This document shows, in pieces, positions 1-36,168 of a stretch of DNA of 36,168 bases; the stretch's first letter is position 1, and the number at the start of each line of letters is the position of its first letter. The notes under the pieces were generated by a model that had not been told where the DNA came from, searched no databases, and saw only the letters and a list, made by a program, of their open reading frames with translations. The stretch covers positions 1-36,168 of the forward strand of contig CALXRE010000095.1 of the NCBI GenBank assembly GCA_944390645.1, given 5' to 3'. This DNA comes from an uncultured Alphaproteobacteria bacterium (GTDB lineage: Bacteria > Pseudomonadota > Alphaproteobacteria > CACZRW01). Position numbers and translations under genes: made by a program.

Positions 1-143
1 GTTTTGGGCGATGTTCTAAAATCGGAGCTTTGAGTGGATGTAGTGATACTTCAATCCCTTACGTTAATAGTTCTAATTATCCTTATTATAGTGCGATATA
101 TATTATTGGAGAACCAATCAACTGGCAAAAACCAAATATTTAA
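1..143 (+). CDS. 3' end of an unrecognised gene (partial)
   Basis: A frame open from the left edge (first full codon at 3) ends in TAA at 141-143 and gives the last 46 residues of a protein. The tail is rich in Ser, Asn and Tyr, has two cysteines ten residues apart (CSKIGALSGC) and ends GEPINWQKPNI. That composition would suit an exported or surface protein such as a pilin-like C-terminus, but no family is recognisable. It converges on hslU, and a hairpin starts three bases after its stop. Confidence 0.5.
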   Translation, partial: FGRCSKIGALSGCSDTSIPYVNSSNYPYYSAIYIIGEPINWQKPNI

Positions 144-145
144 AA

Positions 146-169
146 AGGAAGGTTTACATAAACCTTCCT
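146..169 (-). terminator. Rho-independent terminator of hslVU
   Basis: A perfect 10-bp stem (AGGAAGGTTT at 146-155 and AAACCTTCCT at 160-169) encloses a 4-base loop. On the minus strand it is followed by a run of T, so it should end hslVU transcripts 9 bases past the hslU stop. On the plus strand it is followed by A-rich sequence, so it is less convincing for the left-hand partial gene, although the hairpin also lies just past that gene. Confidence 0.8.
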
Positions 170-177
170 AAAAATAT

Positions 178-1488
178 TTAAAGAATAAATCTTGCTAAAT
201 CACTGTTTTTATTCAAAGAACTTACTTTTTCTTTAACTGTCTCTGCGGTGATTGTTTCTTTGCTCCCTGCTTTTTCTGAAGCGTTAAAACTAATATCTTC
301 TAAAAGCCTTTCTAAAATAGTGTGGAGACGACGAGCTCCTATATTTTCTACACTTTGATTCATTTCGGCAGCGAAACGAGCAACTTCTACAATAGCATCA
401 GGCGTGATCTCTAAAGTTACGCCTTCCGTAGCAAGCAAAGCTTTATATTGAACAATAAGATTCGCTTCCGGTTCAGTTAAAATACGAACAAAATCTTCTT
501 GAGTTAAAGCATCAAGTTCTACTCTGATTGGTAACCTGCCTTGTAATTCAGGAAGTAAATCCGATGGCTTTGATAAATGAAAAGCTCCAGAAGTAATAAA
601 TAAAATATGATTAGTATTTACTGTTCCATATTTCGTACTTACGGTTGTACCTTCAATTAAAGGTAAAAGATCCCTTTGAACTCCTTCTCGTGAAACGTTA
701 CCTCTAACATGACCATCTTCTGTACCAGTTACTTTATCTATTTCATCTAGAAAAACTATTCCATTGTTTTCTACTGCTTGAATCGCGTTTTTCTTAATCA
801 AATCTTCATCCAAAAGCTTATCACTTTCTTCGGCTAATAAAAGTTCATAAGAATCTTTTACTTTTACAGTTCGTTTCTTATAGTTAGTACTTCCTTTACC
901 CAAAATATCTCCAAGACTTATCATTCCTACTTGAGAACCAGGCATACCAGGAATATCAAATGTCGGAAAACTATTTCCTGAATTGTCTATCAAAGAAATC
1001 TCTATTTCCTTATCATCAAGTTCTCCATTCCTGAGCATCGTACGAAATTTTTGCCTGGTTTCATTTGACGCACTCTCTCCTACTAGAGCTGTTATAACTC
1101 GTTCTTCTGCGTAAACTTCAGCTTTAGCTTTAACTCCTTTACGCATGCTCTCTCGAGTCATTTTTAACGAAACATCTAATAAGTCTCTTATAATGCTTTC
1201 AACATCTCTACCAACATAACCTATTTCTGTAAACTTCGTTGCTTCAACTTTAATAAAAGGTGCTTGAGCTAGCTTCGCTAAACGACGGGCTATCTCTGTC
1301 TTGCCAACTCCTGTAGGCCCTATCATTAAAATGTTCTTCGGTATAACTTCTTCCTTTAATTCAGGTGAAAGTTGCTGACGTCTCCAACGATTGCGTAATG
1401 CTATCGCTACTGCTCTTTTGGCTTCATGTTGACCGACAATAAAACGATCAAGCTCTGATACTATTTCTCGGGGGCTGAAAAATGTCAT
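178..1488 (-). CDS. hslU: HslU, ATPase subunit of the HslVU protease
   Basis: AAA+ unfoldase that feeds substrates to the HslV peptidase in the cytoplasm (ClpYQ). The protein starts [16 protein letters not shown], the family N-terminus. Walker A is GPTGVGKT at residues 57-64, Walker B contains VFLDEID, and the C-terminus LARFIL is the tail that docks into HslV. The length of 436 residues is normal for the family. A longer frame begins at 1527 inside hslV, but the ATG at 1488 is preferred: it matches the family N-terminus, has GAGGAA just upstream, and overlaps the hslV TGA by 4 bases (ATGA). This suggests translational coupling in a two-gene operon. Confidence 0.97.
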
Positions 1489-2027
1489 ATTTCCTCTATT
1501 ACTATATTTCCATTGGTGTAAATACAAATATCTCCGGCTATCTTTAATGCTCTTAAAGCTATATCTCTAGCTTCTAAGCCTTCGATGTCTTTTAACGCTC
1601 TAGCTGCCGCAAGAGCATATGGTCCTCCAGAGCCTATCCCTATAAGACCATCTTCTGGTTCCATTACATCGCCGTTACCAGATAAAATAAATGAAACTTC
1701 CTTGTCTGCTACAGCCATCATGGCTTCTAATTTCCTTAAATATCTATCCGTTCGCCAGTCCTTTGCTAGCTCTACGCACGCTCGTGTCAAATTGCCTGAA
1801 TGTTTCTCTAGTTTGCTTTCTAATCTTTCAAATAATGTAAACGCATCTGCTGTCGCTCCTGCAAAACCTGAAATAACTTTTCCTCCTCCTAAACGCCTAA
1901 CTTTTACTGCGTTCGATTTTAAAACCGTATTCCCAAAAGTTACTTGTCCATCACCTGCTATAACTACTTTGTCTCCTTTGCGAACTGAAAGAATAGTCGT
2001 TCCTCTCCATGTTAAGGCCTCTGTCAT
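1485..2027 (-). CDS. hslV: HslV, peptidase subunit of the HslVU protease
   Basis: Threonine peptidase related to proteasome beta subunits; it forms the double-hexamer chamber capped by HslU. The motif [21 protein letters not shown] is the family signature. The catalytic threonine should be T10 after removal of a nine-residue propeptide (MTEALTWRG). This is longer than in E. coli HslV, where only Met precedes the Thr. Total length is 180 residues. The ribosome site AAGGATT lies upstream of ATG 2027. It is the first gene of the hslVU operon, preceded by a heat-shock type promoter. Confidence 0.97.
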
Positions 2028-2060
2028 TTTTTAATCCTTTGCTTTTTATTACTATATATC

Positions 2061-2092
2061 TTTAAATAAGTTCATTTTTATATTAAAACAAG
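2061..2092 (-). promoter_or_regulatory. Probable RpoH (heat-shock) promoter of hslVU
   Basis: On the minus strand CTTG (2092-2089) is followed by an 18-base spacer and CTTATTTAAA (2070-2061). The published alphaproteobacterial RpoH consensus is CTTG-N17/18-CYTATNTNNG. All four -35 bases and nine of ten -10 bases match; only the final G differs. It sits 34 bases upstream of the hslV start codon, and hslVU is a classic heat-shock operon. Activity is inferred. Confidence 0.65.
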
Positions 2093-2142
2093 CTGTAAAA
2101 AAAAATATCTTATCTTTCGGCTAGAAAATAAAAGAGGTAAAT

Positions 2143-2517
2143 ATGTACGATAAAAATAATATCTTTGCTAAATTCTTAAACGGAGAAATTAAAGTACAAA
2201 AAATATACGAGGATGAATATGCTATCGCTTTTTATGATATAAATCCTCAAGCTCCTATCCATGTCTTGGTAATCCCAAAAGGTGAATTCTCTTCCTTCGA
2301 TGACTTCTCTGCTAATGCTTCTGATCAAGAAATCGCCGGTTATATAAGAGCTATCGGTAAAGTATCTCGAAATCTTAAAATTGAAAAAGATGGTTATAGA
2401 CTCCTTGTTAATGTCGGTATGAATGCAGGTCAAGAAGTTCCTCATCTTCATACTCATGTCTTTGCTGGAACTAAACTAGGAAAAATGATTTCGGTGGATA
2501 ACTCTTCGAAAAGATAA
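2143..2517 (+). CDS. HIT family nucleotide hydrolase/transferase (HinT-like)
   Basis: Small histidine-triad protein of 124 residues. The triad is H101-L-H103-T-H105 in PHLHTHVFAG, and the earlier NPQAPIHVLVIPK segment (about residues 34-46) is typical of the HinT branch, which hydrolyses purine nucleoside phosphoramidates such as AMP-lysine. An AGAGGT ribosome site precedes ATG 2143. It stands alone on the plus strand. Its last 42 bases overlap the 3' end of comM on the other strand. The residues past GKMISVD are an unconserved tail, so the overlap may be a recent run-on. The physiological substrate cannot be told from sequence. Confidence 0.93.
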   Translation: MYDKNNIFAKFLNGEIKVQKIYEDEYAIAFYDINPQAPIHVLVIPKGEFSSFDDFSANASDQEIAGYIRAIGKVSRNLKIEKDGYRLLVNVGMNAGQEVPHLHTHVFAGTKLGKMISVDNSSKR

Positions 2518-3993
2518 TGCTTCCGCTATATGAGGAGCTCGAACCTTTTCTTCCATACCTAAATCTGCAATCGTTCTCGCAACTCTTAAAACCCTATTGT
2601 ATCCTCGAGCTGAAAGCTTTAATTGTTCCGCTGCTGTAATTAATAATTTTTCTCCTTCTGAATCAGGATGAGAAAACTCTTCTAATATTTCTCCATCTGC
2701 TTCAGAGTTCCTTGATATTTTACTACCTTTATAGCGAGATATTTGAAGAGAAACAGCACAAAAAACTCTCTTAGCTATTTCTGCTGATGTCTCTGTAGAA
2801 CTACTATTTGTCATATCCCAAGGCGGAACAGATGGAACCTCTATATGCATATCTATTCGATCCAATAATGGTCCAGATATCTTTGATTGATATTCTTCTC
2901 CACACTTAGGTGCTCGTGAACATTCTTGGCCTGGAGTCCCTAAATATCCGCAACGACATGGATTCATCGCAGCAACTAATTGAAACTTCGCTGGATAACT
3001 AACATGTAAATTTGCTCTGGATATTGAAATACTCCCTGTTTCCAAAGGTTGACGTAAAGCCTCTAATGCTGAACGTTGAAACTCTGGAAGCTCATCTAAA
3101 AATAATACCCCTTTATGTGCTAAAGATACTTCTCCTGGCTTAGCTTTATTGCCTCCTCCTACTAGCGAAACCATAGACGCAGAATGATGCGGAGAACGAT
3201 ATGGCCTATTAGAAACTAAACGACCTTCTTTAATCATACCTGCTATGGAATGAATCATGCTTACTTCTAAAATCTCCTTAGATGTTAGTGCCGGTAATAA
3301 AGAAGGAAGACGCGAAGCAAGCATCGATTTTCCTGCTCCTGGTGGACCTATTAATAAAAGATTATGACCTCCTGCTGCCGCAATCTCTAGTGCCCTTTTC
3401 GCACTTTCTTGCCCTTTAATGTCTTTTATATCTAAAAAACTAGTATTTACTTCTGGACTCAATTTCTCTGGATAGGGAAGGGTGCATAATCCTTTAAAAT
3501 GATTTATAAGCTCTAATAAACTAGAAGCAGCTAAAATATTGCTAATACCAGACCATGCTGCTTCTGAACCTTGACTAAAAGGACAAATAAATCCTTGATT
3601 TAGAGAATTAGCAAAAATAGCTGCCGGTAAAATACCTGTAACTCCAGAAATCGTTCCATCTAATCCTAATTCTCCCATAATTGTAAAACTAGAAACAGAT
3701 CTCTCCGGTATAATCTCCATTGCTGAAAGTAAACCTAAGGCTATTGGTAAATCAAAATGACTCCCTTCCTTAACAATATTTGCTGGGGCTAAATTAACTG
3801 TTATTCTTTTCGGTGGTAATGAAAGTCCTAATCCACTTAACGCAGATCTTACTCTTTCTCTGCTCTCTGCAACCGCTTTGTCTGCTAACCCAACTATCGT
3901 AAAAGACGGTAAACCATTGGCTATTTGAACTTCAACTCTAACTGGAAGTACTTCTATACCTTGAAACGAAACTGTGTAAACTCTAGATAACAT
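2476..3993 (-). CDS. comM: ComM/YifB family AAA+ ATPase (Mg-chelatase-like)
   Basis: ComM is a hexameric helicase known to extend branch migration during natural transformation in gammaproteobacteria; homologues also occur in species not known to be competent. There is an N-terminal Lon-protease-like fold domain (about residues 20-170), Walker A GPPGAGKS at 216-223, Walker B VLFLDELPEF, and a cysteine cluster CRCGYLG..C....KC that is probably a metal site. The family C-terminal domain ends RRVIHRN. Length 505 is normal. The ATG follows directly on the TAA of the upstream lipoprotein gene with no clear ribosome site, so it is probably translationally coupled as the last gene of the rsmI operon. 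Confidence 0.93.
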   Translation of the reverse strand: MLSRVYTVSFQGIEVLPVRVEVQIANGLPSFTIVGLADKAVAESRERVRSALSGLGLSLPPKRITVNLAPANIVKEGSHFDLPIALGLLSAMEIIPERSVSSFTIMGELGLDGTISGVTGILPAAIFANSLNQGFICPFSQGSEAAWSGISNILAASSLLELINHFKGLCTLPYPEKLSPEVNTSFLDIKDIKGQESAKRALEIAAAGGHNLLLIGPPGAGKSMLASRLPSLLPALTSKEILEVSMIHSIAGMIKEGRLVSNRPYRSPHHSASMVSLVGGGNKAKPGEVSLAHKGVLFLDELPEFQRSALEALRQPLETGSISISRANLHVSYPAKFQLVAAMNPCRCGYLGTPGQECSRAPKCGEEYQSKISGPLLDRIDMHIEVPSVPPWDMTNSSSTETSAEIAKRVFCAVSLQISRYKGSKISRNSEADGEILEEFSHPDSEGEKLLITAAEQLKLSARGYNRVLRVARTIADLGMEEKVRAPHIAEALSFRRVIHRNHFS

Positions 3994-4365
3994 TTACCAA
4001 CGCGGTGTTACGTCTTCTCCTCTATAACGACGGGAAGGGTAATTGCCATATTCTATCTTGTCATCTTTTGCTGTAAACCTTGGTATGTCCGTAACCCTTA
4101 CAAAGCCTCGACTCTCCATGCCTTTAGCACAATTCTCTACTTCTGATGAAAAAAGTCCCGTAGTCGTTAATGTATAAGAATTACATTCTACTATCTCTCT
4201 AGATATAGGATGTTGAAGTAAAATCCTATCTGGTTTCGCATTAAAGCTTCTAAGATCTGTGGTCTTGCCTGGAGAACTTATAACTTCAGGTCCTTCAGAC
4301 GAAGAGGTGGAACACGAGCTTAAACCAAAGGAAAAAATAAACAAAAATATTAATAAAAATCTCAT
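3994..4365 (-). CDS. Small lipoprotein of unknown function
   Basis: A 123-residue protein with a lipoprotein signal peptide: MRFLLIFLFIFSFGLSSC, with the lipobox cysteine at 18, then a Ser-rich linker. The mature part has two further cysteines (CNSYTLTTTGLFSSEVENC) that could form a disulfide, and ends in a basic segment with YPSRRYRGEDV. The ATG at 4365 is preferred over an in-frame ATG at 4383 because GAGG lies just upstream and the signal peptide then starts cleanly. It lies between the DolP-like gene and comM and abuts comM exactly. I do not recognise the family; an outer-membrane location is inferred from the lipobox. Confidence 0.8.
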   Translation of the reverse strand: MRFLLIFLFIFSFGLSSCSTSSSEGPEVISSPGKTTDLRSFNAKPDRILLQHPISREIVECNSYTLTTTGLFSSEVENCAKGMESRGFVRVTDIPRFTAKDDKIEYGNYPSRRYRGEDVTPRW

Positions 4366-4444
4366 AGTAACCTCAGAAATCAAAATTAAAACTATTAAAG
4401 TCTAAACTATTTTCTAAAAATTACCAGTAAATACAGCATTAGAG

Positions 4445-5020
4445 TTATTCTTCTATGATGATTATATAATCAACTATTTTTCGTAAACCTGAAATATTTC
4501 GAAGCCTTTCTAATACTAACTTCTTTTCTTCAAGACTTTTAGTCGAACCAATAATGTAGGCTATCCTATCTTGAACAACAGTTTTATAGTTCGCTGATGT
4601 GATATGCTCACCTCCTAATAATTCCGCAAAAATCTTTTTGTTTAAAAAAATATCTATTCCATCAGATCTAACACTATCTTTGTCTTTTAAACTTATATGA
4701 TTGTAAATGTCTGTAATGTAAGAATTTGACCTTGTTATTTCTATTATATCTTGTATCTCTGATTCTGTTTCTACACTCCCTGTGAGTAATGCTCTACGCT
4801 CGGAAACAAAAATTGAAACCTCCGTTAAATAAGCGTGATTCTTTTGAAAAAATTCGTTCTTTAAATAAATTTCTGTCTCGGAATCTTTAACTGAATCTCC
4901 AAAAGGCCTGTCTTCTGTGGCAAAATTAGCTACTGTATTACCTGCTACTACCGCTGTACAACTAGAAAAAAAAGAAATCAAAAATAAAAGAAAACTAAAA
5001 AAGAAAAATTTAAAAAACAT
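4445..5020 (-). CDS. dolP: Dual BON-domain lipoprotein, DolP (YraP)-like
   Basis: Outer-membrane lipoprotein with two BON domains; E. coli DolP supports outer-membrane integrity and BAM function. Signal peptide MFFKFFFFSFLLFLISFFSSC puts the lipidated cysteine at 21. BON1 covers about residues 45-112 (with RALLTGSVET) and BON2 about 119-190 (with IAYIIGSTKS). The length of 191 residues equals that of E. coli DolP. A TTG in the same frame at 5032 is possible, but the ATG at 5020 gives a proper signal peptide and starts two bases after the yraN stop. The order rsmI-yraN-dolP next to an LpoA-like gene mirrors the enterobacterial cluster, which supports orthology. Confidence 0.85.
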   Translation of the reverse strand: MFFKFFFFSFLLFLISFFSSCTAVVAGNTVANFATEDRPFGDSVKDSETEIYLKNEFFQKNHAYLTEVSIFVSERRALLTGSVETESEIQDIIEITRSNSYITDIYNHISLKDKDSVRSDGIDIFLNKKIFAELLGGEHITSANYKTVVQDRIAYIIGSTKSLEEKKLVLERLRNISGLRKIVDYIIIIEE

Positions 5021-5022
5021 TC

Positions 5023-5421
5023 TTACCACCAATCTTTACGCCAAGCATCTTTTATATGAATAGGATAACTCTTTTCTCCTAATAAAATAGCATCAAAGCG
5101 TACCCCATAATCAAGATATTCTGAATGTAAAGATAAAAAAAACTCAGCTGCTCTAAATATCCTCTTTTTACTGTAAGTACTTATAGAATAAGCTGCTTCA
5201 TCTATGTGCTTTCGAAACTTTACTTCAATGAAAATTATATTCTTCCCTTTTGTTGCTATAATATCTATTTCTCCTGCTCCAATCCCTCGACCACTGACAA
5301 AATTCCTATTTAATATTTTGTACCCCTTTAATCGTAGCCAATTTGCTGCAATGGTTTCCATTGCATAACCTTTGTTCCTAGATTCTTTACCTATAGTTAC
5401 TTTATCTATTTGCTTTTGCAT
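5023..5421 (-). CDS. yraN: YraN family (UPF0102) endonuclease-like protein
   Basis: Small protein of 132 residues with a PD-(D/E)XK nuclease-like core: GEIDIIA (D53) followed by IIFIEVK (E66-x-K68), and an upstream E22 in the first helix. The biochemical role of the family is poorly defined; a nuclease linked to DNA processing is often suggested. It overlaps the rsmI 3' end by 20 bases and its TAA is two bases from the dolP ATG, so the three are surely co-transcribed. The ribosome site is weak (TTAAAG), consistent with coupling to rsmI. Confidence 0.92.
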   Translation of the reverse strand: MQKQIDKVTIGKESRNKGYAMETIAANWLRLKGYKILNRNFVSGRGIGAGEIDIIATKGKNIIFIEVKFRKHIDEAAYSISTYSKKRIFRAAEFFLSLHSEYLDYGVRFDAILLGEKSYPIHIKDAWRKDWW

Positions 5422-6271
5422 CTTTAATTTTTAAGGCTTCTTCGTATAAGAGTTTCTTATTTATTTTATATTGTTCAGAAACAATAGCTGTAGCATCTTT
5501 TAAAGAAAGAAAATCTAATAGTTTGTATAAAAGATTCTTTGCTTCTTCTTCTCTTTCAAATGATGAAACTTCTTCTAAGGGATTTATAACGATAACTACT
5601 TCTCCTTTAACTTCTCCTCGATCTTGATAGTACTTTATTAAATCTAATATGTTAAAGCGAATACTCTCTTCAAAATGTTTCGTAAGCTCCCTTATTACGG
5701 CTCCAGAACAATTACCAAAAACCTCAAATATACTTCTTAGGGTATCTAATAAACGATGCGGTGATTCATAAAAAATAATTGAGGCTGATATACCTTTTAA
5801 TTTAATTAACTCTTTTTCCTTCGCTGCTTGTTTCGAAGGTAAAAAACCATAAAAGAAAAATTTGTCAGTTGGTAAACCTGAAAGTTGTAAAGCTGTTAAA
5901 ACTGCAGAAGCTCCTGGACATGACGTAACATAACAACCTTGGTCAAAACAATCCCTGACTAAACGATATCCTGGATCTGAAATAAGCGGAGTCCCTGCAT
6001 CTGAAACTAAAGCAACGCTCTTGCCTGATAAAATAAAAGATATCACTTTAGGGCGAATAATATCTGCGTTGTGTTCATGATATGATAAAAAATTTTTGCC
6101 CCTTATCCCTAAAAGATCTAAAAGCTTTCCTGTAACCCTAGTATCTTCACAAGCTATAATGTCTGCACTAAAAAGCACTTCCTCTGCTCTATGAGTAATA
6201 TCACCAAGATTGCCTATCGGTGTCGAAACAAGATATAATCCAGGAATGAGGTTCTTTTTTGTATCTAACAT
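5402..6271 (-). CDS. rsmI: RsmI, 16S rRNA C1402 2'-O-methyltransferase
   Basis: SAM-dependent methyltransferase of the tetrapyrrole-methylase fold that modifies C1402 at the ribosomal P site. Family motifs are STPIGNLGDIT (16-26), CEDTR (41-45) and VSDAGTPLISDPG (89-101), then FFYGFLPSK and YESPHRL. Length 289 is normal. It leads the leftward operon rsmI-yraN-dolP-lipoprotein-comM. Only 54 bases separate it from the divergent LpoA-like gene, so the two promoters must share or overlap that space. Confidence 0.96.
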   Translation of the reverse strand: MLDTKKNLIPGLYLVSTPIGNLGDITHRAEEVLFSADIIACEDTRVTGKLLDLLGIRGKNFLSYHEHNADIIRPKVISFILSGKSVALVSDAGTPLISDPGYRLVRDCFDQGCYVTSCPGASAVLTALQLSGLPTDKFFFYGFLPSKQAAKEKELIKLKGISASIIFYESPHRLLDTLRSIFEVFGNCSGAVIRELTKHFEESIRFNILDLIKYYQDRGEVKGEVVIVINPLEEVSSFEREEEAKNLLYKLLDFLSLKDATAIVSEQYKINKKLLYEEALKIKDAKANR

Positions 6272-6325
6272 TTTTTTCTTCTTTAGCTTAATATATAAAA
6301 AATTTTATTTAAAGGAGACTAACAC

Positions 6326-7831
6326 GTGCAGTTTTTTAGAAAAGCTTTTATATTCGGATATATACTAACTTTTTGTTTTTGTATTACTTCTTGTGCAAAA
6401 AATAATTATTACCCTATAACAAAAACAGCAGAACAAAAACCAACCTCTTTGGTGGAAAATGTAAATCAATCTGAGCCTGATCTACAAAAAACTGAAAACT
6501 TAGAACTTGAAGAAATAACTCCTATATCAGAAGAAAAACAAACAGAAAATCAAACATTTTTTGAAAAAATAATGGCAAAACTAAAATCTATACAACCAAG
6601 TAATCTTAAAACAGAAAATGATTCTTCTTTGCGAGTCGGAATGTTACTGCCTTTGTCTGGTAAAGCCGCTGAAACTGGAAAAGCTATGCAAAATGCAGCT
6701 ATGTTAGCTCTCTTAGAAACTGGCGATAAAAATATGATTGTACAGTTCTATGATACTCAAGGAACTCCTGAAGGTGCTACCCAGGCTCTTAATACAGCTA
6801 TACAGCAAGGAACTAACTTAATCGTCGGTCCTCTCTTCTCTGCTGAAGTTAGAGCCGTAAAAGCTGAATTGGGATTCCGAAATATTGATATTATAACTTT
6901 TTCTTCTGATCCTTCAGTTTTGGGAAATGATGTGTTCTCTATTGCTCTTTTAGTCCCTCAACAAGTGGAAAAAATTATTACTTATGCTTGTGAAAACGGA
7001 TATAAAAAATTCGCTGTCCTCGCACAAAGTAATGAAATGGGAGAATTCGTAATTTCTTCTGCTCAAAATGCAGCTGAAAAGTGTGGTGCTGAAATAACTA
7101 AAACTGGTTTTTATAATCCTATAAATACTGATATGTCTGGAGCTGTTAAAGCTATTTTGCCTGAAGCAATGCTCCTAAAACTAGAAAAAGAAAGACTAAG
7201 AGAACAAGGATATGAAGTCCAAGAAGAAGTGATTTTTGATGCTGAAGGAAATAAAATAGATGAAAATAATATCGTTTTTGATTTTGATGCCGTCTTGATC
7301 GCTGACGATGGCGTAAGATTAAGATCTTTAGGTGCTTTGCTTGCTTACTATGATGTAACTCCAGATAAAATAAAAACTCTTGGTATATCTTTATGGGACG
7401 ATCCTAATGTCCGAAAAGAACCTGCTTTAATTGGTGGTTGGTATCCAAATTTAGATAAATCTGGATTCTATGAATTCGCTGAAAAATATAAAGCTGTCTA
7501 TGAAGGTAAAAATCCTCCACGAATTGCAAGTCAGGCTTATGATGCTATTGCTCTTGCTGCTGTCTTGGCAAGAAAAGGGGATATTTCTGATAAAGCTATT
7601 ACTGATCCTTCAGGATTCGTAGGCGTTGATGGCTTGTTCCGCTTCTTGGAAGATGGTAATTCTGAACGAAGCCTAGCAATTATGCAGGTAACTAAAAAAG
7701 GCCCTGATAAAACCATTAGTCCTGCTCCAACTAGATTCTCTATTCAAAACTTTAATAAAGAAGAAATTCAAAATCAAAATATAAACTCTTTTGAATATGG
7801 TGTTTGGGGGGAAAATAAAGCTGATTTCTAA
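6326..7831 (+). CDS. LpoA-like lipoprotein, penicillin-binding protein activator
   Basis: Lipoprotein of 501 residues with signal peptide and lipobox (CFCITSC), a low-complexity Glu/Gln/Thr linker to about residue 100, then a periplasmic binding protein type 1 domain (RVGMLLPLSGKAAETGKAMQ, LIVGPLFSAEV, GGWYPNLD, ASQAYDAIALAA). In gammaproteobacteria LpoA activates the peptidoglycan synthase PBP1A from the outer membrane; alphaproteobacterial members next to rsmI carry the same annotation, but the function is less tested there. The start is GTG, with AAAGGAGA 7 bases upstream. It diverges from rsmI and its stop overlaps the hemW stop by 3 bases. Confidence 0.88.
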   Translation: MQFFRKAFIFGYILTFCFCITSCAKNNYYPITKTAEQKPTSLVENVNQSEPDLQKTENLELEEITPISEEKQTENQTFFEKIMAKLKSIQPSNLKTENDSSLRVGMLLPLSGKAAETGKAMQNAAMLALLETGDKNMIVQFYDTQGTPEGATQALNTAIQQGTNLIVGPLFSAEVRAVKAELGFRNIDIITFSSDPSVLGNDVFSIALLVPQQVEKIITYACENGYKKFAVLAQSNEMGEFVISSAQNAAEKCGAEITKTGFYNPINTDMSGAVKAILPEAMLLKLEKERLREQGYEVQEEVIFDAEGNKIDENNIVFDFDAVLIADDGVRLRSLGALLAYYDVTPDKIKTLGISLWDDPNVRKEPALIGGWYPNLDKSGFYEFAEKYKAVYEGKNPPRIASQAYDAIALAAVLARKGDISDKAITDPSGFVGVDGLFRFLEDGNSERSLAIMQVTKKGPDKTISPAPTRFSIQNFNKEEIQNQNINSFEYGVWGENKADF

Positions 7832-8931
7832 TCGCTAAATAATCGAGATAAAATTAAATCAATAAGTAAAAAACCTTTCTGAGATGCACAAATGTTTGGA
7901 CCTCTTTGTTCTAATAACCCTTCAGAAAGCAAAGACGATAAGTGTTTTTGAGGAAGATACTTGGATAAAACTCCTTCGGTTGTCCGAAGACCCATAATCG
8001 CTCTCTCTTCCATAATTTCTTGGGAAGTTAAAATAATATCTTCGGAATTTTTATTCCGCAATTTTAACCAAATAAAAGGATTCTTTTCTTGCTTAAAGGC
8101 ATGCTTTTTACCGTTAATGCTAAAACGACCATGCGCAGAAGGTCCTATACCTAGATAATCTTGATACCTCCAATAAGAAAGATTATGAATGCTCTCATAA
8201 CCCGATAAAGCATGATTTGAAACTTCATATGCTGCTAACCCTGCTTTCGTCGTTATTTCCCATGTGCGCTCATAAAGTCTTGCTGCTAATTCCTCTTTTG
8301 GAGTTTCTATCTTCCTTCGAAAAAACTCACTGCCTTCTTCTATGCTTAATTGATATAAAGATAAATGAGGCGATTGATAACTAAGTGCTTCGGATAATTC
8401 TTTCGACCATTCTTTTATACTTTGTTCTGGTAACGCATAAATAAGATCAAAAGAAACATTCGAAAAAATCTTTAAACCTTGCTTTAAAGCTTCTAATCCT
8501 TCTTCTTTTGTGTGAATCCTACCTAAAAACTTTAATGAAATATCAGATAAAGATTGTATTCCTAAAGAAAGCCTATTAACTCCTATATCCCTTAATTCTC
8601 TGAATTTCTTTGCTTCAGAAGAAGATGGATTAGCTTCTAAAGTAATCTCTAAATTTAATCTCAAATGAAAATGCTTACTAATGTATTTAATAAGCTCTTC
8701 TATAAAATAACTGGGAAGTAAAGATGGTGTACCTCCTCCAAAAAAAATACTTTGTACCTCGTAATCTTCTATAAAGGGAATAAAAAAATCTATTGCTCGC
8801 TTATACTCTTTTAACCATATAGAAAAATCTATATCTAAGGGTATTTTCTGGCTAGCAAAATCACAGTAAGGACACTTAGAACTGCAAAACCCCCAATGAA
8901 TATATATGCTTAATGGCTTCCTTACTGTCAT
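7828..8931 (-). CDS. hemW: HemW, radical SAM heme chaperone
   Basis: HemN-like radical SAM protein that binds and delivers heme rather than acting as coproporphyrinogen oxidase. The cluster motif C16-SSK-C20-PY-C23 follows SIYIHWGF; the usual IHWPFC has a Gly in place of the Pro here. Further family segments are SIFFGGGTPSLL, LEANPSS, GVNRLSLGIQS and SYWRYQDYLGIGPSAHG. Length 367 fits HemW, which lacks the extra N-terminal part of true HemN. Third gene of rph-rdgB-hemW, six bases after rdgB. Confidence 0.95.
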   Translation of the reverse strand: MTVRKPLSIYIHWGFCSSKCPYCDFASQKIPLDIDFSIWLKEYKRAIDFFIPFIEDYEVQSIFFGGGTPSLLPSYFIEELIKYISKHFHLRLNLEITLEANPSSSEAKKFRELRDIGVNRLSLGIQSLSDISLKFLGRIHTKEEGLEALKQGLKIFSNVSFDLIYALPEQSIKEWSKELSEALSYQSPHLSLYQLSIEEGSEFFRRKIETPKEELAARLYERTWEITTKAGLAAYEVSNHALSGYESIHNLSYWRYQDYLGIGPSAHGRFSINGKKHAFKQEKNPFIWLKLRNKNSEDIILTSQEIMEERAIMGLRTTEGVLSKYLPQKHLSSLLSEGLLEQRGPNICASQKGFLLIDLILSRLFSD

Positions 8932-8937
8932 ATCTTA

Positions 8938-9525
8938 TTATAAACAATGTTTTACAAATTCACTAAAAGCTCGAGAACGATGGCTGATCCTTTCCTTTAT
9001 TTTTGTATCTAAAATACCAAAAGATTCTTTGTAACCTTCTGGAACAAAAAAAGGATCATAACCAAAACCATTATTTCCCATAGGTGGCCAACAAAGATTA
9101 CCAAATACTCTACCTGTAAATGTTTCACTATATCCATCTGGCCAGGCTATGGATAATACACAAGTAAAATTTGCTCGACGATCTTCCTTATCAGCTAAAA
9201 GATCGTTTATTCTTTTCATTGCTCCTTGATAGTCCCCATCCGCAAAACGGCTAGAATAAATACCTGGAGCTCCATCTAATGCTGATACCTCTAAACCTGA
9301 ATCATCTGCAAGCGAAGGAAGTCCTGAAACCTTCGCTGCAAATAATGCTTTAAGTTTTGCATTTTCTTCAAACGTCTTTCCTGTTTCTTCTGGATCTTCT
9401 ATATCTAAATCTTTAGAAGAAATTATTTCTTTCTTGTAAGGTAATAAAAGAGCTGAAAACTCTTTAAGCTTACCTAAATTATGGGTCATTAAAACAAGTC
9501 GATCTTCTTTAAGCTTTCTACTCAT
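8938..9525 (-). CDS. rdgB: RdgB, dITP/XTP pyrophosphatase
   Basis: House-cleaning nucleotidase that hydrolyses dITP and XTP to the monophosphates, keeping deaminated purines out of DNA. Signature segments: THNLGKLKEF near residue 14, DDSGLEVSALDGAPGIYSSR, FGYDPFFVPEG and ISHRSRAF. Length 195 is normal. It follows rph by four bases and precedes hemW by six, the standard alphaproteobacterial trio. The ribosome site is weak (TTAGG), so coupling to rph is likely. Confidence 0.96.
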   Translation of the reverse strand: MSRKLKEDRLVLMTHNLGKLKEFSALLLPYKKEIISSKDLDIEDPEETGKTFEENAKLKALFAAKVSGLPSLADDSGLEVSALDGAPGIYSSRFADGDYQGAMKRINDLLADKEDRRANFTCVLSIAWPDGYSETFTGRVFGNLCWPPMGNNGFGYDPFFVPEGYKESFGILDTKIKERISHRSRAFSEFVKHCL

Positions 9526-9529
9526 TATT

Positions 9530-10246
9530 TTAAATACCTAAAACAGTTTTTTGAATCTTACTTAATTCGCTTGTTCCTTTATAGGCTAAATCTAAAAGCT
9601 TGTTAAAATCTTCCCTATTAAAAGGAATCTTCTCTGCTGTACCTTGAATTTCAACAATACCTCCTGATCCTGTAATTACAAAGTTAGCATCAGTTTCGGC
9701 TGAAGAATCTTCTTCGTAATCTAAATCTAAAATAGCTTCTCCTTGATAAAAACCACACGAAATCGCTGATACAGTACTAAAAATGGGATTCTCTTCAATG
9801 ATACTTAATTTCTTTAGCTTTTCAAAAGCTCTGTATAACGCAACAAATCCTCCTGTAATCGCAGCCGTCCTTGTTCCTCCGTCTGCTTGAATAACATCGC
9901 AATCTACTCTTATTGAAAGATCTGGTATCTTACTTAAATCAACAGAAGCTCTTAAAGATCTACCAATAAGTCTTTGTATCTCATGTGTCCGTCCAGATTG
10001 TCCCTTATGACATGCTTCTCTCTCTATGCGAACTCCTGTAGAGCGCGGAAGCATTCCATACTCTGCTGTTACCCACCCTCTACCGCTATTCCTAAGCCAT
10101 AAAGGAGCTTTATCTTCTAAAGAAGCTGTGCAAAGAACTTGGGTGTCTCCAAATCTGGCAAAACATGATCCTTCCGCATGCTTGTTAATATCTGGTTCTA
10201 AAATTACTTGTCTTATTTCATCAAAGGCTCTTTTCGATGGTCTCAT
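9530..10246 (-). CDS. rph: Ribonuclease PH
   Basis: Phosphorolytic 3'-5' exoribonuclease that trims tRNA precursors. The N-terminus [14 protein letters not shown] is the family start; the catalytic and phosphate-binding core shows [15 protein letters not shown] and [19 protein letters not shown]. The ATG at 10246 (238 residues) is chosen over the in-frame ATG at 10261: the later one fits the family and has GAAAGGAAAG at the right distance, which lies inside the longer frame. First gene of rph-rdgB-hemW, divergent from grpE. Confidence 0.96.
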
Positions 10247-10293
10247 AATCTTTCCTTTCATAAACTTAAACTGTTATAAATTAAAATGTATAG

Positions 10294-10327
10294 GTTGACA
10301 GTTCAAGAGGGCAAACTTACTTTAAAG
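10294..10327 (+). promoter_or_regulatory. Probable RpoH-type promoter of grpE
   Basis: GTTG (10294-10297), part of GTTGACA, is followed by an 18-base spacer and CTTACTTTAAAG from 10316. The alphaproteobacterial RpoH consensus is CTTG-N17/18-CYTATNTNNG; this matches three of four -35 bases and eight of ten -10 bases. The spacer length equals that upstream of hslV in this window. The alternative sigma70 reading, TTGACA with TACTTT at 17 bases, uses the same region. No CIRCE element is visible. Confidence 0.5.
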
Positions 10328-10362
10328 TATAATTAAAATCTTAAAACGAGGAGATGTGTAGT

Positions 10363-10971
10363 ATGAGTGAAAATGAAAAATTCGATGAAATCGAAGAAAA
10401 AAACGAAGAATCTATAGAAACTCAGTCAGATGAATACGCAAAAATAATTGAAAAACTTCAAGCTGAAAATAATGAGCTAAAAAATAATTTCTTACGAGCT
10501 CATGCTGATATGGAAAATTTGCGAAAACGTTCAGCGGCTGAAATTGAAAAAAGAAGTAAATTTGCAATATCTGATTTCGCTCGCCAACTTTTACCTGTCG
10601 CAGACAATTTAACTAGAGCTTTAAATGCTTTTAAAATTGATGAAAAAGAGCATAAACCAGAAACAATTAAAAATTTAATCCAAGGAATCCTATTAACGCA
10701 GAAAGAACTTGATGGAGTCTTAGAAAAAAACGGAGTTCGAAAAATTAGTGCTTTAGGTAAAATCTTTGACCCTAATTTCCATCAAGTAGTGCAAGAAAAA
10801 GAAGATAAATCTGTCCCCGTTGGAACGGTTCTGGAAGAGTGGCAAACTGGATATACTATCGGAGATAGAGTACTGCGAGAAGCTATGGTTGTTGTTGCTA
10901 AAGGTGGACCTAAACCGGAAAAGGAAAGCTCTGAAAATATATCTAAGGATAACATAGATACTAAGGTGTAA
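10363..10971 (+). CDS. grpE: GrpE, nucleotide exchange factor for DnaK
   Basis: Co-chaperone dimer that releases ADP from DnaK. An acidic N-terminus leads into a long coiled coil (about residues 20-85, NNFLRAHADMENLRKRSAAE) and the C-terminal beta domain with FDPNFHQVVQ, VGTVLEEWQTGY and LREAMVVVA. The ATG at 10363 (202 residues) is preferred because CGAGGAG ends nine bases before it; the in-frame ATG at 10354 lies directly on that ribosome site. In many relatives hrcA precedes grpE; here it does not, and rph diverges directly. Confidence 0.96.
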   Translation: MSENEKFDEIEEKNEESIETQSDEYAKIIEKLQAENNELKNNFLRAHADMENLRKRSAAEIEKRSKFAISDFARQLLPVADNLTRALNAFKIDEKEHKPETIKNLIQGILLTQKELDGVLEKNGVRKISALGKIFDPNFHQVVQEKEDKSVPVGTVLEEWQTGYTIGDRVLREAMVVVAKGGPKPEKESSENISKDNIDTKV

Positions 10972-11084
10972 AAATCTAAAAAACTTCATGTTTTAAAAAC
11001 TTATTTTTTAATTAAGAGATTTTTTGCTGGACGAAAAGAAGAATATCTGGGAAAACTACTATTAAAAGTAATTTGGGGTCAATC

Positions 11085-11357
11085 ATGACTGATGCTGAAG
11101 TCTTGGATATTTCTCGAGAAGCCTTATATACGCTAATAATGGTGGTATCGCCAATATTATTGGTCGCTATGATAGTTGGTCTACTTATTGGTATTTTTCA
11201 AACTCTGACTCAAATCCAAGAAATTACTTTAACCTTTGTTCCTAAAATTATTTTAGTCTTTATAACGGCAATAATCGTTCTTCCTTTTATGATGGGAAGA
11301 ATGACGGCTTTGGCTAATAATATTTTTGATCGAATTACGGCTATCGGAATTACCTAA
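11085..11357 (+). CDS. fliQ: FliQ, flagellar export apparatus protein
   Basis: Inner-membrane subunit of the flagellar type III export gate (FliPQR complex). Ninety residues with two hydrophobic helices (about 17-40 and 52-72) around the conserved QTLTQIQEITLTFVPK loop. The ATG at 11085 gives the normal family length; a TTG in frame at 11073 is less likely. The ribosome site GGGG is modest. It opens the block fliQ-fliR-flhB-cckA, about 113 bases after grpE. I see no convincing sigma54 or CtrA site upstream. Confidence 0.94.
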   Translation: MTDAEVLDISREALYTLIMVVSPILLVAMIVGLLIGIFQTLTQIQEITLTFVPKIILVFITAIIVLPFMMGRMTALANNIFDRITAIGIT

Positions 11358-12122
11358 ATGTTAGGAAATTTACTATCTGTTGAAGCTTTCCATTTTATGC
11401 TGACTTTTTGTCGAATAGGTGCTGCTTTTATGGTCTTGCCTATCTTCTCCGCTAGCTTTGTAAATGTAACTTTGAGACTCGCTTTAGCTTTGGCTATAAC
11501 GGCTTTGATTTATCCTAATGTTGTGTCTTCTTTTCCTCCTGAACCAACAAATGTTTTAGAACTCTTTTTCTTGTTTGTTTGTGAAATAATAATAGGTATA
11601 TTCTTAGGCTTGATACCTGTATTTTTACTAACAGCTTTAGATCTAGCTGGAAGTAATATTGGTATATCCCTTGGCTTCTCTAACGCTTCTATGTTCGATC
11701 CTGCTAATAGTTCTCAAAGTATGCTAACAAATACTTTCCTTTCTTATGTCGCAATATTAATGATTCTGTCTCTTAATCTCCATTATTTAATGATAACAGC
11801 AATTTTTGATAGTTATTCTTTATTCGTTCCTGGAAAGGGCTTACAAATAGGTGATATAACTTATTTCTTGTCTAATACTTTAGTCGCTTCTTTTAAAATA
11901 GGTTTTGAAATATCAGATCCTTTTGTTGTCATTTCTATTATTTTAAATGTTGGTATGGGTATATTGTCTCGATTAATGCCTCAACTTAACGTGTTGTTTT
12001 TGGTTATGCCTATGCAAAGCTTCTTTGGTTTGGCTTTGTTGATGATGGTTCTTCCTACGGTCATGATATGTGCTTTAGGATATCTGGAAGATGGTCTAAT
12101 CTCTTTCTTAAAAGTAAAGTGA
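11358..12122 (+). CDS. fliR: FliR, flagellar export apparatus protein
   Basis: Integral membrane protein of 254 residues with about six hydrophobic segments. Family features include FCRIGAAFMVLPIFS near the N-terminus, LALAITALIYP, and the C-terminal PMQSFFGLALLMMVLP. It forms part of the FliPQR export gate with FliQ. Its ATG follows the fliQ TAA with no gap, so translation is probably coupled. flhB follows 14 bases later. Confidence 0.95.
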   Translation: MLGNLLSVEAFHFMLTFCRIGAAFMVLPIFSASFVNVTLRLALALAITALIYPNVVSSFPPEPTNVLELFFLFVCEIIIGIFLGLIPVFLLTALDLAGSNIGISLGFSNASMFDPANSSQSMLTNTFLSYVAILMILSLNLHYLMITAIFDSYSLFVPGKGLQIGDITYFLSNTLVASFKIGFEISDPFVVISIILNVGMGILSRLMPQLNVLFLVMPMQSFFGLALLMMVLPTVMICALGYLEDGLISFLKVK

Positions 12123-12136
12123 AAAGGAAACTTTAA

Positions 12137-13207
12137 ATGGCCGAAGAAGATGAATCCTCAAAAACAGAAGAACCTAGTGAACGAAAAATAGAAAAAGCTC
12201 GTGAGGAAGGACAAGTACCTCTATCTCAAGAAGTCAAAAGCTGGATTATGCTTTTTGGTGGCCTCCTAGTAGTATGGGCTATTTTCCCTTTTATGATGAA
12301 AAATACTGGAAATCTTCTATATCGTTTTATTGCTAATCCTGAACAAATAGATGTAAATAACTCAGATATACAAACTTTGATGATACAAGTAATATCTAGT
12401 GTGGGTTTGATATTATTATTACCTCTTAGCATTCTTTTTATTATGGCAATTGTTGCTACAGTAGCTCAAATAGGATTCCTTTATGCTCCTAAACGACTTT
12501 CTCTTAAATGGGAAAGACTAAATCTACCTAAAAATTTAAAAAGCTTTATATCTTTGCAAAAAATATTTGAAACAATTAAAGGTTTTCTGAAAATCGGAGT
12601 TGTTATCATTACTGTATCTGTGGTCGTCTTCCCTCAGATGAATATGATTCCTCTTTTACCAACTATGGAAATGTATCCTATTTTAAATGTTATGTATCGA
12701 ATCGTTTTTATGATGCTCTTAACGGTAGTCATCGTTATGTTCATTGTTGCTATGATAGATTTAATTTATCAACGCTTAACCTTTCGAAAAAAACAACGTA
12801 TGACTAAACAAGAAGTAAAAGATGAATATAAACAAATGGAAGGAGATCCTCTCGTAAAATCTCGTATAAGATCTATCCGTATGGAAAAGTTTAGGCAAAG
12901 AATGATGCAAGCTGTCCCTACAGCTACAGTAGTTGTTACAAACCCTACTCATTTTGCCGTGGCTTTGAAATATGAAGGAGAAGAAATGGATGCTCCAAAA
13001 GTAGTAGCAAAAGGTGTGGACTTCTTAGCTCAAAAAATTAAAGAATTAGCTAATGAAAATGATGTGCCAATAGTAGAAAATCCTCCTTTGGCAAGAGCTC
13101 TATATGCTAGCGTGGAAGTAGATCAAGTAATTCCTCCTGAGCACTTTAAAGCTGTCGCAGAAATTATAAGTTATGTATTTAAAATGAAAAATCACATTAA
13201 AAGATAA
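12137..13207 (+). CDS. flhB: FlhB, flagellar export switch protein
   Basis: Controls the switch from rod/hook to filament export. The basic N-terminus (SSKTEEPSERKIEKAREEGQVPLSQE) is diagnostic, four transmembrane helices follow (about 34-52, 80-112, 150-175, 185-210), and the autocleavage site NPTH has N269-P270 in VVVTNPTHFAVALKYE. Length 356 is normal. Ribosome site AAGGAAA. cckA begins six bases after its stop, which places a cell-cycle kinase in the same transcript. Confidence 0.96.
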   Translation: MAEEDESSKTEEPSERKIEKAREEGQVPLSQEVKSWIMLFGGLLVVWAIFPFMMKNTGNLLYRFIANPEQIDVNNSDIQTLMIQVISSVGLILLLPLSILFIMAIVATVAQIGFLYAPKRLSLKWERLNLPKNLKSFISLQKIFETIKGFLKIGVVIITVSVVVFPQMNMIPLLPTMEMYPILNVMYRIVFMMLLTVVIVMFIVAMIDLIYQRLTFRKKQRMTKQEVKDEYKQMEGDPLVKSRIRSIRMEKFRQRMMQAVPTATVVVTNPTHFAVALKYEGEEMDAPKVVAKGVDFLAQKIKELANENDVPIVENPPLARALYASVEVDQVIPPEHFKAVAEIISYVFKMKNHIKR

Positions 13208-13213
13208 GTAAAA

Positions 13214-15673
13214 ATGCCAAGAAAATATTTTATTATTACTGGATTTACAATAATATTTACTGCATTTGTTGGGGCTTTTTCTCCTTTTTTCGCCGTATTG
13301 ATTGCTGGAGTTGCTTTCGCTTTCCTTCTACATTTAGCCGAAGAATTAAATGAAGAAATTCAAAAAACTGAAAATACTATGTTGGTCGAAGATCCTCGGC
13401 AGGCTAAAGTAGTGTGCGATAAAAATGGAAATATAATTACTTATAATCGTAAAGGCGGAGAACTATTTGGAACTGCAAAAGTCTTTGATAAGCTTAAGTT
13501 AGATTTATACACCTTAGACCAGCATAATAAAGAAGCTTTTTCTAAACTTGAAGAAGCTATATCTCGGGGTGGTGATACTGCTTTAGAAATAGCTTTCGGA
13601 GAAAATTCTCAAAAGTGGTACAGAATAGAAGTACGAAAAATATTAGGTAGAAAAATATGGTTGGTAAAAGCTAAAGATATTACTGCTCGGAGAAATATCG
13701 ATGATATAATGAAACAAGAACGAAAAGAACTTACTGATTTTGTTGATAATTTGCCAATAGGTTTATTCTCTTTAAATGAAAATGCAAAACTTACTTTTGC
13801 TAATGCTAGAATTTGTGAATGGACTGGATATTCTTTATCAAAATTTTTATCACTTTCTTTTGATGACTTGTTTGAAAGTGGCGATAAGCTAGATCTTACC
13901 AAAGATTGGAATGGTGATATTGTTTTTAAAACGGCTAACGGAAGTGATTTTAAAGCATTAGTAAAAACTTCTGTTCATAATAAAAATGATGAAATAGCTA
14001 TTTGTTGCTCTGTAATTAAAAATGCTTCTAAAGATAATGAATGGGAAAGTGCTTTAAAAAATGCTGAAAACCATTTCTCGTGGTTGTTTAAAGAAACTCC
14101 TTTTGGTATAGCTTTTACAGATACAGATGGCTTTATAAAAGAAATAAATCCTACTTTGGAAAAAATATTCGGATTAGATAAATCTCAACTCGTAGGAAAA
14201 AATATCGCAAATTGTTTGGGAGAAGAAAATTTCTTCGAAATTAATGATAAAATAAAAAAAGTGCTTAATGAAGGTTTGAGCCAATTAAAAGGAGAAGTTA
14301 GAATCTTACTCCCTGATAAAGTTTTTGGCGCAGAAAAAATTTATGCTGTCTTTATAAGACCTACAAAAATCCAAACCTTTAAAGGAAAAGAAAATATTAC
14401 GGGTCTAATATTTCATTTTTTTGAAACCACAGAGTGGAAAAATTTGGAATTACAATTTGAACAAGCTCAAAAAATGCAAGCTATGGGACAACTCGCTGGA
14501 GGAGTGGCTCATGACTTCAATAACTTGTTAACGGCTATCTTAGGCTTTTGTGACTTCTTGTTACATCGCCATGGTCCTGGAGATCCTTCTTTCGCTGATA
14601 TTATTCAGATCCAGCAAAATTCTAATCGTGCTGCTAATTTAGTTCGACAGCTTTTAGCTTTTTCTCGTAAACAATCTTTGACCCCTAAAATTACCGATAC
14701 TTATGAAGCTTTCGCCGATATTATGGATTTATTACGCCAATTGGTCGGAAGAAATATCGATATACGACCTGTATACGGTAGAAACCTAGGATACATAAGA
14801 GTAGATCAAGGGCAGTTTGTACAAGTATTTGTAAACCTTACTGTAAATGCTAAAGATGCTATGAATGGAAAAGGAATAATTGATATTAAAATATCTAATT
14901 ATGATGTAAAAGAACCTATCCCAAATAACTCGGAAATAATACCAGTCGGAAAATATGTTATGTTTGAATTTTCTGATACTGGGTGTGGAATTAAAAAAGA
15001 AAACTTAAAACGTATTTTTGAACCTTTCTTTTCTACTAAAAGTGCAAGCGGAGCAGGAACTGGATTGGGATTAGCTACGGTTTATGGCATTGTTAGTCAA
15101 ACAGACGGGTTTATAAAAGTTGAAAGCGAAGAAGGAAAAGGTACTACTTTCACTATTCTTCTACCTAGATACGAAGAAATTGATAAAAATCCAGAAAAAA
15201 TAGAAATTAAGGAAGCTCCTTTGGTTACGATTGCTCCTCTAGCTGTAGAAAATCCTGAAAATAATATAGAAAGTTATGATGAAAATAATCCTTTATCTCC
15301 TTCAAATAAAAAAGGAAATATTCTCTTAGTCGAAGATGAAGATGCTGTACGATTGTTTGCTGCTAGAGCTTTAAAAAATCGTGGATACACTGTGATTCCT
15401 TGTCCTTCAGCTGAAGATGCTTTAGATGTATTAAAAAATAATGATAACTTTGATCTCTTATTAACGGATATGACTATGCCGGGAATGGACGGAGCAAACT
15501 TAGCTAAAAAAGTTAAAGACTTAATACCTTCAATAAAAATAATTATTATGTCTGGTTTTTCAGAAGATATTGCTAGAGGAGAAATCGCTGATAACCCAGA
15601 TATACATTTTCTCGGTAAACCTTTTAATACTGAACAAATAGTGACTAAAGTGAAAAATATAATGGCTATATAA
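13214..15673 (+). CDS. cckA: CckA, hybrid histidine kinase of the CtrA pathway
   Basis: In Caulobacter and relatives CckA passes phosphate through ChpT to CtrA and CpdR, controlling cell cycle and flagellar genes. Visible here: two membrane helices (about 6-42), PAS-like regions (about 60-155, 170-270 and 290-405), a HisKA helix with H433 in GGVAHDFNNLL, an ATPase domain (NLTVNAKDAM, DTGCGIKKENLKRIFEPFFSTK, GTGLGLATVYGIV), and a receiver domain from about 702 with phospho-acceptor D752 in LLTDMTMPGMDG. Length 819. A location next to flhB and upstream of recA agrees with the Caulobacter neighbourhood as I recall it. chpT, ctrA and cpdR are not in the window. Confidence 0.9.
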   Translation: MPRKYFIITGFTIIFTAFVGAFSPFFAVLIAGVAFAFLLHLAEELNEEIQKTENTMLVEDPRQAKVVCDKNGNIITYNRKGGELFGTAKVFDKLKLDLYTLDQHNKEAFSKLEEAISRGGDTALEIAFGENSQKWYRIEVRKILGRKIWLVKAKDITARRNIDDIMKQERKELTDFVDNLPIGLFSLNENAKLTFANARICEWTGYSLSKFLSLSFDDLFESGDKLDLTKDWNGDIVFKTANGSDFKALVKTSVHNKNDEIAICCSVIKNASKDNEWESALKNAENHFSWLFKETPFGIAFTDTDGFIKEINPTLEKIFGLDKSQLVGKNIANCLGEENFFEINDKIKKVLNEGLSQLKGEVRILLPDKVFGAEKIYAVFIRPTKIQTFKGKENITGLIFHFFETTEWKNLELQFEQAQKMQAMGQLAGGVAHDFNNLLTAILGFCDFLLHRHGPGDPSFADIIQIQQNSNRAANLVRQLLAFSRKQSLTPKITDTYEAFADIMDLLRQLVGRNIDIRPVYGRNLGYIRVDQGQFVQVFVNLTVNAKDAMNGKGIIDIKISNYDVKEPIPNNSEIIPVGKYVMFEFSDTGCGIKKENLKRIFEPFFSTKSASGAGTGLGLATVYGIVSQTDGFIKVESEEGKGTTFTILLPRYEEIDKNPEKIEIKEAPLVTIAPLAVENPENNIESYDENNPLSPSNKKGNILLVEDEDAVRLFAARALKNRGYTVIPCPSAEDALDVLKNNDNFDLLLTDMTMPGMDGANLAKKVKDLIPSIKIIIMSGFSEDIARGEIADNPDIHFLGKPFNTEQIVTKVKNIMAI

Positions 15674-15711
15674 AACTGTTTTTCCGTTTTGTTCTACTTT
15701 TATGGAAAAAT

Positions 15712-15729
15712 GTTCTTGCTTAATAGAAC
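15712..15729. promoter_or_regulatory. Inverted repeat upstream of recA, possible SOS operator
   Basis: GTTCT (15712-15716) and AGAAC (15725-15729) form an inverted repeat with an 8-base centre, 61 bases before the recA start codon. It is the obvious dyad in the cckA-recA gap. The usual alphaproteobacterial LexA site is a direct repeat, GTTC-N7-GTTC, and this is not that arrangement. No lexA gene is in the window, so the operator role is only a suggestion. Confidence 0.35.
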
Positions 15730-15790
15730 GAAATGTGCACAATAAGACTATTGAAGAAAATTCCTTTTTGTGGGATAAGGAGAATTATAA

Positions 15791-16882
15791 ATGTCACAGC
15801 CTATTTTGAAAGTATTGGAAACAAATAACATGGAAAAAGATAAAGCTTTGGACGCTGCTCTTTCTCAAATTGAAAGAGCTTTCGGAAAAGGTTCTATTAT
15901 GCGCCTTGGACAAAGAGAAAATGCAGTAGAAATCCCTGCTATATCAACAGGATCTTTGGGCTTAGATTTAGCCTTGGGAATAGGGGGATTACCTAGGGGA
16001 AGGGTAATTGAAATATATGGACCAGAAAGCTCTGGTAAAACAACTCTGGCTTTGCATGTAGTCGCTGAAGCTCAAAAAAATGGCGGATCTTGTGCTTATA
16101 TTGATGCAGAACATGCTTTGGATCCTTCTTATGCCGCTAAGTTGGGAGTTAATATAAATGATTTATTAATATCTCAGCCAGATACAGGAGAACAAGCTCT
16201 CGAAATAGCTGATACTCTAGTTCGATCTGGAGCAATTGATGTGTTGGTCGTTGATTCTGTCGCCGCTCTCGTTCCAAAGGCTGAGCTAGAAGGTGATATG
16301 GGGGATTCTCATGTCGGATTACAAGCTAGATTAATGAGCCAAGCTCTGCGAAAAATTACCGCTTCTGTCGCAAGATCTAATACTTTACTCATATTTATTA
16401 ATCAAATACGTATGAAAATTGGGATTATGTTCGGTAATCCTGAAACAACTACAGGCGGAAATGCTTTGAAATTCTATGCTTCGGTTAGATTAGACATAAG
16501 ACGTATTGGATCAATTAAGGAAAAAGATGACGTTATCGGTAATCAAACAAGAGTTAAAGTCGTAAAAAATAAAGTTGCTCCTCCTTTTAGAGTCGTTGAT
16601 TTTGATATCATGTATGGTGAAGGTATTTCTAAAATGGGTGAACTTATAGACTTGGGAATTAAAGCTGGAATCGTTGAAAAAGCTGGATCTTGGTTCTCTT
16701 ATAAGGGGCAAAGGTTAGGGCAAGGAAAAGAAAATGTCCGTGCTTATTTGAAAAGTAATCCCGAAGTCGCTATGGAAATTGAAAAAATAATTCGTGAACA
16801 TAGTGGAGATATTTCTCAGAAAATGATCGGAGCTGGTGATGAAGGTGATAATATTCCTTCTTCTATCGCTGAAAACGAGTGA
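15791..16882 (+). CDS. recA: RecA recombinase
   Basis: Strand-exchange protein and SOS co-protease. Walker A GPESSGKT at residues 77-84; further signatures are [44 protein letters not shown] and the L2-region segment [19 protein letters not shown]. Length 363 is normal, with an acidic C-terminal tail. The ATG at 15791 has AAGGAG eight bases upstream. It is monocistronic: cckA ends 117 bases earlier and a strong terminator follows. In many alphaproteobacteria alaS lies downstream; here an unrelated gene does. Confidence 0.98.
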
Positions 16883-16907
16883 TTTTAAATAAAATGTTGT
16901 GTAAATT

Positions 16908-16936
16908 GCGAGGAGTCTTAACTCCTCGCTTTTTTT
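16908..16936 (+). terminator. Rho-independent terminator of recA
   Basis: A perfect 9-bp G+C-rich stem, GCGAGGAGT (16908-16916) with ACTCCTCGC (16921-16929), has a 4-base loop and is followed by seven T. It ends recA transcripts 26 bases past the stop codon and separates recA from the convergent thioesterase gene. Confidence 0.93.
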
Positions 16937-16951
16937 AATCCTTATGAATAC

Positions 16952-17689
16952 TTATTGCCAACTTAAATGCATTAAAGCCGCAATCTTGTTCGTTTCTTTT
17001 ATAGTTAATTGATGAAAAGTTTCGGTGTGAGAAATATTACTTGATATTATTAATGTTTCTCCATATTTAGCTTCATTTTTAAAACTTATAGATAAAAATG
17101 AAGGAATCTTATCTTCTATAAAATTATCAGGAAGTCCTTCTAAAACAAAAGCTGGATAAACAGAATTATTTACATGATGATTTGAATCTATATCGTCATG
17201 TCTAATAGGTAACTCTTTCGTAAAATCTGCCTGTAAAGGAATTTCTATTTTGGAAAAAGTTGAATCTAAAGCATGATCGTCTATCGTGTTAAAATTAGGA
17301 AAAATTTTCTTATATGAAAGGGGCTTTTTGGAAATAAGATCTATTAAAACCCATCTGCTAGTTGCTAAGATCATTTCTTGACCATCGTCTCTGGTTACCC
17401 GAAAATCTCTTATCCCATACAGAGATGTTCCTGAGCTAGGCCATGTCTCTATTGTTATTTCGTCTCCCCATTTGGGAAAATTTAAAAACTTTACCTTGTA
17501 ATCAACGGCTATCCAACCAACATGGTGTTCATTAAGATATTTATATCCAATGTCTGCACTCTCTATATTTGCTTCTGCTGCTGATTGAAAAAAATTGAAT
17601 AAAGTGGAAATCTTTAATCTGTCTTTTGAATCACATGCATAAGTACGAATTTGATAAGATAACTTCTGTTTATTTATTAATAAACTCAT
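16952..17689 (-). CDS. Acyl-ACP thioesterase (FatA/FatB-like family)
   Basis: Double hotdog-fold enzyme that releases fatty acids from acyl carrier protein. The second half carries D168-S-N170-H-H172-VNN, matching the catalytic D-x-N-x-H of plant FatB (in a DxNxHVNN context). The first half has the segment ATSRWVLIDLISKKPLSY. Length 245 is typical of bacterial members. The open frame continues upstream to 17767, but that extension is translated from the antisense of tRNA-Thr, so the ATG at 17689 is used; its ribosome site is weak. The family is common in Firmicutes, Bacteroidetes and plastids and less usual in alphaproteobacteria. It lies downstream of the tRNA with no strong terminator between, so it may use the tRNA promoter. 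Confidence 0.87.
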   Translation of the reverse strand: MSLLINKQKLSYQIRTYACDSKDRLKISTLFNFFQSAAEANIESADIGYKYLNEHHVGWIAVDYKVKFLNFPKWGDEITIETWPSSGTSLYGIRDFRVTRDDGQEMILATSRWVLIDLISKKPLSYKKIFPNFNTIDDHALDSTFSKIEIPLQADFTKELPIRHDDIDSNHHVNNSVYPAFVLEGLPDNFIEDKIPSFLSISFKNEAKYGETLIISSNISHTETFHQLTIKETNKIAALMHLSWQ

Positions 17690-17740
17690 AATAAACAAAG
17701 CCCTAAAGAATAAAAAAAGTAAACGCTTAGTGCTTTTAAG

Positions 17741-17816
<76 letters not shown>

Positions 17817-17828
17817 TTAAAAAAATTA

Positions 17829-17857
17829 TTCATATACACTTTTTCTTCAAAGTGCAA
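17829..17857 (-). promoter_or_regulatory. Probable sigma70 promoter of tRNA-Thr
   Basis: On the minus strand TTGCAC (17857-17852), a 17-base spacer and TATGAA (17834-17829) lie 12 bases before the tRNA 5' end. The same interval contains a 6-bp inverted repeat (CACTTT 17837-17842, AAAGTG 17849-17854) just past the stop of the exporter permease gene, which could be a weak terminator. Confidence 0.5.
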
Positions 17858-17864
17858 GGAATCT

Positions 17865-19079
17865 TTATTGATATCTTAATGCTTCTATTGGATCTAATTT
17901 CATCGCTTTATACGCTGGAATAATCCCAGAAAGAACTCCAACAAGAACTGCTACGCTAAAGGATAAAATAATAGGCCAAACTGAAATAGGAACTTCATAT
18001 TCCATAATGTAACCTATAATTTGTGAGGTCGTGATCCCTATAAATAAACCTAAAAGACTTCCAAGAAAAGAAATCATTATAGATTCTGTTAAAAATTGTA
18101 ACATTATCCAACGATTTTCTGCTCCTAATGCTTTCCTAATACCTATCTCCCGTGTACGTTCCGTTACTGAAACTAACATCATATTCATAATACCTATACT
18201 TCCTACTATTAAAGAAATAGAAGCTATCGCTGCTAATAAAATCGATAAAACTAAGCCAACCGTTTTAATCGTGTTTACCATAGCCGTCATGTTCATTACT
18301 TCAAAATCATCATCATGTCCTTCTTTGATATTATGTCTTGAACGAAGAAGCATTTTTACTCGGTTAGAGGCGGTCTCTAAATCTTCATCATCTGATACTT
18401 TAATATAACCAAAATTAACTCTATCTGGTATTCTTGAACCTTGTATCCTTTGTCTTACGGTTGTATACGGCATTAAAATAACGTCATCTTGATCGTTACC
18501 CATTAAATCTTGTCCTTTAGAGGCAAGTAAACCTACAACCTTAAACGGAACATTCTTTATCCTTATCGTTTCTCCTACAGGATCTGCAAAACCAAAAAGT
18601 TCGTTCGCTGTAGTGGCTCCTATCAAAATATAAGGCGATGCTGATTTTACATCTTTCTCTGTAAATGGTTCTCCTCTTTCTATCTCCCATTTGTTTACGG
18701 TTATTAAGTCCGGAGTCGTGCCTCGGATAGATACCGTCCAGTTATTCGCTCCGTATACTCCTTGAGCGGTCGCTCTTACTATCGGTGCCGCTGCATCAAC
18801 TCCTTTTAATGTCTTCGTCGCTTCAACATCTGCTGCTGTTATCGTCGGTCTTTGTCCACTTTTTATGCCAGAAGTAAAAACAAAACTCGGATGAATCATT
18901 AATAGATTCCCTCCCATAGAAGCAAAACTGTTATTTATAACTAACGAAACTGTTTGTCCTGCTGCAACCATCATAACTACCGCACTAACTCCTATGATAA
19001 TACCTAAGGTAGTTAAAAATGTACGAAGCTTATGAGAAGAAAGTGAAAGCCATGCCTCTTTTATAATTAGCCAAATCAT
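17865..19079 (-). CDS. MacB-like ABC transporter permease (FtsX/MacB fold)
   Basis: Membrane subunit of a tripartite efflux system. It starts with the MacB permease pattern (SLSSHKLRTFLTTLGIIIGVSAVVMM), one transmembrane helix at about 20-42, then a large periplasmic domain to about 275, then three helices (about 275-300, 330-355, 370-392) with RTREIGIRKALGA between them and a C-terminal AMKLDPIEALRYQ. Length 404. In E. coli the ATPase and permease are fused; here they are two genes overlapping by four bases (ATGA). Substrate unknown: macrolides, peptides or lipopeptides are known for the family. Last gene of tolC-macA-ATPase-permease. Confidence 0.92.
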   Translation of the reverse strand: MIWLIIKEAWLSLSSHKLRTFLTTLGIIIGVSAVVMMVAAGQTVSLVINNSFASMGGNLLMIHPSFVFTSGIKSGQRPTITAADVEATKTLKGVDAAAPIVRATAQGVYGANNWTVSIRGTTPDLITVNKWEIERGEPFTEKDVKSASPYILIGATTANELFGFADPVGETIRIKNVPFKVVGLLASKGQDLMGNDQDDVILMPYTTVRQRIQGSRIPDRVNFGYIKVSDDEDLETASNRVKMLLRSRHNIKEGHDDDFEVMNMTAMVNTIKTVGLVLSILLAAIASISLIVGSIGIMNMMLVSVTERTREIGIRKALGAENRWIMLQFLTESIMISFLGSLLGLFIGITTSQIIGYIMEYEVPISVWPIILSFSVAVLVGVLSGIIPAYKAMKLDPIEALRYQ

Positions 19080-19786
19080 GTCGATTTCTCCATATAAGCA
19101 CGAACACTACCATCGTATTCTTTTTGTCCATCACTTATGCGAATAAGTCGTTGAGCATACATCGCTACGTCGGGTTCATGAGTAACTAAAACTATTGTCT
19201 TGCCATCTTTATTAAGCTCCGTAAATAAATTCATTATTTCATCGCTCGTCTTACTGTCTAAATTTCCTGTTGGTTCGTCTGCAAAAATTATCTGTGGCTC
19301 ATTTACTAAAGCTCTAGCTATTGCAACCCTTTGTTGCATTCCTCCAGAAAGTTGATTCGGCATCCTATCTTCATATCCTGAAAGCTTCATCTTGCGAATG
19401 TAAATAAGTGCTCGCTCTCGTCGATAAATATCGTTCTTACCAGCATAAATTAATGGTAACGAAACGTTGTCTGAAATACTTCTTCTCATCAAAAGATTAA
19501 AATTCTGAAAAACAAAGCCAATCTTGGAATTACGAACTTCTGCAAGTTGATTGTCTGTTAATCCCGAAACTTCCCTTCCGTCAAGAACATATGAACCTTT
19601 GGTCGGTCGATCTAAACACCCTAAAATGTTCATAAGAGTTGATTTGCCTGAACCTGACGGACCCATTATCGCAACAAATTCTCCTTTTTTTACGATAAAA
19701 TTTATGTCCTTTAGAACTTTTTGCTCTAAACCGCCATCCATAATATAATTCTTATATAGACCGCTAATCTCTATTACGCTGTCCAT
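19076..19786 (-). CDS. MacB/LolD-type ABC transporter ATPase
   Basis: Cytoplasmic ATPase of 236 residues. Walker A is GPSGSGKST at 42-50, Q-loop FVFQNFNLL, signature LSGGMQQR at 146-153, Walker B IIFADEP with the family-typical TGNLDS, and switch His203. The ATG at 19786 is preferred over the in-frame ATG at 19846, which lies inside macA; AAGGGAAAAGGA precedes the chosen start and MDSVIEISGLYKNY fits the family N-terminus. It energises the adjacent permease and follows macA by 19 bases. Confidence 0.94.
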   Translation of the reverse strand: MDSVIEISGLYKNYIMDGGLEQKVLKDINFIVKKGEFVAIMGPSGSGKSTLMNILGCLDRPTKGSYVLDGREVSGLTDNQLAEVRNSKIGFVFQNFNLLMRRSISDNVSLPLIYAGKNDIYRRERALIYIRKMKLSGYEDRMPNQLSGGMQQRVAIARALVNEPQIIFADEPTGNLDSKTSDEIMNLFTELNKDGKTIVLVTHEPDVAMYAQRLIRISDGQKEYDGSVRAYMEKST

Positions 19787-19805
19787 TCCTTTTCCCTTCT
19801 TTCTT

Positions 19806-20951
19806 TTACATCGGAGGAGGGCGATTGCCTTCGCTTTTCTTAACACCTTTTTCTATATATTCTGAAATGATTTCATCTCCTTCTTTTAAACCTCCTACAA
19901 CCTCTATAAAACTATCATCTGAAAGACCTGTGGTGATAACTATAGGATCTATCTTTTCTCCGTTTAATTTATAAACTACTGCTTCTTCATATTTTAAACC
20001 TGAAGGCGGTATCGAAGAAACGTAACTACGAAGATTCGCTGGAAGTTTAAATTGTAACGCACTCTTAGGAATAACAGGAACTCCTTCCTTCTCATCTACA
20101 CTTATATTAACAAAAGCTGTCATGCCAGGTAAAAGCTTCTTATCTTCATTTTCTATATTAATGATAACTGTATAAATAACTACATTCGATTCCGTAGATG
20201 GATTTAAACGAATTTGACCTATCGTACCTTTAAAAGTATTGGCTGGATAAGCATCAACGGTAAAATCTGCTTCCATTCCACTCTTTATCATACCAATGTC
20301 TGCTTCTGATATACTGGTTTCTATCTGCATCTTGGTTAAATCTTCTGCTATCTGAAATAATGTCGGTGTGGAAAGACTGGCTGCTACTGTTTGTCCTACT
20401 TCTACTTCTTTCGAAATAATAGTACCATCAACTGGAGACGTTATTTGAGCATACCCTAAATTACGATTGGATTTATTCGCTGCTGCTATCGCTGAATCAT
20501 AGCTATACTGTGCATTCGCAAGAGATATCTCATATTCCTCTAACTCACTTTGAGAAATGTAACCTTCTTTAAATAATTCTTGATTCCTTTTTAAATTAAG
20601 TTCCGCTATCTTTAATTTTGATGAGGCTGTGTTAAGATTCGATTGCTTCTCTTTCGCATCCTCTTCTAGTAAGTATTTATCTAAAGATGCTATTAGTTGA
20701 CCTTCTTTTACTTCATCATTGTAATCAACAAAAATCTCCTCAATAATCCCTGATACTTGTGTACCTACTTCAACCACGTTCCTTGGTTGTATCGTTCCTG
20801 ATGAAGATATCTGTTTATGTACATAACCTTTCTCTACTCTTACCATCTCTAGCTTGTTTGATATCTTGTCTTTTGAAATGGTATAATAATACAAGTAAAA
20901 GGATAAACCGGATATGCAAATAATAAAAAATAAAATAAAAAACTTTTTCAT
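19806..20951 (-). CDS. MacA-like periplasmic adaptor (HlyD/RND-type membrane fusion protein)
   Basis: Links the inner-membrane MacB complex to the TolC channel. One N-terminal membrane helix (about residues 4-24), a lipoyl half-motif (GTIQPRNVVEVGTQVSGIIEEI), an alpha-hairpin coiled coil (about 90-165, with LFKEGYISQSELEE), the second lipoyl half (AQITSPVDGTIISKEVEVGQTV), then beta-barrel and membrane-proximal domains. Length 381. The ATG at 20951 has GGAG upstream and gives a clean membrane anchor; the longer frame to 20990 overlaps tolC and was not used. The tolC TAA is one base upstream. Confidence 0.92.
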   Translation of the reverse strand: MKKFFILFFIICISGLSFYLYYYTISKDKISNKLEMVRVEKGYVHKQISSSGTIQPRNVVEVGTQVSGIIEEIFVDYNDEVKEGQLIASLDKYLLEEDAKEKQSNLNTASSKLKIAELNLKRNQELFKEGYISQSELEEYEISLANAQYSYDSAIAAANKSNRNLGYAQITSPVDGTIISKEVEVGQTVAASLSTPTLFQIAEDLTKMQIETSISEADIGMIKSGMEADFTVDAYPANTFKGTIGQIRLNPSTESNVVIYTVIINIENEDKKLLPGMTAFVNISVDEKEGVPVIPKSALQFKLPANLRSYVSSIPPSGLKYEEAVVYKLNGEKIDPIVITTGLSDDSFIEVVGGLKEGDEIISEYIEKGVKKSEGNRPPPM

Positions 20952-20952
20952 T

Positions 20953-22314
20953 TTACATCTCCATACTGCCAATCGATCGCAGTAAATCATTCTTGGTTAA
21001 AATAAGATTATAAAAAGCTGAAGTCTTCTCTTTCCTTGCTTCCGCTAATTTATATTGGGCATTCAAAAGATCAATAATGTTACCTTTGCCTGCTTTATAT
21101 GCTCCTAATGCTACTCGCTCGTTCTCTTCTGCACTCGCAAAAAGTTTCTTCGTAATTTCGTAATTCTTAATGCCTGTATTATAATTTTGATAGCTCTGCC
21201 ATACATCAAGACGTACGGAACTCTCACTCTCCGATACCCTAGCTTTGGCACTTTCGTAATTATATCTCTGCTTCGTTATGTTATAGGTGTTGCTAAAACC
21301 TGTAAATAAAGGAACGCTTAATCTTATACCTATACTGCTATTATAATTCTGCTCGTTCTCATTAAAATCATCATTTATTCCTAAACCACTTGTAAGATAA
21401 ATACTCGGATAATCTCCTGATTTCGCTTTCTCTAACGTTGCTTTTGATGCTTCTAATGATGCTTTCTGTGACTTTAAATCTTGTCTCTTTGCTAAAGCTT
21501 CCTGAATTAATTCTTCTACCTCTCCTGAAAATTTACCTGCTTCTGGATCTATTGTAACTTCTTCTAAGTCTAAATCCGTATATGCTGGAAGATTCAATAT
21601 TTCCGCTAATTCTCCTTTAGTCTTGGCTAAAGAATTAAAAGCTTCCGTCGTCGAAAGTTGACTTTGAGCATAAGATGTTTCTGCTTGTAATTTATCACTT
21701 AAACGAACAAGTCCTAAATCATAACGCTTGCTCGCTACTTCATAAGATTTTCTAAAAGCTTCTTCATTAACCATAACACTATTTAAAAGTTCCCTGGCTG
21801 ATAAAAGATTATAATACGCGTTAATAACTGAAAAAATAGTGTCTTGCATTAATTGATTGTGCGAAAAATTAGCTGCTTCCAAATTCTTTTTGGTGATAGC
21901 TACATCTGCTTGCCTGCCTCCAAAATCGTATATTAGCCAAGAAAGAGATATAGATGCTCCTGCATCGCTAGAGGATTGACTGCTTCCTCCTCCTATCTTG
22001 CTACTGTTATAACCTGTGTCTGCTTCGCCAGTTATACTTGGAAAATATGTCGATAAAGATTCTCCATAACTAGCTGCAGAGGCTTTTGCTTCCATATAAC
22101 TACGATTAAGTGTCGGATTGTTGCAAAGTGCTATCTCTATTAAATCGCTTAAAGAAAGTGAATGATTATCTATGTCTTCTTTTATACATTGTTTCGGTGT
22201 AGAAATATTACTTAAAACTGATAAAGGATCTGATATCCCTTCTTCTTCTGCTGCATAAGCAGTAAAAGTAATTGAAAAAAATAAAAAAACGAAAGAAATA
22301 AAAGTATTCTTCAT
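20953..22314 (-). CDS. TolC family outer membrane efflux protein
   Basis: Outer-membrane channel of the tripartite exporter. A signal peptide ends in TAYA before AEEEG, and the mature protein shows the two homologous OEP repeats: LSLSDLIEIALCNNPTL..., and later TSGLGINDD..., with long helical segments containing YNLLSARELL, ASKRYDLGLVRLSD, and the repeat equivalent ALGAYKAGKGNIIDLLNAQYKLAEAR. The ATG at 22314 (453 residues) is chosen for the signal peptide; its ribosome site is weak (GGAC). An in-frame ATG at 22380 has AAGGAG but only one base away, and would add a second hydrophobic stretch. First gene of the exporter operon. Confidence 0.9.
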   Translation of the reverse strand: MKNTFISFVFLFFSITFTAYAAEEEGISDPLSVLSNISTPKQCIKEDIDNHSLSLSDLIEIALCNNPTLNRSYMEAKASAASYGESLSTYFPSITGEADTGYNSSKIGGGSSQSSSDAGASISLSWLIYDFGGRQADVAITKKNLEAANFSHNQLMQDTIFSVINAYYNLLSARELLNSVMVNEEAFRKSYEVASKRYDLGLVRLSDKLQAETSYAQSQLSTTEAFNSLAKTKGELAEILNLPAYTDLDLEEVTIDPEAGKFSGEVEELIQEALAKRQDLKSQKASLEASKATLEKAKSGDYPSIYLTSGLGINDDFNENEQNYNSSIGIRLSVPLFTGFSNTYNITKQRYNYESAKARVSESESSVRLDVWQSYQNYNTGIKNYEITKKLFASAEENERVALGAYKAGKGNIIDLLNAQYKLAEARKEKTSAFYNLILTKNDLLRSIGSMEM

Positions 22315-22455
22315 TTTGATAGTCCGTTTAGGTTTAACCATTAAAAGTAATATAAATTTAGTTAATAAAAAGTAACCCATACTCCTTATTAACGATGCTA
22401 TTTTCTCTTTAGTTCAAAATTATTTTTATTAAAAATTTTTATAAACTTAGGTTAA

Positions 22456-24210
22456 TTAAAGTAAAAGGGCTATTCCTTGAGAGTTATACATAAGTGCTTT
22501 TACTCCTGATCTCCTTAAAAGATCTTCGTTAATTAGATGCTTATCTTTTAGCTCTAGTCTATACTTATCTTTCCCTAGTGATGTTGTTGTTAGTACGTTG
22601 GATTCTCCTCCTAAACCTTCTATAACCTCTTTTGAAAAAGCGATCTCTTTAGAATAGGTGTTCTCTTCTTCTGTTTCATTCTCTATCTTTAAATAGGCTT
22701 CCATATCACTCTTGAGATTCTCTGATAAAGTACCAAAAATAGCTTGAATGTTATTCCCTATCTCTACAACTCCACTTGCTCCAAGTGACTTTAAGCGTTC
22801 TTTGTTTACTTTGCTCGTCTCTTTAACCCCTAAACGTAAACGCGTGATACAGGCATCTAATGAAAGAATGTTATCTTTACCTCCAAAAGCTTGAACTAAA
22901 CTTCTTCCCATGCCTATCTTATCTTCCGCATTGTTCGTCGGCATAATCTCTTCACTTGTCGTAACAAGTAAATCTTCTCGACCAGGTGTCTTTAAATTTA
23001 AAAACTTAATAAGAAGACTGAAAACTATAAAATACAGTATCCCATAACAAGGTCCTAAAATAAAAACAAGCCATGGTTTTGTATCAATCGCATAGTAAAG
23101 AGCAAAATCTATTGCTCCTTGTGAAAAAGTATAGCCTATATGCGCTCCCATAAAATTCATAAGCGCAAAAGCTGTACCCGTCATAATGGCATGAACAAAA
23201 TAAAGTAGAGGAGCAGCAAATAAAAAAGCAAATTCTAAAGGCTCGGTTATCCCTGTTAAAAAGGCCGTTAAAGCCGCTGAAAACATTATACTGCCAACTT
23301 TAGTACGATTCTCTGGTTTCGCTGATCGCCAAATCGCAAACGCTGCAGCTGGAAGTCCAAACATCTTTATTAAAAAACCTCCGCTAAGAATACCTGCTGT
23401 CGGATCCCCTGCAAAAAAACGATTTATATCTCCATGAATAAGCTTTCCTGAAGGAGATATGTATTCTCCTATTTCAAAAAAGAAAGGCGCATTCCAAATA
23501 TGATGCAAACCAAAAGGAAGTAAAAGCCTCTCTATAAAACCATATGTAGCTCCAGCTAACGCTGGATTTGAATATGCTGCCCAATGGGAAAACTTGTCTA
23601 TGTAGGATTGTATAGGAGGCCAAATTATACTTAAAAATACACCTAAAGCTATCGCGGCAAAACAGGTAATAATCGGAACAAACCTTTTCCCTGCAAAAAA
23701 ACCTAAATAAGACGGAAGGTTTATACGATAATACTTGTTAAACATAAAACCAGCTATACAACCAATGAAAATACCTCCAAAAACTCCTGTCTGAATGGTC
23801 TTTATCCCATCTACTTCTGATATTATCTTCTTCGCAAACTCTGAATCATAATTAAAAAACTCTGAAAGAACACCTAAGGTACCTGTGTCCGTATACCAAA
23901 AAATATCTACCATAACTCCCATCGTAGCTTGTAAAACTAAAAAACCACAAACAGAAGCTAATGCAGCTGCTCCATCATTCTCTGTAAGACCTAGTGCTGT
24001 TCCTATCGCAAAAATAAGTGGCATGTTATCAAATATAACACTCCCACTCATCGCCATGATTTCTGGAATAACAGCTGGAATCCATTCTATCTCTGAGTTA
24101 AGAATACCTGTACCTACTCCTAAAAGAATGCCTGCAACAGGTAAAACCGCTACAGGAAGCATTAAGGATTTACCTATCTTTTGTAAAAAGCTGAATATAA
24201 CTTTCCCCAT
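22456..24210 (-). CDS. PTS sugar transporter EIICB (glucose/GlcNAc family)
   Basis: Membrane permease and phosphotransferase of a sugar PTS. The IIC domain covers about residues 1-400 (KSLMLPVAVLPVAGILLG, LLPFGLHHIWNAPFFFEIGEY, GITEPLEFAFLFAAP). IIB at about 433-505 carries phospho-cysteine C454 in LDACITRLRL. A second IIB-like unit at about 523-584 (EVIEGLGGESNVL...) has no cysteine at all and is presumably regulatory or vestigial. At 584 residues it is longer than E. coli PtsG and resembles NagE of Pseudomonas type, which pairs with a multidomain EIIA-HPr-EI as here. Substrate is probably N-acetylglucosamine, with glucose as the alternative. It follows its partner by 14 bases with AAGGAG upstream. 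Confidence 0.9.
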   Translation of the reverse strand: MGKVIFSFLQKIGKSLMLPVAVLPVAGILLGVGTGILNSEIEWIPAVIPEIMAMSGSVIFDNMPLIFAIGTALGLTENDGAAALASVCGFLVLQATMGVMVDIFWYTDTGTLGVLSEFFNYDSEFAKKIISEVDGIKTIQTGVFGGIFIGCIAGFMFNKYYRINLPSYLGFFAGKRFVPIITCFAAIALGVFLSIIWPPIQSYIDKFSHWAAYSNPALAGATYGFIERLLLPFGLHHIWNAPFFFEIGEYISPSGKLIHGDINRFFAGDPTAGILSGGFLIKMFGLPAAAFAIWRSAKPENRTKVGSIMFSAALTAFLTGITEPLEFAFLFAAPLLYFVHAIMTGTAFALMNFMGAHIGYTFSQGAIDFALYYAIDTKPWLVFILGPCYGILYFIVFSLLIKFLNLKTPGREDLLVTTSEEIMPTNNAEDKIGMGRSLVQAFGGKDNILSLDACITRLRLGVKETSKVNKERLKSLGASGVVEIGNNIQAIFGTLSENLKSDMEAYLKIENETEEENTYSKEIAFSKEVIEGLGGESNVLTTTSLGKDKYRLELKDKHLINEDLLRRSGVKALMYNSQGIALLL

Positions 24211-24224
24211 CTTTGCTCCTTATT

Positions 24225-26789
24225 TTAAAAATCCTTGAATACCTTATCTAACTTCTCTTTAATTGAACTTGCTGTATGTAACTCTAAAAGCTCTCCTGAT
24301 AAATTTGCCATATCCTTAAAATTAAGCTCTCTAATCCTTTGTTTTACTTTTGGTATTAATGGTGCTGCAACACTTAGTTCATCTACTCCTAAACCTACTA
24401 AAATAGGTACAGCTCTTAAATCTCCTGCCATACCTCCACATACACCTACAAATCTTCCATATTTGTGCGCTCCATTAACGGTCTTTTGAATCAAACGCAA
24501 TACCGCAGGATGAAAACTATCTGAAATGCTTGATAAAGCAGGATTACCCCTGTCCATCGCAAGAGTGTATTGCGTTAAATCATTCGTGCCTAAAGAAAAG
24601 AAATCCGCTATTTCTGCAAACTCTTCTATCATAATGGCGGCGGAAGGAACCTCTACCATAATCCCTATCTTTACACTTAATCCCTCTTTTAATAAACTCT
24701 TCTCTTCTTCAACTATCGCTTTCGCTTCTTCAAATTCTTTTATCCGACTAATCATTGGAAACATTATATGTAAATCACTAAAAGAGACCGCTCTCAAAAT
24801 ACCTCTTATCTGTGTACGAAAAAGTTCTGGCTTCGATAAACTTAAACGAATTCCCCTTACTCCAAGAAAAGGATTCTCTTCTTTTGCCATCTCTAAATAT
24901 GAAAGATTCTTATCTCCTCCTACATCAAGAGTTCTAATTATAAGTTTCCTATCTTTGCCAACAGCTTGTGCTATATCCTTATATACTGTCGCTTGCTCTT
25001 CCTCCGTAGGAGCTTCTTCTCGATTTAAAAACAAAAACTCTGAACGTAAAAGACCTATACCTTCTCCTCCTAACCTCAAAACTTCTTTAACATCTGTTAA
25101 ATTGCCTATATTACCTCCTACTTCTATCCGCTTACCGTCTGTCGTAATAGCTGGTTTATTCGCATCTGCAAGATTCTCCTCATAATGCTTCTTTTCTTCT
25201 GCTTGAAGCTTACTCATCTTTATAACTTCTTCCTGAGATGGATTAACTATTAAAAATCCACTTGTGCCATTGATAATGGCTTTAGTACCTTCGGGTATCT
25301 TTAAAACTTCTTCCCCAGCCCCTGTAATCGCTGGAATGCCTAATGTCCGAGCTAAAATAGAAACATGAGATGTCGAACCACCATGCGTTGTGCAAATACC
25401 AGATATCTTATCTTTCTCTAAACTTGCTGTTTCTGATGGTGTTATTTCTTCTGCTATAATTATCGAATTGTCTGGAATTAAACTAGTTCCTTCTTCCTTG
25501 CCAATTAAAATATTAACTACTCTTTTGTTGATGTCTCTTAAATCAGTCGCTCTTCCTGCTAGTAAATCATTGTTTAATCTTGTAAGATTATCTGCTTGTT
25601 CTTTGGTAACTCTATCCCATGCGTATTCAGCACTTCTTCCTTCTTTAATTAAATTATACGCTGTTTCCTTTAATTCTGGATCCGCAAGAAGTTCTTTATG
25701 GGCAAGAAAAATTTCTGCTTCATTGGCTTTTGTCTTCTTCTTCATGTCTTGATAAACTGCTTCTAATTGCTTATCTGCTTCTATAAGAGCTTTATCTAAA
25801 CGTGCCTTCTCTTCTTCAAAATTCGATGAATCATCTGAATAGGTTTTGCTAGATTCATAAAAATGATGGATAAATCCTACAGCTATACCATCTGAAGAGC
25901 CTATACCTTTAATCGTTCCAGAAAAATCCTCTGAAACATTTAATCCTGTTACTTCCCTTGTTTTACTTACTTCTTTCCCCTTATTCTCTATCTTTCCTTC
26001 TTCTCCTCCTTCCCCTAAACCGGCTTCTATAAGCGGAATTAATACAAATAGAGCTTCTTCTGAATCTTCTCCTGTAGCTTGAAGCTTAATCCTATCTTTA
26101 TACCCTATATTTAAACCCATAATCGAAACTACGCTTTTAGCATTAGCTGTCTTATCTCCTAAGATAAGTCTTATATCTGATTTAAACTTCTTTGCTTCTG
26201 ATGCTAATAAAGCTGCTGGTCTCGCATGAAAACCTGTCGGATTCGTTACTGTAATCTCCCAAGATGTTATTTCCATAGTTCTGTTAGTATCTGAAATATT
26301 TTCTTTTTCTTTAATCGTAACACTAAAAATAATGTCTTCTCCTACGGTGACTTGCTTGCTTGTTATACCTTCTATCTTTAAATCCTTATCTGGAGAACTT
26401 ACAATTATTTCTGTTAAAATACTCTTGGCTCGTTGTGAAATATAATTAATATCAAAGGATATTAAAGGATCTCCTTTTTCTACCTCTTTCCCTTCTTCCG
26501 TCTTTAAATGAAAACCTTCTCCCTTTAAATTTACAGTATCAAGACCGATATGCATTAAAACATCTATTCCTTTTTCACTTCTTATCGTAATCGCATGATG
26601 TGATGGATGAATGTTCGTAACTTTACCTGAACAAGGAGCTTTTAAAATATCACTCGTCGGATCTATTGATATACCATCTCCTACTAATTTTTGTGAAAAA
26701 ACTAAATCTGGAACCTCCTTAAGATCAACTGTATGCCCACTTAATGGGGCGTATAAAACCAAAATTGGTTCTTTGGTATCTTTCGTCAT
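24225..26789 (-). CDS. PTS EIIA-HPr-EI fusion protein (NagF-like)
   Basis: Three soluble PTS proteins in one chain of 854 residues. EIIA of the glucose type covers about 8-155, with phospho-His H80 in VLMHIGLDTVNLKG. HPr covers about 173-258, with H188 in TNPTGFHARPAA; the regulatory serine area reads AKSVVSIMGL. EI covers about 290-854, with H475 in GGSTSHVSILAR, then the PEP-binding barrel (GIGLLRSEFLF, FSLGTNDLTQYTLAMDR, GVCGGMAGD). Phosphate from PEP can thus flow within one protein to C454 of the adjacent EIICB. Ribosome site AAGGAG. The architecture matches NagF of Pseudomonas. Genes for downstream GlcNAc catabolism (nagA, nagB) are not in the window. Confidence 0.92.
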   Translation of the reverse strand: MTKDTKEPILVLYAPLSGHTVDLKEVPDLVFSQKLVGDGISIDPTSDILKAPCSGKVTNIHPSHHAITIRSEKGIDVLMHIGLDTVNLKGEGFHLKTEEGKEVEKGDPLISFDINYISQRAKSILTEIIVSSPDKDLKIEGITSKQVTVGEDIIFSVTIKEKENISDTNRTMEITSWEITVTNPTGFHARPAALLASEAKKFKSDIRLILGDKTANAKSVVSIMGLNIGYKDRIKLQATGEDSEEALFVLIPLIEAGLGEGGEEGKIENKGKEVSKTREVTGLNVSEDFSGTIKGIGSSDGIAVGFIHHFYESSKTYSDDSSNFEEEKARLDKALIEADKQLEAVYQDMKKKTKANEAEIFLAHKELLADPELKETAYNLIKEGRSAEYAWDRVTKEQADNLTRLNNDLLAGRATDLRDINKRVVNILIGKEEGTSLIPDNSIIIAEEITPSETASLEKDKISGICTTHGGSTSHVSILARTLGIPAITGAGEEVLKIPEGTKAIINGTSGFLIVNPSQEEVIKMSKLQAEEKKHYEENLADANKPAITTDGKRIEVGGNIGNLTDVKEVLRLGGEGIGLLRSEFLFLNREEAPTEEEQATVYKDIAQAVGKDRKLIIRTLDVGGDKNLSYLEMAKEENPFLGVRGIRLSLSKPELFRTQIRGILRAVSFSDLHIMFPMISRIKEFEEAKAIVEEEKSLLKEGLSVKIGIMVEVPSAAIMIEEFAEIADFFSLGTNDLTQYTLAMDRGNPALSSISDSFHPAVLRLIQKTVNGAHKYGRFVGVCGGMAGDLRAVPILVGLGVDELSVAAPLIPKVKQRIRELNFKDMANLSGELLELHTASSIKEKLDKVFKDF

Positions 26790-27053
26790 AAACAGGCTCC
26801 TTCTTTTTCCCTTGAATTCCTTACATTTTTAACAAATGTATAATTAATACTACCTAGCCGTTCGATTAGCTTTTATTATTTTTATTCTTATAGCTTCTCC
26901 TTAAATCTATTCCTAATCTAATATAATATTAAAATCAGTAGTTATTTACGATAGTTTTTATATCTATATAGCTTATTTGATTAGATATTTGTTAATAAAA
27001 AAAAGATAAAATTAAAACACATAACGTTCTTTTATTAATTAGTAAGGCTAAAA
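26790..27053. other. Divergent intergenic region between PTS operon and antiporter gene
   Basis: This 264-base A+T-rich stretch is the longest gap in the window and must hold the promoters of both flanking units. I find no open frame with a ribosome site and no RNA gene. A weak minus-strand promoter for the PTS (TCGAAC, 17 bases, TATACA) ends in the palindrome at 26822-26840. On the plus strand TAAGGC precedes the antiporter start, without a clear -35/-10 pair. Confidence 0.5.
26822..26840. promoter_or_regulatory. Palindrome in the PTS leader, possible operator
   Basis: TACATTT (26822-26828) and AAATGTA (26834-26840) form a perfect 7-bp inverted repeat with a 5-base centre, 33 bases upstream of the EIIA-HPr-EI start codon. 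On the PTS coding strand it overlaps a possible -10 (TATACA), where a repressor would act. It does not match the NagC or LacI-type NagR sites I know. No regulator gene is adjacent. Confidence 0.35.
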
Positions 27054-29411
27054 ATGTCCCATATCCCACCTTTAATCATAGATTTAGTGATTATCCTTGC
27101 TTATGCTGGAGTTATTACTTTAATCTTTAAATGGATAAAACAACCTGTCGTACTTGGATATGTGCTCGCTGGAATCTTAGTCGGTCCTTACTTGGATTTC
27201 CTCCCCTCAGTTACAGATAACGATAATATCACTATATGGGCAGAAATAGGCGTGATCTTCTTGTTATTCGGTCTAGGCTTAGAGTTCAGTTTTAAAAAAA
27301 TCGTAAATGTTGGAAAAACTGCAATCATAACCGCTACAACAAATATACTGTTTATGCTCATAATCGGTTATAATCTAGGTCTCTTGTTAGGATGGACGGC
27401 TATTGATAGTTTATTCCTCGGCGGAATGCTTTCTATGTCTTCAACTACTATTATCATTAAAGCCTTTGAAGACTTAGGTTTGAAAAAACAAAAATTTACT
27501 AACTTGGTCTTCGGTGTGTTAGTGGTAGAAGATGTGGTCGGAATCCTTCTCCTCGTCCTCTTGCCAACTATTGCGCTAAGTCAAAATGTTAACCAAGTTG
27601 AATTATTAGAAAGTAGTCTGAAATTATTCTTCTTCCTTATTCTTTGGTTCGTCGTAGGAATATATTTAGTGCCTACTTTTATAAAAAAAATTAATCATCT
27701 CCTTAATGATGAAATCCTCTTAATTGTATCTGTAGCTATGTGCTTGGGAATGGTCTTATTAGCTACAACTGCAGGCTTCTCTACTGCTTTGGGCGCTTTT
27801 ATCATGGGATCTATTCTCGCTGAAACTAATGTCGTGGAAAGAATTGAACAGGTTATTAAACCTGTAAAAGATCTATTTGGAGCTATTTTCTTCGTCTCCG
27901 TAGGAATGATGGTAGATCCTGAAATGTTCTTTACTTATGCAACTCCTATAATTATTATTACTATTATTGTAATCGTTGGAAAAATCTCTTTCTCTTGCTT
28001 GGGATTTATGCTCTCTTCTCAACCCCTAAAAACTTCTATTCATTGTGGTTTTAGTCTCGCTCAAGTCGGAGAATTCGCTTTTATTATCGCAGCTTTAGGT
28101 ATGAGTATCGGCGTATTGAGTGATTATGTATATCCTATTATTGTGGCTGTCTCTGTAATCACAACTTTTACTACTCCTTTAATGATAAAAGTAGCCGATC
28201 CTGTATATAATAAATTAAATACTATATTGCCTAAATCTTGGAAAAATTTCTTAAACCGAAATACTTCTTCTGATCCTGAAACTAAAATCGAAAAAAGTAA
28301 TTGGCAACGCTTGTTTAAAATGTACTTCTCTCGATTGTTTTTATTCTCTATTGTTATTGTTGGAATTATATATGTTTCCTTTACTATATTGCAGCCCATT
28401 ATCCAACAAAAAATACCTAATATTGAAGGAAGAATATTCCTTACTTCTATTACGCTCTTATTCATGGCTCCTTTCTTAAGAGCTCTACTCCTAAGCAGAT
28501 ATAATATGCCTGAACTCTTCTTTACTCTTTGGTTGGAGAAAAAAACTAATCGGCTACCTTTGATTATGTTAATGAGTTTCCGTATCCTTATCGCCGCTTT
28601 CTTCGTTATGTTGGTCGTACATCAACTCTTAACTATTCATGCTGGTGTCATAATTGCCATGGTTCTTATTACTTTAATTGTCTTGTCTAGATCTAAATGG
28701 ATGTTTACCCAATATATGAAAATCGAAACACAGTTTTTGATGAACCTTAATCGAAAACAAGTAGAACATCAGCAGGAAAATATGAATCCTAAATATAATA
28801 GAATTGCTGATGATGAAGAATGGTTAGATAGTAGCTTGGTCGTAGCTCAGTTCGTTGTTGAGGATAATTCTGAATGTAATGAAAAAACTCTCTCTGAATT
28901 GTTATTTAGAGAACATTATGCTATTAATATTTTTAAAATAATCCGCGATAAACACTATATAGACGTACCTAGAGGAAATGAAAAAATATTCCAAGGCGAT
29001 TGTTTATTAGCGGTTGCAACAGAAAAACAAATGCGAAGATTTAAACTCGCTATGATTACAAAAGGAATTATTCAAGAAAATATATCTGATTCTGAAAATT
29101 ATGTGGTTAGTCTTCGTGAATACGTCTTAAATCAAGAAAAATATAACGGACGAAATGATGACATTTTATTATGTTGCGCTATCCCCGTAGAAGAAACTTC
29201 AAGTCTTGCTGGAAACAGTATAAACGATTCTGACATCAGAGGTAAAACTAAGTGCCTCGTTGTTGGGGTGGAACGAAAGTCTTCTTTATTCGTTAATCCT
29301 GAAGTCTCTTTTGTTTTTAAAGTCGGTGATTTGGTCTGGATGGTCGGTGAACAGAAAATTATAAGTCAAAATGTATTCCATGAAATGTTATTGCAAGATA
29401 AAGCTACTTAA
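27054..29411 (+). CDS. CPA2 family cation:proton antiporter with C-terminal RCK_C domains
   Basis: Membrane antiporter of 785 residues. The first 380 are the Na+/H+ exchanger-like transport core with about 12 helices (KQPVVLGYVLAGILVGPYL, EIGVIFLLFGLGLEFS, VEDVVGILLL, LGAFIMGSILAET, LFGAIFFVSVGMMVDP, CGFSLAQVGEFAFIIAALG). About four more helices follow (430-560), then two TrkA-C-like modules (about 610-670 and 715-780, the latter with KVGDLVWMVGE). The NAD-binding TrkA-N domain of KefB/KefC is not seen. K+ or Na+ export against H+ is likely. It stands alone, divergent from the PTS operon and convergent with nadE, whose stop is four bases away. Confidence 0.88.
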   Translation: MSHIPPLIIDLVIILAYAGVITLIFKWIKQPVVLGYVLAGILVGPYLDFLPSVTDNDNITIWAEIGVIFLLFGLGLEFSFKKIVNVGKTAIITATTNILFMLIIGYNLGLLLGWTAIDSLFLGGMLSMSSTTIIIKAFEDLGLKKQKFTNLVFGVLVVEDVVGILLLVLLPTIALSQNVNQVELLESSLKLFFFLILWFVVGIYLVPTFIKKINHLLNDEILLIVSVAMCLGMVLLATTAGFSTALGAFIMGSILAETNVVERIEQVIKPVKDLFGAIFFVSVGMMVDPEMFFTYATPIIIITIIVIVGKISFSCLGFMLSSQPLKTSIHCGFSLAQVGEFAFIIAALGMSIGVLSDYVYPIIVAVSVITTFTTPLMIKVADPVYNKLNTILPKSWKNFLNRNTSSDPETKIEKSNWQRLFKMYFSRLFLFSIVIVGIIYVSFTILQPIIQQKIPNIEGRIFLTSITLLFMAPFLRALLLSRYNMPELFFTLWLEKKTNRLPLIMLMSFRILIAAFFVMLVVHQLLTIHAGVIIAMVLITLIVLSRSKWMFTQYMKIETQFLMNLNRKQVEHQQENMNPKYNRIADDEEWLDSSLVVAQFVVEDNSECNEKTLSELLFREHYAINIFKIIRDKHYIDVPRGNEKIFQGDCLLAVATEKQMRRFKLAMITKGIIQENISDSENYVVSLREYVLNQEKYNGRNDDILLCCAIPVEETSSLAGNSINDSDIRGKTKCLVVGVERKSSLFVNPEVSFVFKVGDLVWMVGEQKIISQNVFHEMLLQDKAT

Positions 29412-29415
29412 AAAA

Positions 29416-30189
29416 TCATAAGGAAATCGGTAAAAAAGACTTCTTAAAAGACATCTTAGATAAACGATCTGAAACAAATAAAACAGTTTCTTCTGGATAT
29501 ATAGTCTTTATCTCTGAAACTGGTTTCTTCTGGTCTAAAAGCTCTTTTAATATCTTATCTAGTAAAGAATAGGGTGGAAGAGTGTCTTCGTCTTTTTGTC
29601 CGCTAGAAAGTTCTGCTGAGGGAAAACGACAAATAATCTCTTCGGGTATGACTTTAGATATTTTGTTCCTCCAACGCGCTAAATCGTAAACTTCTGTTTT
29701 ATAAAGATTCCCTATAGGGCTAACTACTCCTACGGTATCTCCATAAAGAGTACAGTAACCCATAGCTGCTTCTGAACGATTGCTACAACACAAAGTGAGC
29801 CAATTATATTCATTCGAAAAAGACATTAAAATATTCCCTCTTACTCGAGCTTGAATATTTTCGCTTACTAATGGCTCAACCTCTGAAAATAAATTAGAAA
29901 AAAGTTCGTTATACTCATCGATAATTTTTTGAATCTCTATAACCCGAAAATCTAAATCTAAGTTATTAGCTAATAAACTGGCAAGCTCTATACTTAAAGG
30001 CGTAGTATATTTGCTCGGCATCATAAGACAATGTACCCTGTCTTTACCTAAAGCATCTGATGCTAAAACACTTACAACCGCAGAATCTATACCTCCTGAA
30101 AGTCCTAAAACAACATCCGTAAATCCTCTTTCTTTAATAAAATCGTATAAGGATTCTTTTAAAAAATTCCATCTATTTTCTAAATCCAT
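29416..30189 (-). CDS. nadE: NAD synthetase, single-domain form
   Basis: ATP-dependent amidation of nicotinate adenine dinucleotide to NAD+. The PP-loop SGGIDSA begins at residue 31; later segments are NIQARVRGNILMSFSN, SNRSEAAMGYCTLYGDTVGVVSPIGNLYKTEVYDLARW and FPSAELSSGQKDED. The sequence resembles the synthetase half of glutamine-dependent NadE, but this protein has 257 residues and no nitrilase-type glutaminase domain, and none is encoded upstream. It should therefore use free ammonia or a separate amidotransferase. Ribosome site TAGGAG. It follows the small membrane protein gene by 13 bases, likely as one transcript. Confidence 0.92.
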   Translation of the reverse strand: MDLENRWNFLKESLYDFIKERGFTDVVLGLSGGIDSAVVSVLASDALGKDRVHCLMMPSKYTTPLSIELASLLANNLDLDFRVIEIQKIIDEYNELFSNLFSEVEPLVSENIQARVRGNILMSFSNEYNWLTLCCSNRSEAAMGYCTLYGDTVGVVSPIGNLYKTEVYDLARWRNKISKVIPEEIICRFPSAELSSGQKDEDTLPPYSLLDKILKELLDQKKPVSEIKTIYPEETVLFVSDRLSKMSFKKSFLPISL

Positions 30190-30202
30190 TAAGATTTGAC
30201 TC

Positions 30203-30580
30203 CTAATTATCTTCCTTTTTTACTGTATAAGATGCTTCTATAACTTCAGGTCGTTTCTTGTAGTATTTTTTCATGCTTTGAAAATTTAAAAAGGAAAAAG
30301 AAATACCTAATAAAACTAAAATCCCGTATAAAATATAAGGCCAAAAAAATAAAAAAACTGAAGCTAAAATCGACCAACCCCATACTTCTACGGCTCCATA
30401 TACTCCAGCTAAAGGACCAATACCTGGAATAAAAACTAAAATTAATGCCGCAAACAAGGCAAAAACCCAATGTAGTCCAAAAAAATATAAAATCCCATCA
30501 ATCGAAGCAATAATTTGAATTAAGCTAATAAATAAATAAGAAATAATAAAAAATAAAATTAGTCCAAAACGCCAATTCAT
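30203..30580 (-). CDS. Small membrane protein of unknown function
   Basis: A 125-residue protein with about four hydrophobic stretches (5-27, 30-54, 60-80, 80-97) and a basic, charged C-terminal tail (SMKKYYKKRPEVIEASYTVKKEDN) probably in the cytoplasm. The turn FIPGIGPLAGVYGAVEVWGW is rich in Gly and Pro. The ribosome site AAGGATCAAGGT precedes ATG 30580. It lies directly upstream of nadE, with close spacing. I do not recognise the family. Confidence 0.75.
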   Translation of the reverse strand: MNWRFGLILFFIISYLFISLIQIIASIDGILYFFGLHWVFALFAALILVFIPGIGPLAGVYGAVEVWGWSILASVFLFFWPYILYGILVLLGISFSFLNFQSMKKYYKKRPEVIEASYTVKKEDN

Positions 30581-30673
30581 ACCTTGATCCTTTATATTAA
30601 AATGTCCTGCCTTTGTTAATCTTGTTATTATTTTTTTCTTCTTTTGTCACTTGTTTTTTGTCTTTTCTTCCTC

Positions 30674-31372
30674 TTATAGCGGTTTTTTTAAACTTGTCCA
30701 AGGAGTAACCTGATAAGTATATTCATTTTCTAAGCTATTCATAAAATTATCTAAAAAATTAAGATCTTTAGAAACACAACTCTTCATTTCTAATATGAAA
30801 GATTCTATTTCTTTGTTCGTTGATGCTAATGCTTCTTTATCTTTTCCTATAATCGCATTGTTCCTTTTATTGTCTAAAAATTTCATATGAATAAAAAAGT
30901 CAGGATATTCTTTGAATCTATTAAAAAGATCTTTTAATGCTTCTACATCTTTATAACTATCGTCATCCTTTATAAAAGGAGAATAAGATAAAAAATTAAC
31001 ATCCTTCGCATCTCTTTCTATTGAATTCGTGTAAGTCTCTAAATGAGTCAAAATTACGGGTAAAAATTTTTGTGACTCATTTGGTGGATATCGGTTGCTT
31101 GATAAATTCTTTTGCATGTTTTCAAGATTCATATAAATGTAACTACTTTGGCGAAGTAAAGAATTGAAAAAATCTTCTTTGGCGTAAAAATAACCAACAT
31201 AAGTCGTACAAAAAGATACCATAAGACCAGAAAAAAAACCTATGTTTAAATTGTTCAGCATCTTTAAGTAAAAATTATCTTTATGTCGAATAAAAGGAAA
31301 AATAGCTAAAAGTAAAAAACTTATTATCATTAAAATAAATAAAACAATACAAGATATACGATAAATCTCCAT
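30674..31372 (-). CDS. Membrane-anchored protein of unknown function
   Basis: A 232-residue protein with two N-terminal transmembrane helices (about 6-28 and 41-63), a short basic loop between them (RHKDNFYLKM), and a soluble, mostly helical region of about 165 residues rich in Asn, Lys and Glu (ESFILEMKSCVSKDLNFLDNFMNSLENEY). The ribosome site is strong (AAGGGAGGG). No enzymatic motif is visible. It lies between nagZ and the small membrane protein, all on the minus strand. The composition is as A+T-rich as the neighbours. Function unknown. Confidence 0.72.
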   Translation of the reverse strand: MEIYRISCIVLFILMIISFLLLAIFPFIRHKDNFYLKMLNNLNIGFFSGLMVSFCTTYVGYFYAKEDFFNSLLRQSSYIYMNLENMQKNLSSNRYPPNESQKFLPVILTHLETYTNSIERDAKDVNFLSYSPFIKDDDSYKDVEALKDLFNRFKEYPDFFIHMKFLDNKRNNAIIGKDKEALASTNKEIESFILEMKSCVSKDLNFLDNFMNSLENEYTYQVTPWTSLKKPL

Positions 31373-31420
31373 GCTTTTCCCTCCCTTTTCCTAAAAGAGT
31401 ATAAAAAAGCTTTATAGAGG

Positions 31421-31439
31421 TAATCTAACTTTTAGATTA
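31421..31439 (-). repeat. Inverted repeat across the nagZ stop codon
   Basis: TAATCTAA (31421-31428) and TTAGATTA (31432-31439) form a perfect 8-bp stem with a 3-base loop, and the nagZ TAA (31437-31439) is part of the stem. No T run follows directly, so it is a poor intrinsic terminator. It could stabilise the nagZ message or bind a protein. Confidence 0.4.
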
Positions 31440-32414
31440 TAATTTCATAAAAGTTTCTATCCTTCGTACGCTTTCTTCTATTCTCGAAAGTGTTATCTCT
31501 CCAGATTTTATGCAGGATTTAATCGTTTCGTTTACTATGTCTGGAAGATTAGGAGAACAAAAAGCTTGATTGCTAAATAATAAAATATCTGCTCCAGCTT
31601 GTATGGCTTTTTTTATAATCGTAGATTCTGAATAATGGTCAGATAATGCCTTCATCTGTAAATCATCTGTAATTACAACCCCTGAAAAACCTATTTTCTC
31701 TCTTAAAAGGCTATTTATTGTCAAAAAAGAAAGAGAAGATGGATACTCTTTATCTATTTTGTTGTTGAAAACATGACTAACCATAACCGCTGTTTGGGGA
31801 AATTTTTTCGTAAGATAATAATAAGGTATCAGTTCTTCTTCTTTCCAGTCAGACGAAATATCTGTAAAACCTAAATGCGTATCTGTTCTTGAACTACCAT
31901 GACCAGGAAAGTGTTTTAAAGCCGTACGAATTCCTACTTCATTATGTGCTTTGATAAATTCTGAACTATACGAAATGACTTTATTATAGTCTGAACCAAA
32001 ACTCCTTTCTTTCCCAGAAATAATGGGAGAAAGATATTCTCTGGAAATATCAACAACAGGCGAAAGATTAAAATTAAAGCCTGCAGTTTTTAATTCTGTT
32101 GCCATTTGAAAATAAAGATCATGAGCCGTTGATAAAGAATATTGAGCGGAAACTTCTTTGGCAGAAGGATAATTTGTATAGCCATTACTCCTTTCTAAAC
32201 GTTGAACAAACCCGCCTTCTTGATCAATAGCTCGTAAAATATTGGAAAATTTACTTGTAAGCTCTCTTATCTGCGAAGGATCTTCTAAATTATTACGAAA
32301 AAAACATACTCCGCCTAACTTATTATTATGGTAATACTCTAATGTTGTTCGGAAATCAGTGTTCTGAAAACCTACCATAAGCATTAAAGAAATTTTTGAA
32401 TCTAAAGACAGCAT
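31437..32414 (-). CDS. nagZ: Glycoside hydrolase family 3, beta-N-acetylhexosaminidase (NagZ-like)
   Basis: Cleaves GlcNAc from GlcNAc-anhydroMurNAc peptides during cell-wall recycling. Family motifs are AIDQEGGFVQRL (62-73), KHFPGHGSSRTDTH (167-180) with the NagZ-type Asp178-His180 acid/base dyad, and ITDDLQM with nucleophile D250. Length 325 and no signal peptide fit a cytoplasmic NagZ. The ATG follows the TAG of the upstream gene without a gap and lacks a clear ribosome site, so coupling is likely. In many alphaproteobacteria scpA-scpB follow nagZ; here they do not. Confidence 0.92.
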   Translation of the reverse strand: MLSLDSKISLMLMVGFQNTDFRTTLEYYHNNKLGGVCFFRNNLEDPSQIRELTSKFSNILRAIDQEGGFVQRLERSNGYTNYPSAKEVSAQYSLSTAHDLYFQMATELKTAGFNFNLSPVVDISREYLSPIISGKERSFGSDYNKVISYSSEFIKAHNEVGIRTALKHFPGHGSSRTDTHLGFTDISSDWKEEELIPYYYLTKKFPQTAVMVSHVFNNKIDKEYPSSLSFLTINSLLREKIGFSGVVITDDLQMKALSDHYSESTIIKKAIQAGADILLFSNQAFCSPNLPDIVNETIKSCIKSGEITLSRIEESVRRIETFMKL

Positions 32415-33203
32415 CTATAAAGTATATGTCTTAATATTATAATTGTCTCTAGATATATTTCTCAGTATTTCAAAAGTTTTGCTCTGAGTATTAGATTTTA
32501 AAATAGATATTCTTGATACATAAGGGAAATATTTATCCATCAGAAACTTCTTGTTTATAGAAGATAAACCACTGGCGGAAATCATAAGCGGAATAAATAA
32601 ATCAGCTTTTATGGGTAAAGGAACTACTTTAGCTAATACTAAACGAGCCCTAATTACTTGCTCATTAAAAATAAACTTTTCTGAAGCTCGATTATTTAAA
32701 CAGCAAAAATCAAAATTATGAAGCTTTTGAATCTCTGTAGTCGTAATCTCTTGCGAAATAAAACTAGATATATCTTCTTTTTCGTTCGATGGCTTTAAAA
32801 GCGCCTCTTTAAAAAGGCTTAAAATCTTTTTATCTAAAGGAACAATGTCGGTAAAATAAATTCTTGCTTTCATTTGTTCCTTACTTAACTTTATTTCTGT
32901 GCCGTTTAAATAACGACGATCAAAAGATTTTATTCCTGCTTTGAGCATGTCTATGTATTCTTTACTTCTGGAAGGAGCTGATATCCTTAAATCCTCTTTC
33001 GATATAATGGCTAGCTCTTGGATCGTTAAATAACCTAAATTTAAATCCTTAAATTTTTCTCGACTATCTTTATATAAAGCTTCTTCGGTTTCCTTTAGCT
33101 TATAAGAAAAGACCGAGCGATATTCGGAGGCTTTTTCTTCTGGCGTTAAATCTTTGTCCATAAAAAAAAGTCTTGCTCTATTTAAAAAATTTCTAATTAA
33201 CAT
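32415..33203 (-). CDS. Protein of unknown function upstream of nagZ
   Basis: A 262-residue protein without signal peptide or membrane helix. The first 60 residues are basic and charged (RARLFFMDKDLTPEEKASEYRSVF), the middle contains SFDRRYLNGTEIKLSKEQMKARIYFTDIVPLDKKILSLFKEALLKP, and the end is serine/lysine rich. Three cysteines. AAGGAACAACA precedes ATG 33203, so this start is favoured over an internal ATG at residue 15. It is directly coupled to nagZ. In many relatives a SPOR-domain protein sits in this place, but no SPOR motif is visible. I do not recognise the family. Confidence 0.72.
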   Translation of the reverse strand: MLIRNFLNRARLFFMDKDLTPEEKASEYRSVFSYKLKETEEALYKDSREKFKDLNLGYLTIQELAIISKEDLRISAPSRSKEYIDMLKAGIKSFDRRYLNGTEIKLSKEQMKARIYFTDIVPLDKKILSLFKEALLKPSNEKEDISSFISQEITTTEIQKLHNFDFCCLNNRASEKFIFNEQVIRARLVLAKVVPLPIKADLFIPLMISASGLSSINKKFLMDKYFPYVSRISILKSNTQSKTFEILRNISRDNYNIKTYTL

Positions 33204-33273
33204 TGTTGTTCCTTCATAGTGTATATTTTTAATAAGAGGATATTGACATATTTTTTGCGAAAAATCAACGGGC

Positions 33274-33573
33274 TTATGGTTTTTGGCATAAATATTCTAC
33301 CCTGGTAGGCGTTAAAAGCGAACAATCCCAATGAACTTGACGATAAAATCTAGCAATCCTTCCTGTCTTTTTGCATTCTTGTTCAGCAATGTCTATAATC
33401 TGAGCTGGCTCACAACTTAGAGAATTATAACAAATTGATACCTTATCTAAATTTGAAGGTCCTATATTCCCTATTATTCCAGCTTCTCTCCTAGAATCAA
33501 CATATGGGTTGAACTGGCTGCAAGCAGATGTAAAAAGCAAAAAAAACAAAACTAAAAATAACAAATTCTTCAT
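33274..33573 (-). CDS. Small six-cysteine lipoprotein
   Basis: A 99-residue protein with a lipoprotein signal (MKNLLFLVLFFLLFTSAC, lipid cysteine 18). The mature part is NPYVDSRREAGIIGNIGPSN, then DKVSICYNSLSCEP, an IAEQECKKTGRIARF helix and HWDCSLLTPTRVEYLC: five more cysteines. I recall a conserved alphaproteobacterial hypothetical protein with this layout (dispersed Cys, ending C-L-P-A-F-C-like), but no function is known to me. It is the first gene of the leftward run to nadE, 70 bases before the next gene. Confidence 0.8.
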   Translation of the reverse strand: MKNLLFLVLFFLLFTSACSQFNPYVDSRREAGIIGNIGPSNLDKVSICYNSLSCEPAQIIDIAEQECKKTGRIARFYRQVHWDCSLLTPTRVEYLCQKP

Positions 33574-33617
33574 AAAAACTACTCTTCTCTAAAAGAATAG
33601 TTCACAATAAGCGAAAA

Positions 33618-33648
33618 TTGCTTTAAATACTATAAATAGTTTTATAAT
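33618..33648 (+). promoter_or_regulatory. Possible promoter of the DHH gene pair
   Basis: TTGCTT (33618-33623) and TATAAT (33643-33648) lie 18-24 bases before the first DHH start codon, but the spacer is 19 bases, slightly long for sigma70. A short dyad (ACTAT, two bases, ATAGT, 33629-33640) lies between them. Weakly supported. Confidence 0.35.
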
Positions 33649-33665
33649 CTAATAAGGATTTTTCT

Positions 33666-34595
33666 ATGCCGAATAAAAAATACAGGCTGGTTACTAGAAG
33701 CGATTTCGATGGGCTAGTATGTGCGGTTTTATTAAAAGAAATCGATCTTATTGACGATATTTTGTTCGTTCATCCAAAAGATATGCAGGATGGAAAAATT
33801 GACGTATCCGATAATGATATAAGTACTAATTTACCTTATGTACAAGGAATTCACTTATGCTTCGACCATCATTATAGTGAAACTATTCGTAATGTTTCTC
33901 ACAAAAATCATATTATAAACCCAAATGCTCCTTCTGCCGCTAGAGTGGTGTACGATTATTATGGCGGAGAAAAAGTATTTAAAAATGTATCTAAAGATAT
34001 GATGGATGCTGTAGATAAAGCCGATATGGCAAAATTCTCTAGAGAAGAAATATTAAATCCTATTGGTTGGACATTGTTAAATTTTATAATGGATTCTCGA
34101 ACTGGTTTAGGTCGTCATCATGAGTTCCGTATCTCTAATTATCAGTTGATGATGAAACTAATAGACTTGTGTGGAAAAAAGTCTATTGATGATATCTTAA
34201 AAGATCCTGATGTACGAGAACGAATAGAGTTATATATGGAACATTATGTTCCTTCTATTGAACAACTTAAAAGATGCTCTTCTGTTCATGATAATCTCGT
34301 ATTAATAGACTTCTTAAAAGAAGAAAATATCTATGCTGGAAATCGTTTCATGATTTATGCTCTTTATCCTGAAGTCAATGTCTCTATGCATATCATGTGG
34401 GGAAGAGATAAAGAAATTGTCGTTTTTGCGTTAGGAAAATCAATAATTAATGATACTTGTAAAACTAATATAGGTAAGTTAATGCTAGAATATGGTGGGG
34501 GTGGGCATATTGCTGCTGGAACCTGCCAAATTCCTTTGGCTGATGCAAAAAGAGTTCAAAACGAACTTATTGAAATAATAAATAAAAATGGTTAA
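33666..34595 (+). CDS. DHH family phosphoesterase, first of a tandem pair
   Basis: Member of the DHH/DHHA1 phosphoesterases (exopolyphosphatase, NrnA/GdpP-like oligonucleotide or dinucleotide hydrolases, RecJ). Motif I is RSDFDG with D13 and D15, motif III is FDHH with D67-H68-H69, a further acidic motif is AVDKADMAKF (about 115-124), and the C-terminal DHHA1 motif is GGGGHIAAGTC. All metal-ligand positions appear intact. Length 309. Ribosome site AAGGA. Whether the substrate is polyphosphate, pApA or short RNA cannot be told. The next gene is its paralogue, 41 bases downstream. Confidence 0.88.
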   Translation: MPNKKYRLVTRSDFDGLVCAVLLKEIDLIDDILFVHPKDMQDGKIDVSDNDISTNLPYVQGIHLCFDHHYSETIRNVSHKNHIINPNAPSAARVVYDYYGGEKVFKNVSKDMMDAVDKADMAKFSREEILNPIGWTLLNFIMDSRTGLGRHHEFRISNYQLMMKLIDLCGKKSIDDILKDPDVRERIELYMEHYVPSIEQLKRCSSVHDNLVLIDFLKEENIYAGNRFMIYALYPEVNVSMHIMWGRDKEIVVFALGKSIINDTCKTNIGKLMLEYGGGGHIAAGTCQIPLADAKRVQNELIEIINKNG

Positions 34596-34636
34596 AATCG
34601 TATGTAGTTTCTAAGGCTAATAACAAGGAGCAAAAA

Positions 34637-35587
34637 ATGGCAGAAGATAAATATCGCTTAGTTACAAGAAGTGATTTTGATGGTTTGGTTAGTGCTCTTT
34701 TATTAAAAGAACTAGATTTGATTGATAATATTAAATTCGTTCATCCTAAAGATGTTCAAGACGGAATTATTGAAATAACTGAAAGTGATATAACAACTAA
34801 TTTGCCTTATGCTAATGGTGCTCATTATGCTTTTGATCACCATATTAGCGAGTTAGCTAGAGTAGGAATTAAAAGTAACTATATGTTAAATCCTACTGCT
34901 CCTTCTGCTGCTAGAGTTGTTTGGGATTGTTTCGGTGGTGCTGCTGGTTTCCCTAATATACCAGAAGAAATTATGAACGCAGTTGATCAAGCTGATTCTG
35001 CTAAATATACCGTCGAAGAAATTATGAACCCTTCTGGTTGGACTTTGTTGAGTTTTATTATGGACGCTAGAACTGGATTAGGTCGATTCCATAATTTTAG
35101 AATCTCAAACTATCAGTTAATGATGGATTTGATTGATTATTGTCGTAAATATTCTGTAGATGAAATACTGAAAATCCCTGATGTTAAGGAAAGAGTAGAT
35201 CTTTATTTTAAGTGTCAGGATGACTTTATTAAACAGTTGAAAAAAGTTACAACTATTCGTAAAAATTTAGCCTTCGTTGATTTACTAAATGAAGAAGTTA
35301 TTTTCCCTGGAAACCGCTTCATGGTTTACGCTCTATTCCCTGAAGTTAATGTTTCTATGCATGCTATGTGGAGAGTAAACGGACAACGTGTCGTTTTCGC
35401 CGTGGGAAAATCTATTATAAATCGCACAAATAAACTTAATATCGGTTCTTTGATGTTGAAATATAATGGAGGAGGACACTTTGCTGCTGGAACTTGTCAA
35501 ATAGATTTGGAAGATGCTGCTAAAGTCAGAGAAGAATTGATCGAAGTCTTAACGAATCCAGAAAATACTGAAAATAAAAACGATTAG
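34637..35587 (+). CDS. DHH family phosphoesterase, second of a tandem pair
   Basis: Paralogue of the preceding gene in the same register: RSDFDG (D13, D15), FDHH (D67-H69), AVDQADSAKY and the DHHA1 motif NGGGHFAAGTC. Of the first 60 residues 42 are identical to the upstream copy, so this is a fairly old or diverging duplication. Length 316, with a short acidic C-terminal extension (NPENTENKND). Its own ribosome site is AAGGAG. It ends two bases from the convergent cheR stop. Both copies appear catalytically competent, which suggests different substrates, dosage or a hetero-oligomer. Confidence 0.88.
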   Translation: MAEDKYRLVTRSDFDGLVSALLLKELDLIDNIKFVHPKDVQDGIIEITESDITTNLPYANGAHYAFDHHISELARVGIKSNYMLNPTAPSAARVVWDCFGGAAGFPNIPEEIMNAVDQADSAKYTVEEIMNPSGWTLLSFIMDARTGLGRFHNFRISNYQLMMDLIDYCRKYSVDEILKIPDVKERVDLYFKCQDDFIKQLKKVTTIRKNLAFVDLLNEEVIFPGNRFMVYALFPEVNVSMHAMWRVNGQRVVFAVGKSIINRTNKLNIGSLMLKYNGGGHFAAGTCQIDLEDAAKVREELIEVLTNPENTENKND

Positions 35588-35588
35588 T

Positions 35589-36168
35589 CTATACTAAGGG
35601 AATACCTGTTTCTGTCGTATTCTTTGAAACGGCATAAATTCCTTTTACATCTTTTATGAGTTTAAATCGAGAAGAAAAGCCTAATACTGTCTCATTTAAG
35701 CCTAAAAATAAACACCCGTCATCAGGCATTTCATTCGCAAACTTAGATAAAACTCTCGTCTTTAAAGGACTGTCAAAATTACGAATTACATAACGGCAAA
35801 ATATTACATCAAATTTCCCTAATGGAGATATGTCATCTAAAAGATTCCATCGTTTAAATTGTACCATGGCTCTTAAAGAATGGTCTATCTGCCAACGATC
35901 TTCTTTCTTGGTAAAATAATGCAATAAATCTTTTATTGGAAGTCCTCTTTGAACTTCAAATTGTGAATATAAACCTTCCCTTGCTTTACTTATCATGGAG
36001 GAAGAAATATCTATACCTACAAGTTCTATTTTCCAACCTGGATGCTTCTCTAAGGCTTCTTTAACTATCATCGCTAAAGAATAGGCTTCTTGTCCGCTTG
36101 ATGAACCTGCTGAAAGTATGCGTTTCTCTTTTGTATTGGATCTTTCTTTGAAAAAATCCGGAAGAACC
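35589..36168 (-). CDS. cheR: CheR, chemotaxis receptor methyltransferase (5' end outside window)
   Basis: SAM-dependent glutamate methyltransferase acting on chemoreceptors. The frame is open to the window edge, giving the last 192 residues. SAM motif I reads SAGSSSGQEAYSLAM, where most CheR have SAGCSTGEEPYSLAM. It continues with GIDISSSMISKAREGLYSQFEVQRGLP, LRAMVQFKRWNLL, GKFDVIFCRYVIRNFD and LFLGLNETVLG. An internal ATG at 36071 is not the true start because the SAM motif lies upstream of it. The N-terminal helical domain is missing from view. It converges on the DHH pair. Confidence 0.92.
   Translation of the reverse strand, partial: VLPDFFKERSNTKEKRILSAGSSSGQEAYSLAMIVKEALEKHPGWKIELVGIDISSSMISKAREGLYSQFEVQRGLPIKDLLHYFTKKEDRWQIDHSLRAMVQFKRWNLLDDISPLGKFDVIFCRYVIRNFDSPLKTRVLSKFANEMPDDGCLFLGLNETVLGFSSRFKLIKDVKGIYAVSKNTTETGIPLV

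Follow-up and report, generated by a model that had tools for sequence, protein, structure and literature searches.

The stretch of DNA analysed here (36,168 nucleotides, in the following termed the window) harbours two adjacent PTS genes on its minus strand (Table 1): one encodes a permease of the order IIC-IIB-IIB', and the other, 14 bases upstream, a fused donor (MTP). Genes similar to CckA and FlhB neighbour this PTS operon and point to an alphaproteobacterium.

Table 1. Features of the PTS locus and of the free-standing IIB' genes (positions refer to the window unless another locus is named)
Feature	Position	Strand	Basis
EIICB-IIB' permease, PtsG-like, 584 aa	22456..24210	-	TIGR02002, 661.5 bits, above cut-off
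IIC membrane domain, residues 13-345	23176..24174	-	PF02378, E 1.2e-79
Catalytic IIB domain, residues 434-508	22687..22911	-	PF00367, TIGR00826; model Z 17.1 to 3bp3
Codon of active-site C454 (DACITRLR)	22849..22851	-	Translation; invariant in alignment A1
Linker, residues 509-522, flexible, almost unconserved	22645..22686	-	pLDDT <50, 0-20 % identity
IIB', residues 523-584 + stop	22456..22644	-	HMM, shuffle control, AF2, VIA-align
IIA-HPr-EI fusion (MTP)	24225..26789	-	PF00358, PF00381, PF05524, PF00391, PF02896
Free-standing IIB', ~95 residues	L242, 4506-4790	-	
Free-standing IIB', ~95 residues	L243, from 8530	+	
Free-standing IIB', ~95 residues	L244, 4412-4699	-	
Free-standing IIB', ~95 residues	L245, from 4674	-	

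The permease and its fused donor

The first-pass annotation had labelled the permease NagE. Judged by profile scores it is PtsG-like instead, since it passes the cut-off of the glucose EIICB model TIGR02002 (661.5 vs. 591.8) and fails that of the GlcNAc-specific NagE equivalog TIGR01998 (472.9 vs. 553.2); no match to nagA (TIGR00221) above cut-off was obtained in the five genomes searched, including the window's own (G000, 87 % complete). Fructose-specific permease models are likewise absent from the 20 NCBIfam matches of the protein, IIC and IIB belonging to PF02378 and PF00367 rather than to the fructose family. The assignment of an active IIB containing C454 agrees with the translation, which places this invariant cysteine in the first IIB domain. 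An ORF resembling beta-N-acetylhexosaminidases (31437-32414, minus strand; NF003740 172 bits, cut-off 207) is located 4.6 kb past the PTS operon, its presence in the window contrasting with the result of the nagA search in the genome.

MTP displays the motifs HIGLDT (at position 80), GFHARPA (186) and GGSTSH (470), which we take to be the histidine sites of IIA, HPr and EI, respectively. An EI N-terminal domain was found only in MTP, both in the window's genome and in that of the relative G002 (each ~87 % complete); thus, these two genes can contain every step between PEP and sugar.

A second, shortened IIB domain at the C-terminus

Residues 523-584 of the permease represent a second, shortened IIB domain of the glucose type (IIB'), devoid of cysteine and of the last helix. 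Most of this had been proposed beforehand from the letters alone: the segment is IIB-like, carries GG..N near its start (G534, G535 and N538 are nearly invariant among the 11 rows of alignment A1) and LRRSGVKAL near its end (the terminus reads LLRRSGVKAL...IALLL), and contains zero cysteines, hence lacking the usual phosphate acceptor. The picture of a second IIB-like domain has to be amended only with respect to its length, since the last IIB helix is missing. With the tail alone, PF00367 yields 18.1 bits (E 0.0019), which is below the 27-bit cut-off; TIGR01998 aligns to it at model positions 391-455 of 475 with an E-value of 1.9e-5. A profile of IIB domains built without the window's clade and without any IIB' scores the tail with 21.8 bits, compared to 8.9 bits for the best shuffled tail (2,000 shuffles, 1,754 scored), which excludes a chance similarity.

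The AlphaFold2 model of the tail reaches a pLDDT of 83.8 overall (at least 90 in 53 of 76 residues) and predicts the order helix-strand-strand-helix-strand-strand; it is not independent of homology, because the input alignment of 67 homologous tails holds clear IIB relatives. In the structure comparison (VIA-align), the top six rows are all PTS IIB chains (Z 5.8-7.6, rmsd 1.5-3.1, 58-63 residues), the best being 3bp8_C (Z 7.6, rmsd 1.5 over 58 residues). The first row thereafter is unrelated (Z 4.2), as are the folds of ribosome recycling factor and of the arginine repressor C-terminal domain (Z ≤4.2), and the NMR structure of IIB (1iba) attains a Z of only 3.6. The predicted fold is thus IIB-like, as the first-pass annotation had anticipated, and clear of the rows at Z 4.2, though a Z below 8 may mean a common arrangement only, according to the comparison tool's own warning. 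Foldseek returned no match to the tail model under E 0.001, PTS IIB domains ranking first at 1.4e-3 or worse. In a tandem model of IIB and IIB' (pLDDT 91.0, pTM 0.55) both domains are predicted to be well folded, their relative placement not being firm; pLDDT drops below 50 at model residues 84-91, corresponding to linker residues 514-521 of the protein.

Within the window's clade, the tail is kept in an open frame in all seven members aligned (window included) with a length of 76-83 residues. A relative (G001) shows 70 % identity. The clade's IIB' rows have largely lost TRLR and lack the last helix, and IIB' diverges much more rapidly than do IIB and IIC. Between the window and its congener G002, identity amounts to 90 % for IIC, 85 % for IIB, 14 % for the linker and 37 % for IIB', with pN/pS values of 0.07 (IIC), 0.12 (IIB) and 0.55 (IIB'). 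Over seven pairs, IIB' is 26-65 % identical as compared to 0-20 % for the adjacent linker, arguing against recent pseudogene decay as the whole story; the corresponding pN/pS values (IIB' 0.24-0.57, IIB 0.08-0.39, IIC 0.06-0.18) are rough and dN/dS is of limited use, because the majority of pairs have reached saturation at synonymous sites. Random decay among relatives, the outcome that would have spoken against the original proposal, is therefore not what the in-frame tails display, albeit the constraint suggested by these comparisons is weak. Overall, IIB' of the window permease is a real, conserved and non-catalytic domain. In one further locus (L014; G006, contig C1, 559300-560690) the match to the EIICB has its two IIC pieces in different frames, as judged by their coordinates, and a frameshift in gene or assembly may exist.

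Loss of the cysteine can be followed across 58 clustered IIB' domains, in 51 of which the TRLR motif is readable. Two positions ahead of this motif (T-2), all 51 partner IIBs possess cysteine, compared to alanine in 46 and cysteine in one (L233) of the 51 IIB' domains. A cysteine occupies T-3 in nine, and 41 are cysteine-free at both positions, while both arginines of TRLR are kept in most of the 51. From the conserved asparagine to the second arginine, 80 of 82 IIBs show a distance of 12 residues (the remaining two not conforming to the pattern), as opposed to 13 in 46 and 12 in seven of 53 readable IIB' domains. With a spacing of 13, the nine T-3 cysteines stand at the usual distance from the asparagine side, with one extra residue before TRLR. 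The window tail likewise has a spacing of 13 (judged by eye, most of its TRLR being lost), and this longer loop common to IIB' and the window tail argues for an old shared duplication, i.e., for the window's IIB' being the common IIB'. A duplication private to the window lineage is unlikely on account of the shared one-residue longer loop and since the main split of the tree described below has IIB' on either side.

Distribution of IIB' and its association with MTP

The architecture IIC-IIB-IIB' is widespread across many phyla and not peculiar to the window protein. With the clade's tail region as query, a scan restricted to a single genome for each species yielded at least 531 confirmed relatives, from which 80 loci were taken, spanning cyanobacteria, Acidobacteriota, Actinomycetota, Bdellovibrionota, Myxococcota, Gemmatimonadota, Verrucomicrobiota, Elusimicrobiota, Pseudomonadota and others. 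Of these 80 loci, 79 were found to encode an EIICB with a second IIB match (one of them with two such genes; L115 being cut), a number showing breadth and not frequency, since the query itself contains IIB'. Sampling of the other phyla was uneven. A profile of IIB' tails also matches ordinary IIBs and can therefore not show IIB' to be absent from a genome.

Association with MTP was counted for 149 distinct EIICBs, 107 with IIB' and 42 without (39 plain, the other three with IIA at the C-terminus). A single frame comprising IIA and EI was found within 1,500 bases of 94 of the 107 IIB'-bearing EIICBs (93 on the same strand); a partial MTP lies beside eight more (seven cut by the end of contig or stretch, one split into two frames), four were not decidable and one is without MTP. 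By contrast, MTP adjoins only two of the 42 EIICBs without IIB'; it is missing from 19 for which each flank spans 2,600 bases or more, and the other 21 have a shorter flank devoid of PTS matches. Viewed from the donor side, 34 of 36 MTPs, hand-tallied in 68 genomes chosen for holding an EIICB, are provided with an extra IIB, 30 times fused to the adjoining EIICB and four times free-standing, the remaining two (in G204 and G095) adjoining an EIICB with a single IIB. Among 369 genomes of one class, presumably Gammaproteobacteria (that of G420), four MTPs were matched from IIA to EI, and all four are located beside an EIICB with IIB'; two of these four genomes also belong to the 68.

Several loci deviate, three of them being counter-cases to the association. 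The single-IIB EIICBs beside a fused donor are those of L234 (4822-6489, plus strand; G204), with a low-complexity linker of ~100 residues between IIC and IIB, and of L241 (2297-3721, minus strand; G095). L233 (4828-6624, plus strand; G204) encodes an EIICB with two cysteine-bearing IIBs and is without MTP in its 11.5 kb stretch; all three pattern-breaking loci originate from family f94. The EIICB with IIB' of L148 (Leptolyngbya sp. SIOISBB) is accompanied by two separate frames, one for IIA-HPr and one for EI, in place of a fused ORF.

In four genomes of family f194 (presumably Pseudomonadaceae; G643, G665, G596 and G495), a second MTP is located in a trehalose-type locus, with TreP recognized in L244 (TIGR01992) and phosphotrehalase in L242 (TIGR02403). 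In all four loci, a gene for a free-standing IIB' starts 2 bases after the stop codon of MTP (Table 1). IIB' makes up the C-terminal two thirds of this small protein, is cysteine-less, ends just past the last strand and reads VALTRVRV where IIB has ACITRLRL. The other three copies share 62-94 % identity with that of G643, and the two tested against PF00367 score 21.2 and 26.0, i.e., under the cut-off of 27. For the other 75 of the 79 sampled f194 genomes no free-standing IIB' is among the matches listed, and a plasmid search with it gave only partial matches in eight records, none covering 80 %. The strongest hint at IIB' being functionally part of the donor side comes from this spare IIB, which is encoded together with the donor rather than with the permease.

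A tree of 82 IIC-IIB sequences (midpoint root for drawing only) requires five changes for IIB' and six for MTP. An independent-pairs sign test with four pairs gave 2.6 changing the same way, 0.0 the opposite way and 1.4 without difference (p 0.25). The association of IIB' with MTP is thus broad, but few independent events stand behind it. Since the enteric-type PtsG is nested in an IIB'-rich set, joint loss of IIB' and MTP would be the simplest reading of its history; several tree rows without IIB' are long branches.

Candidate function of IIB'

FruA, the fructose permease, has the domain order IIB'-IIB-IIC. According to one recent paper (PMC6872149), a duplicated IIB' is reserved for the fructose Enzyme II, and the extra IIB of FruA is said to serve protein contacts and not phosphoryl transfer (citing Charbit 1996); another article (PMC2405797, also citing Charbit 1996) states that full FruA activity needs both IIB domains. 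FruA resembles the window permease in possessing a second IIB, said in the case of FruA to act in protein contact, and a donor (FruB) that is a fused IIA-HPr(-EI) protein, but it belongs to the fructose and the window permease to the glucose family. In the present data, glucose-type permeases from many phyla also possess the duplicated IIB', tied there to a fused IIA-HPr-EI donor, and four genomes encode it as a free protein.

Among the systems compared, a PtsG presumed to be enteric has the same IIC and IIB as the window protein (55-59 % identity) but lacks IIB', no fused donor being seen in the flanks examined. NagE/NagF-type systems (Pseudomonas, Ralstonia, Caulobacter) share the adjacency of permease and fusion, NagF/NagE of Ralstonia being described (PMC3222305) as an EI-HPr-EIIA fusion and EIIBC. 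The sampled relatives taken as members of this type have an IIB' without the standard cysteine in nearly all rows, but the type is GlcNAc-specific and more distant (36-46 % identity to the window protein). In PMC13046382, the Caulobacter NagE homologs are called the IIBC component, and in PMC13055268 NagF of Stenotrophomonas is the name of a non-PTS permease. A description of a second IIB in NagE or PtsG was not found in open PMC full text. The free-standing IIB' of family f194 agrees with that of the window in being cysteine-less, ending after the last strand and being genetically tied to MTP, but is a separate protein, the permease TreP having its own N-terminal IIB.

On balance, IIB' is probably a degenerate IIB duplicate acting, by analogy to IIB' of FruA, as a tethered docking domain for MTP. 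The decoy, docking and regulatory roles originally considered side by side would thus narrow down to docking, which appears to fit best, as IIB' tracks MTP. Following the working IIB after a flexible linker, IIB' would keep the IIB surface that recognises IIA, without accepting phosphate in the usual way. It would bind MTP, most likely via the IIA domain of the latter, and hold this bulky donor beside the permease near C454, a tether that may let the sequence PEP → EI → HPr → IIA → C454 → sugar run efficiently. We infer the binding of MTP from the genomic association. A tie between IIB' and MTP explains in a simple and testable manner why a domain unable to carry phosphate in the usual way should exist, and gives a starting point for understanding why permeases differ between fused and free PTS donors.

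The low conservation in the window's clade could also indicate a fading remnant, i.e., a domain with an ancestral function that is now under relaxed selection and nearly idle in a reduced alphaproteobacterial lineage. The elevated pN/pS and low identity of IIB' between window and G002, the largely lost TRLR and the absent last helix are in line with such a fate; considering that the frame is open in 7/7 clade members at similar tail lengths, that IIB' is better conserved than the adjacent linker even though synonymous sites are mostly saturated, and that its fold is still confidently predicted, we regard it as rather unlikely. Even so, IIB' of the window's clade, which lacks the last helix and retains little of TRLR, may have a function that is fading or has changed.

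Docking to MTP has further to be weighed against two other activities. An oligomerisation or regulator-binding module, e.g., for a repressor as in the binding of Mlc by IIB of PtsG, would suit a flexibly tethered domain and has a precedent in the solved Mlc/EIIB complex (3bp8), but would explain neither why IIB' tracks the fused donor nor why a free-standing copy follows the trehalose-type MTPs, and is considered improbable. Still less credible, and close to negligible, is a phosphoryl side-acceptor or relay operating via another residue or via a displaced cysteine where present: the T-3 cysteine in nine of 51 IIB' domains, the retention of both TRLR arginines in most of them and the standard cysteine in the second IIB of L233 would be compatible with it, but 41 of the 51 have no cysteine at T-2 or T-3, and the window's clade has little of the arginine motif, the window tail being moreover cysteine-free.

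One may speculate, with somewhat less than even confidence, on a general rule according to which a glucose-type IIA fused to HPr and EI is accompanied by an extra non-catalytic IIB, either in cis on the permease or in trans as a small protein encoded next to the donor on its downstream side, the enteric PtsG having lost IIB' on its move to a free IIA. If true, this would parallel the fructose family, a spare IIB then having been adopted more than once as a means to tether a bulky donor.

Tandem IIB domains are also encoded apart from IIC. In L018 (G107), three ORFs of 179-181 aa (442-978, minus strand; 1489-2031, plus strand; 2292-2834, minus strand) lie within 2.5 kb of each other, and each consists of two tandem IIBs, both with cysteine (DNCITRLR).
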